Source: Thermococcus sp. 4557 (GTDB lineage: Archaea > Methanobacteriota_B > Thermococci > Thermococcales > Thermococcaceae). Taken from it: 64,000 bases of DNA. This document shows positions 1-64,000 of this stretch, in pieces; within the stretch, counting starts at the first letter, position 1, and every line of letters begins with the position of its first letter. The notes under the pieces are model-generated. The model did not search any database, was not told where the DNA came from, and saw only the letters and a list, made by a program, of their open reading frames with translations. The stretch is taken from contig NC_015865.1 in assembly GCF_000221185.1 (NCBI RefSeq), forward strand, positions 1,612,001-1,676,000, read 5' to 3'. Made by a program: the position numbers and the translations under genes.

Positions 1-3
1 GCC

Positions 4-1500
4 ATGCCGAGGGAAGTGCCCTGGGTCGAGAAGTACAGGCCGAGGCGGCTGGATGAGATAGTCGGCCAGACCAAGGCCATAGATCAGGTCAAGGCCTGGA
101 TAGGGGCGTGGCTGGAGGGGAAGCCCCCAAAGAAGAAGGCCCTCATCCTCGCGGGACCGCCCGGAACCGGTAAGACGACCACCGTCTATGCCCTGGCCAG
201 GGAGTACGGTTTCGAGGTCATAGAGCTTAACGCGAGCGACGAGAGGACGTACGAGAAGATAGAGCGCTACGTTCAGGCCGCCTACACCATGGACATCCTC
301 GGAAAGAGGCGGAAGCTCATATTCCTAGATGAGGCAGACAACATCGAGCCGACGGGGGCGAGGGAGATAGCGAAGCTCATCGACAGGGCGAGGAACCCCA
401 TCATAATGAGCGCCAACCACTACTGGGAGGTTCCCAGGGAGATACGGAGCAGGTCGCAGATAGTGGAGTACAAGCGCCTGACCCAGCGCGACATCATCAA
501 AGCCCTCGCCAGGATACTCCACCACGAGGGCAAGAGGGTTCCAAAGGAACTGCTCTACGACATTGCCAAGCACGCGGGCGGCGACCTTCGTGCCGCAGTG
601 AACGATCTGCAGACCGTCGTCACGGGCGGGGTCGAGGACGCGGCCCAGGTTCTAGCCTACCGCGACACCGAGAAGAGCGTTTTCCAGGCACTGGCGCAGA
701 TTTTTGCCACGGACAACGCGAAGAAAGCCAGGATGGCAACGCTCGGCGTTGACATGTTCCCCCACGAACTCCTCCAGTGGATAGACGAGAACCTTCCCTA
801 CGTCTACTACAAGCCCGAGGACATAGCGAGGGCCTATGAGGCTCTCAGCAGGGCGGACATATACCTCGGCAGGGCGCAGAGAACCGGAAACTACGGCCTC
901 TGGAAGTACGCCACGGACATGATGACGGCGGGGGTTGCCGTTGCGGGCGTCAAAAAGAAGGGCTTCGTGAGGATTTACCCGCCCAAGACCATAAAGCTCC
1001 TCACGGAGAGCAAGGCTGAGAGGGGACTGAGGGATTCGGTGCTCAAGAAGATAATGAGCGAGATGCATATGGCGAAGCTGGAGGCCTTGGAGACACTCAA
1101 CGTCCTGAAGGCGATATTCGAGTACAATCCGGACATGGCGGCGCACTTCGTCGTCTACCTCGACCTTGACCTCAAGGAGGTCGAGTTCATAGTCGGGGAC
1201 AAGGAGAAGGCCAGGACCATATGGGGCAAGAGCATGAACATCGAGAAGAGGCTCAAGGAGCGCGGTGAGCTGGAGGAGCACGTGAGGGTTGCCGCTGAGA
1301 AGGAACCCGAGGAAGAGGCTGAGCCCGCGGAAGAGGAAGAAGTCGAGGAAGAGGCCGAGGAAGAGATAAGCGAGGAGGAGCTTGAGAAGGCCGAGGAAGA
1401 GATGGAGAGCGTGGAAGAGCCGGAGGAGTCCGGGAAGATAGACAAGCCCAAGAAGAAGGGCAAGCAGGCGACGCTGTTCGACTTCCTGGGGAAGAAGTGA
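4..1500 (+). CDS. rfcL: Replication factor C large subunit (clamp loader)
   Basis: AAA+ ATPase of 498 aa that, with RFC small subunits, loads the PCNA sliding clamp onto primed DNA. Seen: RFC-box start VPWVEKYRP at residues 5-13, Walker [10 protein letters not shown] at 51-59, Walker [10 protein letters not shown] at 105-113, a long Glu-rich linker from about residue 425, and a C-terminal PCNA-interacting peptide QATLFDFL at 488-495. The length matches archaeal RfcL. In Thermococcales rfcS usually lies just upstream; that side is cut off by the window edge, so operon context and ribosome-binding site cannot be seen. The acidic tail explains the low-complexity antisense reading frames here. 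Confidence 0.97.
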
Positions 1501-1510
1501 TGTTTGTTCG

Positions 1511-1845
1511 TCAAATCTCTTCAGCGAGTTTCTCCATCTTTTCTTTAAGTTCAGGAAGCTTGTTCTGAACGATGTCCCAGATTAGTTCGACATCGATTCC
1601 AAAGTACTGGTGGATTAGTATGTTTCTCAGTCCGATTATCTTGCGCCATTCTATCTCTGGATGCCTCTCCCGGATTTCTTCTGGGTAGCCCGACAGGCTT
1701 CACCGATTATTTCGAGGTTCCTTACAACAGCGTCAATAACCATTCCCTTCGCCCTGAACTCTTCTAAACTCAATTCCTCTGTGTATTCCTCGATCCGGGA
1801 TATCGCTTCGAGGATATCTTCAACGTACAGCCTGTAGTCCCTCAA
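1511..1845 (-). pseudogene. HepT-like HEPN toxin (DUF86), frameshifted
   Basis: HEPN-domain RNase toxin of a HepT/MntA pair, broken by one missing base. The intact first part (TTG start at 1845 behind GGTGAG) runs through [14 protein letters not shown] and stops early at 1651. Shifting frame at about 1688-1692 restores the rest of the family ([14 protein letters not shown], then [12 protein letters not shown]) to a TGA at 1511. The restored part carries the catalytic Rx4HxY motif (RNILIHQY, near 1600-1630), so the truncated 64-aa product lacks the active site. Its start overlaps the mntA end by 26 bp, as expected of a coupled toxin-antitoxin operon. A sequencing error is the main alternative to true inactivation. 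Confidence 0.8.
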
Positions 1846-2143
1846 CGCTCACCGCCTCGCTCCATATGTACTTCCGGACCCTCGGCTTGAGGGCCTCGAC
1901 CGTTATCAGATCAACCTCGACTCCGAGGAGGTCTTCGAGGAAGAACTTGAGCTCCATGTAGTTGTCGAAGGTTTTTCTCCCTGGTTCAAACTCCACCAGA
2001 ATATCCAGATCGCTGTCTTCCCTTGCTTCTCCCCGCACATAAGAACCGAAGAGCCAGAGGTGCCTAACCCCGAACTTCCGGAGTTCTTGGGCATGGAGGT
2101 GCAGAATGCTGAGTATCTGTTCCAGTTCCATACAACTCTCCAT
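1820..2143 (-). CDS. MntA-like nucleotidyltransferase antitoxin
   Basis: Minimal nucleotidyltransferase (MNT), the antitoxin partner of HEPN toxins. In characterised HepT/MntA pairs the MNT protein modifies the Tyr of the toxin Rx4HxY motif with AMP. Seen: the signature GSYVRGEAREDSDLDILVEF, with G-S and the D-x-D metal-binding pair; about 107 aa, typical of the family. ATG at 2143 is preferred, with a second ATG at 2131 possible. The gene lies upstream of and overlaps the toxin gene. It appears intact although its toxin partner is frameshifted. Confidence 0.85.
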   Translation of the reverse strand: MESCMELEQILSILHLHAQELRKFGVRHLWLFGSYVRGEAREDSDLDILVEFEPGRKTFDNYMELKFFLEDLLGVEVDLITVEALKPRVRKYIWSEAVSVEGLQAVR

Positions 2144-2177
2144 CAAATCAAGATAATGCGATTGAAGTTATAAGGAT

Positions 2178-4077
<1,900 letters not shown>

Positions 4078-4103
4078 TTATTCTAGGGTGTTGGGGTATT
4101 AAA

Positions 4104-5030
4104 CTATTTCCAGTACGGCTCCCTCATGAGGACGACCTGCCGGAATATCTCCACGAGCTCCCCGTCGCTTGCGCCGTTCCTGAGGGCCGTCGCGAAGTCG
4201 ATGAGGTCATTCTTTCTCAGCAGGCACGTCTTGAACTTCCCGTCCGACGTGACGCGGAGCCTCGTGCAGTTGGCGCAGAACACCGTGTTGTGCATCGCCC
4301 TGACCACCTCGACCTCCGCGACGCCGTGGTCGGTGGGGACGAAGTACTTCTTCCTTCTGTGCATCCTCCTCTCGAGGGTCTCCACGGCCATTTCCTCCAG
4401 CCGCTCCTCCACGGGCCTGAGCGGGTAGAAGTACTTCCTGAAGAACCTGGTCTCCGTCATCTCCCTCGGGGCCTCGAGCTCGATGAGCTGGAGTATCGTC
4501 CCGGTCTTCGCGGCGAACTCCACCATGTCCCATATCTCGCCGTCGTTCAGTCCCCTCATAACCGTCATGTTGAGCTTCACCGGGCTGAGGTACTTCACCG
4601 CCTCCCCTATGCCCTCGAGAACGGTGTCGAGCATATCGACGCCGGTGATTCTGCGGTAAACGTCTGGCTTCAGACTGTGGAGGGATACGTTGACGCGGTT
4701 GAGGCCCGCTTCGGCGAGCGGCTTCGCCAGCTCCTTCAGCCTGCTACCGTTCGTGGTCATGGAGAGATCGACCACGTACGGCCTTATGCGCCTCACTATC
4801 TCGAGTATATCTTTCCTGACGGTGGGCTCTCCCCCGGTAAGTTTGACCTTTCTTATTCCAAGGCGCGACGCCACCCTGACGAGCCTCTCTATCTCCGAGG
4901 GGGTCAGCTCAAGGCTCGCGTTGAAGTGCTGTCCCTCGCGGTGGCAGAAGAAGCAGCGGAAGTTGCAGTCCTGGGTGAGGGATATCCTGAGGTTGGTCGC
5001 GGGTCTGCCGAAGCGGTCGTAGAGCACCAT
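4104..5030 (-). CDS. moaA: GTP 3',8-cyclase MoaA
   Basis: Radical SAM enzyme that converts GTP to 3',8-cyclo-H2GTP, the first step of molybdopterin synthesis (tungstopterin in these organisms). Seen: N-terminal cluster motif C22-x3-C26-x2-C29 (CNFRCFFC), SAM-binding GGEP (LTGGEPTVR), and the second C-terminal Fe-S cluster Cys at about 252, 255 and 269 (FCANCTRLR...KTC). ATG at 5030 is chosen because GGTG lies just upstream; a GTG three codons earlier is possible. Thermococcales depend on tungstoenzymes such as aldehyde:ferredoxin oxidoreductase, so the pathway fits. It stands alone here with no other moa genes nearby. Confidence 0.93.
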
Positions 5031-5165
5031 CTGAAGCACCGCTTGGATTAGCCTTTCGGCTTAAAAAAAGATTTTGGGTAAGCACTTTCGTTTAACGCAC
5101 CCGAAGGGCTTCATCGAAAACTACAAGTAGGGGGAAGGGGCAAGTTATGGCCAGGGGGTTTTCCC

Positions 5166-5909
5166 ATGAACGTTGAGGAGATTAAGTCCCGGCTTTCCCG
5201 TCTGGAATCGCTTCATTCCGCTTTTGAGAACAAATTCCCTGCCATCTACGGCGAGAAGGACAGGGAGGCTCTTCTGGAGACCGTTAAGGCCCTTCACACC
5301 GTATCCCGGGAGAAGCTTGAGGTGGCCGCGGGCCTCTACCGTGAGATGAGCGGGGTCGGGGGCTATGCGGAGGCGCAGGCCAAGGAGCTCTACCGCAACG
5401 AGCACCAGATGAAGTTCCGGCTCGAGGAGCTTCTCTCCCTCCTCTCGAGGGACGACTACGATTCCCGCGTGAAGCTGGAGACCGCGATGGAGAGGCTCGT
5501 TCAGTTTCACAGGGTCTACGACTACGCCGTTAGAAAGGCCCTCGGCGAGCTGACCTCGGAGGTCGAAGGAATGGCGCTCCTTACCGGAGGCGAAAAGGAA
5601 AAAAAGGTACCCACGGGTATAATGGAGGAGCTCAGGAAGGTCAAGATGCTCGAGGCGGAACTCGGTACCCTTAAAAGGTTCCTCCTCAGGCTCTATACTC
5701 ATCCCGGTGACGTTCACAAGGTTGAAGCCGCTTTGAGAGACTGGCACTCCAGGGGACTGCTCTGGGTTGAGGCGAGAAACGTTGAGAAGCTGAGCGGTGT
5801 CGCTGACGCCGGCGAGATACTCGAGGGTCTCACGCTCATAGGAGTGGTGGAAAAGAAGATGAGGGGTGGTGAAGGTGTCTACAGACACAGGAGTTACAGT
5901 CCGGGTTAG
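5166..5909 (+). CDS. Conserved hypothetical helical protein
   Basis: Unrecognised 247-aa protein, almost entirely charged alpha-helix with coiled-coil character (for example [17 protein letters not shown] and [18 protein letters not shown]). It has no signal peptide, membrane segment, Cys cluster or nucleotide motif. Its last 35 bases overlap the start of the FAU-1 gene, so the two are probably cotranscribed and translationally coupled, which makes a role in RNA metabolism possible but unproven. The region before it (5040-5165) holds the divergent promoters for moaA and this pair; the GGGGG-TTTTCCC before the ATG is a weak Shine-Dalgarno. Confidence 0.75.
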
Positions 5910-7290
5910 GGGCATATACAGCACTGCCCTCACCAAACTGTTCCTCGACAGGGGATTCGGGATTTCACAGCCGAGCAACAGGATCGTCGAGCGCTTCAAC
6001 CTCGAGAAGACCTACGACGAGTTCGATGTTGACGTCTATGACAAGAAGGACCACCACGGGGTCATCCTCGTCGGGACGAAGGTTGAGGAGGTTAGGGAGG
6101 TTCTCGAGGACGAATTTATAGACGTCTTCTTCCGGAAGCTCCCCTACCAGCTGTACGGCATCTACAAGGGAATAGTCGTTCAGAGGGACGAGAGATACGT
6201 CTACGTGGACATTGGGAGCGCCATCGGTACGATACCGGTTAAGGACCTCCCCCGTGCCAAGGAGGGCGACGAACTCCTCGTCCAGGTCAAAAAGCACAAC
6301 CTGCTCCCCCAGCTGAGCGTCACCCTGACGATCCCCGGTGACTACGCGGTTCTGATTCCGAAGCCCGTTGGTGCCCAGAGGCACGTCAAGATATCCCGGA
6401 AGATAAGGGACCAGAGCGAGCGCGAGAGGCTCCGCATCCTGGGTCTGAGCGTCGATTTGGGGGAGTGGGGGATACTCTGGAGAACCGCCGCCGCATACAA
6501 GGACTGGAACCTTCTCCGCGATGAGATAGTGGCGCTCTCGAAGCTGGCCGACACCCTCGCGAGGGCGGACTCCTACGCGGCCCCGTCCCTCCTGATCGAG
6601 GGGCGCAGTATTTACGAGGTCGAGTTCGGTGGAGGGGCGAAGAAGAAGCTCGACGAGATACGGAACAAGGTGGTTCCGACGGTTGAGGGCCACCACCAGC
6701 TGAAGGCCCACGACCTTGAACTCGGGTTCGCGGTGGAGATAGCGGAGGGAATACTGGCCAAGATACCTGGCCAGAGGGAGAAGGTCAGGCAGGGCTTCTG
6801 GGAGTCGATCGTTGCCAACAAGGGGCCGAGGAGGGGCTGGCTCTTCAGCCTCGAGCACAACAAACCCGACGGCCAGAGGATAAAGATAGGGCCCGGTGAA
6901 GTTCAGGAGGTCTCCCTGAACCCGCTCAGGGTCACCTTCAAGCGCCACCTCAAGCCCGGGAAGTTCTACGACGGTCTCGACCTGCCGATAGAGTTCGGTG
7001 ACTACGTCATCACGGAGATAGAGGAAGGAAAGTGGTGGTTTGTGCACCGCTATTACGACCGCGACGGCAACCTGAAGGGTGAGTACTACAACATAAACAC
7101 GCCGGTGGAGATGTACCCTGACAGGGCCCGCTACATCGACCTTGAGGTGGACATCGTCAGGTGGCCCGACGGCAAGAAGGAGATAATCGACAAGGAGAAG
7201 CTGGCGGAGCACTACGAGGAAGGCACGATAAGTGAGAAGCTCTACAAAGCGGTTCTCAGAATAGTGCAGGAGGTTTACGAGAGGATTTAA
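5875..7290 (+). CDS. fau-1: FAU-1 RNA-binding protein / probable ribonuclease
   Basis: Homologue of Pyrococcus furiosus FAU-1, an AU-rich-RNA binding protein related to RNase E/G that has been implicated in 5S rRNA maturation. Seen: N-terminal [15 protein letters not shown], an S1-like/RNase E-like region ([28 protein letters not shown]) around residues 100-130, and a C-terminal DUF402 region ([23 protein letters not shown]). The ATG-less start is GTG at 5875, preceded by GGGGTGGTGAAG; upstream GTG codons at 5866 and 5869 are alternatives. It overlaps the upstream hypothetical gene and ends tail-to-tail against vapC with a 4-bp overlap. Confidence 0.88.
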
Positions 7291-7673
7291 GGTAAGGTTT
7301 GGATGCCTAACTTTTCTGCCTCTTTTTTCAGTCTCTTATCGTATGTGGCCAGCCTTTTAAAGTCCTCCGCTGTGGCAAGGATTACCATATCGTTAAAGCG
7401 TTTCGGGTTCCGGGTTAGTTCCAGCGCGCGTTTCGTGTACTTCCCGCCGTCGCAGATTACTTTCGTCCTCTGACTGTTTAGGATTGATGAAATCACCTTC
7501 CCTATTTCCTCACCGCTATAGCCTTCCTCCCTGAAGAACCAGTAGAGTTCGTAAAGAACTATGCTGGGGACAGTCCATCTCTCCAGCCCGGCCAGCAGTT
7601 TTCTTGCTTCTCCGTTGAACTCGGAATCCCTTAGGACCGCATAGATGAAGACGTTGGTGTCTATCACCGTCAT
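7287..7673 (-). CDS. vapC: VapC-type PIN-domain toxin
   Basis: PIN-domain RNase of 128 aa. Seen: [10 protein letters not shown] at the start with D5, then E42 (VLYELYWF), D95 ([11 protein letters not shown]) and D112 (YDKRL), together giving the acidic metal-binding set of the family. These toxins cleave tRNA or rRNA when released from their antitoxin. The ATG overlaps the vapB stop by 4 bp (ATGA), the usual coupling of such pairs. It lies next to a restriction-enzyme remnant, so this stretch looks like a small defence island between housekeeping genes. Confidence 0.9.
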
Positions 7674-7894
7674 TTCCCTTCACCCTGACCCCTTCTTATG
7701 GCTTTTTCGATGTCCTCTACTGTCAACCCCTTTCCTCCCGGGAGGAGGGGAAGCTCAAGTTCGCTTTTTTTGAGCACTACCTTCCCATCCTCGACCTCAA
7801 CCATCAGAACGTCCCCTACCTTAATCCCCAGCTTTTTCCTAACATCGCTTGGTATAGTAATTTGATAGTTTCTAGTTACTTTTGTAAGCCCCAT
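7670..7894 (-). CDS. vapB: VapB-type AbrB/SpoVT antitoxin
   Basis: Swapped-hairpin AbrB-fold DNA-binding antitoxin of 74 aa. Seen: the N-terminal motif VTRNYQITIPSDVRKKLGIK, GDVLMVEVEDGKVVLKK completing the AbrB domain, and a short C-terminal tail that should bind and mask VapC. ATG at 7894 is chosen because GGTGAGACT sits just before it; longer forms starting further upstream lack homologous sequence. Such antitoxins normally repress their own promoter, which would be in the AT-rich stretch at 7895-7960. Confidence 0.88.
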   Translation of the reverse strand: MGLTKVTRNYQITIPSDVRKKLGIKVGDVLMVEVEDGKVVLKKSELELPLLPGGKGLTVEDIEKAIRRGQGEGK

Positions 7895-7984
7895 AGTCTC
7901 ACCAAATATAGTTGGGAGTTGGCGATAAAAAGTTTTCCAAAAACCTTTGGCAACGAGCACTTTCTATCTCTGATGATAAAATGA

Positions 7985-8176
7985 AGTTGGGGTTTTGAGT
8001 ACTCCAAGAGCCTCAAAAAGGTTCATCTGGCGGGCGCGAATGTCGAGTATTCTTATCCCCCGGCTTTTCATGAGTTCCTCAGGAGTCTGTTCTCAGAGGA
8101 GTACAACGTCAAAATAATCCATGAACCGGGCAGAGGGACCTTTGGTGCCCCTGACTTCAAGATATTTGCTGATTGA
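7985..8176 (+). pseudogene. Remnant of a restriction-type endonuclease
   Basis: About 64 codons open on the plus strand encode KKVHLAGANVEYSYPPAFHE, then a segment ending EYNVKIIHEPGRGTFGAPDF and a TGA. The G-x-PDF and upstream Glu resemble the PD-(D/E)xK nuclease start of type IIG restriction-modification enzymes, but the rest of such a protein (about 1000 aa, methylase motifs) is absent. There is no ATG, GTG or TTG start in frame and a TGA lies in frame at 7982. I read it as a decayed fragment. The remaining 30 bases to 8208 hold nothing recognisable. Confidence 0.45.
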
Positions 8177-8208
8177 ATCGGTAATGCCCTTTAGGAGTAA
8201 CATTTCAA

Positions 8209-8892
8209 TTATTCCTCGCCGCTCAGGGCTTCTTCGATTCCCTTCTCCGTTATCCTGAAGTGGACCATGCCCCCTTCAGGCCTGAAGCGGTGCCTCTCCA
8301 GAACGGCGACCCGAAGGCCGGGGACGTTTAGTTTATCCAGCCGGAGGATATCTTTCGTCCGGTAGTTGAGCGTGTGCTCGGCAACTGGCTTCATCCTCTC
8401 CGCCCGGCTGTCGAAGTGAACCTGGTTGATGATTATTACCGGTATGTCCTTCTTCCTCGCTATCCAGAGGAGCACCTGGAGCTGCTTGCCAAGCTCCGCG
8501 CTCAGGCCCCTTCGGTTCTCCTCGACGCGGTAGTGGGCAGTTATCGAGTCAACGACGACGAGGGAGAACGTCCCATCGATGATCTTCTTCAGGCCCCCGA
8601 TGGAGCGCCGCTGCTCCTTGAAATCCGAGGGAGTGAAGAGAATGAAGCGCTGAAGGGCCTCCTCTGGGTCCAGCCCCCTCGCTGTCGCCATCTGGCTCAG
8701 CCTCTCCGGGGAGAAGCCGCCCTCAGTGTCGATGTATGCAACCTTTCCGCCGCTGAGAAGGCCTATCTGAACCGCCAGCGTCGTCTTCCCCGTGGCGAAG
8801 CCCCCGTAAATCTGGGTCAGGACGCCGGGGGCGATGCCCCCGCCCAGAAGCTCGTCAAGTGATTTGACCCCCGTTGAGAGCATCCGCTTCAC
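8209..8892 (-). CDS. radB: DNA repair and recombination protein RadB
   Basis: Archaeal RecA/RadA paralogue of 227 aa with only the ATPase core; it lacks the N-terminal HhH domain of RadA. Seen: STGVKSLDELLGGGIAPG, Walker A GGFATGKTT (around residue 30), the Walker B-type LVVVDSITAHYR, and the L2-like region DSRAERMKP. RadB is thought to regulate RadA filaments and to act with Hjc resolvase. The length and start are standard for Thermococcales. The UPF0173 gene ends 2 bp upstream, so both are likely read from one promoter near 9560. Confidence 0.95.
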   Translation of the reverse strand: MKRMLSTGVKSLDELLGGGIAPGVLTQIYGGFATGKTTLAVQIGLLSGGKVAYIDTEGGFSPERLSQMATARGLDPEEALQRFILFTPSDFKEQRRSIGGLKKIIDGTFSLVVVDSITAHYRVEENRRGLSAELGKQLQVLLWIARKKDIPVIIINQVHFDSRAERMKPVAEHTLNYRTKDILRLDKLNVPGLRVAVLERHRFRPEGGMVHFRITEKGIEEALSGEE

Positions 8893-8894
8893 CG

Positions 8895-9530
8895 CTAAAG
8901 GGTGAGCTCTTCGTAGAGTTCGAGGGGCCTGACGAGGGTCCAGATGCGCTTCTTCTGGAGCTCATCCCTGAGCTTCTCGGGGCTTCCGGTTCCGTAGACG
9001 CCGTAGTGCATGGGTATGACGAGGCGCGGGCGCACATCCTCGACAATCTGGGCCGCCTCGCGCTCGTTGGCCGTTGAGCGGCCGCTTATCGGCACCAGGA
9101 GAACGTCCACCCTTCCGCGGAGTCTCTGGAGGACCGGTGTGGAGTACGTGTCGCCCGTGTGGAAGAGGGCCTTGTCCCCCTCTATCAGGTAGCCCAAGGG
9201 GTACTGGCTCGAGGGGTGCTCCATGTAGAAGGCGGTCACCTTAACGCCGTTCTCGAGCTCGATGGTCTGGCCGTCCTCGATCTCCCTGACCTTCGTCACG
9301 CCGTCGCTGATGGCGGTCATGTAAACCGGCTTGGGCCCTATCACGGTAGCGTCGCGGAGTCGCGAGAGGAGCTCCACCTTGCCGTAGTGGTCCACGTGTT
9401 CGTGCGTTATCAGTATGTAGTCAACCTCGCCTATCCTGTCATCGTCCACCTCGGGATACGGGTCGATGAGGAGTCTCACACCGTTGGTCTCGACCCAAAA
9501 GCACGCGTGTCCATACCAGATAATCTTCAT
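8895..9530 (-). CDS. UPF0173 metal-dependent hydrolase (MBL fold)
   Basis: Metallo-beta-lactamase-fold protein of 211 aa. Seen: [20 protein letters not shown], the zinc motif H-x-H-x-D-H (THEHVDHYG), a later metal-ligand His/Asp pair (LFHTGDTY) and [13 protein letters not shown]0173 proteins are widespread hydrolases whose natural substrate is unknown. The gene is immediately upstream of radB on the same strand with a 2-bp gap, which suggests cotranscription but not a shared pathway. The start is the ATG giving MKIIWYGHA, standard for the family. Confidence 0.87.
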
Positions 9531-9640
9531 CGGCTCTACCTCCTCAACTGGTTTGGGTAAGGTGGACTTAAAGTTTTCCCCGTCGTCCGTTTTTCGGGGT
9601 TCCTCCTGTATCCTCCGATTTCCGGAAAGCCGGCGCAGGT

Positions 9641-9648
9641 TTTATATA
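9641..9648 (+). promoter_or_regulatory. TATA box for the DUF1614 gene
   Basis: The sequence TTTATATA lies in a GC-rich intergenic stretch, about 80 bp before the ATG at 9727. A start of transcription about 25 bp downstream would leave a leader of about 50 bases. Confidence 0.5.
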
Positions 9649-9726
9649 CTCCGTTTCAGCCCTTTCATTGGTGGTTGCGGAAATTTCGAGCCCCTGAAGG
9701 GTGGCGGTCCATCACGGTGGTGCAGG

Positions 9727-10431
9727 ATGAACAGACGTCGCCTCATAATCCCGCCCGTTTCACTCCCCGTGCTCCTGGTTATAGGTGCTCTTTTCGTCAT
9801 CGTCTTCGCCTTCTTCTCAGGGGTCGTTATGGCCGCGTTCGAGAAGCTGGGAATTCCCCCGGACGTCGCATATGCGCTCTTCATCTTTGCACTCGTGGGA
9901 AGCTTCCTGAACATACCAATCGCGGAAGAAACGTCCTACGAGCCGGTCGTGAGGGTGAGGGAGGTTCGGTTCTTTGGAATAGCCTACCCGGTTCCGTTCT
10001 TTGACTGGGAGGAGAGGCGCATAATCATCGCCATAAACGTTGGAGGGGCCATCGTTCCCATAAGCGTGGCCGTCTACGAGATATTCAGGATGGTGTACTT
10101 CGGCAGGTGGGCCCTCCTGTTCAACACATTTATGGCGGTTCTCATAGCCTCCCTCTTCAGCCATGCCGTTGCCAGACCTGTCAGGGGCCTTGGAATAGCC
10201 ATGCCCCTCTTCCTGCCACCCTTGATGGCCATGTTTCTCGGCTGGCTCCTCGGCGGGAGCAATCCGAACGCCGTTGCCTACATCAGCGGGACCCTCGGCG
10301 TCCTGATAGGTGCCGACCTGATGAACTGGAACAGGATCAAGAACCTCGGCGCACCGATGGTCAGCATAGGGGGAGCCGGTACCTTCGACGGCATCTTCCT
10401 CGCGGGCATAATTGCCGTCCTCCTGGTATGA
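9727..10431 (+). CDS. DUF1614 integral membrane protein
   Basis: Predicted polytopic membrane protein of 234 aa, function unknown. Seen: about six or seven hydrophobic helices, the first at residues 8-32, with a polar loop (YEPVVRVREVRFFGIAYPVP) and the motif NPNAVAYISGTLGVLIGADL followed by GGAGTFDGIFLAGI, which is typical of DUF1614. ATG at 9727 is preceded by GGTGGTGCAGG; in-frame starts further upstream would add Arg/Ser/Phe-rich sequence without family support. It stands alone, followed by prs with its own Shine-Dalgarno. Confidence 0.82.
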   Translation: MNRRRLIIPPVSLPVLLVIGALFVIVFAFFSGVVMAAFEKLGIPPDVAYALFIFALVGSFLNIPIAEETSYEPVVRVREVRFFGIAYPVPFFDWEERRIIIAINVGGAIVPISVAVYEIFRMVYFGRWALLFNTFMAVLIASLFSHAVARPVRGLGIAMPLFLPPLMAMFLGWLLGGSNPNAVAYISGTLGVLIGADLMNWNRIKNLGAPMVSIGGAGTFDGIFLAGIIAVLLV

Positions 10432-10487
10432 CGGTGGGTTTTTAAGGGAGGTATTGAACATCCCAGTGGCAAACAGGGGTGATGCTC

Positions 10488-11327
10488 ATGTTCGTGATTG
10501 GAAGCGGTGCCAGGCATCTGGAGGACGAGATGAAGGCCCTCGGCGGCAGGGTTCTTGAGGTCGAGATAAAGCGGTTCCCCGACGGGGAGAAATACGTCAG
10601 GGTCCTTGGCTCCTCGGAGGAAGTTACCCTCGTTCAGTCCACGTTCAGGCCGCAGGACGAGCACCTGGTCGAGATGATTCTCCTCGCCGATGCCCTGCGC
10701 GAGAGAGGGGTCCAGAGGCTAAGGGCGGTCGTTCCGTACTTTGCCTACTCGAGACAGGACAGGGTCACGAAGGAAGGGGAGCCGGTGAGCGTGAGGGCGG
10801 TTATGAGAACCCTCGCCGTTTACTACGACGAACTCTACATCTTTGACCTCCACAACCCCGAGACCCTCAAGTTCTTCCCGGGTGAGGCGGTCAACCTCTC
10901 CCCCGCGGGGGTCATCGCCGACTACTTTGGGGAGAAGCTCGGTGAGGGCGTTGTTCTCGCCCCGGATAAGGGTGCTCTGATGCGGGCGAAGGCCGTTGCC
11001 GAGAGGCTTGGCCTTGAGTACAGCCACTTCCACAAGGTCCGCATTTCTCCGACCGAGGTTCAGATGAAGCCGGTCGACGTGGACGTTAAGGGGAAGAACG
11101 TTCTCATAGTCGATGACATCATAAGTACCGGAGGGACAATGATCAGGGCGGCGAACCTGCTCAGGGAGATGGGGGCAGAGAAGGTCTTCGTTGCGGCCAC
11201 TCACGGTGTCTTCGCCGAGGGGGCTATAGAGAGGGTTAGCAAAGCCGTTGACGAGCTGGCGGTCACCAACACGATACCCACACCTGTCTCGAAGATAAGC
11301 GTTGTGCCCGAGATACTGAAGCTGTGA
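10488..11327 (+). CDS. prs: Ribose-phosphate pyrophosphokinase (PRPP synthetase)
   Basis: Makes 5-phosphoribosyl 1-pyrophosphate from ribose 5-phosphate and ATP, feeding nucleotide, His and NAD synthesis. Seen: [12 protein letters not shown], the flexible-loop [22 protein letters not shown], the metal-binding DLHN, and the PRPP-binding signature [14 protein letters not shown]. About 279 aa, the length of archaeal class III enzymes. ATG at 10488 is chosen since GGGGTGAT sits immediately before it; GTG 10479 and ATG 10482 are in frame but overlap that site. Confidence 0.95.
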
Positions 11328-11995
11328 GGCGGGGCGATGGTCAGGGCATCTTCCCTCGCCGCCCTCTTAACATTTCTGACGTTTTTTGGAACTGGACTTC
11401 TCACGGTGGTTCCTTCCTTGTGGTTGGCGGCTTGGGTTCGTGATTCCTTCATGAATGGCTTTCGATAGTTGTGTTGTCCTGTAATTCCACCGTGGCTACG
11501 TTGGGTGGGTAGCTGAGGGGGGTCTTGGATTTGGCCATGGTGATGGGCTCAACATGGGTGCCATAGTTTTGGTGGTCTTGGGTTCCCTGCTTCTCGTCTT
11601 TTTCCTCCCTTGACCCTGCAAAAATTTTTTGCCGTTTTTATGTCTAAAATTGTGCATTTTGTCGGCGCTTTTTGACAGCTTCTTTTCTAAAAATATGCCC
11701 TGGGAGAGGTTTTGCAAAAATTTTGTATCGGTGGGGTTCACCCCTATTGGATGGAGCGCCCGAACAGGGCGCGACAAAACCCGAGCGCCAAGACGGCGGC
11801 GTCGGGGGGACAGGGTGCAAAGCACCCACGATGAACCCCGCCCTCCAGCTCGGGTCACAGCAATGTGCGCTCCCGAGGAAACGCCGAAAGGCGGACCCCT
11901 CGGGGGTAAGGCAGGCCCAACACCTCGACCAAACCCCGGACGGATATTTGGTACTTCCCCTCGAGGGAAGTCCCACCGGCCGTACTCCTTGCTCA
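11328..11995 (+). other. rRNA operon promoter and leader region
   Basis: This 668-bp gap between prs and 16S holds no gene I can support. From 11610 to 11705 it is AT-rich, with TATA-like runs (CTAAAAATATG near 11685), and probably holds the rRNA promoter. From about 11740 to 11995 the sequence is GC-rich and self-complementary, as in a structured pre-rRNA leader; its 11910-11945 part pairs with sequence behind 16S. A 43-codon hydrophobic reading frame at 11337-11468 (starting MVRASSLAALLTFL) is open but lacks a Shine-Dalgarno and recognised relatives. Confidence 0.5.
11910..11945 (+). other. 5' arm of the pre-16S processing stem
   Basis: Bases 11910-11926 are perfectly complementary to 13512-13528 (17 bp) and bases 11934-11945 to 13493-13504 (12 bp). 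The 7-nt interruptions on each side are compatible with a bulge-helix-bulge site, the substrate of archaeal splicing endonuclease in 16S maturation. Confidence 0.85.
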
Positions 11996-13481
<1,486 letters not shown>

Positions 13482-13492
13482 ATCGCCGGAAA

Positions 13493-13528
13493 ATCCGTCC
13501 GGGGGGTTTAAGAGGTGTTGGGCCTGCC
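13493..13528 (+). other. 3' arm of the pre-16S processing stem
   Basis: Pairs with the 5' arm at 11910-11945 as two perfect helices (12 and 17 bp) separated by 7-nt internal loops. It starts 11 nt after the 16S end and stops just before tRNA-Ala. Confidence 0.85.
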
Positions 13529-13534
13529 ATCCGT

Positions 13535-13611
13535 GGGCCGGTAGCTCAGCCTGGGAGAGCGTCGGCTTTGCAAGCCGAAGGCCCCGGGTTCGAATCCCGG
13601 CCGGTCCACCA
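13535..13611 (+). tRNA. tRNA-Ala (anticodon TGC)
   Basis: Complete cloverleaf in the 16S-23S spacer: acceptor GGGCCGG/CCGGTCC (one G-U), anticodon loop CTTTGCAAG with anticodon TGC at 13569-13571, T-arm GGGTTCGAATCCC, and encoded CCA at 13609-13611. Ala(TGC) in the spacer is standard for Euryarchaeota. Confidence 0.97.
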
Positions 13612-13679
13612 CGAAGAGATGCACATCCCGAGCCTGGCTCGGGGTGGAAGGGTCCGAGATCCCGAACAGGGATCACGAT

Positions 13680-13724
13680 GAGGACCGTGCACAGGCCGAT
13701 TGACCCAAAAAATGCCCAGCCCCC
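13680..13724 (+). other. 5' arm of the pre-23S processing stem
   Basis: Bases 13680-13705 match the reverse complement of 16787-16812 perfectly over 26 bp, and bases 13710-13724 pair with 16768-16782. The unpaired 4-5 nt between the helices are where bulge-helix-bulge cleavage would occur. The arms enclose 23S. Confidence 0.85.
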
Positions 13725-13732
13725 TGAGTAGG

Positions 13733-16763
<3,031 letters not shown>

Positions 16764-16767
16764 AAAG

Positions 16768-16812
16768 GGGGGCTGGGCATTTGATAGGTCAATCGGCCTG
16801 TGCACGGTCCTC
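16768..16812 (+). other. 3' arm of the pre-23S processing stem
   Basis: Complement of the arm at 13680-13724 (26 bp plus 15 bp perfect). After it the sequence to 16926 is AT-richer and holds only the promoter and ribosome-binding site of the next gene. No 5S rRNA follows. Confidence 0.85.
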
Positions 16813-16926
16813 GAGCCCTTAAATCTCGTTTCTGTCTGATTGATTGTATTGCAATATTGAACTTCCAGTCATGATGCTTTTCCGCAACCGTTAAAACCCT
16901 CCAGCGGAGCATTTCTCGGTGGTGAA

Positions 16927-17403
16927 ATGAAGCTGTTAGTCCTTGATCTTGACGGTACCCTTTGGGACCATGAGGATGCATCCCGGCTTACGCCGCCATA
17001 CGATTTCCACGGTGATTATCTGGTTGATTCTACAGGAGAGGGACTCCATCTCTTCCCGGGGGTCAGAGAGTTCCTTGAATGGGCGAGTGGTAGGTTCGTT
17101 CTGAGTATAGCGAGCTGGAACGTTGAGGAGAGGGTCAGGCCGATCCTCAAGGGATTTGGTCTCTGGGACTACTTCATTTTTCCGAAAATTGAGAACCACC
17201 CTGACAAGGCGGACATGATAGCGAGAACACTCCGGGAGCTGGAGCTCTCTGGATACGATGTTGATATGGTCATCTACGTGGACGACAGGGATATACACGT
17301 CGAAGATGTTAAAACCGCCGTCTCTGCTATTCGGTTCATCCACATGTGGAGAGATGCCAAAAGTTTTGAGGAGTTGAGGGGACTTTTGGAAAGGATGGGG
17401 TGA
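16927..17403 (+). CDS. Magnesium-dependent phosphatase-1 family HAD protein
   Basis: HAD-superfamily phosphatase of 158 aa resembling MDP-1. Seen: motif I LDLDGTLW at residues 5-12 with the nucleophile Asp, motif II ASWN in the loop after a short strand, a conserved Lys near PKIENHPDK, and motif III YVDDRDIHV. MDP-1 proteins dephosphorylate protein tyrosine or fructosamine phosphates in other organisms; the substrate here is unknown. ATG follows GGTGGTGAA, and the downstream DUF366 gene starts 4 bp after the stop, so the two form an operon. Confidence 0.85.
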   Translation: MKLLVLDLDGTLWDHEDASRLTPPYDFHGDYLVDSTGEGLHLFPGVREFLEWASGRFVLSIASWNVEERVRPILKGFGLWDYFIFPKIENHPDKADMIARTLRELELSGYDVDMVIYVDDRDIHVEDVKTAVSAIRFIHMWRDAKSFEELRGLLERMG

Positions 17404-17407
17404 TAAT

Positions 17408-17974
17408 ATGGAACTGCTAATAGTGAAGGACAGGCGTATTGACTACGACGGCTCGGCCATTGGTAGCCACTGGGCCTACAGGAACTTTGGAATCCTCGGG
17501 AACTCGCTCGTGGTTTTCAGAGGGAAGTGCGACGTCAAAGTGGAAGAGATGATCGACATCGAGGATCTCCGCGCGAGCAAGGAAATCAAGAGCGATGACA
17601 TGGTTCACTACATAATCGAGGTCTTTGACCTCGTAAACACGCTCTTCGCCTCAACGCTCCAGAAGCTGTTCATAGCCAAGCTCTGCGAGGTTTTGGGAGA
17701 ATATGGCGTGAAAACCCATAGGAAGGGCGACGACATATACGTGAACGGCAAGAAGCTCAGCATCTCGATAGCCACCGTTTCGCCGGTCAGCGTCAAGATT
17801 CACATTGGAATAAACGTGGAAGCAAGGGGAATCCCAGAAGGTGTTGATGCCATCGGCCTCAGAGAACTCGGCATTACCGACGTTGAGGACTTCATGGAGA
17901 GAACCGGAAAGGCCCTCGTGGAGGAGTTCAAAAAGGTGAAGAAGGACAGCCTGAAGGTCAGGTGGGCTCAGTAG
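17408..17974 (+). CDS. DUF366 family protein
   Basis: Conserved archaeal/bacterial protein of 188 aa without an assigned function. Seen: the family signature RRIDYDGSAIGSHWAYRNFG at the N-terminus and a conserved VVFRGKCDVKVEEMIDIEDL, with no membrane segment or known cofactor motif. It follows the MDP-1-like gene after 4 bp, with GGGGTGATAAT before the ATG. Its end overlaps the convergent polyprenol-kinase-like gene by 7 bp. Confidence 0.82.
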   Translation: MELLIVKDRRIDYDGSAIGSHWAYRNFGILGNSLVVFRGKCDVKVEEMIDIEDLRASKEIKSDDMVHYIIEVFDLVNTLFASTLQKLFIAKLCEVLGEYGVKTHRKGDDIYVNGKKLSISIATVSPVSVKIHIGINVEARGIPEGVDAIGLRELGITDVEDFMERTGKALVEEFKKVKKDSLKVRWAQ

Positions 17975-18579
17975 AGGAGAAAGAGAAGACTCCCCACCAG
18001 AGGAACCGCCAGGTTATCGTCGAGCCAGCCCTGGTACTCGGCCAGAGTCAGGATGACCGCCCATCCTATTTTTCCCATCGCACCCGCATCAAGCAGCAGA
18101 AACGCTATCGCCAGCGCTGTAGCAAGGTAGCCGAGGCTTCCAGTCCAGTGCTTTCTCAGCTTGACGTTGAAGCCGTGCCGCCTGAAGTAGTAGTGCCGTA
18201 TTATTCCCGTAATTCCATCGCTTATTGCCATCGCGAGCAACAGGGCGGTCGCGTATTCGAGTGGGAGTATGAGTGGAATCACGGATGCCGAGAACGCGAA
18301 GAAGACCTCACCGTAGTTGTGCTCTATCTGATACCACGAGAACTCCCTCTTTTTGATATGCGGCCACAGTTGGAAGACACCAAAGATAAAGGCCGAGACG
18401 CCGAAGACATCTGCTGGAATTTTTCCGTAGTAGAACATCAGAACCGCCGGGACTATGCTGAAGTGGATTATCTTCCTGTTCACCCAGGCGTACTCCTCTC
18501 CGAGTTTTTTGGTTACACCGATAGCCAGCAGTATGAAAGCAGCAGCCACACCCGCATAGATTAGCCAGCCAGGGAGCAT
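17968..18579 (-). CDS. Dolichol/phytol kinase-like membrane protein
   Basis: Integral membrane protein of 203 aa from the CTP-dependent polyprenol kinase / phosphatidate cytidylyltransferase-like group. Seen: six or so hydrophobic helices, NRKIIHFSIVPAVL (the R-K-x2-H motif of Sec59/VTE5 kinases), SDGITGIIRHYYFRRHGF, KHWTGSLGYLATAL and DDNLAVPLVG. It probably phosphorylates a lipid alcohol such as dolichol, which would feed the glycosyl-carrier pool; this is inference. The gene stands alone and convergent to DUF366. Confidence 0.75.
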   Translation of the reverse strand: MLPGWLIYAGVAAAFILLAIGVTKKLGEEYAWVNRKIIHFSIVPAVLMFYYGKIPADVFGVSAFIFGVFQLWPHIKKREFSWYQIEHNYGEVFFAFSASVIPLILPLEYATALLLAMAISDGITGIIRHYYFRRHGFNVKLRKHWTGSLGYLATALAIAFLLLDAGAMGKIGWAVILTLAEYQGWLDDNLAVPLVGSLLFLLY

Positions 18580-18612
18580 TTATTCCACCAAAAAAGAAGA
18601 GGGGGTTGGGGG

Positions 18613-19497
18613 TTAATATGAGTTGCCCCCGAAGGCCCTTCCGACGGCCTCCAGAGCCGTGATGAAATCACCTGCGTGGACGACGATGTACCAGTCATCC
18701 GTCCTCGCGAGCTCTCCCCGGGATTTTCCGACCAGCTCGCCGTAGAGCCCATGGATTTTAACCCTTGGCTCAGTCGTCGAGAGCTTGAGCGTTATCTCGA
18801 CCGGCCTCCCGTTCTCCCAGACAATACCAACCTTGAGGCCCGCTTTGGTTTCATTCCTCTTTCTCAGACCGAACCTGAGGTAGCGGAGCCTTTCCTCTGG
18901 AACCCCGTTCTCTTTGGCCTTCTCCCTTAAGTACTCCTCTGCCAGAGTCAGTCCGTGGAGCCCGAGGGCGTAGCCAAAAACCGGAATCCCGAGGTCTTTT
19001 CTGCTTCTTCCCTTGTAGGCGTAGACCTCTATCCTTCCGCCGGAGCCCCTGGAGGCGGTGTAGAATCCGTTTTCGTTATCGTTCCTGAACTCGCCCAGGA
19101 AATCCACCAGTTCATCGTACGCCGAAAAGGGGAGCGAAAAGCTCGCCCACGTTCCCCACACCCTGGGAGGGACGGAGACGAAGCCCATCTCCTCGAGGTG
19201 GTACTCGGTCGGTTTTGGCCTGAGCACCAGAAAGCCCCTTTCCGTGAGCTCCATATCGAGGAACGTTCTTTCGCCGGGCAGCATGGCAAATTTGCCGTCG
19301 CTTTCAAAGTCCCCTGCCTTCAGCAGGCGGCTCCTCCTGATGCGCCTCTCCTCCCGCGAGCCCACCACCACGGGAATCGGTGTTTTTCTCCCGCTCTCTT
19401 TGTCGTAGGGTACCCTGAAACCGGCCTTGAGCAGCTCCTCCTGAATCTCCAGCGACGCCGGGAAAAACACCTGCATCCTCCGCATCTCTAACTCCAT
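18613..19497 (-). CDS. Conserved hypothetical protein
   Basis: Unrecognised 294-aa soluble protein with no signal peptide, membrane helix, metal site or nucleotide motif that I can name. It is rich in Arg, Lys and Glu, with several beta-type segments ([42 protein letters not shown]). The ATG at 19497 is kept, although an internal ATG at codon 7 is possible. It has its own promoter in the gap before lysS (TATA-like AACTTATAAAATTTT near 19542 serves one of the two divergent genes). The function is open. Confidence 0.7.
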
Positions 19498-19628
19498 GGG
19501 GATGCCTCCGTATTACTTTTATCCGTGGTTTTACCATAAGAACTTATAAAATTTTCCCTCTTGGAGTTGTTCCCCGTGCCAAGCTTAAGCTTAAAAGCCC
19601 CTCCGCAGACCTAAGCGCGGTGGTGAGA

Positions 19629-21209
19629 ATGGTTCATTGGGCAGACTACATGGCTGAAAAGATTATCCGGGAACGCGGCGATAGGGATGAATACGTTGTG
19701 GAGAGCGGAATAACGCCGAGCGGTTACGTTCACATAGGGAACTTTAGGGAGTTCTTCACGGCCTACATAGTGGGCCACGCCCTCAGGGACAGGGGGAAGA
19801 AGGTCAGGCACATCCACATGTGGGACGACTACGACCGCTTTAGGAAGGTGCCGAGGAACGTGCCGCCCGAGTGGAAGGAGCACCTCACGAGGCCGGTTCG
19901 TGAGGTTCCGGACCCGTGGGGCTGCCACAACAGCTACGCGGAGCACTTCATGGCCATATTCGAAGAGGAAGTGTCGAAGCTCGGCATAGAGGTGGACTTC
20001 CTCCACGCGAGCGAGCTGTACAGGTCCGGCGAGTACGCCGAGGAGATAAAGCTCGCCCTGGCCAAGCGCGATGAGATAAAGGCCATACTCGACAAATACC
20101 GCGAGAGGGCCAAGCAGCCGCCCCTTGAGGAGGGCTGGCAGCCGGTCATGGTTTACTGTCCAGAATGCAGGAAGGAGGCGGAGTTCGTTTCGTGGGACGG
20201 CGAGTGGAAGGTCTCCTACAAGTGCCCCCACTGCGGCAGGGAGGGCGAGACGGACATAAGGGAGGGCAACGTCAAGCTCCGCTGGCGCGTTGACTGGCCG
20301 ATGCGCTGGGCTCACTTCAAGGTGGACTTCGAGCCGGCCGGAAAGGACCACCTGGCAGCCGGCGGCTCGTACGACACCGGCAGGGAGATAGTTGAGAAAA
20401 TCTTCGGCTGGCCCTCACCCATAGACCTCATGTACGAGTTCGTCGGAATCAAGGGGCAGAAGGGCAAGATGTCCGGCAGCAAGGGCAACGTTATACTCCT
20501 CAGCGACCTCTACGAGGTGCTCGAGCCGGGAATAATCCGCTTTATATATGCGAAGGCGAGGCCGAACAAGGAGCTCAAGATAGACCTCGGCCTGGGCCTG
20601 CTCAACCTCTACGACGAGTTCGACAAGGTGGAGCGCATATACTTCGGCCTTGAGCGGGCCAAGAACCCGGAGGAGGAAGAGGAGCTGAAGAGGACGTATG
20701 AGCTCTCGATGCCGAAGGTTCCCGACAGGCTGACCGCGCAGGCGCCCTTCAGGTTCCTGGTCACGCTCGTCCAGATGCCGCACCTCGACGAGGAGGGCAT
20801 AATCCGCGTTCTCCAGGAGCAGGGTCACGTTCCGGGGGAGCTCGGCGAAGATGACGTCGAGCGCATAAGGCTCCGCATACGCTTGGCTAGGAACTGGGTT
20901 GAGAAGTACGCCCCCGACAACGTGAAGTTCAGCATCCTTGAAAGGCCCCCGGGGATCGAGCTTAGGCCTGAAATCCGGGATGCCATGCTCGAGGTCGCGG
21001 GGTGGCTTGAGGCCCACGGGGGCTTCACCGTTGACGAACTCAACAACGCCATCTACGACGCCGCCAAGAAGCGCGAGATCCCGAGCAAGGAGTGGTTCAA
21101 GGCGCTCTACAACGTCTTCATCGGCAAGGACCGCGGTCCAAGGCTCGCGAGCTTCCTGGCTTCCCTGGACAGGGACTTCGTCATCAGGCGCCTCCGCCTG
21201 GAGGGCTGA
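19629..21209 (+). CDS. lysS: Lysyl-tRNA synthetase, class I
   Basis: Class I-type LysRS (526 aa), which charges tRNA-Lys and is found in most Euryarchaeota and a few bacteria in place of the class II enzyme. Seen: HIGN at residues 35-38, a zinc ribbon with CPEC and CPHC, KMSGS at about 280-284, and the C-terminal anticodon-binding helical domain. ATG at 19629 follows GCGGTGGTGAGA; GTG codons at 19620 and 19623 are in frame but are part of that site. A TATA-like CTTAAAAGC lies about 40 bp upstream. Confidence 0.96.
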
Positions 21210-21329
21210 TTTAGTTCTTCAACTTTTTCTGCCCTTTCCCTGTGGTATTTTCGAGTCTCACTCCAGCCGGCCGAATTTTCTTGACAACAGGTTTTTATCC
21301 GCTCCCTCCAATGCATTTCGGTGGTGTCG

Positions 21330-21914
21330 ATGGAGTTCAACCTCATAATCACCGGAGTCGGCGGCCAGGGTGGATTGACTCTTTCGAGGATCGTTGGGAA
21401 CGCCGCCATGCACGAGGGCTACAACGTCAGAATAGGTGAAACCCTTGGAATGAGCCAGCGCTACGGCAGCGTTCTGAGCTACCTCCGTTTTGGCGAGGAG
21501 GTCTACTCACCCCTAATCGAGGAAGGGGAAGCAAACCTCATGCTCGCCCTTGAACCCGCCGAGGCGCTGAGGAACGCCCGCTTTCTGGGAAAGGACAGTC
21601 ACGCGGTGGTCAACGCCTACCCGATCCACACGGCAACGACCCTCGTCGGAAAGGAGAAGTATCCGGGGCTGGACGAAATAGAGGCCGCCCTGGGAAGAAT
21701 CTGCCCCGTGTACATGATGGACTTCCAGCGCGAGGCCGATAGGATAAACCCCAGGACCCTCGGCGTCCTGATGCTCGGCTACGCCTACGGAAAGGGCCTC
21801 GTACCCCTCAAGAAGGACTCCCTGCTTGAGGGAATAAGGCTCACCCTCCGGGAGAAGCTCTGGGAGATCAACTTCAGGGCCCTTGAGCGGGGAATCGAGC
21901 TCGCGAAGGCTTGA
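21330..21914 (+). CDS. iorB: Indolepyruvate oxidoreductase beta-subunit-like protein
   Basis: Gamma-type domain of 2-oxoacid oxidoreductases (194 aa), as in IorB, which with IorA decarboxylates aryl-pyruvates and reduces ferredoxin. Seen: NLIITGVGGQGGLTLSRIVG, EGYNVRIGETLGMSQRYGSV, and LALEPAEALRNARFL. No IorA (the TPP-binding partner) is next to it; LysRS lies upstream and a convergent MFS gene downstream. It may serve an IorA encoded elsewhere or a paralogous complex. ATG 21330 follows GGTGGTGTCG, ahead of which CAGGTTTTTATCC may be the promoter. Confidence 0.85.
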   Translation: MEFNLIITGVGGQGGLTLSRIVGNAAMHEGYNVRIGETLGMSQRYGSVLSYLRFGEEVYSPLIEEGEANLMLALEPAEALRNARFLGKDSHAVVNAYPIHTATTLVGKEKYPGLDEIEAALGRICPVYMMDFQREADRINPRTLGVLMLGYAYGKGLVPLKKDSLLEGIRLTLREKLWEINFRALERGIELAKA

Positions 21915-21923
21915 CTTTTCTTT

Positions 21924-23090
21924 TCACTTGTTGTGCTTTATGAAGAAGGCGTAGAATATCGCCGTTGCTATGACGTACAGCAGAGCAGTCGCGTAGAACG
22001 GATAGCTCAGGGACATGCCGAAGAGCAGGCCGCCGACGTAGTTCCCTCCTCCGCGCATAAAGGTTGAGAAGGCCCTCCTTATTCCCGCCGCGGTGGCCTT
22101 CTCCTCGGTCGAGAAGAAGCCCATCATGAAGGAGTCGTTTATGGGCCAGACTATGTTCATGAGGATGGAGCGGACGACGTAGAGCAGTGCCGCCAGCAGA
22201 AACGTCTCTATCGAGGGGAATATCGCGAAGAGAAAGGCCGCTATGCTCTGGAAGGAAGTTATCACCTTCACCGGCCCTATCCTGTGAACCAGCTTTGGAA
22301 GGCCGAAGGAGCCGAGGCCCATCGCCAGCTGCTGGAAGAAGAATATCCCACTTATGGCTGCGAGCGTCTGTCCGAACTGGAGCTTGAAGTAGAGGCTCAT
22401 GTAGGGTATCGTTATTCCTGCTCCAAAGCCTATCAGCGCGCTCGGGAGGGAGAACTTGAGTATCTTGACGACCAGCTCGCGGTTCCAGTTTATCCTCGGG
22501 TTCTTCACGGGAACGTCCCGTATCATCAACAACGCCGGAATCACGAGGGCAAACTGGAGGAGTGCCAGCGAGATGACCAGCCTGTATGCTATTCCCTCCG
22601 TCAGTCCGAGCCCCACGAAGAAGCCGGGCGCGAAGCCCGCTATGAGGACTCCCAGGGCGTTGAATATAGTTCCGAGGCCGAAGCTTATAGAGAACGCATG
22701 ATGGCGCCTCTCCTCGCCGACCTCCTCGCTGAGTAGCGCCGTAAAGTTCGGCTGTCTCATCCCCATGTTCGCGCCGACCAGGAAGAAGCCGAGGGCGAGG
22801 ACGTAGTCGTTTATCGCGGCCACTTGGAGGAGCCTCCCGGCCAGTCCGAGAAGTGCCGAGATGATGAGGGTTCTCCGGTAACCAAGCCGAAGGGAAACCT
22901 GGCCGGCTATCAGGAAGAATAGTCCCCCGGTGAACGTCTGTATCGAGAAGAACGTTCCCATCGCCGTCATATCGTAGCCTAAAACCGTCAGGTAGAACGG
23001 CATAATGAATATTGAGAACTGGAGGAACAGCTGACCCGCCGCGTTGGCCGCTATGAGTATCTTCGCGTCCCTGCCGTAGTCCTGGAACAT
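21924..23090 (-). CDS. MFS transporter
   Basis: Major facilitator superfamily protein of 388 aa with 12 predicted helices. Seen: a first helix IAANAAGQLFLQFSIFIMPF, the motif-A-like loop GQVSLRLGYRRTL after the second helix, and a second half starting near residue 205 after a short charged loop. The substrate cannot be read from sequence; drug or sugar export is possible. It is divergent from the PhoU/AbrB regulator gene, the two starting 88 bp apart, so the regulator could control it. Confidence 0.85.
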   Translation of the reverse strand: MFQDYGRDAKILIAANAAGQLFLQFSIFIMPFYLTVLGYDMTAMGTFFSIQTFTGGLFFLIAGQVSLRLGYRRTLIISALLGLAGRLLQVAAINDYVLALGFFLVGANMGMRQPNFTALLSEEVGEERRHHAFSISFGLGTIFNALGVLIAGFAPGFFVGLGLTEGIAYRLVISLALLQFALVIPALLMIRDVPVKNPRINWNRELVVKILKFSLPSALIGFGAGITIPYMSLYFKLQFGQTLAAISGIFFFQQLAMGLGSFGLPKLVHRIGPVKVITSFQSIAAFLFAIFPSIETFLLAALLYVVRSILMNIVWPINDSFMMGFFSTEEKATAAGIRRAFSTFMRGGGNYVGGLLFGMSLSYPFYATALLYVIATAIFYAFFIKHNK

Positions 23091-23178
23091 GTGCTAACGT
23101 TAATCTTAGCGTTTATAAGCATATCGAACCGAAGCCTTTTATACGCCGCCGCTCGTCTATATATTGGCGGTGATATCT

Positions 23179-24093
23179 ATGGAGTTCAGAAAAATCCAAT
23201 TTACCGGCAGGAGTTCATACATAATATCCCTCCCCAAGAAGTGGGTCAGGGAGCACGGCCTCAGCCAGGGAGACGTCGTTCCGCTCTCCGTAAACCCCGA
23301 CGGGAGCATAACAATATTCCCCAAGGAGCCGAAGGAGATAAGCGAGAGAAAGGTCCTTACGATATCCCGTGAGTATTCCCCCGACATGGCGGTCAGACTC
23401 GTTATCTCCGCCTACATCCAGGGCTACGACGTTCTTGAGATTCACCTGGCCGAGGAGATGCCGATATACAAGGTGAAGATGCGCAAGGTTCTCCAGAGCC
23501 TTCCCGGGGTCGAGATAATCCTCGACGAGCCCCAGAGGATGGTGGCCAAGAGTCTCCTCGACGAGGAGGAGATCAACCTGGCCGAGCTCCTCAACAGGAT
23601 TCGCTCGCTCATAATGTCCATGCTCGGTGACCTTGAGCTTCTCATTCAGAACCCCGGCGAGGAGGAGATACTCAGGGACATCAACGACCTCGAGAACGAG
23701 CTGGACAGGTTCTACTTCCTCATAATCCGCGCGGTCAACAGGATCCTCACCAAGCGCGGCGTCACCGAGGAGAGCGGCATAATCCGGAGGACCTTTGACC
23801 TGCTCGGCATACTCTTCATAGTCAGGAACATCGAGCGCATCGGAGACCACATAACGCGCATCGCCGAGAACCCAGGCGAGGTGAACGTTCCGTATCTCAA
23901 GGAGAAGTTCGGCCAGATGATGGCCCAGATCGAGGAGCGCGACCTCACGAAGATCGACAGGCTGATGCTCGAGCTGAAGGGAGAGATACGCTCCATCGAC
24001 TACCGCCAGTCGATAGCCCTCGAGAGCTACCGCAGAATCCTCGAGTACCTTGAGAACATCGGCGAGACGATAATCAACATGGCCCTGAGCTGA
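23179..24093 (+). CDS. AbrB-PhoU domain regulator (phosphate uptake regulator family)
   Basis: Protein of 304 aa with an N-terminal SpoVT/AbrB DNA-binding domain (RKIQFTGRSSYIISLPKKWV) and a C-terminal PhoU-type helical domain (DINDLENELDRFYFLIIRAV, then VRNIERIGDHITRIAE). The E-x4-D-x2-N-like metal motifs of PhoU are visible. Such archaeal fusions are thought to regulate phosphate transport genes, though no pst genes are close. ATG at 23179 follows GGCGGTGATATCT; a TATA-like TTTTATACG lies at about 23135. Confidence 0.87.
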   Translation: MEFRKIQFTGRSSYIISLPKKWVREHGLSQGDVVPLSVNPDGSITIFPKEPKEISERKVLTISREYSPDMAVRLVISAYIQGYDVLEIHLAEEMPIYKVKMRKVLQSLPGVEIILDEPQRMVAKSLLDEEEINLAELLNRIRSLIMSMLGDLELLIQNPGEEEILRDINDLENELDRFYFLIIRAVNRILTKRGVTEESGIIRRTFDLLGILFIVRNIERIGDHITRIAENPGEVNVPYLKEKFGQMMAQIEERDLTKIDRLMLELKGEIRSIDYRQSIALESYRRILEYLENIGETIINMALS

Positions 24094-24159
24094 AGTTCCT
24101 ATCTTTTCGTTTCCACAATTCTTTTAACCATTCGAGGACTTTTTATTACGGTGGTTCTC

Positions 24160-25080
24160 ATGGTCGCGATAATAGTTCACGGCGGTGCCGGCACTATACG
24201 GAAGGAGGAGCGCATTCCAAAGGTCATCGAGGGCGTTATGGAGGCTGTTCTGGCCGGCTGGCGCGAACTCAAGAGGGGCTCTGCTTTGGATGCGGTCGAG
24301 GAGGCAGTCAAAGCCCTCGAGGACAACCCGCTCTTCAACGCGGGAACCGGGAGCGTCCTCACCCTCGACGGCAGGGTCGAGATGGACGCGGCGATAATGC
24401 GCGGAAGAACCCTTGAAGCCGGCGCCGTTGCCGGAATCTGGGGCGTCAAGAACCCCATAAGCGTCGCGAGGAAGGTGATGGAGAAGACCGACCACGTGCT
24501 CCTCAACGGCGAGGGTGCGGTTAAGTTCGCCAGGCTCATGGGCTTCGAGGAGTACAACCCGGTGACCGACGAGAGGCTGAAGCAGTGGGAGGAGCTGAGG
24601 AAAAAGCTGCTCGAAACCGGTGAGACGAAGCACTGGAAGAAGCTCAACGAGCTGATAAAGGAGTATCCCGAAGTCCTTAGGAGCACGGTCGGAGCGGTTG
24701 CCTTCGACGGCGAGGAGGTAGTTGCGGGAACCTCAACCGGTGGGGTGTTCCTCAAGATGTTCGGCAGGGTTGGCGACACCCCGATAATCGGTGGCGGAAC
24801 CTACGCCAACGAAGTTGCGGGTGCCTCCTGCACAGGTCTCGGTGAGGTGGCGATAAAGCTCGCCCTGGCCAAGAGCGCCACCGACTTCGTCCGCCTAGGA
24901 ATGGACGCCCAGGCAGCCAGCGAGGCCGCGATAAGCCTCGCCACGAAGTACTTCGGCGCCGATACGATGGGCATAATAATGGTTGATGCCAAGGGCAACG
25001 TGGGCTTCGCGAAGAATACGAAGCACATGAGCCACGCCTTCATGAGGGAGGGAATGGACGAACCCGTAGCGGGGGTTTGA
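24160..25080 (+). CDS. Plant-type L-asparaginase / isoaspartyl peptidase
   Basis: Ntn-hydrolase precursor of 306 aa that self-cleaves and hydrolyses L-Asn and beta-aspartyl dipeptides. Seen: IIVHGGAGT at residues 4-12, the alpha-subunit body with NAGTGSVLT, and the cleavage/nucleophile site with Thr176 in RSTVGAVAFDG, followed by AGTSTGG and GGGTYA. ATG 24160 follows GGTGGTTCTC. The stop codon is followed directly and in the same frame by the MFS gene, and then by a radical SAM gene, making a three-gene run. Confidence 0.93.
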   Translation: MVAIIVHGGAGTIRKEERIPKVIEGVMEAVLAGWRELKRGSALDAVEEAVKALEDNPLFNAGTGSVLTLDGRVEMDAAIMRGRTLEAGAVAGIWGVKNPISVARKVMEKTDHVLLNGEGAVKFARLMGFEEYNPVTDERLKQWEELRKKLLETGETKHWKKLNELIKEYPEVLRSTVGAVAFDGEEVVAGTSTGGVFLKMFGRVGDTPIIGGGTYANEVAGASCTGLGEVAIKLALAKSATDFVRLGMDAQAASEAAISLATKYFGADTMGIIMVDAKGNVGFAKNTKHMSHAFMREGMDEPVAGV

Positions 25081-25083
25081 GCC

Positions 25084-26259
25084 ATCGACAGAGCGCTCCG
25101 GGACATCTGGCTCCTCAACTTCTCGACCTTCTTTTTCTTCCTGGGAATAAGCGTAGTCAACCCCATAATATCGCCCTTCGCGATAACCCTCAACGCCACG
25201 CCTTTTCTCGTTGGCCTGGTCGCGGGGGTTGCCTCCGTCGTCTCCCTGTTCTCAAAGCCCATCGGCGGCCTCATAGGGGATAGAGGTTATCGGTTCCAGG
25301 CCATGATGGCCGGCAACGCCCTTGGAATGCTGGCCGGGCTCCTCTACGTAACTTCCGCGTTCCTTGGAAACCTGTGGATATTCGCCTTCGCCAGGGCGAT
25401 CCACGGCTTCTCCATGGGGATATTCTTTCCCTCGAGCCTCTCCACCGCAGTTGACCTCGCACCGGAGGGGCGCGTCGGCGAGACTCTGGGCTGGAGGGGC
25501 ATGATGTTCTCCCTCGGCAACATAATCGGCCCTGCCCTCGGAGGCTATCTCTCCGACATCCTCGGCTTCGTCGGGGCATTCTCCTTCACAGTGGCGTTCT
25601 CCCTCGTTGGCCTCGCCCTCGTAGTCCCGGTCTGGCTCGATGGCAGAAAGGCCGTTGCCAGAAGGGAGGAGAGGCACGAGGACGTCAGCTACTCCGAGCT
25701 CCTCAGGAGCTATTTCGTTGCCGCGTCGCTGGCCCTGTTCTTCTTCTCCTTCTCCTACGCCGGTGTCATAACGTACCTCCCCGCGCTCTACAAGGTGCTG
25801 GGGATGCCCCAGAGCCTGTTCGGCTTCTACATGATGGTCATCGGGATATCGAGCTTCGTAATGAGGCTCGTGGGCGGCAGGAGCGCCGACAGGATGGGTC
25901 CGATTCCGGTCATACGTGCCGGCATGCTCTTCGTTATCCTCGGCTACATAGTGCTGATCCTTTACAGCCTACCTCCCTACTCATACGTCAGCGCACTCCT
26001 CATCGGCGCGGGCTTCGGCCTCTCCGTTCCCGCGATGCAGCTCATGGCCCTTGGAAACCTTCCCGCGAGGATACGGACGATGGGTTCGAGCGTCTACACG
26101 ATGTTCTTCGACCTCGGGATGCTTGGGGGCCAGGTAACCCTCGGCTACGTCGCCGGCATCAGGGGTTACGCCGGGGTCTTTCCGCTGCTCCCGTTCATAG
26201 CGGCCGCATCGCTTATAATAGTCCACGCGCCCCTCATACTCGGAGGTAGGAAAAAATGA
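25084..26259 (+). CDS. MFS transporter with no canonical start codon
   Basis: Major facilitator protein. From 25081 the frame is open and clearly coding: DRALRDIWLLNFSTFFFFLG (first helix), NPIISPFAITLNATPF, a second helix, and MFS motif A GGLIGDRGYR. Yet no ATG, GTG or TTG occurs in frame before 25303, which lies after helix 2, and the in-frame TGA of the asparaginase gene is at 25078-25080. The expected start position is ATC at 25084 (ATC GAC AGA), probably ATG in relatives. Either a non-standard start, a start-loss mutation or a base error explains this; 391 aa if ATC is used. Confidence 0.78.
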   Translation: MDRALRDIWLLNFSTFFFFLGISVVNPIISPFAITLNATPFLVGLVAGVASVVSLFSKPIGGLIGDRGYRFQAMMAGNALGMLAGLLYVTSAFLGNLWIFAFARAIHGFSMGIFFPSSLSTAVDLAPEGRVGETLGWRGMMFSLGNIIGPALGGYLSDILGFVGAFSFTVAFSLVGLALVVPVWLDGRKAVARREERHEDVSYSELLRSYFVAASLALFFFSFSYAGVITYLPALYKVLGMPQSLFGFYMMVIGISSFVMRLVGGRSADRMGPIPVIRAGMLFVILGYIVLILYSLPPYSYVSALLIGAGFGLSVPAMQLMALGNLPARIRTMGSSVYTMFFDLGMLGGQVTLGYVAGIRGYAGVFPLLPFIAAASLIIVHAPLILGGRKK

Positions 26260-27203
26260 AGATTAGGGTCTCCTACGGAACAGCCATAGCCATGGGACTC
26301 GTAAGGGCCAGGATGCTCGCTAGGCCAACCGCCGCGTACCTCATGACGTACCACGACGGCCGCTGCCGCAACAACTGCGCCTTCTGTCCCCAGGCGAGGG
26401 GGAGCAGAGCAGACCTGAAGAAGCTCTCCAGGATAACCTGGCCTGCCTTCGACGTGGAGGACGTTGTTGAGGCCCTCCCTGCGGGCCGCTTCGCGAGGAT
26501 ATGCCTTCAGACGGTTGACTATCCCGGCCTGGTCTCCGACGTCATCGAACTCCTCGACCTTTTCCATCCGCTGGGCCTTCCAATCTCGGTCTCGATAACC
26601 CCCGTGGATAGGGAAACCCTCGAGGAGTTCAAATCGAGGGGGGTTGACTACATCGGTGTCGGCCTCGACGTGGCCAGCGAGAGGCTCTACCCTGGGATAA
26701 AGGACTCCCTCTACTCGTGGGACGAGATGTGGCGTTTCACGAGAGACGTTATCGATGTCTTCGGCGATGGAAAGGCCATCATCCACCTTATAATCGGGCT
26801 CGGAGAGACCGACAGGGAAGCCGTCGAGACCATCTGGAGGGCGTACTCGATGGGTGTCTGGGTTTCCCTCTTCGCCTTCACACCCATAAGGGGAACCCGC
26901 CTTGAGAACGCGAGGCCCCCGAGCCTCGCGAGGTACAGGAGAATCCAGGTGGCGCATTACCTCATAAAGGAGGGGCTTGTCACACCGGAGGATTTCGAGT
27001 TCGATGAGAGCGACTCCCTCATTGGCTTTGGAATCGACAGGGAAAAGCTTGCCGAACTCATTCCACCCGAGGTTTTCGCCACCCACGGCTGCCCCGGCTG
27101 CAACAGGCCGTACTACAATGAAAGACCCAAAAAAGAACCCTACAACTTCCCCGAAAGTCCCGAGAGGGACTACGTGATGCGCGTCCTTGACTCTATCCTC
27201 TGA
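26256..27203 (+). CDS. Radical SAM protein (lipoyl synthase LipS-like)
   Basis: Radical SAM enzyme of 315 aa. Seen: the cluster motif CRNNCAFC (C-x3-C-x2-C) after YLMTYHDGR, a TIM-barrel-type core, and a C-terminal CPGCNRPYYNE that may bind a second cluster with nearby residues. Biotin-synthase-like annotation is common, but the archaeal two-component lipoyl synthase described in T. kodakarensis (LipS1/LipS2) has this general form; assignment to LipS is my inference. ATG overlaps the MFS stop by 4 bp, so it is translated in the same operon. Confidence 0.75.
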   Translation: MKIRVSYGTAIAMGLVRARMLARPTAAYLMTYHDGRCRNNCAFCPQARGSRADLKKLSRITWPAFDVEDVVEALPAGRFARICLQTVDYPGLVSDVIELLDLFHPLGLPISVSITPVDRETLEEFKSRGVDYIGVGLDVASERLYPGIKDSLYSWDEMWRFTRDVIDVFGDGKAIIHLIIGLGETDREAVETIWRAYSMGVWVSLFAFTPIRGTRLENARPPSLARYRRIQVAHYLIKEGLVTPEDFEFDESDSLIGFGIDREKLAELIPPEVFATHGCPGCNRPYYNERPKKEPYNFPESPERDYVMRVLDSIL

Positions 27204-27687
27204 GGAGCTCGATTATCTCGTTGAACTCCTCCAGCGAGAACCGCTCCTCGACCTTTTCTCCCCTCGCTATCCTCACGAGAGTTTGAACGAAGCGGTGGAG
27301 CTCCTCGTCGTCCTTCACCAGGCCCAGCGTAACGTCCATGTCCTCCGCTATCTCACCGAGCCGGTTCTCCTCCTTCATTATGAACAGGACGTCCCCGAGC
27401 CTCTTTATCCCGAGCCGGTAGAGGTCTTCGTTGGGCGCGCGGCCTATTCCGCGCACCGCGCACTTCACGGCTCCCCTGTAGTTGTCCTCCTGAAGGAAAA
27501 TCTCCGCGAGTCTGAAGCAGGCCTCGAAGTAGAACTCCGGCTCCTCGTCCCTCGCCAGCTCCATTATCTCGTCCAGCTTCCTCTTGGCCCTCCCGAGGTC
27601 CTTGGCGTTCTCCGCCTCTATGGCCTCCCGGAAGAGCCTCATAATCCTCTCGCGCCGGTTCAGCGGTTCGTATGCTATCACCATCAT
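27193..27687 (-). CDS. TPR-like helical protein
   Basis: Conserved hypothetical of 164 aa, all helical, with repeats resembling tetratricopeptide units (EAENAKDLGRAKRKLDEIME, then FRLAEIFLQEDNYRGAVKCA). TPR proteins usually mediate protein-protein contacts; no catalytic motif is present. Its ATG overlaps the rio2 stop (GGATGATG) so it is cotranscribed with that kinase gene and may assist ribosome assembly, which is only inference. It ends overlapping the convergent radical SAM gene by 11 bp. Confidence 0.75.
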   Translation of the reverse strand: MMVIAYEPLNRRERIMRLFREAIEAENAKDLGRAKRKLDEIMELARDEEPEFYFEACFRLAEIFLQEDNYRGAVKCAVRGIGRAPNEDLYRLGIKRLGDVLFIMKEENRLGEIAEDMDVTLGLVKDDEELHRFVQTLVRIARGEKVEERFSLEEFNEIIELLRG

Positions 27688-28613
27688 CCCTCACCCCTGC
27701 TCTCGAGCCAGGCCTTCTCAAATTCCGGCCAGACGTCCTCAAACCTCTTCTCCACACGCCACCGTCTCCGGAATGCGTTCAGCACCACCCGCAGGTCCCT
27801 CTTCAGAAGTTCATAGCTCTCCGGGTGGGCGGTGGTTATGTGCTGGGCCCAGTCGATTATGAGTATCTCGCCCTCGTCGTGGGTCAGAACCACGTTGAAC
27901 TCGCTCATGTCAGAGTGGACGATGCCGAAGCGGACTATCTTGAGGTACTCCTCTAGGACCCGGTCGAGTATCTCTTTCGCCTCTTCCCGCGTCAGGTCCG
28001 TGTCGCGAAGCTCCGCCAGCTCTGTTCCTTCTATGAACTCCATGACGACCACGTGCCTGTTCCATGCTACCGGCCTCGGCACCCGGGCTATCGGGCTCAG
28101 CAGGGTCAGCGCCTCGTACTCCTTCTTCGCGATGAGCCTTGAGATGTAGAGCCAGCTCGTGTGGCGCTTATCCTGGAAGACGTGGCCGTGGTAGCCTGCC
28201 CTCCGCGATGCGGTTCTTCCACCGATGCGGTTGAACTTGACGGCGACCTTTTCACCCGAAGGGGTCATTCCGATGTAAACGTCGGCGTCCTTTCCCACGC
28301 CCACATGGGCGGGGTTTATCGCCTCGATAACGCCCTTCTTTGCCAGCGCCCTTATGGCGAGGACGTCGTAGCCGTGTATAGTGAGCTGGTATCCTATGTA
28401 GCCTATGTCGCTCCTCCTGGCCACGAGCCCCCAGTCGTCAAGCTTCCCTAGCCTGAACGAGGCGGTCTCGATGTCCGTTCTCGTGAAGCGCGCGATGTCC
28501 TCCAGCGGCACCCAGCGGTGGTGCCGCATGTTCAGCTCTACCCCTCTGAGTATCCTGAAGTCGAGGTCCCGCAGGTTGGGATAGGCCTCCAGTGCCAGCA
28601 GCTTGCTCACCAT
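27684..28613 (-). CDS. rio2: RIO2 serine protein kinase
   Basis: Atypical kinase/ATPase of 309 aa that acts in small-ribosomal-subunit maturation. Seen: the RIO2-specific winged-helix N-terminal domain (residues 1-90, including MRHHRWVPLEDIARFTR), the P-loop-like GVGKDADVYIG near 105, catalytic HSDMSEFNV, and the metal-binding IIDWAQ replacing DFG. Length and start match archaeal Rio2. Located upstream of and overlapping the TPR-like gene. Confidence 0.95.
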   Translation of the reverse strand: MVSKLLALEAYPNLRDLDFRILRGVELNMRHHRWVPLEDIARFTRTDIETASFRLGKLDDWGLVARRSDIGYIGYQLTIHGYDVLAIRALAKKGVIEAINPAHVGVGKDADVYIGMTPSGEKVAVKFNRIGGRTASRRAGYHGHVFQDKRHTSWLYISRLIAKKEYEALTLLSPIARVPRPVAWNRHVVVMEFIEGTELAELRDTDLTREEAKEILDRVLEEYLKIVRFGIVHSDMSEFNVVLTHDEGEILIIDWAQHITTAHPESYELLKRDLRVVLNAFRRRWRVEKRFEDVWPEFEKAWLESRGEG

Positions 28614-28655
28614 CTTTCTTCCCTAAAGTCGGTTCCCGGCTGGCATTTATAAACG

Positions 28656-29207
28656 TTAGTTGCTCTGGGAGCAGAAGTTGTAGATGAAATGTACTCTTCC
28701 GGAGTATCTTTGTAGTCCATCTCTTAGATGAAGTTCTACACTGGCTTCAACTGGGTGGGTGAAATCACAAATTGGTGCAATTGAATATTCAAGTGTAATC
28801 GTTCCTTCTCCTAGAATGCCTAAGTCGTTGAGTTCCACCACGTTGATTGTGAGGTGGTCTTCGAACTGCTTTTCCATCCTAATGTTTTTCCATGGACCTC
28901 CCTTTGGGAAGAGGAAATATACCGTTCCATCTCCGGGACTTTTGACGATCACTTTAATAGAAGTTATCGCTGTATCTTCCGAATGGGAGATCGAGATAAG
29001 AACATGCCCGTTCATCTCTGCTATGGTGCTGACGTGAGCGATATCGTCTTCATTATAATAGAGCAATTTGGTTGTCCGATTGCCGAACTCTACCAGTTCA
29101 CTTGAGTTTCCTTTAGTGGTCAGTTCTCTTGGAGCTATCAGATACAGAATCCCAATTATGACCACTGCAATGATCCCAATAGTTAGGAAGAGTTCCTTCT
29201 TTGTCAT
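28656..29207 (-). CDS. Membrane-anchored hypothetical protein
   Basis: Unrecognised 183-aa protein with one N-terminal hydrophobic helix (LFLTIGIIAVVIIGILYLIA, residues 6-25), then an extracellular beta-rich domain with possible N-glycosylation sites (NSSE, NRTT). Two Cys (in APICDF and YNFCSQ) could form a disulfide outside the cell. The base composition is noticeably AT-richer than the neighbouring rio2 and MFS genes, which suggests recent acquisition or relaxed selection. No family is recognised. Confidence 0.65.
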   Translation of the reverse strand: MTKKELFLTIGIIAVVIIGILYLIAPRELTTKGNSSELVEFGNRTTKLLYYNEDDIAHVSTIAEMNGHVLISISHSEDTAITSIKVIVKSPGDGTVYFLFPKGGPWKNIRMEKQFEDHLTINVVELNDLGILGEGTITLEYSIAPICDFTHPVEASVELHLRDGLQRYSGRVHFIYNFCSQSN

Positions 29208-29291
29208 AACTACCCATAAATTACTACCTATAATTGTTCTTAAGCTTTTGGACAGACAGTTTTTTAAACGTTCAGCCGTCTATCGAAGAGC

Positions 29292-30425
29292 ATGAGGAAG
29301 AAGCTCCTTGCCCTCGTGAGCCTCGGCTGGATATTCAACTACGCCCACAGGATGGCGATCCCTCCCCTCATCCCCATGATAAAGGCCGAGCTGGGAATAA
29401 ACAACGCCGAGGCCGGGCTTCTGATGACCGCCCTTCTCCTGCCCTACGCCCTTGTCCAGGTCCCTGCCGGCTACTTCGGCGACAGAATCGGCAGAAAACG
29501 TCTCCTCACCCTCAGCATAATCGGCTACTCGCTCTCTTCGGCCCTCATAATCTTTGCCCGGGGTTACTGGGACCTCCTAGCTATCCGGGCTGTCTATGGA
29601 ATCTTCTCCGGCCTGTACTACGCCCCCGCAACTGCCCTGATAAGCGAGGTCTATTGTGAGAGGAAGGGCTCCGCGCTGGGTGTCTTCATGGTCGGCCCGC
29701 CCGTCGGCAGCGGGATAGCGCCTCTGATAGTTGTCCCCATAGCGGTGAACCTCGAGTGGCGCTACGCCTTTCTGGTGCTCTCCGCGCTGAGCACGATGAT
29801 CGGAATCGCACTGGTCCTTGCCGTCAGAGGCGAGGTGTCCAGACCCTCCAGGGTTACGTTCTCCATCCCGCGGAACGTTTTCCTCCTCAGTGCGGCGAAC
29901 TTCATAGTCCTAGCCGCCTTCTTTGGTCTCCTCACGTTCCTCGTGTCCTTCCTGGTGAACTCGGGGGTCTCCCTTGAAACTGCGTCCCTGCTGTTCTCCC
30001 TTCTCTCGGTTATCGGAATCGCTGGCTCTCTCGTTGGAGGCGGACTGTACGACAGGATTGGAGGGCGCAGCGTGGCGGTGGTCTTCGGCCTCAACGCCCT
30101 CCTCACGCTCCTCCTGGCCGTGACGGCGTCTCCCTGGGTTATCATTCCTCTGGGCATCATATTTTACTCGGTCGGCTCCATAGTCACCGCCTACACCTCT
30201 GAAAAGGCCACCGGGGAGAACCTCGGTTCTGTCATGGGCTTCGTCAACATGGTGGGCTTCTTTGGGGCCACGGTGGGGCCTTATCTCGTCGGTCTCCTGA
30301 TAGATCACTTCGGCTACGAGAAGGCTTTCCTGTCGATACCAGCTATGTACATGCTGGCGTGGACGGTCATAAAGCTGGAGGAGGGTATGGAAGGAAGAAA
30401 AGGGGGGCGGCTCAGCCGTACATGA
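29292..30425 (+). CDS. MFS transporter
   Basis: Major facilitator superfamily protein of 377 aa with 12 helices. Seen: N-terminal [20 protein letters not shown], motif [14 protein letters not shown], and a second motif-A-like loop [15 protein letters not shown] in the second half. The substrate is not evident; the arrangement resembles oxalate/formate or nitrate-type carriers only loosely. The 3' end overlaps the convergent pan gene by 14 bp. An AT-rich promoter with TTTTTTAAACG lies at about 29262. Confidence 0.86.
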
Positions 30426-31608
30426 CTTCGTGCATCGCTATCTGCTGGGCGAGCCTCTGCTCCGCGCCGAAGACCTTCTCGATGGCCTTCATGAAGTCCT
30501 CCTGTGTGACGTACTCGCGCCTCGCCCTTATGGCGAACATTCCTGCCTCGGTCGCTATGGCCTTGAGGTCCGCACCGCTGGCTCCCTCCGTCATCTCCGC
30601 GATTACGCGCAGGTCGACGTCCTTGAGGTTCATCTTCCTCGTGTGCACCTTGATTATCTCCAGCCTGCCGCGGAAGTCCGGGAGCGGGACCTCTATGAGT
30701 CTGTCGAACCTGCCGGGTCTCAGCAGAGCTGGATCGAGGATGTCCGGCCTGTTTGTGGCGGCGATTATCTTGACGTTGCCCCTCGGGTCGAAGCCGTCCA
30801 TCTCCGCCAGGAGCTGCATGAGGGTTCTGTTGACTTCTCTCTCGCCGCCCGTGGTTTCGTCCATTCTCTTCGCCCCTATTGCATCTATCTCGTCTATGAA
30901 GATTATGGTCGGGGCCTTCTCCTTGGCGAGCTCAAACAGCTCGTGGACGAGTCTGGCGCCCTCCCCTATAAACTTCCTCACGAGTTCGCTGCCAACGACG
31001 CGGATGAAGGTCGCGTTGGCCTCGTGGGCCAGGGCCTTGGCCATGAGGGTCTTTCCGCAGCCGGGCGGACCGTAGAGGAGAACCCCCTTCGGCGGCTCGA
31101 TTCCGACCTTCTCGAAGAGCTCCGGGTGCCTGAGCGGAAGCTCTATCGCCTCCCTGAGCTCCTGAAGCTGTTTCTCCAGGCCGCCGATGTCCTTGTAACT
31201 GACGGTCGGTCTCTCGATGACCTCGAATCCGAGGACGCTCGGGTCCTTCTCGCTGGGAAGGAGCTCCACGACGGCCATCGTCCTCTGGTCTAGGGCCACC
31301 CTGGAACCCGGCTTGAGGTTCTCGCGCTCGATCCATGGCGCTATCCTGACGACAAAGCGCGGTCCGTTGAAGTTCTGGACTATCGCCCTGTCCTCGTCGA
31401 GCAGTTCGAGAAGCGTCCCCGCGAAGGCAGGGGGCTGTCTGAGCCTGGACATCTCCATTCTCAGGCGGGAAAGCTCTCTCTCCAGCCTCTCCTTGTCGGC
31501 TTCCAGGGTTCTCACCTGGAGCTCAAGCTGCCTTATGCGTCTCTTCAGATATATGACGTAATCATCGTACTCGTCCGTTGGTTTGATATCGACGTTTTCA
31601 ACGCTCAT
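30412..31608 (-). CDS. pan: Proteasome-activating nucleotidase PAN
   Basis: Hexameric AAA+ ATPase (398 aa) that unfolds proteins and feeds the archaeal 20S proteasome; related to eukaryotic Rpt1-6. Seen: an N-terminal coiled coil (residues about 18-60), an OB-type domain, Walker A GPPGCGKT near 180-187, Walker [10 protein letters not shown] near 231-239, the second region of homology with [17 protein letters not shown], and a C-terminal hydrophobic-Tyr-x end (MYG) that docks into the proteasome pockets. It has its own promoter with a strong TATA box upstream. Confidence 0.97.
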
Positions 31609-31686
31609 AACCTTTCACCTCTCACAATTAAGGTTTCTGTAGAAGGGTCTTTTTAACTCTATCCTTCCTCAGAAGGTTGGCGGGAC

Positions 31687-31700
31687 GATTTATATACTTT
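31687..31700 (-). promoter_or_regulatory. pan: TATA box of pan
   Basis: On the minus strand AAAGTATATAAATCG includes a good archaeal TATA box, about 80 bp before the pan start at 31608. The gap to the divergent cas6-like gene (31609-31824) otherwise holds AT-rich sequence (CTTATTAACTTTAAACG near 31770 for the opposite direction). Confidence 0.6.
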
Positions 31701-31824
31701 TGGTACCAAACGTGCGGATTCTCCAAACATCTCTTTGAAGTAATCTCCCGTTGGTTTAATCTGCGAAATTCTTATTAACTTTAAACGCGAAGTATAGAAA
31801 GGTTATATCAAGGGGTGGGTTGTA

Positions 31825-32574
31825 ATGAGGGTGGAGATAAAGTTCAGGCCCGCAGAGGAGGGCACGATTCTGCCGTTTAACTACAATTATGACGTTTACA
31901 CTCAGTTAGTGGCCAAAATGGCCATAGTCTCCCCTGAAATAGCCAGGGAAGCTGAAGTGAGCCATGTTGACTACTTCACGTTCTCCCGCATAATGGTGCG
32001 GAAGCGCGAGCTCATCCCTGACAGGGGCATTAGGGTTCTCTCGGACGACGTCTCGCTCTACATCTCGTCCTCCTCGAACGAGCTGATAAAGGCGGTCGTC
32101 GAGGGCTTCATAGACAGCCCCGTTCTGCAGATAGGGGACGCTACCTTCATCGCCGATGACATAAAGGTTCTCAAGGAACCCAGGATAAAGGAAAGCGCCC
32201 TGTTCTCGACGCTGAGCCCGATAATGGTCAGGACGGTTAAGCTGAGCGGCAACAGGATGAAGATATGGGACCTCTACCCCAACGAGGAGAGCTTCTTCGA
32301 CAAGCTCCGCAAGGTAATGCTCATGCGCTATTCCGCCATAATGGGGGAGATGCCCGAGGAGAGGGACTTCTCAATAGACGTCGTCAAGTTCAAGCCCGTC
32401 AGGATACTCGTTAAGGATACATACTACCGCGGCTCGCTCATGATATTCCGCTACACCGGCTCCTCCGAGATTGCCCGCTTCGGCTATGAGAACGGTTTTG
32501 GGGAAAAAACAAGGTACGGCTTCGGAATGGTCAAAGTGATAGATGAAGAGCAAGAACCAGAAGCCCGAGAATGA
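31825..32574 (+). CDS. cas6: Cas6 family CRISPR RNA endoribonuclease
   Basis: Tandem-ferredoxin-fold Cas6 of 249 aa, which in other systems cuts CRISPR precursor RNA. Seen: N-terminal RVEIKFRPAEEGTILPFNYN, LSPIMVRTV in the middle, and the glycine-rich C-terminus GYENGFGEKTRYGFGMVKV, closely matching P. furiosus Cas6. A His at residue 47 (EVSHVDYFTF) fits the catalytic His46, but the equivalent of Tyr31 appears replaced. No other cas gene and no repeat array is present in the window, so it is a stand-alone copy that must act on arrays elsewhere, or is a non-catalytic homologue. Confidence 0.88.
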   Translation: MRVEIKFRPAEEGTILPFNYNYDVYTQLVAKMAIVSPEIAREAEVSHVDYFTFSRIMVRKRELIPDRGIRVLSDDVSLYISSSSNELIKAVVEGFIDSPVLQIGDATFIADDIKVLKEPRIKESALFSTLSPIMVRTVKLSGNRMKIWDLYPNEESFFDKLRKVMLMRYSAIMGEMPEERDFSIDVVKFKPVRILVKDTYYRGSLMIFRYTGSSEIARFGYENGFGEKTRYGFGMVKVIDEEQEPEARE

Positions 32575-33442
32575 ACTCTATCCCCCAGACTATCGCGACG
32601 AGCCTCGGTTCGTTCACCCTTACCGTTCTCATTATCGTTCCCAGGAAGCTGGGGTACGGCGGTGCCCTCAGCGTCCCGTCGGGCAGTACTTCCGTTCTTC
32701 CGCGTTTTCTGACCCCGAACCTGACCCCAACGGCCTTTATCACGAAGTCCAGAAAGTGCGGGACGAGGAGTATCGCCGCGTAAAGTTCGACCTTTCCGAG
32801 TATTCCGACGAGCCCAATCAGCGCGCCCATGCTCAGCGTTCCCGTATCGCCGGGAAAGACCCTCGCGGGGTAGCGGTTCCACCACAGGAACCCCAGGGCG
32901 GCGCCGAGTCCTGCCAGCGCCAGACCCCTTGCCGGTCCGTCGGTTACCGCGGCCAGAAACCCCAGGGCCACGGCGGAGGTTCCAATCTCAAGGCCGTTGA
33001 AGCCGGCCAGCAGGTTCACCAGGTTTGCCGAGCCCGTAACGAAAAGCAGTGCGAAGACCGGGTAGAGGATTCCAAGATCGATGGTGTGGCCGAGGATGTC
33101 TATCCGCGAAGATACCCCGAAGAACGCAGTCGGAACCGCGACCAGGAGGGAGAGGACCACCTTGTGGGACTGTTTGAGCGCCGTCAGGTCGTCCACGATT
33201 CCAACTACTCCGAAGAGCAGGAATACAAGGAGGGCCCGGGCGGTTTCGGGATCGAGGGACGGTGCCAGCGCCAGGGGGATGGCAGCGAGGAGCGCCAGTC
33301 CGCCCATCTCGGCAACCTCTGGCCGGTCGAGCTTGTGTATGTCCCTTCCGATGATGCCCGCTCGCTTCAATCTCCCCGCGAGGTAAGGGGTGAGGATGAG
33401 CGTCAGGGTTAAACCTATAAGCGGAGCAGCCTCTATCATATT
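32531..33442 (-). CDS. GPT-family polyprenyl-phosphate GlcNAc/HexNAc-1-phosphate transferase
   Basis: Membrane enzyme of 303 aa of the MraY/WecA/Alg7 family, which transfers a sugar-1-phosphate from a UDP-sugar to a lipid phosphate to begin N-glycan assembly (AglH-like). Seen: about ten hydrophobic helices, HKLDRPEVAEMGGLALL, the Mg-binding GIVDDLTALKQ, NLAGFNG-like LLAGFNGLE, and FPGDTGTLS. ATG at 33442 (MIEAAPLIGL) is chosen over longer, Arg-rich starts. It overlaps the 3' end of cas6 by 44 bp head-to-tail, an unusually long convergent overlap. Confidence 0.88.
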   Translation of the reverse strand, partial: NMIEAAPLIGLTLTLILTPYLAGRLKRAGIIGRDIHKLDRPEVAEMGGLALLAAIPLALAPSLDPETARALLVFLLFGVVGIVDDLTALKQSHKVVLSLLVAVPTAFFGVSSRIDILGHTIDLGILYPVFALLFVTGSANLVNLLAGFNGLEIGTSAVALGFLAAVTDGPARGLALAGLGAALGFLWWNRYPARVFPGDTGTLSMGALIGLVGILGKVELYAAILLVPHFLDFVIKAVGVRFGVRKRGRTEVLPDGTLRAPPYPSFLGTIMRTVRVNEPRLVAIVWGIEFILGLLVLALHLSL

Positions 33443-33495
33443 CAGGCACCCCTTGCTTGTAGGAACGCCCAAAAATAAACCCTTCGGTGGACGGC

Positions 33496-34818
33496 ATGGA
33501 CGTGAGGCTCGTAGTCTTCGACCTCGATGGAACGCTCGTTGGTGCTCCAAAACCCTTCACTCAACTCAAGGAGGAGCTGAAATCCCGGCTCCTGGCGGAA
33601 GGAATACCCGGGGAGACCCTCGAGGATCTCACTCCGATGTACGAGAACCTTCATAGGATAGCGGGGGAAACGGGCAGGGACTTCGGGGAGCTGTATTCTC
33701 ATATGGTGGAGCTTGAAACCGAGCGCATATCGGAGAGCTTTCTCTTTGAGGGAGTCAGAGAAACCCTGGAGTTTCTCAGGGAGAGGGACATCCGGATGGC
33801 GGTGATGACCCGCAGCTCCAGGAAGGCGGCCCTCAGGGCCCTTGAGATGCACGGCATAGCGGGATATTTCAGCGTGGTGTCCACGCGGGACGATGTCCCC
33901 CCTGCGGAGCTTAAACCGAACGCCGGTCAGCTGAAACGGATAATCGAGGCCCTCGGCGTTGAGCCGACCAGAACCCTCGTAGTCGGTGACCACGGCTACG
34001 ATATCCTGCCGGCGAAGGAGCTTGGGACGCTCTCGGTCATGATAACTTCCCACGAGTCCGGAAGGATGAGCTTCTCCGTCGATGTGGAGCCTGACTTTGA
34101 GGTTCCAACGATGAAGGGGTTCAGAAGTCTGGTTGAGGCCCTTCTGGACACGTATATCGTCGTCCCCGCCTACAACGAGGAGCGCATGGTTGGCACCGTT
34201 CTGGAGGACCTGCTGCGCTACTTCAGGCGCGACGAGATAATCGTTGTCAACGACGGCTCCCGCGACAGGACGGAGGAGATAGCCCGCTCAAAGGGCGTTC
34301 ATGTTCTCACGCACCTGGTCAACAGGGGGCTCGGCGGTGCCCTCGGCACGGGCATCGCCTACGCGCTCAGGAAAAACGCCCGGCTGATCCTCACCTTCGA
34401 TGCCGACGGTCAGCACCTCGTGAGCGACGCCCTGCGCGTCATGAAGCCCGTCGCGGAGGGTAAAGCGGACTTCGCGGTCGGCTCCCGCCTTAAGGGTGAC
34501 ACCAGCCAGATGCCGTTTATCAAGCGCTTCGGCAACTTCGTCCTTGACGCGATAACGGCGGTTTTTGCCGGGAAGTACGTCAGCGACAGCCAGAGCGGAC
34601 TCAGGTGTTTCAGCCGCGACTGCGCGGCCAGGATAAGGATAACCTGCGACAGGTACGCCGTTTCGAGTGAAATCATCATTGAGGCAGCCAAAGGCGGGTG
34701 CAGAATAGTTGAGGTTCCTATAAAGGCGGTTTACACAGAGTACTCGATGAAAAAGGGCACCAACATATTTGAGGGCGTTAAAATCGCGCTCAATCTGCTG
34801 TTCGATAAGCTGAGGTGA
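33496..34818 (+). CDS. HAD hydrolase fused to family 2 glycosyltransferase
   Basis: One 440-aa frame holds two enzymes. Residues 1-215 are a HAD phosphatase: LVVFDLDGTLVG (motif I), VMTRSSR (II), a Lys at ELKPN and VVGDHGYDI (III/IV). Residues 218-440 are a GT2 glycosyltransferase of the polyprenyl-phosphate sugar type: TYIVVPAYNEERMVG, VVNDGSRDRT, DADGQH and the SQSGLRCFSR loop. It lies with GPT and DUF2304 genes, so a lipid-linked sugar role is likely. The join occurs at ALLDTYIVVPAYNE, where GT2 relatives typically begin MDTYIVVPAYNE; CTG stands in the place of that ATG. ATG 33496 follows GGTGGACGGC. Confidence 0.82.
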   Translation: MDVRLVVFDLDGTLVGAPKPFTQLKEELKSRLLAEGIPGETLEDLTPMYENLHRIAGETGRDFGELYSHMVELETERISESFLFEGVRETLEFLRERDIRMAVMTRSSRKAALRALEMHGIAGYFSVVSTRDDVPPAELKPNAGQLKRIIEALGVEPTRTLVVGDHGYDILPAKELGTLSVMITSHESGRMSFSVDVEPDFEVPTMKGFRSLVEALLDTYIVVPAYNEERMVGTVLEDLLRYFRRDEIIVVNDGSRDRTEEIARSKGVHVLTHLVNRGLGGALGTGIAYALRKNARLILTFDADGQHLVSDALRVMKPVAEGKADFAVGSRLKGDTSQMPFIKRFGNFVLDAITAVFAGKYVSDSQSGLRCFSRDCAARIRITCDRYAVSSEIIIEAAKGGCRIVEVPIKAVYTEYSMKKGTNIFEGVKIALNLLFDKLR

Positions 34819-34823
34819 TGGAT

Positions 34824-35192
34824 ATGTATGCGGTCCAGTACATAGCTATAGCGGTCGTCCTCATCCTGATGGTGTACGTCCTGGGCAGGTATGGCCGCAG
34901 GGAGTTCGAGTGGGGCGACTTTCTCTTCTGGGAGGCCATACTTATCGGTCTTCTGGTGGTCTCTATATTCCCGGTTCAGATAGCCAACGAGATCAGAAAG
35001 CTCCTCGGCCTTGGGAGGGGCCTCGACGCCCTGTTCGTCATAGGAATCGGTCTCTCCTACATACTCGTCTTCAAGGTTTACCTCGCCGTGGACAAGACCG
35101 AGCGCGAGATAACCGAGCTGACGAGGAAGGTCGCCATAGAGCTTGAAGAGTTGAACAGAAGGTTGGAGGAGATTGAGAAAAAGCTCAAATGA
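34824..35192 (+). CDS. DUF2304 membrane protein
   Basis: Small membrane protein of 122 aa. Seen: three hydrophobic helices (residues about 4-24, 35-53 and 70-92) and a C-terminal coiled coil (REITELTRKVAIELEELNRR). DUF2304 proteins accompany GT2 polyprenyl-phosphate glycosyltransferases and are thought to be membrane partners; here it directly follows the GT2 domain gene with overlapping stop/start (TGAGGTGATGGATATG). ATG 34824 is chosen for its spacing from GAGGTGAT. It ends overlapping the convergent deaminase gene by 8 bp. Confidence 0.82.
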   Translation: MYAVQYIAIAVVLILMVYVLGRYGRREFEWGDFLFWEAILIGLLVVSIFPVQIANEIRKLLGLGRGLDALFVIGIGLSYILVFKVYLAVDKTEREITELTRKVAIELEELNRRLEEIEKKLK

Positions 35193-35718
35193 ACTCCCCA
35201 AAGAGTTCCTCCAGGAACACTTTAACGCGCTCCTTTGGCAGTTTGAACTGCCGTATCTTCACTATTCCCTTCCTCTGGGCCTCTCTCAGCAGAATCTCCG
35301 TTGCCTCGTTGGGGTACATCTCCTCGTAGACTATCTCCTTTATTCCGGCGTTTATAACCAGCTTGAAGCAGATGTCGCAGGGGAAGTGGGTGACGTAGAG
35401 CGTCGCTCCCTCGAGGCTTATGCCCTTCCTGGCCGCCATGGCTATTACGTTCTGCTCCGCGTGAACGGCCCTGTGGCAGTGCCCATCGACTATCAGGCAG
35501 CCGGCGTCGATGCAGTGGTCCATTCCGCGCGGGGCCCCGTTGTAGCCAGTTGCGAGGATGTAGCCGTCCTTGACGGCGACGGCCCCAACGCGGAGCCTCG
35601 GGCAGGTGGCACGGAGGGACACGAGCTTCGCTATAAGCATGAAGTACTCATCCTTGGTAGGCCGGATTCGCTTTATCCTGTCCGCCTTCTCCCTGTCCAG
35701 GAAGATTTCAACCGGCAT
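35185..35718 (-). CDS. Deoxycytidylate deaminase family protein
   Basis: Zinc-dependent deaminase of 177 aa, most likely converting dCMP to dUMP for thymidylate synthesis. Seen: ILATGYNGAPRG, the zinc/proton-shuttle motif H-A-E (VHAEQNVIAMA) and P-C-x2-C (FPCDICFK). The extra His and Cys (DHCIDAGCLIVDGHCH) fit the second zinc site of dCMP deaminases. It precedes no obvious partner; the M48 protease gene lies 6 bp upstream on the same strand, so it may share that transcript. Confidence 0.9.
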   Translation of the reverse strand: MPVEIFLDREKADRIKRIRPTKDEYFMLIAKLVSLRATCPRLRVGAVAVKDGYILATGYNGAPRGMDHCIDAGCLIVDGHCHRAVHAEQNVIAMAARKGISLEGATLYVTHFPCDICFKLVINAGIKEIVYEEMYPNEATEILLREAQRKGIVKIRQFKLPKERVKVFLEELFGEFI

Positions 35719-35724
35719 GGTTCA

Positions 35725-36507
35725 TCACTGCATGCGCTTATTGAACATGTTGTTTCCGTCAATCTCGATGATTATCCGGAATATCCTCTCATCGTAGCTG
35801 GGGTGGGTCTCGATTATTTGAACCTTCTGCTTCCTCTCGATTGACGGCTCGATGCTCGGGAGCACGCTTGATTTGATGCCGACGCGGAGGTCCTCGTAGT
35901 ACTTCAGCTCCTCCAGGGCGCGCTTGAGGTTCATCGGTGTGTCGAGGAGCCTCAGGGCGGTCTCGTCCGCCTGGAACTCCCGCTCTTTGTGGAAGTTCGC
36001 GCGGGTCACCTCATAGAGGCCAAGGAGCGTCAGTGAGGCGGCGCTGATAACGGCGCTTCTTGTTAGGAGCATCAGGATCGCGGTGAACATCACCATAAGG
36101 TACCTTCCGTAGGCAAGAACCGGGAAGGTCCTTGTATCGCCGTTCTTTATGTGCCCCAGCTCGTGTGCGGCCACCGCCAGTATCTCCTCCTGATCGAGGA
36201 CTTCGAACAGGCCGAGGGAGAGCACTATCGTGTTCTTGAATGAGTACGCGTTGGGGATATACTCGTCCAGTATGTATACCCTCGGCATCGGCAGGCCCGC
36301 CTTCCTGGCCATCTCTGCGATGCCGTCGTAGAGCCATGGCATCTCGCTCCGCTGTAAGGGAACGTACTCTCCCTTGATGTCGTGGGTTGAGACCCAGGCG
36401 TAGAGCGCCAGCACGGTCCCGAAGGCCACCAGCGATATTTCAAGGCCCAGCTCGGCCAGTGCTATCACTGCCAGAAGGACCTCAAGGGCCATTATGATGA
36501 ACAGCAT
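35725..36507 (-). CDS. M48 family membrane metalloprotease (HtpX-like)
   Basis: Membrane zinc protease of 260 aa. Seen: two N-terminal hydrophobic segments (residues about 1-45), a central HEXXH site in AAHELGHIKNGD, two more helices (LMVMFTAILMLLTRSAVIS), and a downstream Glu in REFQADETALRLL as third zinc ligand. HtpX removes misfolded membrane proteins. Its start overlaps the stop of the upstream BlaI-like repressor gene (TGATGACAATG; ATG 36513 is an alternative), so the pair is translated together, resembling repressor-protease sensor operons. Confidence 0.88.
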   Translation of the reverse strand: MLFIIMALEVLLAVIALAELGLEISLVAFGTVLALYAWVSTHDIKGEYVPLQRSEMPWLYDGIAEMARKAGLPMPRVYILDEYIPNAYSFKNTIVLSLGLFEVLDQEEILAVAAHELGHIKNGDTRTFPVLAYGRYLMVMFTAILMLLTRSAVISAASLTLLGLYEVTRANFHKEREFQADETALRLLDTPMNLKRALEELKYYEDLRVGIKSSVLPSIEPSIERKQKVQIIETHPSYDERIFRIIIEIDGNNMFNKRMQ

Positions 36508-36512
36508 TGTCA

Positions 36513-36878
36513 TCACTTCTTGATCTTGGACAGGTAAGCGTAGGTCGCCTCCTTGAAGTTCGTCATAAGGGCATCCAGTATGCTCTGGACGACCTTTTCC
36601 TCAAACTCCTCTCTAGTGGAGGTTATGGTGTAAACGTACCTCATTCCACCCCGTCCCTTCTCAACGCTCCTCTTGAGCAGCCCTCTCTCGCAGAGGCGGT
36701 TCATGAGTATGCTTATGGTAGAACGCCTTATGTCTGGGTGATTCTCCTTCATGTACTCGTAGACCTGGCCGGCCGTTGCCACCTTGACCTTCCACATGTG
36801 CTCCATTATCTCCGCCTCGAGCGGCGGGAGAACTGCCTTCATCCCCTCCTCGGTAAGCTTGAACTCGTGCGGCTCCAT
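36513..36878 (-). CDS. BlaI/MecI-like transcriptional repressor
   Basis: Winged-helix regulator of 121 aa of the BlaI/CopY group. Seen: EFKLTEEGMKAVLPPLEAEI, the helix-turn-helix around VYEYMKENHPDIRRSTISIL with MNRLCERGLLKR as recognition/wing, and a C-terminal dimerisation helix. The ATG at 36878 follows GGTGGTAAC. It probably represses its own operon with the M48 protease; an imperfect inverted repeat at 36932-36957 upstream of it is a candidate operator. Confidence 0.85.
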   Translation of the reverse strand: MEPHEFKLTEEGMKAVLPPLEAEIMEHMWKVKVATAGQVYEYMKENHPDIRRSTISILMNRLCERGLLKRSVEKGRGGMRYVYTITSTREEFEEKVVQSILDALMTNFKEATYAYLSKIKK

Positions 36879-36931
36879 GTTACCACCATCCTTCTCTAAT
36901 GTATGATAGGGTGTCGGGGCTAAAAAGTTTT

Positions 36932-36957
36932 TGTGCACTTGGGTATTAATGTGTACA
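36932..36957. promoter_or_regulatory. Inverted repeat, candidate operator of the BlaI-like repressor
   Basis: TGTGCAC at 36932-36938 and GTGTACA at 36951-36957 form an inverted repeat with 6 of 7 positions paired around a 12-nt AT-rich centre. It sits 54-79 bp before the repressor ATG, just upstream of a TATA-like AACTTTTTAGC on the minus strand, a plausible self-regulation site. Confidence 0.4.
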
Positions 36958-37016
36958 GCGTTCCATTTTGAGAAGAATTAGATTTTTAAATCCCCGCCGG
37001 GAATAACTATGGGCAT

Positions 37017-37094
37017 GGGCCGGTGGCTTAGCATGGATAGAGCGTCGGCCTCCGGAGCCGAAGGTCGCGGGTTCAAATCCCGCCCGGCCCGCCA
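37017..37094 (+). tRNA. tRNA-Arg (anticodon CCG)
   Basis: Cloverleaf with acceptor GGGCCGG/CCGGCCC, anticodon stem TCGGC/GCCGA and loop CTCCGGA with anticodon CCG at 37052-37054, T-arm GGGTTCAAATCCC, and encoded CCA at 37092-37094. TTTTTAAATCC before it acts as the TATA box. It decodes CGG. Confidence 0.95.
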
Positions 37095-37677
37095 GTAATA
37101 CAAACTTTTGCCCTGCAAAAGTTTGATCAAAAGTGGGTGATTCTTTTTCAACATTGATTCCCTGAGAATGGGTTTTGGGTTTAAAGTCTGCTTTTGAAAC
37201 TTGGATTAGCCCCATGGCTTTTTCTCGTGAGGGTTCGACTTCAACCCGCGCTCCTCCGGAGCGCTAAAAAAGCCGAACCTATCAAGGGTTACCTTTTTTG
37301 GAATGAATCCAGCCAAAATTGCAGATTTCAACTGAAAACCCCCCGTTGCCTAGCGAATTCTAAGTAAGGAATCACGAACTTTGATGAAACTTTTCGTCAG
37401 AAAAGCAAACTTTGCTCTGCAAAGTTTGACCAAAATGTTCCCTTTTTGTCAAGTTGGCTGGAGCCTAGAGCGTGTACTTTAAAATTTGCCCGTGAAGAGG
37501 GTTTAACTTTAAAACAGGCTGTTGAACAGGTTTCATTTTTATTCTGGCGTTCGAGGGACGCCTTGTGGGGAGTGAAACCTTGTGAGACTAGCAACTGAAG
37601 AGTAAACCTTGGGAAAATAAGCACTTTAGAATTGCACGCGCTCTTTCCGTCAACGCTTTCGTTAGAAAGGGTTGATG
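37095..37677. repeat. Intergenic region with paired inverted-repeat elements
   Basis: No gene is supported in these 583 bp, which are AT-rich and full of stops. Two related hairpins are present. The first pairs CAAACTTTTGC (37101-37111) with GCAAAAGTTTG (37115-37125), the second CAAACTTTGC (37406-37415) with GCAAAGTTTG (37419-37428). Both are followed by A(T/C)CAAAA. Between them GCGCTCC and GGAGCGC form another hairpin near 37247-37263, nested inside GGTTCG...CGAACC. The set looks like remnants of a short repeated element that inserts next to tRNA genes. Confidence 0.55.
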
Positions 37678-37755
37678 TGGTGGGCCCGCGGGGGTTCGAA
37701 CCCCGGACCTCCGCCGTGTGAGGGCGGCGTCATAACCAGGCTAGACCACGGGCCC
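37678..37755 (-). tRNA. tRNA-Val (anticodon CAC)
   Basis: Minus-strand cloverleaf with acceptor GGGCCCG/CGGGCCC, anticodon stem CCGCC/GGCGG with loop CTCACAC (anticodon CAC), T-arm GGGGTTCGAACCCC and encoded CCA at 37678-37680. It decodes GTG. Confidence 0.95.
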
Positions 37756-37797
37756 GTCCCCGGAATAATGGGTGGGGGGAGAAATATAAAGCTTTCG

Positions 37798-38592
37798 CTA
37801 GATTCCGTCGAGTATCTCTTTAGGGGCCCCAGCGAAGGCCACCAGGTACTCGGCCTCGACTATGTGGAGCCTGCCCGGAACGACCATCACGTGGGGCTGC
37901 CTTCCGAAGTCCTCCCCGACCATGTCCCGAACGTAGCCGGCCCTGAGCGTCGGGTTCAGAGAACCGGCCCTTGCGAGGATGACGACCAGGGTATCGGGGG
38001 TGAAGACGTTTTCCTTCTTCATCTCCTCCACCCGAAGCAGTATCTCCATCGCCTCGTTGGCCGTCATGTATCGGTTCTGGTCGGCCTTTATGTCGAGGAA
38101 TAGCATCGTGTGAAGGCCTCTCTCCACGTTCTCCTTTATCACGTCGTAGTGGCTCGTCGGGAACCAGTTCTTCTCAGGATAGGCAACGGTTGCGCTCTTG
38201 CCAAACTTGTATATCTGCAGTCCGGTTATCGCTATCGCCGAGTAGATGCTCGGGGCGTGGATGACGTAGCTCTCGATTCCGAGCTCCTTGGCCCTTATCC
38301 TGAGGTCGGAGTGCGTCGTCGCCACCATCGGATCGCCGGCGGTCAGAAAAGCCACGTCCTTCTCCTTGGCTTCACTCAGCACGATGCGCTCGAAGTGGAG
38401 CTCAACCTCCTCCCTGCTGAGCCTCCGGATGGGCTTTCCGATGAGCTCCTCGACTTTGTCCAGTGTTGTTCCTGCCAGAAGGGACGTGTAGAACTCGGCA
38501 AAGACTAGGTCGCATTTTCTGGCGGTTTCAAGACCTTTGAGCGTGATGTCCTTCTCGTCGTAAAGGCCAAGCCCTATGAAGTATATCGCCAT
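37798..38592 (-). CDS. dphB: Diphthine synthase
   Basis: SAM-dependent methyltransferase of 264 aa that methylates the modified histidine of elongation factor 2 in diphthamide synthesis. Seen: AIYFIGLGLYDEKDITLKG, the tetrapyrrole-methylase-like SAM site FLTAGDPMVATTHSDL, HAPSIYSAIAITGLQ, and a C-terminal VPGRLHIVEAEYLV. ATG 38592 follows GTGAGGCTC; an upstream in-frame start would place that site inside the gene. It stands alone between tRNA-Val and a divergent regulator gene. Confidence 0.95.
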   Translation of the reverse strand: MAIYFIGLGLYDEKDITLKGLETARKCDLVFAEFYTSLLAGTTLDKVEELIGKPIRRLSREEVELHFERIVLSEAKEKDVAFLTAGDPMVATTHSDLRIRAKELGIESYVIHAPSIYSAIAITGLQIYKFGKSATVAYPEKNWFPTSHYDVIKENVERGLHTMLFLDIKADQNRYMTANEAMEILLRVEEMKKENVFTPDTLVVILARAGSLNPTLRAGYVRDMVGEDFGRQPHVMVVPGRLHIVEAEYLVAFAGAPKEILDGI

Positions 38593-38695
38593 GAGCCTCA
38601 CCGGGGAGCGTAGGGCGGGGAGTTTTTAAGCTTGCGGGAGAGAATGTTAGGCAATTGCCGAAAAGCTTATAACGATTGACGAACACTTTACCAAC

Positions 38696-39427
38696 ATGCT
38701 TGAAAAGGAGAAAGAAGCCCTGGCAAAGAGGATAGCGGGGGAAATAACCCTCTCCTCCGACCCCGGTAAAACCATGCGCAAATGGCGTGAGATATTCGGA
38801 ATCAGCCAGACGGAGCTCGCCGAATACCTCGGTGTTTCTTCTTCGGTCATAAGCGACTACGAGGGCGGCAGGAGAAAGAGCCCCGGCGCGTCCACGATAC
38901 GGAAGTTCGTCGAGGCCCTCCTTGAGATAGACGAGAAGCGCGGTGGAAACGTGATCCGCGCATTCAGCAAGACCCTCGGCAGCGAGCTTCCCACGAGCGC
39001 CATACTCGACATCAGGGAGTTCGCCCTCCCGATAACCATAAAGGACCTCGTTGGGGCCGTCAGGGGAGATGTCGTCGCCAACATGCACCTCCTCGACAGG
39101 CGCATATACGGCTACACCGTCGTCGACAGCATAAAGGCGATCCTCGAGATGAGCAGCGAGGAGTTCCTCAAGCTCTACGGCTGGACGACCGAGAGGGCGC
39201 TGATATTCACCAAGGTAACAACCGGCAGAAGCCCGATGATAGCGGTCCGCGTTCAGGGGCTCAAACCGGCCGTTGTCGTTCTCCACGGGGTCAAGAAGCT
39301 CGATGAGCTCGCCGTAAAGCTCGCCGAGCGTGAGAGGGTTCCGCTGGTGATATCGAACGTTGGAAGTGAGGCAGAGCTCATTGCCGGCCTTAGAAGGCTG
39401 GTAGAAAAGACAGATAAGGAGTTCTGA
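38696..39427 (+). CDS. HTH (XRE-type) transcriptional regulator
   Basis: Regulator of 243 aa with an N-terminal Cro/C1-type helix-turn-helix (RKWREIFGISQTELAEYLGV, then SSSVISDYEGGRRKSPG, residues about 28-66). The C-terminal part (VTTGRSPMIAVRVQGLKPAV and a terminal Rossmann-like segment) is conserved in Thermococcales but has no known ligand. A TATA-like AAGCTTATAACG lies at about 38665. The targets are unknown; the divergent dphB gene and convergent PPS gene give no clear clue. Confidence 0.85.
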   Translation: MLEKEKEALAKRIAGEITLSSDPGKTMRKWREIFGISQTELAEYLGVSSSVISDYEGGRRKSPGASTIRKFVEALLEIDEKRGGNVIRAFSKTLGSELPTSAILDIREFALPITIKDLVGAVRGDVVANMHLLDRRIYGYTVVDSIKAILEMSSEEFLKLYGWTTERALIFTKVTTGRSPMIAVRVQGLKPAVVVLHGVKKLDELAVKLAERERVPLVISNVGSEAELIAGLRRLVEKTDKEF

Positions 39428-39429
39428 GC

Positions 39430-40215
39430 TCACTCCAGTGTCTTCTTCCTCCAGACCCCCCCTTCGGCCAGCCTGGTCAGCCTGCGCTCCATGTGCATGA
39501 GCACGTCGCTCAGCGTTTTTTCGTTGCTGTACTCCTCCAGAATCGCGAGGAGCTCTCCGCGGCTGTAGTCCTTCATCTCCCTCGCCAGCTCCGTCATCCT
39601 GGGATACGCGCGGACTATGTTGTCGACGATTGTTATGTCGGCCATCCTAGCGGAGCGTGAAAGCGGGTTGAGGTCAACGGTGATCACGAACTTGCCCATC
39701 CTGACGAGGGCCTCCGTTCTGTCGCCGTCCTCCAGCGGGACAACGACTACATCGGCCTTCCAGATTCCCTCCTCGTCAACCTTTCCCCTCTCATGCTCCA
39801 GGCCCGGAATGCGCTTCGTGGGATTTATCCCCAGGAGCTCCACATCGGGGTCGTGCTTCCTCAGCTCCTCCGCTATCGCCCTAACGCGCTCTTCCGTGCG
39901 GTAGAATAGGTTTATCTCGAGCTTGGCGTTCAGCGCTTTTGCCAGCTCTATCGTCTCCTTTGGAACGAGTGCCGCGACGTTGCCGTTGACCGAGATGACC
40001 GGGTGCTTCGCCAGGATCAGCTTGGCGACGGCGGCTTTTATCGCCCTCTCGGCCGGCTCTATCGTCCTCTCCCCGATGAGGTAGTCGAAGGCCTCACCGC
40101 GGCCGTGGGCTATCAGCCCGGCCTTGGCCGTCATTCCCTTCTCCATTCCCTCGATGATCTTTTCCCTGTAGTACAGGCTCCAGTAGCGCGGGTGGCTCTT
40201 CGGTATCTCCACCAT
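39430..40215 (-). CDS. 4-phosphopantoate--beta-alanine ligase
   Basis: Archaeal phosphopantothenate synthetase (COG1701, 261 aa). It joins 4-phosphopantoate to beta-alanine using ATP, replacing bacterial PanC/CoaA chemistry in CoA synthesis. Seen: IPKSHPRYWSLYYREKI at the start, KHPVISVNGNVAALVP, INPTKRIPGLEHERGKV and TVDLNPLSRSARMADITIVD. ATG 40215 (MVEIPKSHP) follows GGTGATTGAG; GTG 40224 is possible. Its paired enzyme, pantoate kinase, is not in this window. Confidence 0.93.
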   Translation of the reverse strand: MVEIPKSHPRYWSLYYREKIIEGMEKGMTAKAGLIAHGRGEAFDYLIGERTIEPAERAIKAAVAKLILAKHPVISVNGNVAALVPKETIELAKALNAKLEINLFYRTEERVRAIAEELRKHDPDVELLGINPTKRIPGLEHERGKVDEEGIWKADVVVVPLEDGDRTEALVRMGKFVITVDLNPLSRSARMADITIVDNIVRAYPRMTELAREMKDYSRGELLAILEEYSNEKTLSDVLMHMERRLTRLAEGGVWRKKTLE

Positions 40216-40327
40216 CTCAATCACCGGTTACAGTTACGTGCTCATGCTAAAAAGGCTTCCCAAAGCGAAAGACCCCCACTGCCGGCTTAAAAGAAGGACG
40301 CTCCGGCCTTGTTTTGGGCGAAAAGGA

Positions 40328-40384
40328 GTTTTAAACCTTTGGTTTAAAAAACTGTTATAAACCTAAAGTTTAAAACCAAAGGTG
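40328..40384 (+). promoter_or_regulatory. Tandem SurR-like operators before nfnAB
   Basis: Two perfect copies of the SurR consensus GTTn3AACn5GTT lie here: GTTTTAAACCTTTGGTT at 40328-40344 and GTTATAAACCTAAAGTT at 40354-40370. A third, overlapping copy with one mismatch (GTTTAAAACCAAAGGTG) is at 40368-40384. SurR is the redox switch that shifts Thermococcales between hydrogen and sulfur metabolism. The set ends 35 bp before the nfnA ATG and overlaps TATA-like sequence. Confidence 0.7.
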
Positions 40385-40419
40385 AACAAAACTGTTCATA
40401 TGTACGGGAGGTTTCATCC

Positions 40420-41262
40420 ATGTACCGAATTACCGCGAAAGAAGAACTGGATGTTAGGGATTTCTTTATGGAGGTCGAGGCGCCGCACGTGGCAAGGGCC
40501 TGGAAGCCGGGTCAGTTCGTTGTTTTGCTGATACACAAGAAGGGCGAGAGAATTCCAATGTCCATCTACTACGCCAACAGGGAGACCGGAAGGATAGGAA
40601 TGTTCATCAGGAGGCACGGAAAGACCACCTTTGACCTCTGGGACAACTTCGACGTTGGCGATTCCCTCTACGCGGTCGCGGGCCCGCTTGGAAAGCCCAT
40701 CGAGGTCAAACACTACGGAAACGTCGTCTTTGTCTCCGACGCCGTCTGTGGACAGGCCGAGAACTACGCCACTCTCAAGGCGATGAAGGAGGTTGGAAAC
40801 TACACGATCTCCATCCAGACCTTCGAGGACAGGGCCCACTCCTACCCCGAGAAGTTCCTGGCAAAGCCCGCCGCCGACGAGTACTACCTCACCACGGAGG
40901 ACGGCTCGCGCGGAATCAAGGGACACTACCTCGACGTTCTGAAGGAGCTCATCGAGAAGGACAAGGTCGACATAGTCTTCGGCGGAGGAAGGCTGGGCTC
41001 GCTCAAGAAGCTCGCCGAGCTGACCAGGGAGTACGGAATCCCCACCATAGTCACTGTCAGGCAGATAATGGTGGACGGAACCGGCATGTGCGGCTCCTGC
41101 AGGATACTCTACGACGGCGAGATAAAGTTCGCCTGCCGCGATGGGCCGATGTTCGACGCCCACAAGGTGGACTGGGACGACGTCATAAGGCGTGACAGCA
41201 GGTTCGTTCGCGAGCAGGAGATAGCCAAAAAGCACTACCTCGAGTCCAGGGGGGTGGTCTGA
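40420..41262 (+). CDS. nfnA: NfnAB small subunit (ferredoxin:NADP+ oxidoreductase / sulfide dehydrogenase beta)
   Basis: FAD and [2Fe-2S] subunit (280 aa) of NADH-dependent ferredoxin:NADP+ oxidoreductase, a bifurcating flavoprotein first described in Pyrococcus as sulfide dehydrogenase. Seen: a PyrK/ferredoxin-reductase-like FAD domain (PGQFVVLLIHKKGERIPMSI), an NAD-binding region, and the [2Fe-2S] loop DGTGMCGSCRILYDGEIKFA with four Cys near the C-terminus. The large subunit starts directly after its stop. The tandem SurR-like sites suggest redox control. Confidence 0.92.
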   Translation: MYRITAKEELDVRDFFMEVEAPHVARAWKPGQFVVLLIHKKGERIPMSIYYANRETGRIGMFIRRHGKTTFDLWDNFDVGDSLYAVAGPLGKPIEVKHYGNVVFVSDAVCGQAENYATLKAMKEVGNYTISIQTFEDRAHSYPEKFLAKPAADEYYLTTEDGSRGIKGHYLDVLKELIEKDKVDIVFGGGRLGSLKKLAELTREYGIPTIVTVRQIMVDGTGMCGSCRILYDGEIKFACRDGPMFDAHKVDWDDVIRRDSRFVREQEIAKKHYLESRGVV

Positions 41263-42699
<1,437 letters not shown>

Positions 42700-42710
42700 T
42701 TCCTTTCTTT

Positions 42711-43175
42711 TTACCACTGCCTTTTTCTATCCCCCACGAAGAACTTCATGAAGCCGGAGAAGTCCTCACCGCGGAATGCCGCGTAGAGGCTCTGGGTTTC
42801 CTCCGGCGTCAGCCACTCGATGTGCTCCGGAATGCCCTCCTCGAGGAGGTAGAGTATCTCGTCGTCCTTTCTTGCCACGTCCAGGGTGTAGATCTTCTTT
42901 CCGTGCTTCCTGGCTATCTCGATCTCCCTGACGACCAGGGAAGTGAACTTGCCGACTATGGCTATCGCCACAAATATCTCGGCCTCTGGTATCAGGTGGT
43001 CGGTGGTTCTGAGGCCGTAGTCGGAGGGGATTACAAAGTTGTTGGAGCCGAGCTTTTCCTCGAGTATCTCAAGGATGGCCTTCTCGGTGTGGGTGTGGTA
43101 GAGTATCGTGGGCTCGCTCAGGTAGACGAGCGGGCCGTAAGTTTCCTTCTTCTTTTTCTTGAAGAATCCAAGCAT
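42711..43175 (-). CDS. Conserved hypothetical protein, nucleotide-fold-like
   Basis: Unrecognised 154-aa protein. It opens with a Lys-rich patch (FFKKKKKETYG), has no export signal, and contains alternating strand-helix segments (IPEAEIFVAIAIVGKFTSLV, then EIARKHGKKIYTLDVARKD) that resemble Rossmann-like nucleoside-deoxyribosyltransferase or TIR-type folds. That is only a structural guess. Its leader is occupied by a C/D box sRNA whose 3' end overlaps the Shine-Dalgarno GAGGTGG. Confidence 0.65.
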   Translation of the reverse strand: MLGFFKKKKKETYGPLVYLSEPTILYHTHTEKAILEILEEKLGSNNFVIPSDYGLRTTDHLIPEAEIFVAIAIVGKFTSLVVREIEIARKHGKKIYTLDVARKDDEILYLLEEGIPEHIEWLTPEETQSLYAAFRGEDFSGFMKFFVGDRKRQW

Positions 43176-43180
43176 GGGAC

Positions 43181-43245
43181 CACCTCAGGTGGGGATAATG
43201 TCATCATCTTGGCATCAGGAGGGATGACACTCTTCATCGGTTCGC
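43181..43245 (-). ncRNA. C/D box sRNA guiding 23S rRNA methylation
   Basis: Read on the minus strand this is C box CCGATGA (43240-43234), a guide, D' box CTGA (43218-43215), a 7-nt spacer, a perfect C' box ATGATGA (43207-43201), a 12-nt guide (43200-43189) and D box CTGA (43188-43185). The D' guide TGTCATCCCT pairs with 23S 16248-16257 (10 bp), and the D guide TTATCCCCA with 23S 16270-16278 (9 bp). The rule of the fifth base upstream of the box predicts 2'-O-methylation at 16251 and 16273. Flanking ACC and GGT could form a terminal stem. The 3' end overlaps the next gene's ribosome-binding site. Confidence 0.75.
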
Positions 43246-43275
43246 AACCTAAATTTACCCCGTTTAGGCCTTTTT

Positions 43276-43325
43276 TCGGTCAAAGGGGCATTTTCGGCGG
43301 AGTGGGCGTCATCGGTCAAAGGGGC
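43276..43325. repeat. 14-bp direct repeat, period 36
   Basis: TCGGTCAAAGGGGC occurs at 43276-43289 and again at 43312-43325. Only two copies and one 22-bp non-repeated spacer are present, so it is not a CRISPR array. The rest of the 43246-43459 gap shows no gene. Confidence 0.5.
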
Positions 43326-43459
43326 CATATTACCCCCACTTCCCTAGAGGTGGTGGAAAAAAGAGGGTTAATAAGCTTTTGTCTAAATGTCACCAACTCC
43401 CGACCCCGCCCTGAGGGACGAGGCTTTCAAAAGAAAAAATGTCAAACGCCGAATGGGCA

Positions 43460-44410
43460 CTATTGCCCCTCCCCTGCACAGAGGCGGCCCTCCTGCATGC
43501 ATCGAATTTCATCGCCGGTGGTGTACCTCAAACTCGGAAGCTCGAAGAGATATTCAAAGGGGGAGCCGAAGTAGCCGTGCAGGGAATAAAAGTGGTCCAT
43601 CTCTCCAAAGCTCTCGAACCTCCGTATCCTCGCCACGCATTCCTCCGGGGGAACGTCCCCACGCAGGGGGCAGTATCCGTCCAGCCGCACGGACTCCGAC
43701 GTCCCATCCCCTGAGGTTTTCAGACCAATCGGCGGGAACCAGTCGTAGAGCTCCCATTTGCCCTCATCGGGGTAGTATACAGTCAGGAAGGCGTGTCCGG
43801 GAACCATCGTGAGGAAGTACCTCGCCCTTATCCCGTGCTCACGGTTTATCCTGGAGATTACGGCGTACGCCACGACGTGCCAGTCATCGCAGTCCCCGCA
43901 GTGGGTCACAACGTACCTCGGGTCCTTCGTGGGGCCTCCTGCGCAGTATTTTGCCTTTTCCACCATCACCTCGTAGGCCGTCCCCCTGAGATAGAGAACG
44001 TACTGATCAGAGGGAACGTGCTTCTCATCCACCCTCCCCTTGGCCTCGGCTATTACGGAGGTCACGAAATTCTGAACGGGGGTAGAGTTCAGTATCCCGG
44101 GGAGGTCCTCCCTCGGAAAGGCGGTGTAACTCCAGTACGGGTAAACGTACGAGGTGTTCTGAACCTTGGCCAGGTGATAGTCGTAGGTATGCTCCAGAAG
44201 GCTCTCAGAAACGCTCTTGTCCACCGTACCGGCCATCCCGAGGTAAACGCCGAGGACATCGTAAACGGCCTCGATAAGATTCGTCGCAAAATCGTCCCAA
44301 GGTTCCCCCACCACCGGAATCTCCCTTAACCGTCCCGTGTTGTGGCCAACGAGACTTGTCATGAGGAAGAGCACGATCAGGGGAACCGCCGCTGCACGGT
44401 ACACTCCCAT
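43460..44410 (-). CDS. Exported transglutaminase-like cysteine protease-fold protein
   Basis: Protein of 316 aa with an N-terminal hydrophobic signal or anchor (AAAVPLIVLFLMTSLVG, residues 5-21) and a transglutaminase-like core. Seen: the nucleophile segment THCGDCDDWHVVAYAVIS, the His in PGHAFLTVYYP, and the Asp in YDWFPP. It therefore has a complete Cys-His-Asp triad and should act outside the cell, as a protease or amidase. No partner genes are evident. Its start lies just before the UPF0282 gene, transcribed the other way. Confidence 0.8.
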   Translation of the reverse strand: MGVYRAAAVPLIVLFLMTSLVGHNTGRLREIPVVGEPWDDFATNLIEAVYDVLGVYLGMAGTVDKSVSESLLEHTYDYHLAKVQNTSYVYPYWSYTAFPREDLPGILNSTPVQNFVTSVIAEAKGRVDEKHVPSDQYVLYLRGTAYEVMVEKAKYCAGGPTKDPRYVVTHCGDCDDWHVVAYAVISRINREHGIRARYFLTMVPGHAFLTVYYPDEGKWELYDWFPPIGLKTSGDGTSESVRLDGYCPLRGDVPPEECVARIRRFESFGEMDHFYSLHGYFGSPFEYLFELPSLRYTTGDEIRCMQEGRLCAGEGQ

Positions 44411-44472
44411 GGCGAATTCCGGTTACCCCAAAGGGATTTTAAGGTTTTTGCCGATGAAAAGACGGTGGTGAC

Positions 44473-45372
44473 ATGCGAATCGTCCCTCTCGCCTCCGAGA
44501 GCCTCGGTGTGAGGAGCCTGGCAGTCTTCGTTGAAGCATCCGGGATAAAAGTCCTCATAGACCCCGGCGTTGCCCTCGGGCCTAAGCGCTACGGCCTTTC
44601 CCCTGCGAAGGTCGAGATAGAGACGCTCCATAGAATGCGCCGCAAGCTTCAGGGCTACGCCCGAAGGGCGGACGTGGTCACCATCTCCCACTACCACTAC
44701 GACCACCACACGCCTTTCTTTGAGGGCCTCTACGAGAGCTCCAGCGAGGAATGCGCCAGAGAAATCTACTCCGGAAAGCTCCTCCTCATAAAGCACCCGA
44801 GGGAGAACATCAACTTCAGCCAGAGGAAGCGTGCCTGGGCCTTCATGAAGAACGTCGAGCCGATAGCGGAGAGGATAGAGTTCGCGGACGGGGGGAGCTT
44901 CGACCTCGGCGGCGTTACGCTGGAGTTCTCCCCTGCAGTTCCTCACGGGAGTGATGGCTCGAAGCTCGGCTTCGTGGTCATGGTCATGATCGACGACGGC
45001 TTCCGCTTAATCCACGCCAGCGACATCCAGCTCCTCAACAGGAAGGCCGTTGAGTGGATAGTGGAGAAGAATCCGGACCTGCTCATCACGGGCGGGCCGC
45101 CGACCTACCTCGGGAGGCGCGCCGAGGGCAGCTGGGAAACGGGCATCAAGAACCTCAACGAGATAATCCGCGAAACCGGTGCCGAGATAGTACTCGACCA
45201 CCACATCATCAGGGACAAACGTTATCCGGAGTTCTTCGGTGAGCTGGAGGAAACCCCAAAGACGTTCGCTGGTTATCTGAAGGTTGAAGACAGGCCCCTT
45301 GAGGCCTACAGGCGGGAGCTTCACAAAAGGGAACGCGGAGAAAGCGTCGAGCTGCCCTTCAGGTTAGGTTGA
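44473..45372 (+). CDS. UPF0282 family MBL-fold hydrolase
   Basis: Metallo-beta-lactamase-fold protein of 299 aa (COG2248). Seen: RIVPLASESLGVRSLAVFVE, VLIDPGVALGPKRYGLSP, the metal motif SHYHYDHHTPF (H-x-H-x-D-H), and later HASDIQ plus LDHHIIRD as remaining ligands. The family is archaeal and mostly uncharacterised, possibly an RNase Z-like or other phosphoesterase. ATG follows GGTGGTGAC. The 3' end overlaps the convergent SDR gene by 9 bp. Confidence 0.87.
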   Translation: MRIVPLASESLGVRSLAVFVEASGIKVLIDPGVALGPKRYGLSPAKVEIETLHRMRRKLQGYARRADVVTISHYHYDHHTPFFEGLYESSSEECAREIYSGKLLLIKHPRENINFSQRKRAWAFMKNVEPIAERIEFADGGSFDLGGVTLEFSPAVPHGSDGSKLGFVVMVMIDDGFRLIHASDIQLLNRKAVEWIVEKNPDLLITGGPPTYLGRRAEGSWETGIKNLNEIIRETGAEIVLDHHIIRDKRYPEFFGELEETPKTFAGYLKVEDRPLEAYRRELHKRERGESVELPFRLG

Positions 45373-46161
45373 GAGGAACCCACCATCAACTGGAATTACA
45401 GCCCCGTTGACGTAGCTCGCCAGGTCGCTCGCCAGGAAGAGCATGACCCTCGCAACTTCGTCGGGCTCTCCAAAGCGGCCCATCGGGAGGCGCGCGTTGA
45501 AGTTGAACGAGATGCCTATCTTCTCCATGTCAAACTTCATTATCGCCTCCTTTTTCAGCTTTCTGACGCCCTCTGTCTCTATGCCCCCCGGGACCACCAC
45601 GTTGGCCCGGATTTTCTTGCCGTAGTCCCTCGCTATCGCCCTGGTGAGGGCAACCACGCCAAGCTTGGCCGCGTCGTAGTGGGCCAGTCCCTTTGCAAAG
45701 GGTAGAAACGCCTCTATGGAGCTCACGTTGATTATGACTCCTCCCCTGTCCTTCCTCGCCCGGACGAAGTGCTGGCACATCCAGAAGACGGAGTCGAGGT
45801 TTATCGCCATGACCCTCTTGTAGAACCCCTCATCGACCTCAGTGAAGTCCTTGAACCAGTAGACGCCGGCGTTGTTCACGAGGATATCCGGCTCCCTGCC
45901 CTTCAGGGCCTCCCAGAGCGCGTCCACCTCGATCTTCTTCGAGAGGTCAAGGCGGTGAATGCCAACCTCAACGCCGAACTCCTCGGCGAGCGCCTTGGTC
46001 TCCTTCAGCCCGAACTCGTCTATATCCACGAGCTCCAAGTCTGCCCCGGCCTCGGCGAAGCGAAGCGCCGTCGCGCGGCCTATTCCCGATGCCGCGCCGG
46101 TTATCATGGCCCGCCTCCCCCTCAGGGAAATAAGTTCGGAGAGCGGTTTCGTTCCCGTCAT
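45364..46161 (-). CDS. SDR family oxidoreductase
   Basis: Short-chain dehydrogenase/reductase of 265 aa. Seen: the NAD(P) Gly motif GAASGIGRAT near residues 21-30, DIDEFG after strand 2 (an Asp there favours NAD), NNAG (VNNAGVYW), the catalytic Ser in INVSSIEA and Y-x3-K in HYDAAKLG, and a C-terminal VDGGF. The substrate is unknown; it resembles glucose or 3-oxoacyl-reductase-type SDRs. It is divergent from pncB, 86 bp apart. Confidence 0.88.
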   Translation of the reverse strand: MTGTKPLSELISLRGRRAMITGAASGIGRATALRFAEAGADLELVDIDEFGLKETKALAEEFGVEVGIHRLDLSKKIEVDALWEALKGREPDILVNNAGVYWFKDFTEVDEGFYKRVMAINLDSVFWMCQHFVRARKDRGGVIINVSSIEAFLPFAKGLAHYDAAKLGVVALTRAIARDYGKKIRANVVVPGGIETEGVRKLKKEAIMKFDMEKIGISFNFNARLPMGRFGEPDEVARVMLFLASDLASYVNGAVIPVDGGFLST

Positions 46162-46247
46162 AGTTCATAGTTTGACGTTATTCCCAATAAGGTTTGTCAT
46201 TGGAAATCCTTAAATCCGATGGCGAGAACTCCTATCCGGTGAGAAAA

Positions 46248-47420
46248 ATGAGGGATTTCTACATCGCCCACGAGGACGATATCAAAGCGGGAAAGACCAC
46301 TGACGTTTACTTCATCAGGACGAAGAAGATACTCGTCGAGAAGGGCATCCACCGGAAAGTTTTCGCCGACGTGACAACGACTTCCCTTCCGAAGGGCTGG
46401 AAGTGGGGGGTTCTGGCGGGAATTGAGGAGGTTGCAAAGCTCCTTGAGGGGCTCCCCGTGAACGTCTACGCAATGCCGGAGGGAACGATATTCCACCCCT
46501 ACGAGCCCGTCCTTCAGATAGAGGGCTACTACAAGGAGTTTGGAATCTACGAGACAGCTTTGCTGGGAATGCTCAGCCAGGCGACGGGAATAGCCACCGC
46601 CGCACTCAGAACGAAGATAGCGGCGGACTTCAAGCCCGTCTACTCCTTCGGCATAAGGCACATGCACCCGGCAATAGCGCCGATGATTGATCGCTCGGCC
46701 TTCATAGGCGGCTGCGACGGTGTCAGCGGCGTTCTGGGTGCGGAGATGATGGGGGAGAAGCCCGTCGGCACGATGCCCCACGCACTCATCCTCGTTGTCG
46801 GCGACCAAGTGAAGGCCTGGAAGTACTTCGACGAGGTCGTTGAGCCTGAGGTTCCGAGAACCGCTTTGGTGGATACGCTCTGCGACGAGAAGTTCGAAGC
46901 GTTGATGGCGGCTGAAGCGCTTGGCGAGAGACTTGCCGCGGTCAGGCTTGACACCCCGAGCTCGCGGAGGGGCAACTTCAGGAGGATAATCGAGGAGGTC
47001 CGCTGGGAGCTCGACCTCAGGGGTTACAAGCACGTCAAAATCCTCGCCAGCGGCGGTCTCGACGAGGAGAGCATAAGGGAGATTGTGGACGTTGCAGACG
47101 CCTTCGGCGTCGGTGGCTCCATAGCTTCGGCGAAGCCCGTTGACTTCTCGCTCGACATAGTTGAGATAGAGGGGAAGCCTATAACCAAGCGCGGCAAGCT
47201 CAGCGGAAGGAAGCAGATATACAGGTGTGAGAACGGCCACTACCACCGCGTTCCAGCGGGCAAAAAGCTCGAGCGCTGCCCTGTCTGCGGGGCGAAGGTT
47301 GAACCGCTTCTCAAACCGCTCATCGAGAACGGTGAGATAGTGGCGGAGCTGCCGAAGGCGAGGGAGATAAGGGAGTACGTCCTTGAGCAGGCAGAGAAAT
47401 TCAACCTGAGCCTGGAGTGA
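46248..47420 (+). CDS. pncB: Nicotinate phosphoribosyltransferase
   Basis: Enzyme of the NAD salvage pathway that joins nicotinate to PRPP; 390 aa. Seen: RDFYIAHEDDIKAGKTTDVY, the substrate-binding FGIRHMHPAIAPMIDRSAFI, VDTLCDEKFEAL, and ILASGGLDEESIREI followed by GVGGSIASAKPVDFS. A C-terminal zinc ribbon (CENGHYHRVPAGKKLERCPV) is typical of the archaeal subgroup. ATG 46248 follows GGTGAG; earlier in-frame starts include that site. PRPP comes from prs, also in this window. Confidence 0.94.
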   Translation: MRDFYIAHEDDIKAGKTTDVYFIRTKKILVEKGIHRKVFADVTTTSLPKGWKWGVLAGIEEVAKLLEGLPVNVYAMPEGTIFHPYEPVLQIEGYYKEFGIYETALLGMLSQATGIATAALRTKIAADFKPVYSFGIRHMHPAIAPMIDRSAFIGGCDGVSGVLGAEMMGEKPVGTMPHALILVVGDQVKAWKYFDEVVEPEVPRTALVDTLCDEKFEALMAAEALGERLAAVRLDTPSSRRGNFRRIIEEVRWELDLRGYKHVKILASGGLDEESIREIVDVADAFGVGGSIASAKPVDFSLDIVEIEGKPITKRGKLSGRKQIYRCENGHYHRVPAGKKLERCPVCGAKVEPLLKPLIENGEIVAELPKAREIREYVLEQAEKFNLSLE

Positions 47421-47506
47421 CTTCCTTTTCTTTCAAATCTTCCGGAATTTTCCTTCCAGAGAACTCCCAGAAAAGCTGTGTTCAATGAAGGGAAAAAGAA
47501 GAGGCT

Positions 47507-47842
<336 letters not shown>

Positions 47843-48373
47843 TCAGTAGAGTCCAAGCCTCTTCTTGTACTCCGGGCTGATTCTGTCGGGCGTCCAGGGC
47901 GGGTCGAAGGTTAGCTCGATTTCGGCGTCCTTAACGCCGGGGATTTCGAGAACCTTGTCCTCAACCGCGCGAAGAATCCACATCGTGAGCGGACAGCCCG
48001 GGGTCGTCATCGTCATTTTCACGTACACGGTTTTATCCGGCCTGACATTTACCTCGTATATGAGGCCGAGGTTGACGACATCGATGCCGATTTCGGGGTC
48101 TATGACCTCCTTGAGCTTCTCAAGAACGAGCTCCTCGCTCAGCTCGGCGTTCTCTTCGGCCTTCATCTCCCTCTCGCGGTTTATCGTTATAGTGCCCACT
48201 CCTTCAAGCTTTCCGAGCTCCGCGTTGAGCCTTATCAGCACGTCGTCGATGTTAGGGGTGTCCTTCGCGAGGGTAACGGCTACGTCCCCCTTCTCGTTCA
48301 CCTCAACGGATTTTACGAACTTCTCGTCAACGATCGCTTTAACGACGTTCTCAACTTCCTCTTTCGTAACCAT
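47843..48373 (-). CDS. MIP18/SufT-type Fe-S assembly factor (DUF59) with N-terminal half-domain
   Basis: Protein of 176 aa. The C-terminal half (about residues 80-176) is a MIP18/DUF59 domain: EKLKEVIDPEIGIDVVNLGL, then TMTTPGCPLTMWILRAVE with the conserved Cys, and VELTFDPPWTPDRISPE. The N-terminal half is a second NifU/Mrp-like repeat of the same fold. DUF59 proteins help insert or mature Fe-S clusters. The genes around it (ferredoxin and PP-loop protein) are consistent with Fe-S or sulfur metabolism. The ATG follows GGTGGTGAATA. Confidence 0.87.
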   Translation of the reverse strand: MVTKEEVENVVKAIVDEKFVKSVEVNEKGDVAVTLAKDTPNIDDVLIRLNAELGKLEGVGTITINREREMKAEENAELSEELVLEKLKEVIDPEIGIDVVNLGLIYEVNVRPDKTVYVKMTMTTPGCPLTMWILRAVEDKVLEIPGVKDAEIELTFDPPWTPDRISPEYKKRLGLY

Positions 48374-48436
48374 TATTCACCACCTGGGTGAAGTTCAGGA
48401 TGACAGATTTAAACCTTTTGGGTCAGAAATGAGTAA

Positions 48437-49177
48437 CTACCTGGACAGCACGTCCAGTATCAGCGCCTCGGCCATCTCGGGGCTTATCGATCTGGCGCGG
48501 AGCTCGCGGAGAATCCTTTGAATGGCGAAGCGCTTTACGCTCGGCGCCTTTCTGAAGGTCTCCCAGAGGAGGGGACAGCCGAATTTGAGGTCGTATCTGC
48601 CCCCGATGATTTCGATTATCTCTGCCTTGTCCAGGGCTAAGAACGCGGGAAGGTTCAGGGTGACGATTTCCCTGGTTTCATAGATCGAGATGAGGCCGGA
48701 GCTGAGCAGATCGCCGCTGGCGAGGATTTTTATCCCGTTTTCCTTCGCGTACCCCTCCACGGCGGCCATCACCATCGAGTGGCACTTGCCGCAGACCGGC
48801 GCACCCTTCTCCATCTGGGCCGTGATTACCTCAAGGTATCCGGGAACCTCGACGAAGACAGCCCCCAGCCTCTCGGCCCTCTCGACGACCGCCTCACTCA
48901 TCTGGGGAAGCCTGACCGTTACAGGTACTGCCTCAAAGCCCGCCCAGCGGAGTATTTTGAGCGCGGCAGTGCTGTCGGAACCGGCGGAGAAGGCGAGGGC
49001 TATTTTTACGCCTATGGGGGAGCGGTCGAATTCCTCTCCGGTTAAGCGGTACTCGATGAGAGCCCTAAGGCGGGAATAAACCCTCTCCCCGATTTTCCCT
49101 CTAACCCTCTCAAGGGCCTCCAGGTTGTACTCGAGGCGGTAGCGCTTGATGAAGTCGTCTCCCACTGGCTTTATCAT
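48437..49177 (-). CDS. PP-loop ATP pyrophosphatase family protein
   Basis: Adenylating N-type ATP pyrophosphatase of 246 aa, of unknown target. Seen: the PP-loop IALAFSAGSDSTAALKIL (SxGxDS, near residue 65) and a Cys pair in PVCGKCHSMVM, plus a C-terminal ATP-fold helix with CPLLWETF. Such proteins thiolate or otherwise modify tRNA bases (ThiI, TtuA, QueC types) or amidate substrates. The two-Cys motif and the neighbouring DUF59 gene point to sulfur transfer, which is inference. Confidence 0.75.
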   Translation of the reverse strand: MIKPVGDDFIKRYRLEYNLEALERVRGKIGERVYSRLRALIEYRLTGEEFDRSPIGVKIALAFSAGSDSTAALKILRWAGFEAVPVTVRLPQMSEAVVERAERLGAVFVEVPGYLEVITAQMEKGAPVCGKCHSMVMAAVEGYAKENGIKILASGDLLSSGLISIYETREIVTLNLPAFLALDKAEIIEIIGGRYDLKFGCPLLWETFRKAPSVKRFAIQRILRELRARSISPEMAEALILDVLSR

Positions 49178-49285
49178 CGAAGGCCACTAAACGCCCCACT
49201 TATTAAACTTGCCGCTGGGAAAACCTTAAAAGAGGCCCACCCTAACCCCGTTCACGAACAAAAAATGCTTCTGGAGGTGCTTGCG

Positions 49286-50341
49286 ATGATGGAGATAGTT
49301 GAGAAGGTTAGGGAGAAGACGAGCATCCCCGTTTACGAGAGAACCATCGAGAACGTTCTGAGCGCCATCCAGGCGAGTGGAGACGTCTGGAGAATCGTTG
49401 ACCTCAGCGAGGAGCCGCTCCCGCTCGTCGTTGCCGTTGTCACCGCACTCCACGAGCTCGGCTACGTTGCCTTCGACGGCCCGAGCGTCGTCCTCACCCA
49501 GAGCGGCAGGAAGCTGGTGGAGAAGTATGGAATCGGCGCCAGGAAGGACTACACCTGCTCCCACTGCGAGGGCAAGACGGTTGAACTGAACGCCTTCAGT
49601 GACCTCCTCGAGCAGTTCAAGGAGATAGTCAAGGACAGGCCGCAGCCCAAGCACGACTTCGACCAGGCCTACGTTACCCCCGAGACGACCGTCGCCAGGA
49701 TAGCCCTCATGCACACGCGCGGGGACCTTGAGAACAAGGAGGTCTTCGTTCTCGGAGACGACGACCTGACCAGCATAGCCCTCATGCTCAGCGGCCTTCC
49801 GAAGCGCATTGCTGTCCTCGACATTGACGAGCGCCTCGTGAAGTTCATCGAGAAAACCGCCGACGAGCTCGGCTACGAGAACATCGAGATGTTCACCTTC
49901 GACCTCCGCGAGCCGCTCCCGGACTACGCGCTCCACAAGTTCGATACCTTCATCACCGACCCGCCCGAGACCGTCGAGGCCATAAGGGCCTTCGTTGGAA
50001 GGGGCATAGCGACCCTCAAGGGTCCTGGCTGCGCCGGCTACTTCGGCATAACGAGGCGCGAGAGCTCGCTCGACAAGTGGAGGGAAATTCAGAGGGTTCT
50101 CCTCAACGAGTTCGGGGTCGTCATCACCGACATCATCAGGAACTTCAACGAGTACGTCAACTGGGGCTATGAGGAAGAGACCCGCGCCTGGAAGCTCCTG
50201 CCGGTCAAGGTCAAGCCGTCATACAACTGGTACAAGAGCTACATGTTCAGGATTCAGACCCTCGAGGGCTCGAAGGGCTTCGAGGAGAGGATTACCGTCG
50301 GCGACGAGCTCTACAACGACGAAGAGGCCTCGACCACCTGA
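49286..50341 (+). CDS. bpsA: N4-bis(aminopropyl)spermidine synthase (branched polyamine synthase)
   Basis: Aminopropyltransferase of 351 aa that makes the branched polyamine needed at high temperature in T. kodakarensis (BpsA, TK1691). Seen: an N-terminal winged-helix-like region (PVYERTIENVLSAIQASGDV), a CSHC zinc-like pair, the Rossmann core with catalytic GDDD (VLGDDDLTSIAL), LDIDERLVKF, and DPPE (FITDPPETVEAI). ATG 49286 follows GGAGGTGCTTGCG; the in-frame ATG at 49265 lies before that site. Confidence 0.95.
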   Translation: MMEIVEKVREKTSIPVYERTIENVLSAIQASGDVWRIVDLSEEPLPLVVAVVTALHELGYVAFDGPSVVLTQSGRKLVEKYGIGARKDYTCSHCEGKTVELNAFSDLLEQFKEIVKDRPQPKHDFDQAYVTPETTVARIALMHTRGDLENKEVFVLGDDDLTSIALMLSGLPKRIAVLDIDERLVKFIEKTADELGYENIEMFTFDLREPLPDYALHKFDTFITDPPETVEAIRAFVGRGIATLKGPGCAGYFGITRRESSLDKWREIQRVLLNEFGVVITDIIRNFNEYVNWGYEEETRAWKLLPVKVKPSYNWYKSYMFRIQTLEGSKGFEERITVGDELYNDEEASTT

Positions 50342-50359
50342 AAACGAAAAACAGGGGAG

Positions 50360-52129
50360 TCACTTCCTCCCCCCTCTTCTCCCCCTTCTGACGACGACCA
50401 CCGCCAGGGCTATGAGGGCCACGCCGGCCGCTATGTAGAAGTAGGCCGTTCTCTCGTCCCCGGTAGCAGGCTCGACTGCCCGGAAGCCGTTGACCTCCTC
50501 GGCGGAGATGACGAGGGGGTTCTTCGACGGGTAGATTACCACGTAGCCGTCCAGGCCCGTCAGCTCGGCCCTGCCGGTGGAGTTGCCCGCGTAGGAGCCG
50601 TCTCTCACGAGGAGGAAGGTGGCGTTGGCCAGGCTGACCGCGTTCTCTCCGACTTCCGGCGAGGGGATTTCGGCGTAGAGCAGGCTCCTGAGGAAGGAAA
50701 CGCCTTTCTCGTAAAGCTCTGTGTCGGTAAGTCCAGCCTCATGGAGAGCCCAGACTGCCTTTGCCGTCGAGGTTATTCCCGCTATCGAACCCTGGGTGTA
50801 GGGGAAGGCCCCGTTCTCGTACTGCCTCTCCGCGAGGACGTTCAGGGTCTTGTTGAGCTCCCGCTCCATTCCGAAGCTGCGGAAGACCAGCAGAGCGTAG
50901 GCAAAGTAGTAGGTCGGGGTGTTGTAGTAGACCGGGTTTCCCGTCTTCGGGTCTTTGGTGGAGAGCATCCACGTGAGGTTCTTCGAGAGGTAGTCGAGGG
51001 ATTTGGAGTAGTCGTAGCTCATGTTGAGGGTCCTGAAGACCCAGACGACGTATTCCGTGTTGTAGAAGTCCTTCCAGACGCCGTTCTCAGAGGTGGAGAG
51101 GAGGTAGCTGACTTCGGCGGAATAGTCCTCCCCCATAAGGGCCTTAACCCTCGCGAGCTCGGCCACCTGCCAGGGGAGGAGGGCCGAGAGGTTGGAGGGC
51201 AGTTCGGGGGTTATGTTGCAGAGGAGGTAGTAGTCCGCGAGGATAACCCGCTCCCAGTCGTCCGTTGGATGAACCTTCGAGAGGTAGGGGCAGGCTGTCG
51301 GGCGGAGGTTCTCGAAGCCCCCTATCTTGGAAACGCTCAGGAGGTCGAGGACGCGGTAGTGGAGCGTTCCCCAAAATCCGAAGTGCTCCCTCTGGAGGAG
51401 TTCCTCGCGGTACTTCCCGTTGAGGGTCGCGTAGAGGGCCATCGCGAGGGCGACGGTGCTCTTAAAGTTCCCATCGAGCTCAACCCCCTCCCCCAGATAG
51501 GCCAGCGCGAAGGCCCTGTACGCTTCCAGCTCGCCGGAAACCTCCATCTTCTCAAGCTCCTCCCTCTTCCCGAGGGCCATGTAGCCGAATATCCTCTCGG
51601 TGTCGGTTTTGGGTTCGGTTCCCATCAGCCAGCCGGTTGCCCTGTCTACGGCTTCCCCCACCTGCTTTTCAAAGCCGGTGAGGTTCTCGTTGATATAGCC
51701 GTTAAGAAATTCCCTGAGCGCGATTAGCGCCAGCGCCGTGTCGGTGTAGTCCCCCCATGAACCGTCGGGGTTCTGCGTGTATATGAGCCAGTATGCCGCA
51801 CTGTTCAGGGTTGAGTTGTACCTTCCCCTGGCGACCCGCTCTCCCCTCATCAGGGCCATCATTGCCATCGCGGTGTACTTTGCTTCGTGTTCCTCGCCCT
51901 GGGCAAACCCCCACGAGTCGAAGGGCGTCTTCAGCATCATCAACCATTCGCAGCCTTCCAGAACACGTGCGTAGTCCCCGTTCTCGTAGAACGCCAGAAC
52001 AGAGAATGCCGTGTCGGGGACTGTGGGTTCATAAACGTAGGGCATGATTTCAGCGCTTCCAGCCTCCGCCCCGGACGCGGTTGATACGATCAGCATGAGA
52101 AGGACTCCCACCGCAAGAATGCCTCTCAT
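50360..52129 (-). CDS. Exported alpha-toroid (prenyltransferase-like repeat) surface protein
   Basis: Protein of 589 aa with a signal peptide (GILAVGVLLMLIVSTASGAEA, cleavage near residue 22) and a C-terminal anchor (TAYFYIAAGVALIALAVVVV) followed by Arg/Gly-rich residues. The long middle is helical with toroid-type repeats (YWLIYTQNPDGSWGDYTDTA, YENGAFPYTQGSIAGITS) as in squalene-cyclase/alpha-2-macroglobulin complement-like domains. No catalytic DxDD is evident. It sits just downstream of the subtilisin-like gene, and the pair may be processed or act together at the cell surface. Confidence 0.75.
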   Translation of the reverse strand: MRGILAVGVLLMLIVSTASGAEAGSAEIMPYVYEPTVPDTAFSVLAFYENGDYARVLEGCEWLMMLKTPFDSWGFAQGEEHEAKYTAMAMMALMRGERVARGRYNSTLNSAAYWLIYTQNPDGSWGDYTDTALALIALREFLNGYINENLTGFEKQVGEAVDRATGWLMGTEPKTDTERIFGYMALGKREELEKMEVSGELEAYRAFALAYLGEGVELDGNFKSTVALAMALYATLNGKYREELLQREHFGFWGTLHYRVLDLLSVSKIGGFENLRPTACPYLSKVHPTDDWERVILADYYLLCNITPELPSNLSALLPWQVAELARVKALMGEDYSAEVSYLLSTSENGVWKDFYNTEYVVWVFRTLNMSYDYSKSLDYLSKNLTWMLSTKDPKTGNPVYYNTPTYYFAYALLVFRSFGMERELNKTLNVLAERQYENGAFPYTQGSIAGITSTAKAVWALHEAGLTDTELYEKGVSFLRSLLYAEIPSPEVGENAVSLANATFLLVRDGSYAGNSTGRAELTGLDGYVVIYPSKNPLVISAEEVNGFRAVEPATGDERTAYFYIAAGVALIALAVVVVRRGRRGGRK

Positions 52130-52170
52130 TTCACCACCCCGTAAATAGGATAAAAAGAAGTTAAAAAGCT

Positions 52171-54150
52171 TCAGCCGTAGTAGACCTTTCCGTAGAGGGT
52201 GTACGAGGCCCAGCCGTAGGTGTTGTAGGCGTAGACGAGGAACGTCCAGTCGCCCGGAGCGGGGTTGCTGTACTCGACGTGCTCGTTGCTGTTGTAGCTC
52301 TCGGAGCGGTCAACGAGGTTGCCGTTCGGGTCGTAGAGGTAGAGGTCAAGGTCGTGGGCGCCCGTGTCGAAGACGAGGTCGCCGGTTATCTTGGTGGCAC
52401 CGCTGTTGACGGTCATCTTGAAGCTGTCGCTCCTGTCGTAGTAGTCGTGGACGTAGCCGGTGAAGGTCTGCTCATCAACGGTGGGCTGGGTTCCTCCGCC
52501 CCCACCGCCGCTGGATTCGCTGAGGGAGCCGTCGCTGACGACGTCAACCTGGTAGTTGGCGCTTCCGGAGTAGCTGACGACCTTGAGCGTCCAGGTGCCG
52601 GAGGTCGGGTTGTAGTAGCCGACCTTTTCGAAGCCGTAGTAGGCGGTGTATGAGTAGTCGACCTGGTTGCCGTTGGGGTCGTAGAGGTAGAGGTCGATAT
52701 CGCTTCCGCTGTTGTCCCAGTAGAGGGTCGCGGTAACGAAGGTCGCGCCGCTGATGTCGAAGGTGTGGGTGGCGCTTCCCTTGTTGGCAACGGAGCCGGT
52801 GAAGACGAGCTTGGCATAGCTGTCGTAGTTGGAGGCCTTGTACGCGTTGACCCTACCGGCACCGTAGGCGATGTCCGCTATCTCGTCCGGCTTTACTATG
52901 TCCGCCGTCTCGATGAGGGCGGTTTTAACGTGGTCTGGGGTCCAGCTCGGGTGAGCCTGAAGGAGGAGCGCCGAGATTCCAGCAACGTGGGGTGTGGCCA
53001 TTGAGGTTCCCGGGGCGGCGACGTAGTAGTCTCCCACGGTAACGTCTGTGAGCTGGGTTCCGCTGGCGCGGGCGGCTATGATCCAGTTGCCCGGCGCCAC
53101 GACCTCCGGCTTGAGTCTGCCGTCGGCCGTCGGGCCCCTGCTGGAGAAGTCGGTTATGACGTCGTACTTATCGACGGCGCCGACGGTTATGACCTTGCTC
53201 GCTGCCGCGGGGGAGCCAACGGTGTACTTGTCCGGGCCGCTGTTTCCGGCGGCAACGCAGACCACTATTCCGGCGTCCCAGGCGTTGTTAACCGCCTGAC
53301 TGAGGGAATCGGTTCCATCGGAGCTCTGGCTTGAACCGAGGGAGAGGTTGATGACCTTTATCCCGTACTTGTCCTTGTTCTGAACGGCCCAGTCAACACC
53401 GGCTATGATATCGGAAATGCTTCCGGAACCCTCTGCGTTGAGGACCTTCACCCCAACGAGCTTTGCTCCGGGTGCCATTCCCTTGTACTTGCCGTTGCTT
53501 GCCGCACCCGTTCCCGCGGCGATACTGGAAACGTGCGTCCCGTGACCGTTGTCATCGTAGGGGCTCGAACGGCCGTTCACGTAGTCCTTCCAGCCGACCA
53601 CCTTGCCCTGGAGGTCGGGATGCGAGGCGTCTATACCGGTGTCGATTACCGCGATGGTTATTCCCGAGCCGTCGTAACCAAGGTTCCAGAGGTTTGTGGC
53701 CATGACCTGCGCCGCGGACTCATCAAGGCCCTCCGTCTCAACGCTGACCTGGACCTTGTAGTCCTCCTGGATGAACCGTATTCCGGATATTCTCCCTTTC
53801 TCGAAGAAACCAGTATCGATCATTCCTGCAATTAGAAGAAGGTCCCTGACCTTCATTTTGACAGCAACCGCCGGGATAATCCTGTACGAATACTTAACCT
53901 CGGCCCCCATGGCCTTCAGCAGCCTAAGTGCCCTGTCCCTATCTGAGGGGCTGTTGAACATTATTACCGTGCTGACCTCCTGGTTCCAGTTCATTTTCTG
54001 AACTTTCTTGAACAGTCCGGGGGTCAGTAAACCGTAGTTCTTCTGCTGAACCTGCACAGGGGTCGCGGGCTTTGCCGGGGCCGCGGCTATCATTCCGGCC
54101 ATCATACCAATAAGGAATACTGCAACCACAATGGCCTTCCACCCATTCAT
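52171..54150 (-). CDS. Subtilisin-like serine protease (Tk-SP type) with two PPC domains
   Basis: Secreted S8 protease of 659 aa. Seen: a signal peptide (residues 4-23), an inhibitory propeptide to about 135, catalytic Asp170 ([15 protein letters not shown]), His203 ([11 protein letters not shown]), Asn303 ([11 protein letters not shown]) and Ser383 ([11 protein letters not shown]). After about residue 440 come two beta-sandwich PPC domains ([40 protein letters not shown]) joined by a Gly-rich linker. T. kodakarensis Tk-SP has one such domain and a C-propeptide. A palindromic sequence overlaps its likely TATA box. Confidence 0.94.
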
Positions 54151-54192
54151 CTGTGGACACCTCTTTTCTACGATGTGTTCAATTGGTCATCC

Positions 54193-54205
54193 GGGTATTA
54201 TACCC
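54193..54205 (-). promoter_or_regulatory. Palindrome overlapping the subtilisin promoter
   Basis: GGGTATTATACCC is a perfect 6+1+6 inverted repeat 43 bp before the protease ATG. Its minus-strand reading GGGTATAATACCC contains a TATA-like core, so a repressor binding here could block TBP. Nothing else in 54206-54535 is recognised. Confidence 0.4.
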
Positions 54206-54535
54206 TTCATCAGAGCACTGATTTTAGCATTAGCATATAAATCTTTCGATTTTAAAAAGTATTATTTCGTTGTTGGCAGCTTTGTCGGTACTTTTAGTTT
54301 TTATATGTAAAACCATGATACACCGGAATGTAAGTTGAACCTGGCAGAATCTGACGATCAATGCGGAAAAGAGGGAGCCGATGATACAGCACGCACAGAG
54401 TTCCGTAAAATCGCCAATGGGTTGAAAATTTTACAAATAGTTATGTGGTATCGACCAGTAAACGGGCGCCTGTGCCTGGTACAGAATACGCGCTGCGGGC
54501 AATTCTTGAAGTTTGAAATCCCTAGAAACGGATTG
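54206..54535. other. Intergenic region without recognised genes
   Basis: This gap of about 330 bp is AT-rich up to 54330 (TTTTTATATGTAAAACC, TATA-like), then of mixed composition. Reading frames here are short, run into the tRNA and have no recognised relatives or ribosome-binding sites. I see no RNA gene. Confidence 0.4.
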
Positions 54536-54613
54536 TGGTGCGGTGGCCGGGATTTGAACCCGGGTCACCGGCTTGGAAGGCCGGTGTCCTAGACCAGGCT
54601 AGACTACCACCGC
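54536..54613 (-). tRNA. tRNA-Gly (anticodon TCC)
   Basis: Minus-strand cloverleaf with acceptor GCGGTGG/CCACCGC, anticodon stem CCGGC/GCCGG and loop CTTCCAA with anticodon TCC, T-arm CGGGTTCAAATCCCG and encoded CCA at 54536-54538. It decodes GGA and lies 13 bp downstream of tRNA-Phe, with which it is probably cotranscribed. Confidence 0.95.
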
Positions 54614-54626
54614 GCTGCTGAGAAAG

Positions 54627-54703
54627 TGGTGGGGCGAGGGGGATTTGAACCCCCGACACCCGGATCTTCAGTCCGGCGCTCTCCCAGGCTGAGCTACCGC
54701 CCC
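54627..54703 (-). tRNA. tRNA-Phe (anticodon GAA)
   Basis: Minus-strand cloverleaf with acceptor GGGGCGG/TCGCCCC (one wobble), anticodon stem CCGGA/TCCGG and loop CTGAAGA with anticodon GAA, T-arm GGGGTTCAAATCCCC and encoded CCA at 54627-54629. Confidence 0.95.
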
Positions 54704-54735
54704 ACGCTCAAAGATAAGAGCTTGGAGGGGATTTA

Positions 54736-54744
54736 TAAATCTTG
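54736..54744 (-). promoter_or_regulatory. TATA box for the tRNA-Phe/tRNA-Gly transcript
   Basis: TTTATAAAT on the minus strand lies 33-41 bp before the tRNA-Phe 5' end, matching the usual archaeal TATA spacing with a short leader. Confidence 0.55.
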
Positions 54745-54792
54745 CGGTGGGATGACGACGCTACCCCTCATTGGGAGATTCAGTTTTAGGGC

Positions 54793-55041
54793 TTACTTTC
54801 TGAAAAGAACTTTCAACTCCCTTTTATACATGCCCCAGTTCAGCCCGAGGTGGACTATTATCAGCACGTTCATCAGCGGCCCTAAGACGTTTCTGATTCT
54901 AAAGAGCTGATTCTTGTTCATGCCAAGGAATGGATGGCCGGTTCTGGTGGTGTAGAGTACTCCTACCGTGACGAACAGAACGCCAAGGAATACTACCAGC
55001 AGAACCGTGGAGAGAATGGCCCGTACCTTTACGATGTTCAT
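54793..55041 (-). CDS. Small membrane protein, DUF4405-like
   Basis: Predicted membrane protein of 82 aa with two hydrophobic helices (VRAILSTVLLVVFLGVLFVTV and LMNVLIIVHLGLNWGMYKREL). The second holds a His as in DUF4405/cytochrome-b561-like four-helix proteins, so heme or quinone binding is conceivable but only half the usual fold is present. It is preceded by GGGAGGTAGAAAAA. The gene stands alone between tRNA and queC genes. Confidence 0.6.
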   Translation of the reverse strand: MNIVKVRAILSTVLLVVFLGVLFVTVGVLYTTRTGHPFLGMNKNQLFRIRNVLGPLMNVLIIVHLGLNWGMYKRELKVLFRK

Positions 55042-55118
55042 TTTTTCTACCTCCCTTACCCTTTAGGGGTATACGTCACTTCCATAAAAATGTTTGGAAA
55101 GAAACAAAAGAACACTGT

Positions 55119-55838
55119 TCAAACCTCCGGCTCAACCGCGTAAACGGTCCTGTCCTCACCGATGGCCTCGATCAGACCGCGGTGGCGCCTCACACAGCTC
55201 TCGCACTCGCCACAGTGTATCGGCTTCCCGTCCTCCGTGAAGCCCCTCGGCATGTAGCAGGAGTTGGAGTACTCGTACTTCGCGTTCAGCTCCTTCAAAA
55301 GCCGCGCTATGCCCTTCTTGTCGAGGTCTATGAGCGGAGCAACAACCTTAACCTCGGCCATAGTCCCGTATTTTAGAGCCTCGTTCATCTTCTCAACGAA
55401 CTCGGGCGTGTTGTCCGGGAAGGTCGCTCCCTCCTCCGCGTTGAAGCCGACTACTATGTCCCCGCCCCCGAGGGCGTCGAGGAGCGAAGCCGCGACGCTT
55501 ATAAGGACGAGGTTTCTCGCCGGAACCCAGACGCTTTTGGCTGTCTCCTGAGCGACACTCATGTCCTCAAGCTCCTCGGCGGTAACCCTCGGCGTCTCCC
55601 CGCCGACGAGCGTCGTTCCGCGGAGCTTTGAGAACTCCTCAAGGAAGTCAAGGCGGACTATCTTCAGCGGAACGCCCAGCTCCTTCGAGAAGAACTCGGC
55701 AACTTTGTTCGTGACTCTCTCCTCGTTGCTTCCGTAGTTCACGGTGAGCATGATGACCTCGTCGTAGTTTCTCTTCGCCCAGTAGAGGCAGGCCGTCGAG
55801 TCAAGCCCACCCGAGAACAACACCAGGGCGCGCTTCAT
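55119..55838 (-). CDS. queC: 7-cyano-7-deazaguanine synthase
   Basis: ATP-dependent enzyme of 239 aa that converts 7-carboxy-7-deazaguanine to preQ0, the precursor of archaeosine in tRNA. Seen: the PP-loop [48 protein letters not shown] and a zinc site with Cys in [16 protein letters not shown]. The ATG at 55838 follows GGGTGAGAAA, a strong ribosome-binding site, and matches the family start. The frame is open for 51 more codons upstream to an ATG at 55991, discussed separately. Confidence 0.93.
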
Positions 55839-55991
55839 TTTTCTCACCCAGCTCAAATCCAAGTTTGATGGCTTAAAGTTTTCTGGAAGTTCGATGTCAC
55901 TTGTAGCCTCATTGAGAGCTTCTTCTGTGGCTTTTTCTATTTCTTCGGGACTCAAATCTCTGCCCAATGAGAATGTTTTCCACTTCTTCAT
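55839..55991 (-). other. 51-codon open extension before queC
   Basis: From an ATG at 55991, behind GGAGGAGTAAAC, the frame is open into queC and encodes a charged helix ([33 protein letters not shown]). QueC homologues start at the internal ATG (55838), so this is either an N-terminal extension, a separate short protein that reads into queC, or the front of a decayed antitoxin-like gene. It overlaps the pyrD stop area by 2 bp of spacing only. Confidence 0.4.
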
Positions 55992-55993
55992 GT

Positions 55994-56899
55994 TTACTCC
56001 TCCAGCGCTAGGCCGACTATATCCTTCACGCTCGAAAAGCCCTCATCCTCGAGGTATCTAGCTATTCCCTTGTTTATCTCCTGGAACACCTTCCACCCGC
56101 GGAGCGAGACGGCAGTACCAACCTGAAGGGCCGAGGCTCCGGCCAGGAGGAACTCCACAGCATCCTGCCAGGTGGTTATGCCGCCGATTCCAATAACCGG
56201 GATTTCAAGCGTTCTCGCGAGGTCGTACACAGCTCTTAACGCCACGGGCTTCACCCCAGGCCCCGAATAGCCGCCGACACGGTTGCTGAGGATGGGCCTC
56301 CTCGCGTATACGTCAATCGCCACAGCCTTCAGCGTGTTTATCGCCGAAACCGCATCCGCCCCAGCTTTTTCCGCCGCTACACCGAGCTTCGTTATGTCGT
56401 CTATGTTCGGGGTCAGCTTTGCTATCACAGGCCTGTCGGTCGCATCTTTGGCGGCTTTGACGACCTCGTGGACGTTCTCCGGGTTCTGGCCGATCTCCAT
56501 ACCGTAGCCCTTCGCGTGGGGACAGCTGAGGTTCAGCTCGAATGCATCGGCGACGTCGCTCAGCTTTTCCGCCAGGAAGGCGAACTCCTCCGGTGTTCCA
56601 CCGAAAATCGAGACTATGAGCGGAAAGTCGAAGGTGTAACCCTCGACCATCTCGAGGAAACCCCTCCAGCCTGGGTTCGGTAGGCCCATCGCGTTTACCA
56701 GGCCATAGGGAAGCTCTACGATTGTGGGGTTGTCGTAGCCCTTCCTCGGTTCGATTCCGATTGATTTGGTGACCACCCCGCCGGCGCCCTCCTCGTGCGC
56801 TCTAATCCATTGTTCGGGGACCTTGTCGTTTATTCCTGACGCGAGAATGAGGGGATTCCTGAACCTTATCCCGAAAAGCTCCACTTCAAGGCTGGCCAT
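55994..56899 (-). CDS. pyrD: Dihydroorotate dehydrogenase (class 1B-type catalytic subunit)
   Basis: FMN enzyme of 301 aa that oxidises dihydroorotate to orotate in pyrimidine synthesis. Seen: [45 protein letters not shown], the Cys active base in [25 protein letters not shown], and [16 protein letters not shown]. The Cys-type active site marks class 1; class 1B enzymes pair with PyrK, which is not adjacent here. queC follows immediately. ATG follows GAGGTGTCAAG. Confidence 0.94.
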
Positions 56900-56959
56900 C
56901 TTGACACCTCAAAGGCAAAAGAAGCCGTCCACTATTAAGGTTTTTGCCGGAATTCTAGT

Positions 56960-57281
56960 GGCGGCGGGCGCGCCCGGGGGTGGGAACCCTCCACCGCCCG
57001 TTTCCACCGGGGCTCGCTCACCCCCGCTACCCCACGAGCGCCGAACGTCCCGCCTACCGCTGCTCCCTTCCGGGCCTGGCGGGGTTCGGCGGGCAAAGGG
57101 CGTTAGTCCGGCCCTCCAGCCGGACCCCGCCCACCGCCGGCCCCGTGGGACGAGGGATCACCGTTGTGCCCCGGCTTCCGCGGGCGGCTTTGGGAACCGC
57201 CCCCCGGGCTTCGGCCCCGGCATATCGACGGTTTCCGGTTGCAGGGGACGCCGAACCCCCCGGCCTAGCCCGCCGCCAGCT
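56960..57281 (-). ncRNA. ffs: SRP 7S RNA
   Basis: Signal recognition particle RNA on the minus strand, about 320 nt. Seen: the universally conserved helix-8 hairpin CCAGGCCCGGAAGGGAGCAG near 57079-57060 with the GGAA tetraloop that binds SRP54. The 5' end (GGCGGCGGGC, near 57280) is complementary to the 3' end (GCGGCGGGCG read on the opposite strand near 56961), closing the long stem. The high GC content is as expected. Exact ends are estimated. Confidence 0.93.
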
Positions 57282-57297
57282 AACTTATCCTCCACCC

Positions 57298-57308
57298 GAT
57301 ATATAAAG
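57298..57308 (-). promoter_or_regulatory. ffs: TATA box of SRP RNA
   Basis: CTTTATATATC on the minus strand lies about 20-27 bp before the SRP RNA 5' end. The gap to pdhA (57309-57399) contains a second, AT-rich promoter in the opposite direction (TTTTCATAAACGC near 57355). Confidence 0.7.
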
Positions 57309-57399
57309 CTTTGGTAATCCCTGAAACCAAAGGTGAAGAACCTTCGGATTGAAAAATTTTCATAAACGCGTGAACGAATAGGTGCATGGGTGATACACC

Positions 57400-58836
57400 G
57401 TGCGCTTAACTGAGCATCCTGTTCTGCGTTTTGAGCGTGGCAGGGAGGTTACAATATACTTTGAAGGACGGCCGATCAAGGCATACGAGGGGGAAACGAT
57501 AGCGACGGCCCTTCACGCCGCTGGCGTGAGGGTTTTGAACTATTCAGCCAACGAGAAGCGGCCCAGGGGGCTCTTCTGTGCCATCGGCAAATGCTCCTCG
57601 TGTCTGATGGTCGTGAACGGAATCCCAAACGTTCGCTCCTGCATAACCCTTGTTGAAGACGGCATGAGGATCGAGCCTCAGCGCGGAAAGGCCAAGCTGC
57701 CGAAGGAGGCAAAGCCGCCCGAGTTCAAGGACGCGAAGGTCGTCAGGGCGGATGTCGTTGTGGTTGGCGGCGGTCCGGCCGGGCTGATGGCGGCCATACA
57801 TGCCGCGGACGCCGGGGCCAGTGTTATACTGATCGATGAGCAACCCATGCTCGGCGGCCAGCTCGTCAAGCAGACCCACAAGTTCTTCGGCAAACGCGAG
57901 CAGTTCGCGGGGGTCAGGGGAGTAGAGATAGCCAAAATCCTCGAGGATGAAGCAAGGAAGCGGGAGAACGTTGAAATCTTCCTTGAAACCTCCGCCGTTG
58001 GCATCTTTCAGGAGGGCGACGAGAAGCTCGTCCTGGCCGTCAAGAACAACCGCGAGCTGATAGAGTTCCGCGGAAGGGCGGTCATAGTCGCCACCGGCGC
58101 GATGGAGAAGATGATACCCTTCGAGAACAACGATCTGCCCGGAATCTACGGCGCCGGCGCGATTCAGACGCTTATGAACACCTACGGCGTCAAGCCCGGC
58201 GATAGGGTTCTCATAGTCGGAGCCGGAAACGTGGGGCTTATTCTTGCCTACCAGCTCATCCAGGCCGGCGTCGAGGTGAAGGCGATAGTCGAGGCCATGC
58301 CGAAGGTGGGCGGCTACTTCGTCCACGCGGCGAAGGTTAGGCGCCTGGGCGTTCCGATACTCACGAGGCACACCATCCTGCGCGCCGAGGGAAAGGAGAA
58401 GGTCGAGAGAGCTGTTGTTGCCCAGCTCGACGAGAACTGGCGGGTAATTCCCGGAACGGAGAGAACCTTTGAGGTCGACGTTATAGCACTCGCAGTAGGC
58501 CTGAGACCCAGCATCGAGCTCCTCCATCAGGCCGGCTGTCAGATAAGGTACGTCCGTGAGCTCAGCGGGCACGTGGCCGTCCGTGACGAGTGGATGGAGA
58601 CCACCGTCAGGGGAATCTTCGTGGCTGGCGACTCCGCTGGGATAGAGGAGGCAACGACCGCGATGCTTGAGGGTAAGGTCGCCGGAATTGCAGCCGCGCT
58701 TCGGCTGGGCATAGCGGACGAGAGCTGGCTCAAGGAGATGGAGAAGGCTCAGAAAGACCTCCTGGAGTTCCGCTCCGGGCCCTTCGGCAGGCACGTGCTC
58801 GAGGGCATAAAGAAGGCACTGGTGGTGAGAGAATGA
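57400..58836 (+). CDS. pdhA: Dye-linked L-proline dehydrogenase alpha subunit
   Basis: Alpha subunit (478 aa) of the four-subunit dye-linked L-proline dehydrogenase known from T. profundus, whose gene order A-F-X-B this operon repeats. Seen: an N-terminal [2Fe-2S] domain with Cys60, Cys65, Cys68 and Cys81, an FAD fold VVVVGGGPAGLMAAIHAADA near residues 118-137, a second Rossmann motif LIVGAGNVGLILAYQL, and GIFVAGDSAGIEEATTAMLE. In the complex it handles NADH/electron transfer. GTG start at 57400 follows GGGTGATACACC. Confidence 0.9.
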   Translation: MRLTEHPVLRFERGREVTIYFEGRPIKAYEGETIATALHAAGVRVLNYSANEKRPRGLFCAIGKCSSCLMVVNGIPNVRSCITLVEDGMRIEPQRGKAKLPKEAKPPEFKDAKVVRADVVVVGGGPAGLMAAIHAADAGASVILIDEQPMLGGQLVKQTHKFFGKREQFAGVRGVEIAKILEDEARKRENVEIFLETSAVGIFQEGDEKLVLAVKNNRELIEFRGRAVIVATGAMEKMIPFENNDLPGIYGAGAIQTLMNTYGVKPGDRVLIVGAGNVGLILAYQLIQAGVEVKAIVEAMPKVGGYFVHAAKVRRLGVPILTRHTILRAEGKEKVERAVVAQLDENWRVIPGTERTFEVDVIALAVGLRPSIELLHQAGCQIRYVRELSGHVAVRDEWMETTVRGIFVAGDSAGIEEATTAMLEGKVAGIAAALRLGIADESWLKEMEKAQKDLLEFRSGPFGRHVLEGIKKALVVRE

Positions 58837-59339
58837 GCGAGATTCCGGAGTACCTTAGAAAGGGCTACATCACCCCTGAGGAACTTGAGAAGTTCATCCC
58901 CCTGCCGAGCGAGGAGAGGCTCAGGAAGAGGCCCGTTGCCGTTCCGGAGTGCCCGCAGGAGATACCCTGCGCCCCGTGCAGGGAGATATGTCCCACAGGG
59001 GCCATAAGCATGCCCACCCCGAACGACCTGCCGATAGTTGACTACGACAAGTGCATCGGCTGCTCCCTCTGTGTCCAGATATGCCCCGGCCTGGCCTTCT
59101 TCATGGTGCACTACGTCGGCGATAAAGCGAGGATAACCATGCCCCATGAGCTCCTTCCGGTTCCAGAGAAGGGCGAGGAGGTCGTTCTTCTCAACAGGGT
59201 CGGCGAGCCCGTTGGAAAGGGGAAGGTGCTCACGGTCGTGCCGAGGGAGAAGAGCAAGGGTGACACGCCGATAATCATCGTCGAGGTGCCGATAGAGCTG
59301 GCCTGGGACGTCAGGGCGGTTAAGGTGGTGAGAGAATGA
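58833..59339 (+). CDS. pdhF: L-proline dehydrogenase ferredoxin-like subunit
   Basis: Two-cluster ferredoxin-type protein of 168 aa. Seen: Cys40, Cys46, Cys49 and Cys53 (CPQEIPCAPCREICP), then Cys74, Cys77, Cys80 and Cys84 (CIGCSLCVQICP), which would hold two [4Fe-4S] clusters; the C-terminal half is beta-rich. It passes electrons between subunits. ATG overlaps the pdhA stop by 4 bp behind GTGGTGAGAGA. An equal end (GTGGTGAGAGAATGA) marks where the next gene would be expected, but pdhX starts 212 bp later. Confidence 0.88.
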   Translation: MSEIPEYLRKGYITPEELEKFIPLPSEERLRKRPVAVPECPQEIPCAPCREICPTGAISMPTPNDLPIVDYDKCIGCSLCVQICPGLAFFMVHYVGDKARITMPHELLPVPEKGEEVVLLNRVGEPVGKGKVLTVVPREKSKGDTPIIIVEVPIELAWDVRAVKVVRE

Positions 59340-59550
59340 AAATCCGACACATTCGGACAGGAGAGCAATTGAAAAGCGGTGTTTTCCGGGCAGTTCGCAG
59401 TCTTACCGCGCCCGAAGGGCGCATTCCAAGTGCGAACACTCAACGAAAGGCCTTGAGTCACGCTCTCACACCTGCCGGAGCGAGTTGTAAAGTAAAAACT
59501 TTTCCGCCAGCGCTTGCGCAAGCAAGGGCTGTTGGTGAGAGGTGATCAAA
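59340..59550. repeat. Hairpin-rich insert within the pdh operon
   Basis: All other pdh joints overlap, but this one has about 210 bp. It contains nested inverted repeats: GTTCGCA and TGCGAAC around GCGCCC-GAA-GGGCGC (near 59395-59445), a GCTC/GAGC pair, and the palindrome GCTTGCGCAAGC near 59512. A 69-codon frame (59336-59545) spans it but is Ala/Arg/Ser-rich without relatives. It looks like an inserted structured element or an RNA control site. Confidence 0.5.
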
Positions 59551-59823
59551 ATGGCTGGAAAGAAAATCGTCTGTCGCTGTAACGACGTCACCGTTGAGGA
59601 AGTGGAAGCGCTCATCGATTCCGGCGTCACCGATATTGAAGAGATCAAAAGGCTTCTCCGCGTAGGAATGGGTCCCTGCCAGGGAAGGACCTGCATTCCC
59701 ATAGTGCTGTCGATCCTCGCGAGGAAGACCGGAAAGAAGCAGGAGGAGATACCGCTTCCGAAGGCCAGGGTACCTACGAGGCCCGTTCGCGTAGAGGTCA
59801 TAGTGGGTGGTGACGATGAGTAA
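59551..59823 (+). CDS. pdhX: L-proline dehydrogenase BFD-like [2Fe-2S] subunit
   Basis: Small Fe-S protein of 90 aa. Seen: C8-x-C10 (VCRCND) and C43-x4-C48 (GPCQGRTCIP), the pattern of bacterioferritin-associated-ferredoxin-type [2Fe-2S] domains, followed by a charged tail. ATG 59551 follows GAGAGGTGATCAAA. In the T. profundus complex pdhX encodes the smallest subunit. The 3' end overlaps the pdhB start by 8 bp. Confidence 0.88.
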   Translation: MAGKKIVCRCNDVTVEEVEALIDSGVTDIEEIKRLLRVGMGPCQGRTCIPIVLSILARKTGKKQEEIPLPKARVPTRPVRVEVIVGGDDE

Positions 59824-60982
59824 AATAGCCATCGTCGGCGGCGGGATAATAGGCGTTGCCACCGCCTACGAGCTGGCGAAGCTCGGCGAGGAGGTAATCC
59901 TCTTCGAGAAGAACTACTTCGGCTCGGGCTCCACTTTCCGCTGTGCCACCGGAATCCGCGCCCAGTTCACGGACAAGGCGAACATCAGACTGATGAAGCA
60001 CTCCGTTGAGAGGTGGGAGAAGCTTGAGGAGGAGCTGGAGAGCGACATCGTCTTCAGGCAGACCGGCTATCTGTTCCTCGCGACGAGCGAGGATGAGGTT
60101 GAGGCGTTTAAGGCGAACATAAAGCTCCAGAACAAATTCGGCGTTCCAACGAGGCTCATCGACATGGAGGAGGCGAAGGAGATAGTGCCGATTCTCAACA
60201 CAGAGCCTTTTTTAGCCGGAGCCTGGAACCCGAAGGACGGTAAGGCGAACCCCTTCAAGACCCTCTTTGCCTACCTTTTCAAGGCTAAGGAGCTCGGCGT
60301 CGATGCAAGGGAGCACACGGAAGTTGTTGGCTTCGAGCGCGAGGGGGATACTATAACCGCCGTGAAGTTCAGGAGCAACGGGGGGATCGAGAGCGTTAAG
60401 GTTGACGCAGTTCTGAACGCGGCCAACGCCTGGGCGCCGCTCATCAACGAGATGGCTGGCTTAAATCGGGACCTCGTTCCCATCACCGCCTACAAGCACC
60501 AGCTCGTCAAAACCGAACCGCTGGAACCCGGACAGGCCGAGCCGCTGGTATGTCCGCCCAGCTGGAACGACGCCTACATAATCCAGGACGGTGAGGACGG
60601 AGGGATAATCTGCGGTGCCGGCATAGAGCACAAGGCCAAGAGCCTCGACGACTACGAGCCGACCTACGACTTCCTGCGCGGAGTTCTGGACTATGCCGTC
60701 AGAATCGCCCCGCCGCTTCGCTACGCTCACGTCGTTAGGCAGTGGGCGGGCTTCTACGCGAAGACGCCGGACAGCAACCCGGCAATCGGGAAGCTCCTCG
60801 ACAACTTCTACATCGCGGCGGGCTTCTCTGGACACGGGTTCATGATGGCACCGGCCGTTGGGGAGGCGATGGCCGAGCTGATTTCAAAGGGCCGCTCGAA
60901 GGTTCCGCTCGACTGGGAGTGGTACGACCCGTACCGCTTCGAGCGCGGTGAGCTCCGCACGAGCGCCTTCCAGATAGGCTGA
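59816..60982 (+). CDS. pdhB: L-proline dehydrogenase beta (catalytic) subunit
   Basis: FAD-dependent D-amino-acid-oxidase-fold catalytic subunit (388 aa) that oxidises L-proline to pyrroline-5-carboxylate. Seen: KIAIVGGGIIGVATAYELAK at the start, NAANAWAPLINEMAG, YKHQLVKTEPLE, and the C-terminal NFYIAAGFSGHGFMMAPAVG. ATG 59816 follows GGGTGGTGACG. Sarcosine oxidase beta-like annotation is common; the full pdhAFXB set supports proline dehydrogenase. Confidence 0.9.
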   Translation: MSKIAIVGGGIIGVATAYELAKLGEEVILFEKNYFGSGSTFRCATGIRAQFTDKANIRLMKHSVERWEKLEEELESDIVFRQTGYLFLATSEDEVEAFKANIKLQNKFGVPTRLIDMEEAKEIVPILNTEPFLAGAWNPKDGKANPFKTLFAYLFKAKELGVDAREHTEVVGFEREGDTITAVKFRSNGGIESVKVDAVLNAANAWAPLINEMAGLNRDLVPITAYKHQLVKTEPLEPGQAEPLVCPPSWNDAYIIQDGEDGGIICGAGIEHKAKSLDDYEPTYDFLRGVLDYAVRIAPPLRYAHVVRQWAGFYAKTPDSNPAIGKLLDNFYIAAGFSGHGFMMAPAVGEAMAELISKGRSKVPLDWEWYDPYRFERGELRTSAFQIG

Positions 60983-61750
<768 letters not shown>

Positions 61751-61817
61751 GGTTTCTTTTTCCTCTTGTTCTATTTCGGACGAAAGCTTTTATAGTTCTG
61801 ACGCGTAAGATGCATCC

Positions 61818-63518
61818 ATGTGCAGGATGGCGCACTTCGGGAACTGCGACCCTGAGACTGCCGATCAGGAGTACTGCATTTTTCACAAGCCGGACAAGAA
61901 TGAGAATGAGGCAAGGGAGTTTTACAATAAGTTCGTTCTGAAGTTCTTTGGATATAAGTCGCCTCGGAGCGAGGGATTGGTTTTTGCAGGGCCTGTAGAT
62001 GCGAGAGGTTTTGTGTTTCCAAGCGCTACCTCTAGGGTCAAATACAGAGAATGGGGAGAAACTACCCCATTTAGATATACACTATTTAAAAAATCTGTGG
62101 ACTTTTCAGAGGCATGCTTTTCGTCTGATACTCTGTTTTTTGGTCCGCCTGCGCTTTTTGATAGTGTAACTTTCGAAAGCCATGTATATTTTAATGACTC
62201 CAACTTTAGAGAAGCCAGGTTTTGTAAGGTCAAATTTTTCAAAGGAGTTAATTTCGAAGGAATTGAATCTCATGGAAGAATGATCTTCGAAGAATGTCAG
62301 TTTGTATCCGGGCAGAAAATCAATGATGTACTTGATGTTAGATTTAAGGGGGCGAACTTCTATGGCCCTGTGATATTTGATCATTGTGTATTTACCACAG
62401 ATATAAACTTTGAAAGTGTTCATTTTCATTCTGATGCTATTTTTGGAGATGAAGAAATGTTATTTAGGTCTAGGGAGGAATATCCTGGGGGATTTCCATT
62501 TAAAACTCATGCTTCAGAATTTCATGCTGAAATGGATTTCCACAATTCTGAATTTAAAGGAAATGTTAATTTTGAATCTTGCATCTTTGATAAAAAGGTT
62601 AATTTTCAGTATTGCTTGTTTAGTGAGGAGAGAGGAGAGACGAATTTTTCAAGATCAAGGTTTAAGGACACTTCCTTGTTTGATTCTGCCCAGTTTAGAA
62701 ACGTCAGCTTTAACTCCGTGGTGTTTGAGAAGGATGTGAGTTTCAACAATGCAACCTTTCACGGTGATACAACCTTTGAAGGCTCTGTCTTTGAAAGAGT
62801 GGCAAGCTTTGTTAATACAGGGTTCTATGATGAATTAAGCTTTGCCAACTGTGACTTCAAAGAGGGGGCCGACTTTTTGGGGAAGTTGAAGAACGAAACT
62901 GATACATCCCAACTCTGGAACTTTTTCAAGTCTCGTTTTTCAAACATTCAAGCTCTAATCGAAGTTGCTCGTGTTCAGCGCCTGAGTTTCGAAAAAGAAG
63001 GCAAACGCGACGAAGCCGACAGAATGTTCGTCCTTGAAATGCGTGCCAAGAGGAAACTTCGTCTTCTAAATTCAAAGGAACATCTAGCCGAATCTAGAGG
63101 ACTCAGTAAACTAAAGGCATATTTTGGGTATCTTGGAACGTGGCTCGGTGTTCAAACTGAAAAAGTCTTAGCGGATTGGATAACGCAATATGGAACAAGC
63201 TGGCGTAGGATTTTAATATCATCAGGAGCCGTCATTGGCATTATAGGATTTGTTTATTGGATTCTTTCAATGTTCTCCGAGAAAGTCTTTCTTGGAATTC
63301 CTGTTGGCACGATTTACACTTGTGAACACTGTGCAACTGGTGGAATTTTGGGCTTTCTTAACGCCCTCTACTACTCCCTTGTCACCTTCACCACCCTCGG
63401 CTACGGCGACATGCATCCGACCGGCTGGCTCAAAGCCCTCAGTGCGATCGAAGCCCTGACCGGGGCCGTCTTCATGGCGCTCATCGTCGCGGTCATAGCT
63501 CGTAAGTGGATGCGCTGA
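61818..63518 (+). CDS. Pentapeptide-repeat protein fused to a two-helix ion-channel pore
   Basis: Protein of 566 aa with an unusual layout. Residues 2-23 hold a Cys/His cluster (CRMAHFGNCDPETADQEYC, then FHKP). Residues about 60-380 are a Phe-rich right-handed beta-helix of pentapeptide-like repeats (VDFSEACF, FVNTGF, FKEGADF). Residues 464-486 form TM1, 512-531 a pore helix and filter TLGYGD (526-531, K+-type), and 541-562 TM2. The middle of the gene is AT-rich and codon-poor for this genome, whereas the first 170 bases and the last 160 (pore) are GC-rich. An extracellular CEHC lies before the pore. A channel gated by a cytosolic sensor is inferred. Confidence 0.82.
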   Translation: MCRMAHFGNCDPETADQEYCIFHKPDKNENEAREFYNKFVLKFFGYKSPRSEGLVFAGPVDARGFVFPSATSRVKYREWGETTPFRYTLFKKSVDFSEACFSSDTLFFGPPALFDSVTFESHVYFNDSNFREARFCKVKFFKGVNFEGIESHGRMIFEECQFVSGQKINDVLDVRFKGANFYGPVIFDHCVFTTDINFESVHFHSDAIFGDEEMLFRSREEYPGGFPFKTHASEFHAEMDFHNSEFKGNVNFESCIFDKKVNFQYCLFSEERGETNFSRSRFKDTSLFDSAQFRNVSFNSVVFEKDVSFNNATFHGDTTFEGSVFERVASFVNTGFYDELSFANCDFKEGADFLGKLKNETDTSQLWNFFKSRFSNIQALIEVARVQRLSFEKEGKRDEADRMFVLEMRAKRKLRLLNSKEHLAESRGLSKLKAYFGYLGTWLGVQTEKVLADWITQYGTSWRRILISSGAVIGIIGFVYWILSMFSEKVFLGIPVGTIYTCEHCATGGILGFLNALYYSLVTFTTLGYGDMHPTGWLKALSAIEALTGAVFMALIVAVIARKWMR

Positions 63519-63576
63519 ACCTAAGGTTAAAGCCAACTTTTTATACCTCCTCACCCTTCTCCCTCCGGTGGTGCTC

Positions 63577-64000
63577 ATGAAAATCGTCGTTGTGGGTTCT
63601 GGCACAGCCGGAAGCAACTTCGCGCTGTTCATGCGCAAGCTCGACAGGAAGGCCGAGATAACCGTCATCGGAAAGGAGGGGACCATGCAGTACTCCCCCT
63701 GCGCCCTGCCGCACGTCATCAGCGGCACCATCGAGAAGCCCGAAGATGTTATCGTCTTCCCGAACGAGTTCTACGAGAGGCAGAAAATCAACCTCATGCT
63801 CGGAACGGAGGTCAAATCCATCGACCGCGAGAGGAAGGTCGTGATCACCGATAAGGGCGAGGTTCTCTACGACAAGCTCGTTCTGGCGGTTGGCTCCAAA
63901 GCTTTCATCCCGCCGATAAAGGGCGTCGAGAACGAGGGAGTCTTCACCCTCAAGAGCCTCGACGACGTGCGCAGGATCAAGGCCTACATCGCCGAGAGGA
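63577..64000 (+). CDS. CoA-disulfide reductase / NADH oxidase-type flavoprotein (partial)
   Basis: Start of an FAD-dependent pyridine-nucleotide-disulfide oxidoreductase, cut by the window edge after about 141 aa. Seen: KIVVVGSGTAGSNFALFMRK (FAD motif), the redox-active Cys42 in YSPCALPHVISG, and DKLVLAVGSKAFIPPIKGVE. Thermococcales members reduce CoA disulfide, sulfur or oxygen and include NAD(P)H:sulfur oxidoreductase. ATG 63577 follows GGTGGTGCTC. The rest (NAD domain, dimerisation) is off-window. Confidence 0.87.
   Translation, partial: MKIVVVGSGTAGSNFALFMRKLDRKAEITVIGKEGTMQYSPCALPHVISGTIEKPEDVIVFPNEFYERQKINLMLGTEVKSIDRERKVVITDKGEVLYDKLVLAVGSKAFIPPIKGVENEGVFTLKSLDDVRRIKAYIAER

Follow-up and report, generated by a model that had tools for sequence, protein, structure and literature searches.

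The window analysed here is a stretch of 64,000 nucleotides from the genome of Thermococcus sp. 4557 (G000; 2.01 Mb, single contig). It carries two genes for a ferredoxin:NADP oxidoreductase of the Nfn type, nfnS and nfnL, and the divergent CoA biosynthesis gene pps, separated by an intergenic stretch of 195 bp (40225–40419) that runs from the pps start at 40224 (minus strand) to the nfnS start at 40420 (plus strand). A core promoter and several matches to the motif of the regulator SurR lie within this stretch (Table 1). A gene for a 243-aa helix-turn-helix protein (HTH_3; 38696–39427) adjoins pps and is two genes away from the Nfn pair.

Table 1. Features of the nfnIII locus, in window coordinates.
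Feature	Position	Strand	Remarks
pps, 4-phosphopantoate--beta-alanine ligase (CoA biosynthesis)	39430..40224	-	NF041123 and NF010324 above cut-off; PDB 4mb0
Upstream extended SurR site (uSBS)	40328..40344	+	exact match, GTTTTAAACCTTTGGTT
BRE-like A-run, AAAAA	40347..40351	+	A40349–A40351 invariant in 61/61 promoters
Second site of the sequence-only reading	40354..40370	+	exact match, GTTATAAACCTAAAGTT; overlaps TATA box
TATA box core, TATAA	40356..40360	+	four bases 61/61, A40357 60/61
Downstream extended SurR site (dSBS)	40360..40376	-	exact match; faces uSBS
Third site of the sequence-only reading	40368..40384	+	one mismatch, last base; GTTTAAAACCAAAGGTG
Predicted transcription start region, GTG	40382..40384	+	inferred from TATA/BRE distances
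Leader element, GTGAACA n4 TGWWCA n2 TGnAC	40382..40405	+	conserved in most of 61 orthologues
Ribosome-binding sequence, GGGAGGT	40406..40412	+	fits GGDGRD of PMC4247193
nfnS, NfnIII-type ferredoxin:NADP oxidoreductase small subunit, 280 aa	40420..41262	+	
nfnL, large subunit, 478 aa	41263..42699	+	PDB 5vj7_A 841 bits, 5jca_L 751 bits

Identity of the Nfn genes

In the sequence-only reading of the window, the pair was named nfnAB. It does encode an Nfn-type ferredoxin:NADP oxidoreductase, more precisely NfnIII (FNOR2) and not NfnI or Xfn. Three Nfn classes have been described in Thermococcales (PMC6405883; PMC6085437), and the window gene is assigned to NfnIII by elimination of NfnI and Xfn. 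The small subunit scores 226 bits against NfnI (PDB 5jca_S) and 195 bits against Xfn (5vj7_B), compared to 579 bits for a true NfnI and 580 bits for a true Xfn from a relative. Among 37 small subunits placed in a tree, the reference sequences of NfnI and Xfn branch off with a support of 1.000, and nfnS falls into a third clade. It has the Fe-S motif DGTGMCGSC and a DHODB_Fe-S_bind domain, as a two-subunit Nfn distinct from both other classes. The glycine-rich GGGVG loop of NfnI is replaced in it by SDAVCG, and the Xfn of the genome is a separate gene. For the large subunit, the best match is Xfn. The SDAVCG sequence is located at about residues 106–111 of nfnS, in the NADH domain, and reads ADAVCA or SDAVCA in the relatives shown; this replacement suggests that NAD(H) may not be the partner of the NfnIII small subunit.

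The name FNOR2 is reached through T. kodakarensis. The pps of genome G024 is identical to PDB 3wdk over 261 residues; we take 3wdk to be a T. kodakarensis entry and G024 to be T. kodakarensis. In G024, the nfnIII orthologue is found at 1,478,868–1,479,689 and Xfn at about 1,171 kb. Two FNOR gene pairs are named in this species (PMC6401487; PMC12016516), and their order on the chromosome indicates that NfnIII corresponds to TK1684-TK1685, i.e., FNOR2. Two literature names, NfnIII and FNOR2, would thereby be tied to one gene.

SurR-type sites around the nfnIII core promoter

The motif scanned was the extended SurR consensus GTTn3AACn5GTT, with GTTn3AAC as its core. The original observation is real: two exact plus-strand matches, 26 bp apart, and one match with a mismatch in its final base were recovered where they had been reported, the second coincides with the TATA box, and 35 bases separate 40384 from the ATG at 40420. 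The list of three plus-strand sites was correct as far as it went and overlooked an exact minus-strand match, the dSBS, which consists of a palindromic core (40368–40376) and an outer half-site, AAC (40360–40362), at the edge of the TATA box.

Three exact extended matches are present in the 64-kb window against 0.24 expected, a number reached in 0 of 100 shuffles, and all three fall within the 195-bp intergenic stretch, where 20,000 dinucleotide-preserving shuffles never gave as many. Genome-wide there are 36 exact extended matches, compared to 10 for the reversed pattern. Among the 33 located outside the window, 24 are outside and nine inside the longest non-overlapping mechanical ORFs; one of these nine is in the ORF of SurR but ahead of its actual start, the homology to PF0095 beginning at residue 31. 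One exact match precedes the second nfn operon (Xfn) of the same genome, and other intergenic matches precede ORFs which, by eye, we take for antiporter/hydrogenase-type and pyridine-nucleotide oxidoreductase genes. SurR itself is encoded (L040), with 402 bits to NCBIfam NF047699 (cut-off 250) and 311 bits to PDB 2qlz (PF0095), and its CTEC aligns with CMEC, the N-terminal CxxC of P. furiosus SurR. The features of a SurR-regulon promoter are found together here, namely the core and extended motif, sites flanking BRE and TATA box, and a CxxC-bearing SurR encoded in the genome.

The small subunit was found in 90 of 94 Thermococcaceae genomes, and among the matches listed 61 are of the window type (69–100% identity); the DNA upstream of all 61 genes was aligned. 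An exact extended site is present in 60 of these orthologous promoters, the exception being G045, with one differing base in its upstream site. The uSBS is exact in 59 promoters (G045 and G054 are each one base off) and nearly invariant at every base, including the spacer CCTTTG, and its end is 11 bp from TATAA in all 61. The dSBS is found in extended form in 38 promoters and as the core alone in eight, and 15 have no exact core; the palindromic core and the AAC at 40360–40362 are kept in most. Promoters without the exact core are those of L006, L007, L009, L010, L012, L013, L059–L062, L064, L065, L070, L075, and L078. The extended dSBS is kept in 8/8 genomes having NfnI and NfnIII and in 30/53 without NfnI, an exploratory comparison (Fisher p = 0.02) that ignores kinship and takes the presence of NfnI from the match listing.

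Conservation does not bear out a tandem arrangement with three sites of equal standing. Only 11 of the 61 promoters have the TATA-overlapping match in exact form, those of the window and 10 other genomes belonging to two groups, and the bases that make it a site, G40354 and T40355, are each present in 14/61; a lineage-specific role for this match may exist, as it is exact in two groups. The third match is the core of the minus-strand site. Three tandem sites were therefore rejected as the conserved unit. Judged by conservation, this unit is a pair of convergent sites around the TATA box.

The convergent pair, searched as a 49-bp pattern, occurs once each in 39 of the 94 genomes, and the reversed-pattern control gave no match. 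Small-subunit genes of nfnIII follow 37 of these matches, and the remaining two precede an nfnIII fragment at a contig end (G035) and a decayed remnant of the nfnIII large-subunit gene (G080). As all matches are at nfnIII genes or their remnants, the architecture belongs to nfnIII. In the decayed operon of G080 (L191 2082–2489 and 2759–2807), the small subunit of nfnIII type is gone and the large subunit is truncated, and the promoter has both SurR sites intact. SurR cores are in other arrangements than at nfnIII in the comparison promoters (10 Xfn and five NfnI), and the exact core is absent from one of the 10 Xfn promoters, that of G007.

In T. kodakarensis, the TATA box and the BRE precede the transcription start site by a median of 23 and 33 bp, respectively, and 5' leaders have a median of 16 nt, most being 10–50 nt long (PMC4247193). 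These median distances place the predicted nfnIII start at about 40382–40384, on a conserved GTG, which gives a leader of about 36 nt; T40383 and G40384 are each conserved in 60/61 promoters. With the start on this GTG, G40384, which had been read as the mismatch of the third site, is probably the initiator.

The leader element

The predicted start is followed by a conserved element whose TGnnCA boxes are spaced by 10 and 8 bp. Its exact palindromic form, GTGAACAn4TGTTCAC, has 10 occurrences in the 94 genomes, all at nfnIII leaders, and the window leader is this form with one mismatch. A profile search of the own genome (E up to 10) gave the nfnIII leader as the sole match; across the 94 genomes, the best 36 rows are nfnIII leaders and weaker rows are mixed. 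An operator of a wider regulon was rejected, the own-genome profile match being at the nfnIII leader only, and the Xfn leader was dropped as a look-alike, having no match to the profile in the same search. A separate scan, of genome contigs, kept 80 loci, one of them from a Thermococcus, and contributed nothing further.

The long palindrome was also rejected as an RNA hairpin, with 81.0% of cells paired compared to 80.2% in shuffles and no excess covariation. A shorter dyad of 4 bp, leader columns 13–16 with 21–24, does covary, mainly at the pair 14–23 with 10 both-sided changes, and its covariation score was equalled in none of 500 shuffles. Four pairs seem too few for an RNA hairpin at growth temperature, which makes a DNA dyad equally likely. 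As far as the pattern and profile searches go, the leader element is a conserved feature specific to nfnIII.

Proposed control of nfnIII by SurR

The nfnIII promoter counts as a conserved part of the SurR regulon already described, and the system itself is known from its orthologue. The FNOR2 promoter of T. kodakarensis belongs to the orthologous gene, and G024 shares with the window both the convergent pair and the divergent pps; it differs in that the middle GTT of the TATA-overlapping match is missing (GCGTATAAAC). The nfnIII promoter of G029, which from its gene order we take to be probably T. piezophilus, has extended sites both upstream and on the minus strand. For T. piezophilus, SurR motifs are given before the NfnI, NfnII/Xfn, and NfnIII operons, with one short motif at 42 bp for NfnIII (PMC8595942, Table 2). 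The Xfn/FNOR1 promoter of the window's own genome (upstream of G000 C1:1747171, minus strand) resembles that of nfnIII in having GTTn3AAC cores before and after the TATA box. It differs (L055 2205–2266) by a reversed upstream extended site, the core of which ends about 5 bp before TATAA. No prior description of the convergent geometry was found in the open-access papers searched, a scope outside which Hidese 2017 and Lipscomb 2017 lie.

It is very probable that nfnIII (FNOR2) has a SurR-controlled promoter at which the uSBS activates and the weaker dSBS dampens, expression being favoured without sulfur. The sites are present at the positions given, and so is the gene for SurR. When elemental sulfur is absent, SurR with a reduced CxxC would bind the uSBS, just before BRE and TATA box at a fixed phase, and recruit the transcription machinery. 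It would also occupy the weaker facing dSBS beyond the TATA box, dampening expression. Sulfur would oxidise SurR, both sites would be vacated, and nfnIII would return to basal expression. Both the T. kodakarensis orthologue and the positional rule for SurR, which activates from upstream of the TATA box and represses from downstream of it (PMC12162507), suggest SurR binding, an activator role of the uSBS, and a repressor role of the dSBS. Reduced SurR is described as binding and activating the T. kodakarensis FNOR2 promoter (PMC12401011, citing Hidese 2017), and a higher abundance in the absence of sulfur is listed for FNOR2 (TK1684-TK1685; PMC12016516).

The upstream site of FNOR2 reportedly enhances expression and binds SurR better, and the downstream site is said to repress; how far the upstream site lies from the TATA box is also said to matter. 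The invariant 11-bp distance at nfnIII agrees with such a distance effect. As the dSBS core is inexact in 15/61 orthologues, the repressor arm would not be universal, and cooperation between the facing sites is a conjecture. The SurR control that had been suggested for these genes from their sites is sustained as a general reading by extended sites in 60/61 promoters, an encoded CxxC SurR, and an orthologue reported as a target; its tandem anatomy is not. The strong and possibly cooperative character also suggested for this control would be conjectural.

Several other readings of the locus were weighed. Some promoters need both an upstream and a downstream SurR site for repression (Hidese 2017, in PMC12162507), and SurR could likewise be mainly a repressor at nfnIII, the two sites jointly switching it off without sulfur. 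Most Xfn (FNOR1) promoters compared have cores before and after the TATA box. The promoter repressed through two sites is said to be that of FNOR1. Nfn, the isoform not being named, is also among genes under negative SurR control (Moalic 2021; PMC8595942), which conflicts with a net activation of nfnIII. This reading is nevertheless very unlikely, because the orthologous FNOR2 is the promoter given above as SurR-activated and more abundant without sulfur (PMC12401011; PMC12016516), and the 15 promoters without an exact downstream core retain the upstream site. Three functional sites, with SurR binding independently to the one that overlaps the TATA box, would fit the exact match at 40354–40370 here and in the 10 other genomes; they are very unlikely in view of the unconserved first half-site, the remaining parts of the match being accounted for by the TATA box and the minus-strand site.

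The sites might instead serve pps, which is divergently upstream in 46 of the 61 fetched loci. This is most improbable, and pps is probably not a SurR target here, for the distance from the site to the nfnIII TATA box is fixed, also in L025 and L029, which lack pps in the 1.5 kb upstream. AT-rich promoter DNA could resemble GTTn3AAC by chance, GTTATAAAC and GTTTAAAAC being TATA-like in themselves, but the probability of this is negligible: the shuffles of the intergenic stretch never gave three matches, and it is already refuted by how little the upstream site varies among the 61 promoters.

Activation through the uSBS with dampening through the dSBS may be extended to a graded switch, a rather doubtful possibility. 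When reduced SurR is scarce, the strong, strictly phased uSBS would activate; when it is plentiful, the weaker dSBS would close the promoter; and the leader would provide a SurR-independent control. The output of nfnIII would then be highest in an intermediate redox state, and lineages without the downstream core would miss the shut-off.

The corrected anatomy gives a clear outline of a SurR operator, judged from orthologous promoters: a near-invariant 17-bp activator site at a fixed phase to the TATA box, and a facing downstream site that would be its evolutionarily optional part. The 15 of 61 promoters that naturally have no exact downstream core provide a ready test of the role of the downstream site.

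Follow-up and report, generated by a model that had tools for sequence, protein, structure and literature searches.

The minus strand of the window (the whole 64,000-nucleotide stretch of Thermococcus sp. 4557 DNA that was analyzed) carries at positions 43183–43241 an ortholog of sR55, a described RNA family, and in this respect the locus is ordinary in kind. With a probability of roughly 0.93, it encodes the Thermococcales C/D box sRNA sR55 with two guides for predicted 2′-O-methylation of 23S rRNA. Its less ordinary aspects are the alignment of its targets with two eukaryotic methylation sites, the overlap of its 3′ end with a Shine-Dalgarno sequence and, above all, the apparent insertion of integrative elements at its 5′ end. 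The assignment as a C/D box sRNA is based upon the order of the boxes, a terminal stem, two 12-nt guides, unique best matches to rRNA, order-wide conservation, and covariation between guide and rRNA.

A search with cmscan matched Rfam family RF01307 (sR55) at 43183–43241 with a score of 70.2 bits and an E-value of 5.6e-16, well above the curated gathering cut-off of 35. The match covers the entire model, positions 1–65 of 65. It is this score that settles the identity of the locus, the complementarity to rRNA alone being supporting rather than decisive. An earlier sequence-only reading had proposed a C/D box sRNA with two rRNA guides and had named a covariance-model search as a check; the score, the order-wide conservation and the guide-target covariation all uphold the proposal. 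Of 94 Thermococcales genomes, 83 contain a match above the cut-off, whereas 21 genomes from elsewhere in the phylum and 14 control genomes contain none; judged by E-value, the family is present in 72 of 74 good Thermococcales assemblies. There is one copy in the source genome. A second Rfam RNA, the Pab19 H/ACA RNA, lies at 11756–11859 on the plus strand just upstream of the 16S gene.

The genus names employed here for relatives, such as Pyrococcus, are putative.

The guide RNA and its predicted 23S rRNA targets

The elements of the RNA and its targets are as follows.

43183–43241, minus strand: whole sR55 model (cmscan, RF01307)
43239–43241, minus strand: 5′ strand of the terminal stem, ACC, pairing with GGT at 43182–43184
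43231–43237, minus strand: C box ATGAAGA in the corrected register; RTGANGA in 72 of 74 relatives
43219–43230, minus strand: D′ guide GTGTCATCCCTC, 12 nt; guide positions 2–11 form 10 bp with 23S 16248–16257
43215–43218, minus strand: D′ box CTGA, from the sequence; CTGA, CCGA or CGGA in relatives
43208–43214, minus strand: internal D′-C′ loop TGCCAAG; 0–13 nt long among relatives
43201–43207, minus strand: C′ box ATGATGA, from the sequence; RTGANGA in relatives
43189–43200, minus strand: D guide CATTATCCCCAC, 12 nt; 9 bp with 23S 16270–16278
43185–43188, minus strand: D box CTGA, from the sequence; CTGA in 70 of 74 relatives
43182–43184, minus strand: 3′ strand of the terminal stem, GGT, from comparison of 74 sequences
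16248–16257, plus strand: 23S target of the D′ guide; predicted 2′-O-methylation at G16251 (23S nt 2520)
16270–16278, plus strand: 23S target of the D guide; predicted 2′-O-methylation at G16273 (23S nt 2542)

From 43241 to 43182 the minus strand reads ACC-G-ATGAAGA-GTGTCATCCCTC-CTGA-TGCCAAG-ATGATGA-CATTATCCCCAC-CTGA-GGT. The C, D′, C′ and D boxes thus occur in the archaeal order with sequences compatible with k-turns, and the guide preceding each of D and D′, about 12 nt long, displays rRNA complementarity that spans position 5. The D′ (CTGA), C′ (ATGATGA) and D (CTGA) boxes, as well as the 12-nt C′-D guide (43200–43189), are all present, as the sequence-only reading had noted. Its C box, CCGATGA, is indeed present and agrees with the canonical motif at five of seven positions, but a better candidate, ATGAAGA, with six of seven, is found 3 nt downstream at 43237–43231. 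The latter is preferred because it leaves a 3-bp ACC/GGT terminal stem and guides of exactly 12 nt each. Genomes in which CCGATGA is broken (CCAGTGA, CCCGTGA, CCAATGA, CCTATGA) retain RTGATGA in the shifted register. The varying base of the C box faces the U of the D box, and U, A or G are all accommodated in k-turns.

Pairing in the terminal stem is maintained as ACC/GGT in 59 of the 74 sequences, as GCC/GGT in ten, and as GCC/GGC, a double change, in one. Of the 74 sequences, 73 preserve the core of the D′ guide, GTGTCATCCC, whereas the adjacent D′-C′ loop varies in length as listed. The window copy resembles the Rfam family in its full-length match, boxes, guides and terminal stem; it differs by one base in the C box (ATGAAGA versus ATGATGA) and in having a shorter D′-C′ loop. 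Compared with the Pyrococcus copies, its D guide has a longer match to rRNA.

Both guides match the 23S rRNA exactly, starting from guide position 2 as had been read from the sequence, and each target is the best site for its guide within the 16S and 23S rRNAs. Guide position 1 is unpaired in the window copy. For a random 12-mer from the window, the probability of a match to rRNA is 0.018 for at least 10 bp and 0.060 for at least 9 bp, whereas two such matches within 25 nt of each other are expected for a random pair with P of about 4e-5, or about twice that if either order is allowed. Taken by itself, the pairing is thus only moderately unlikely. That the boxes and complementarities were assembled by chance with no RNA being made has a very low likelihood: single matches with P values of 0.02–0.06 would allow for it, but a 70-bit covariance-model match, 83 genomes and a compensatory change do not.

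The location of the sites near the peptidyl-transferase center holds for the second of them, which lies within GGGGATAAC beside A2451. The first is positioned at the 3′ strand and edge of an rRNA helix, which we take to be H88, and falls outside of the peptidyl-transferase ring. In standard numbering G16273 is E. coli G2446, since A16278 aligns with A2451 once the strain used is corrected for a length difference of 3 nt.

Guide and target coevolve. Guide position 2 and rRNA position 16248 form a T-A pair in 37 genomes and an A-T pair in 14, such that 51 of 53 are paired by one of two pair types; the two exceptions, G076 and G077, place A opposite A. The rRNA base also covaries with a second base of its hairpin, located ∼20 nt upstream (CCCCTG...CAGGG versus CCCCAG...CTGGG), and the guide therefore follows an rRNA helix. 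Both pair states occur within the Pyrococcus-like genus g3 (G012 versus seven others), from which it is argued that the paired change occurred more than once or reverted. A tree of a neighboring protein, which is a gene tree rather than a species tree, likewise requires several changes of state. This covariation comes from few lineages. Note that in G076 and G077 (L126 and L108) the 23S base is of the A type, in contrast to their g4 relatives and to their own guides, which have the other type; it looks as though the 23S rRNA of these two genomes had been replaced from another Thermococcus.

By analogy with the known C/D mechanism, sR55 would be excised from a transcript shared with the next gene, and L7Ae, Nop5 and fibrillarin would bind it at the C/D and C′/D′ k-turns. 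Both guides would then anneal to a single 31-nt stretch of the pre-23S rRNA, 16248–16278, and direct 2′-O-methylation opposite guide position 5, namely at G16251 for the D′ guide and at G16273 for the D guide. Pairing of the D′ guide with one strand of the rRNA helix, the 3′ one, probably also keeps this strand open until modification has occurred.

In yeast 25S rRNA, Gm2793 and Gm2815 are directed by snR48 and snR38, respectively (PMC5199042), and human 28S rRNA contains Gm4370 and Gm4392 (PMC11542601). A spacing of 22 nt is common to the predicted archaeal pair and to both eukaryotic pairs. In an alignment with the yeast 25S sequence, the predicted sites fall on Gm2793 and Gm2815 with no gap. 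The likeness concerns the target sites; yeast employs two separate snoRNAs, snR48 (for Gm2791 and Gm2793) and snR38 (for Gm2815), whereas the window contains one dual-guide RNA. A published methylation table has no entry for P. abyssi at either equivalent position (PMC11542601), and a search of the open-access literature did not reveal published sR55 targets, or Gm data on the two positions, for Thermococcales.

The 9-bp form of the D guide is kept in 64 of 74 relatives. In Pyrococcus and in G093 the D guide pairs over only 6–7 bp, and the second site is thus probably not universal; no convincing alternative target for the Pyrococcus guide was found in the 16S or 23S rRNA. The erosion could explain one of the two P. 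abyssi blanks, not the other. It also bears on the possibility that only the D′ guide functions, with the D guide an orphan retained through its overlap with the Shine-Dalgarno sequence of the next gene, for Pyrococcus preserves CCCCAC beside the D box and has lost the rest of the match. Such an arrangement is unlikely, however, in light of the 9-bp match TTATCCCCA in 64 of 74 sequences, which extends well beyond the region able to pair with the Shine-Dalgarno sequence, and of a target that equals a eukaryotic Gm site.

The downstream gene and the Shine-Dalgarno overlap

Two further features adjoin the 3′ end of sR55.

43180–43186, minus strand: Shine-Dalgarno sequence GAGGTGG of the next gene, complementary to the organism's own 16S 3′ end, ...GATCACCTCC
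42711–43175, minus strand: downstream gene encoding an uncharacterized protein of 154 aa, found in 84 of 94 genomes

The D box CTGA together with the following GGTG contains GAGGTG, and the Shine-Dalgarno sequence thus overlaps both the D box and the terminal stem. In 70 of 74 relatives the ATG follows the D box by 9–13 nt. The 154-aa gene occurs throughout the Thermococcales and is nearly always located directly after sR55; its protein matches no Pfam or NCBIfam family. In genus g1 the protein exists in two versions, about 54–60% and 82–100% identical to that of the window. Their placement in separate clades of the protein tree suggests a replacement of the gene downstream of sR55.

sR55 is intact in four genomes in which the next gene has moved away or been displaced (G001, G075, G079 and G084). 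In G075 (L035) an inserted flavodoxin-like gene separates the two, and the 154-aa gene retains TTGAGGTG, its Shine-Dalgarno sequence, without a D box and has its own TATA-like sequence; the distances in G079 and G084 are similar. In G001 the gene is on another contig, and sR55 lacks the Shine-Dalgarno sequence and has the terminal stem GCC/GGC. On the basis of these four genomes, sR55 is conserved for its own sake, with the overlap an added constraint.

A cis-regulatory side role for the overlap is possible. That sR55 acts mainly in cis, its leader k-turn being bound by L7Ae such that assembly of L7Ae or of the sRNP blocks translation of the 154-aa gene, is quite improbable, even though the overlap, the position of the ATG in 70 of 74 relatives, the near-perfect synteny, and a segment, CACCTGAGGTG, that could fold over the Shine-Dalgarno sequence would all accord with it. 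Some snoRNAs in 5′-UTRs of T. kodakarensis may be cis elements (PMC4247193), and 5′ overlaps lowered reporter transcription (PMC7994747). Guides for rRNA would be superfluous in a cis element, but no part of the RNA is more constrained than the D′ guide, which also covaries with rRNA, and the four genomes cited above keep sR55 intact away from the gene it would control.

The 5′ flank and probable integration within the sR55 gene

Two features at the 5′ side of sR55 are of relevance.

43242–43343, minus strand: conserved leader of ∼100 nt (model R1), absent from compact sites
43226–43241, minus strand: 5′ part of sR55, ACCGATGAAGAGTGTC, corresponding to the integration core elsewhere; 14 relatives have a displaced copy next to an integrase gene

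The leader precedes sR55 in about a third of the genomes, including that of the window, with a patchy distribution across four genera. It contains GGGATGACA-like and ACCGATGACA motifs, matches no Rfam family even at E-values up to 1, and is single copy in its own genome, with no repeats. As a structured RNA it was rejected, there being no conserved fold (consensus energy −4.2 kcal/mol; single-sequence z-scores from −3.3 to +2.2), and as a second C/D sRNA or short upstream frame likewise, the GATGA-like boxes and short frames not being consistently conserved.

The gap between the neighboring metallo-hydrolase gene and sR55 is just 59–64 nt in 15 genomes, corresponding to the empty site, and in others it ranges from 1 to 47 kb. 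The leader is found at none of 16 sites with a gap of 110 nt or less (one being of 100 nt), whereas 13 of the 30 sites with a wider gap possess it (Fisher P 0.0015, relatedness ignored). This distribution indicates that the leader was probably delivered by integrative elements. In the window itself, the 1.2 kb between 43242 and 44472 is probably inserted DNA as well; no clean sR55 fragment remains at 44411–44472. Between sR55 and the metallo-hydrolase gene lies a transglutaminase-like ORF (43460–44410, minus strand; PF01841 at 16.7 bits, below the cut-off). It is absent from the compact loci of close relatives, for example G031, and may thus possibly be inserted DNA.

In relatives the leader model also matches 12–34 kb upstream of sR55 on the same strand. 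At these distant matches the leader is followed by only the first 14–18 nt of sR55 and then by unrelated sequence. Integrase genes lie in between: G043 978905–980167, G042 372894–374240, G005 1510338–1511700 (interrupted), and G016 11918–13174. With the G042 integrase as the query, relatives were found in 16 genomes, and at 13 of the sites examined the displaced fragment ACCGATGANGAGTGTC was present with three or fewer differences. At 12 of the 13 it is located ∼190–350 nt from the integrase gene, while in G043 the integrase gene is at the other end, beside sR55. The element sequence that comes after the fragment recurs at several sites; tcctaaatcctcttttgcatgcgtttt is one example. Together with the inner G042 site and G005, there are 15 fragments in 14 genomes of four genera, and in seven (G005, G016, G022, G036, G042, G043 and G076) the fragment and an intact sR55 share a contig.

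The relatives thus provide a fragment at one junction and a restored gene at the other, an integrase at the junction, and the empty site. Ahead of the fragment, G042, G057, G054, G067 and G036 carry the promoter native to empty sites, ctaaacc(t)ttaataagtcctgcccgttagtggaagttg. The main integrase family, P0001, is weakly recognized (PHROG integrase, E-value 6e-6; no Pfam match), and P0002 better (2e-13). The core contains an inverted repeat, GATGA-NGAGTG-TCATC; such repeats resemble those that integrases use. The insertions span 12–47 kb (loci L144 in G042, L148 in G005, L164–L171, L173–L175, L180 in G016, and L181 in G043). As read from sequence, the cargo in G042, G043, G005 and G016 (L152–L160) looks like type I restriction-modification, McrBC-like, primase and Mre11/Rad50-like genes, and these four insertions resemble defense islands at the sR55 site.

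Taken from genome comparison, the sR55 gene is very probably an integration hot spot in the Thermococcales, and the leader in the window would be a relic of such an element. The elements would recombine within the first 16–20 nt of sR55, the core ACCGATGANGAGTGTC extending over the C box into the beginning of the D′ guide, with ACCGATGANGAGTGTCATCC as the proposed recombination sequence. Integration would leave a fragment at the far end and restore sR55 with an element-borne 5′ end and promoter. In the tRNA-gene attachment sites of archaeal integrases, such as those of the pT26-2 family, an RNA gene is likewise split and restored by element-borne sequence, and the integrase gene is likewise beside the junction. 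The tRNA sites, however, involve the 3′ end of the gene, whereas the sR55 site involves the 5′ part of a C/D sRNA gene, and the element must therefore bring along a new promoter and upstream region. The targets named by a review of tyrosine recombinases in archaea are tRNA genes, protein genes and intergenic sites, and neither sRNA nor snoRNA occurs as a word in its text (PMC8371274); within the open-access literature, a C/D sRNA gene as an attachment site is thus probably unreported.

Implications for the sR55 family

One archaeal RNA is predicted to guide two methylations for which yeast, at the aligned sites, uses two snoRNAs, and sR55 offers a test of what the marks beside the catalytic A do. 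Integration at its 5′ end would add C/D sRNA genes to the known targets of archaeal integrases and would account for the marked variability of the 5′ flank of sR55, which neither the gene nor its 3′ flank shares. It also predicts that the promoter of a ribosome-modifying RNA would be swapped at each arrival of an element.
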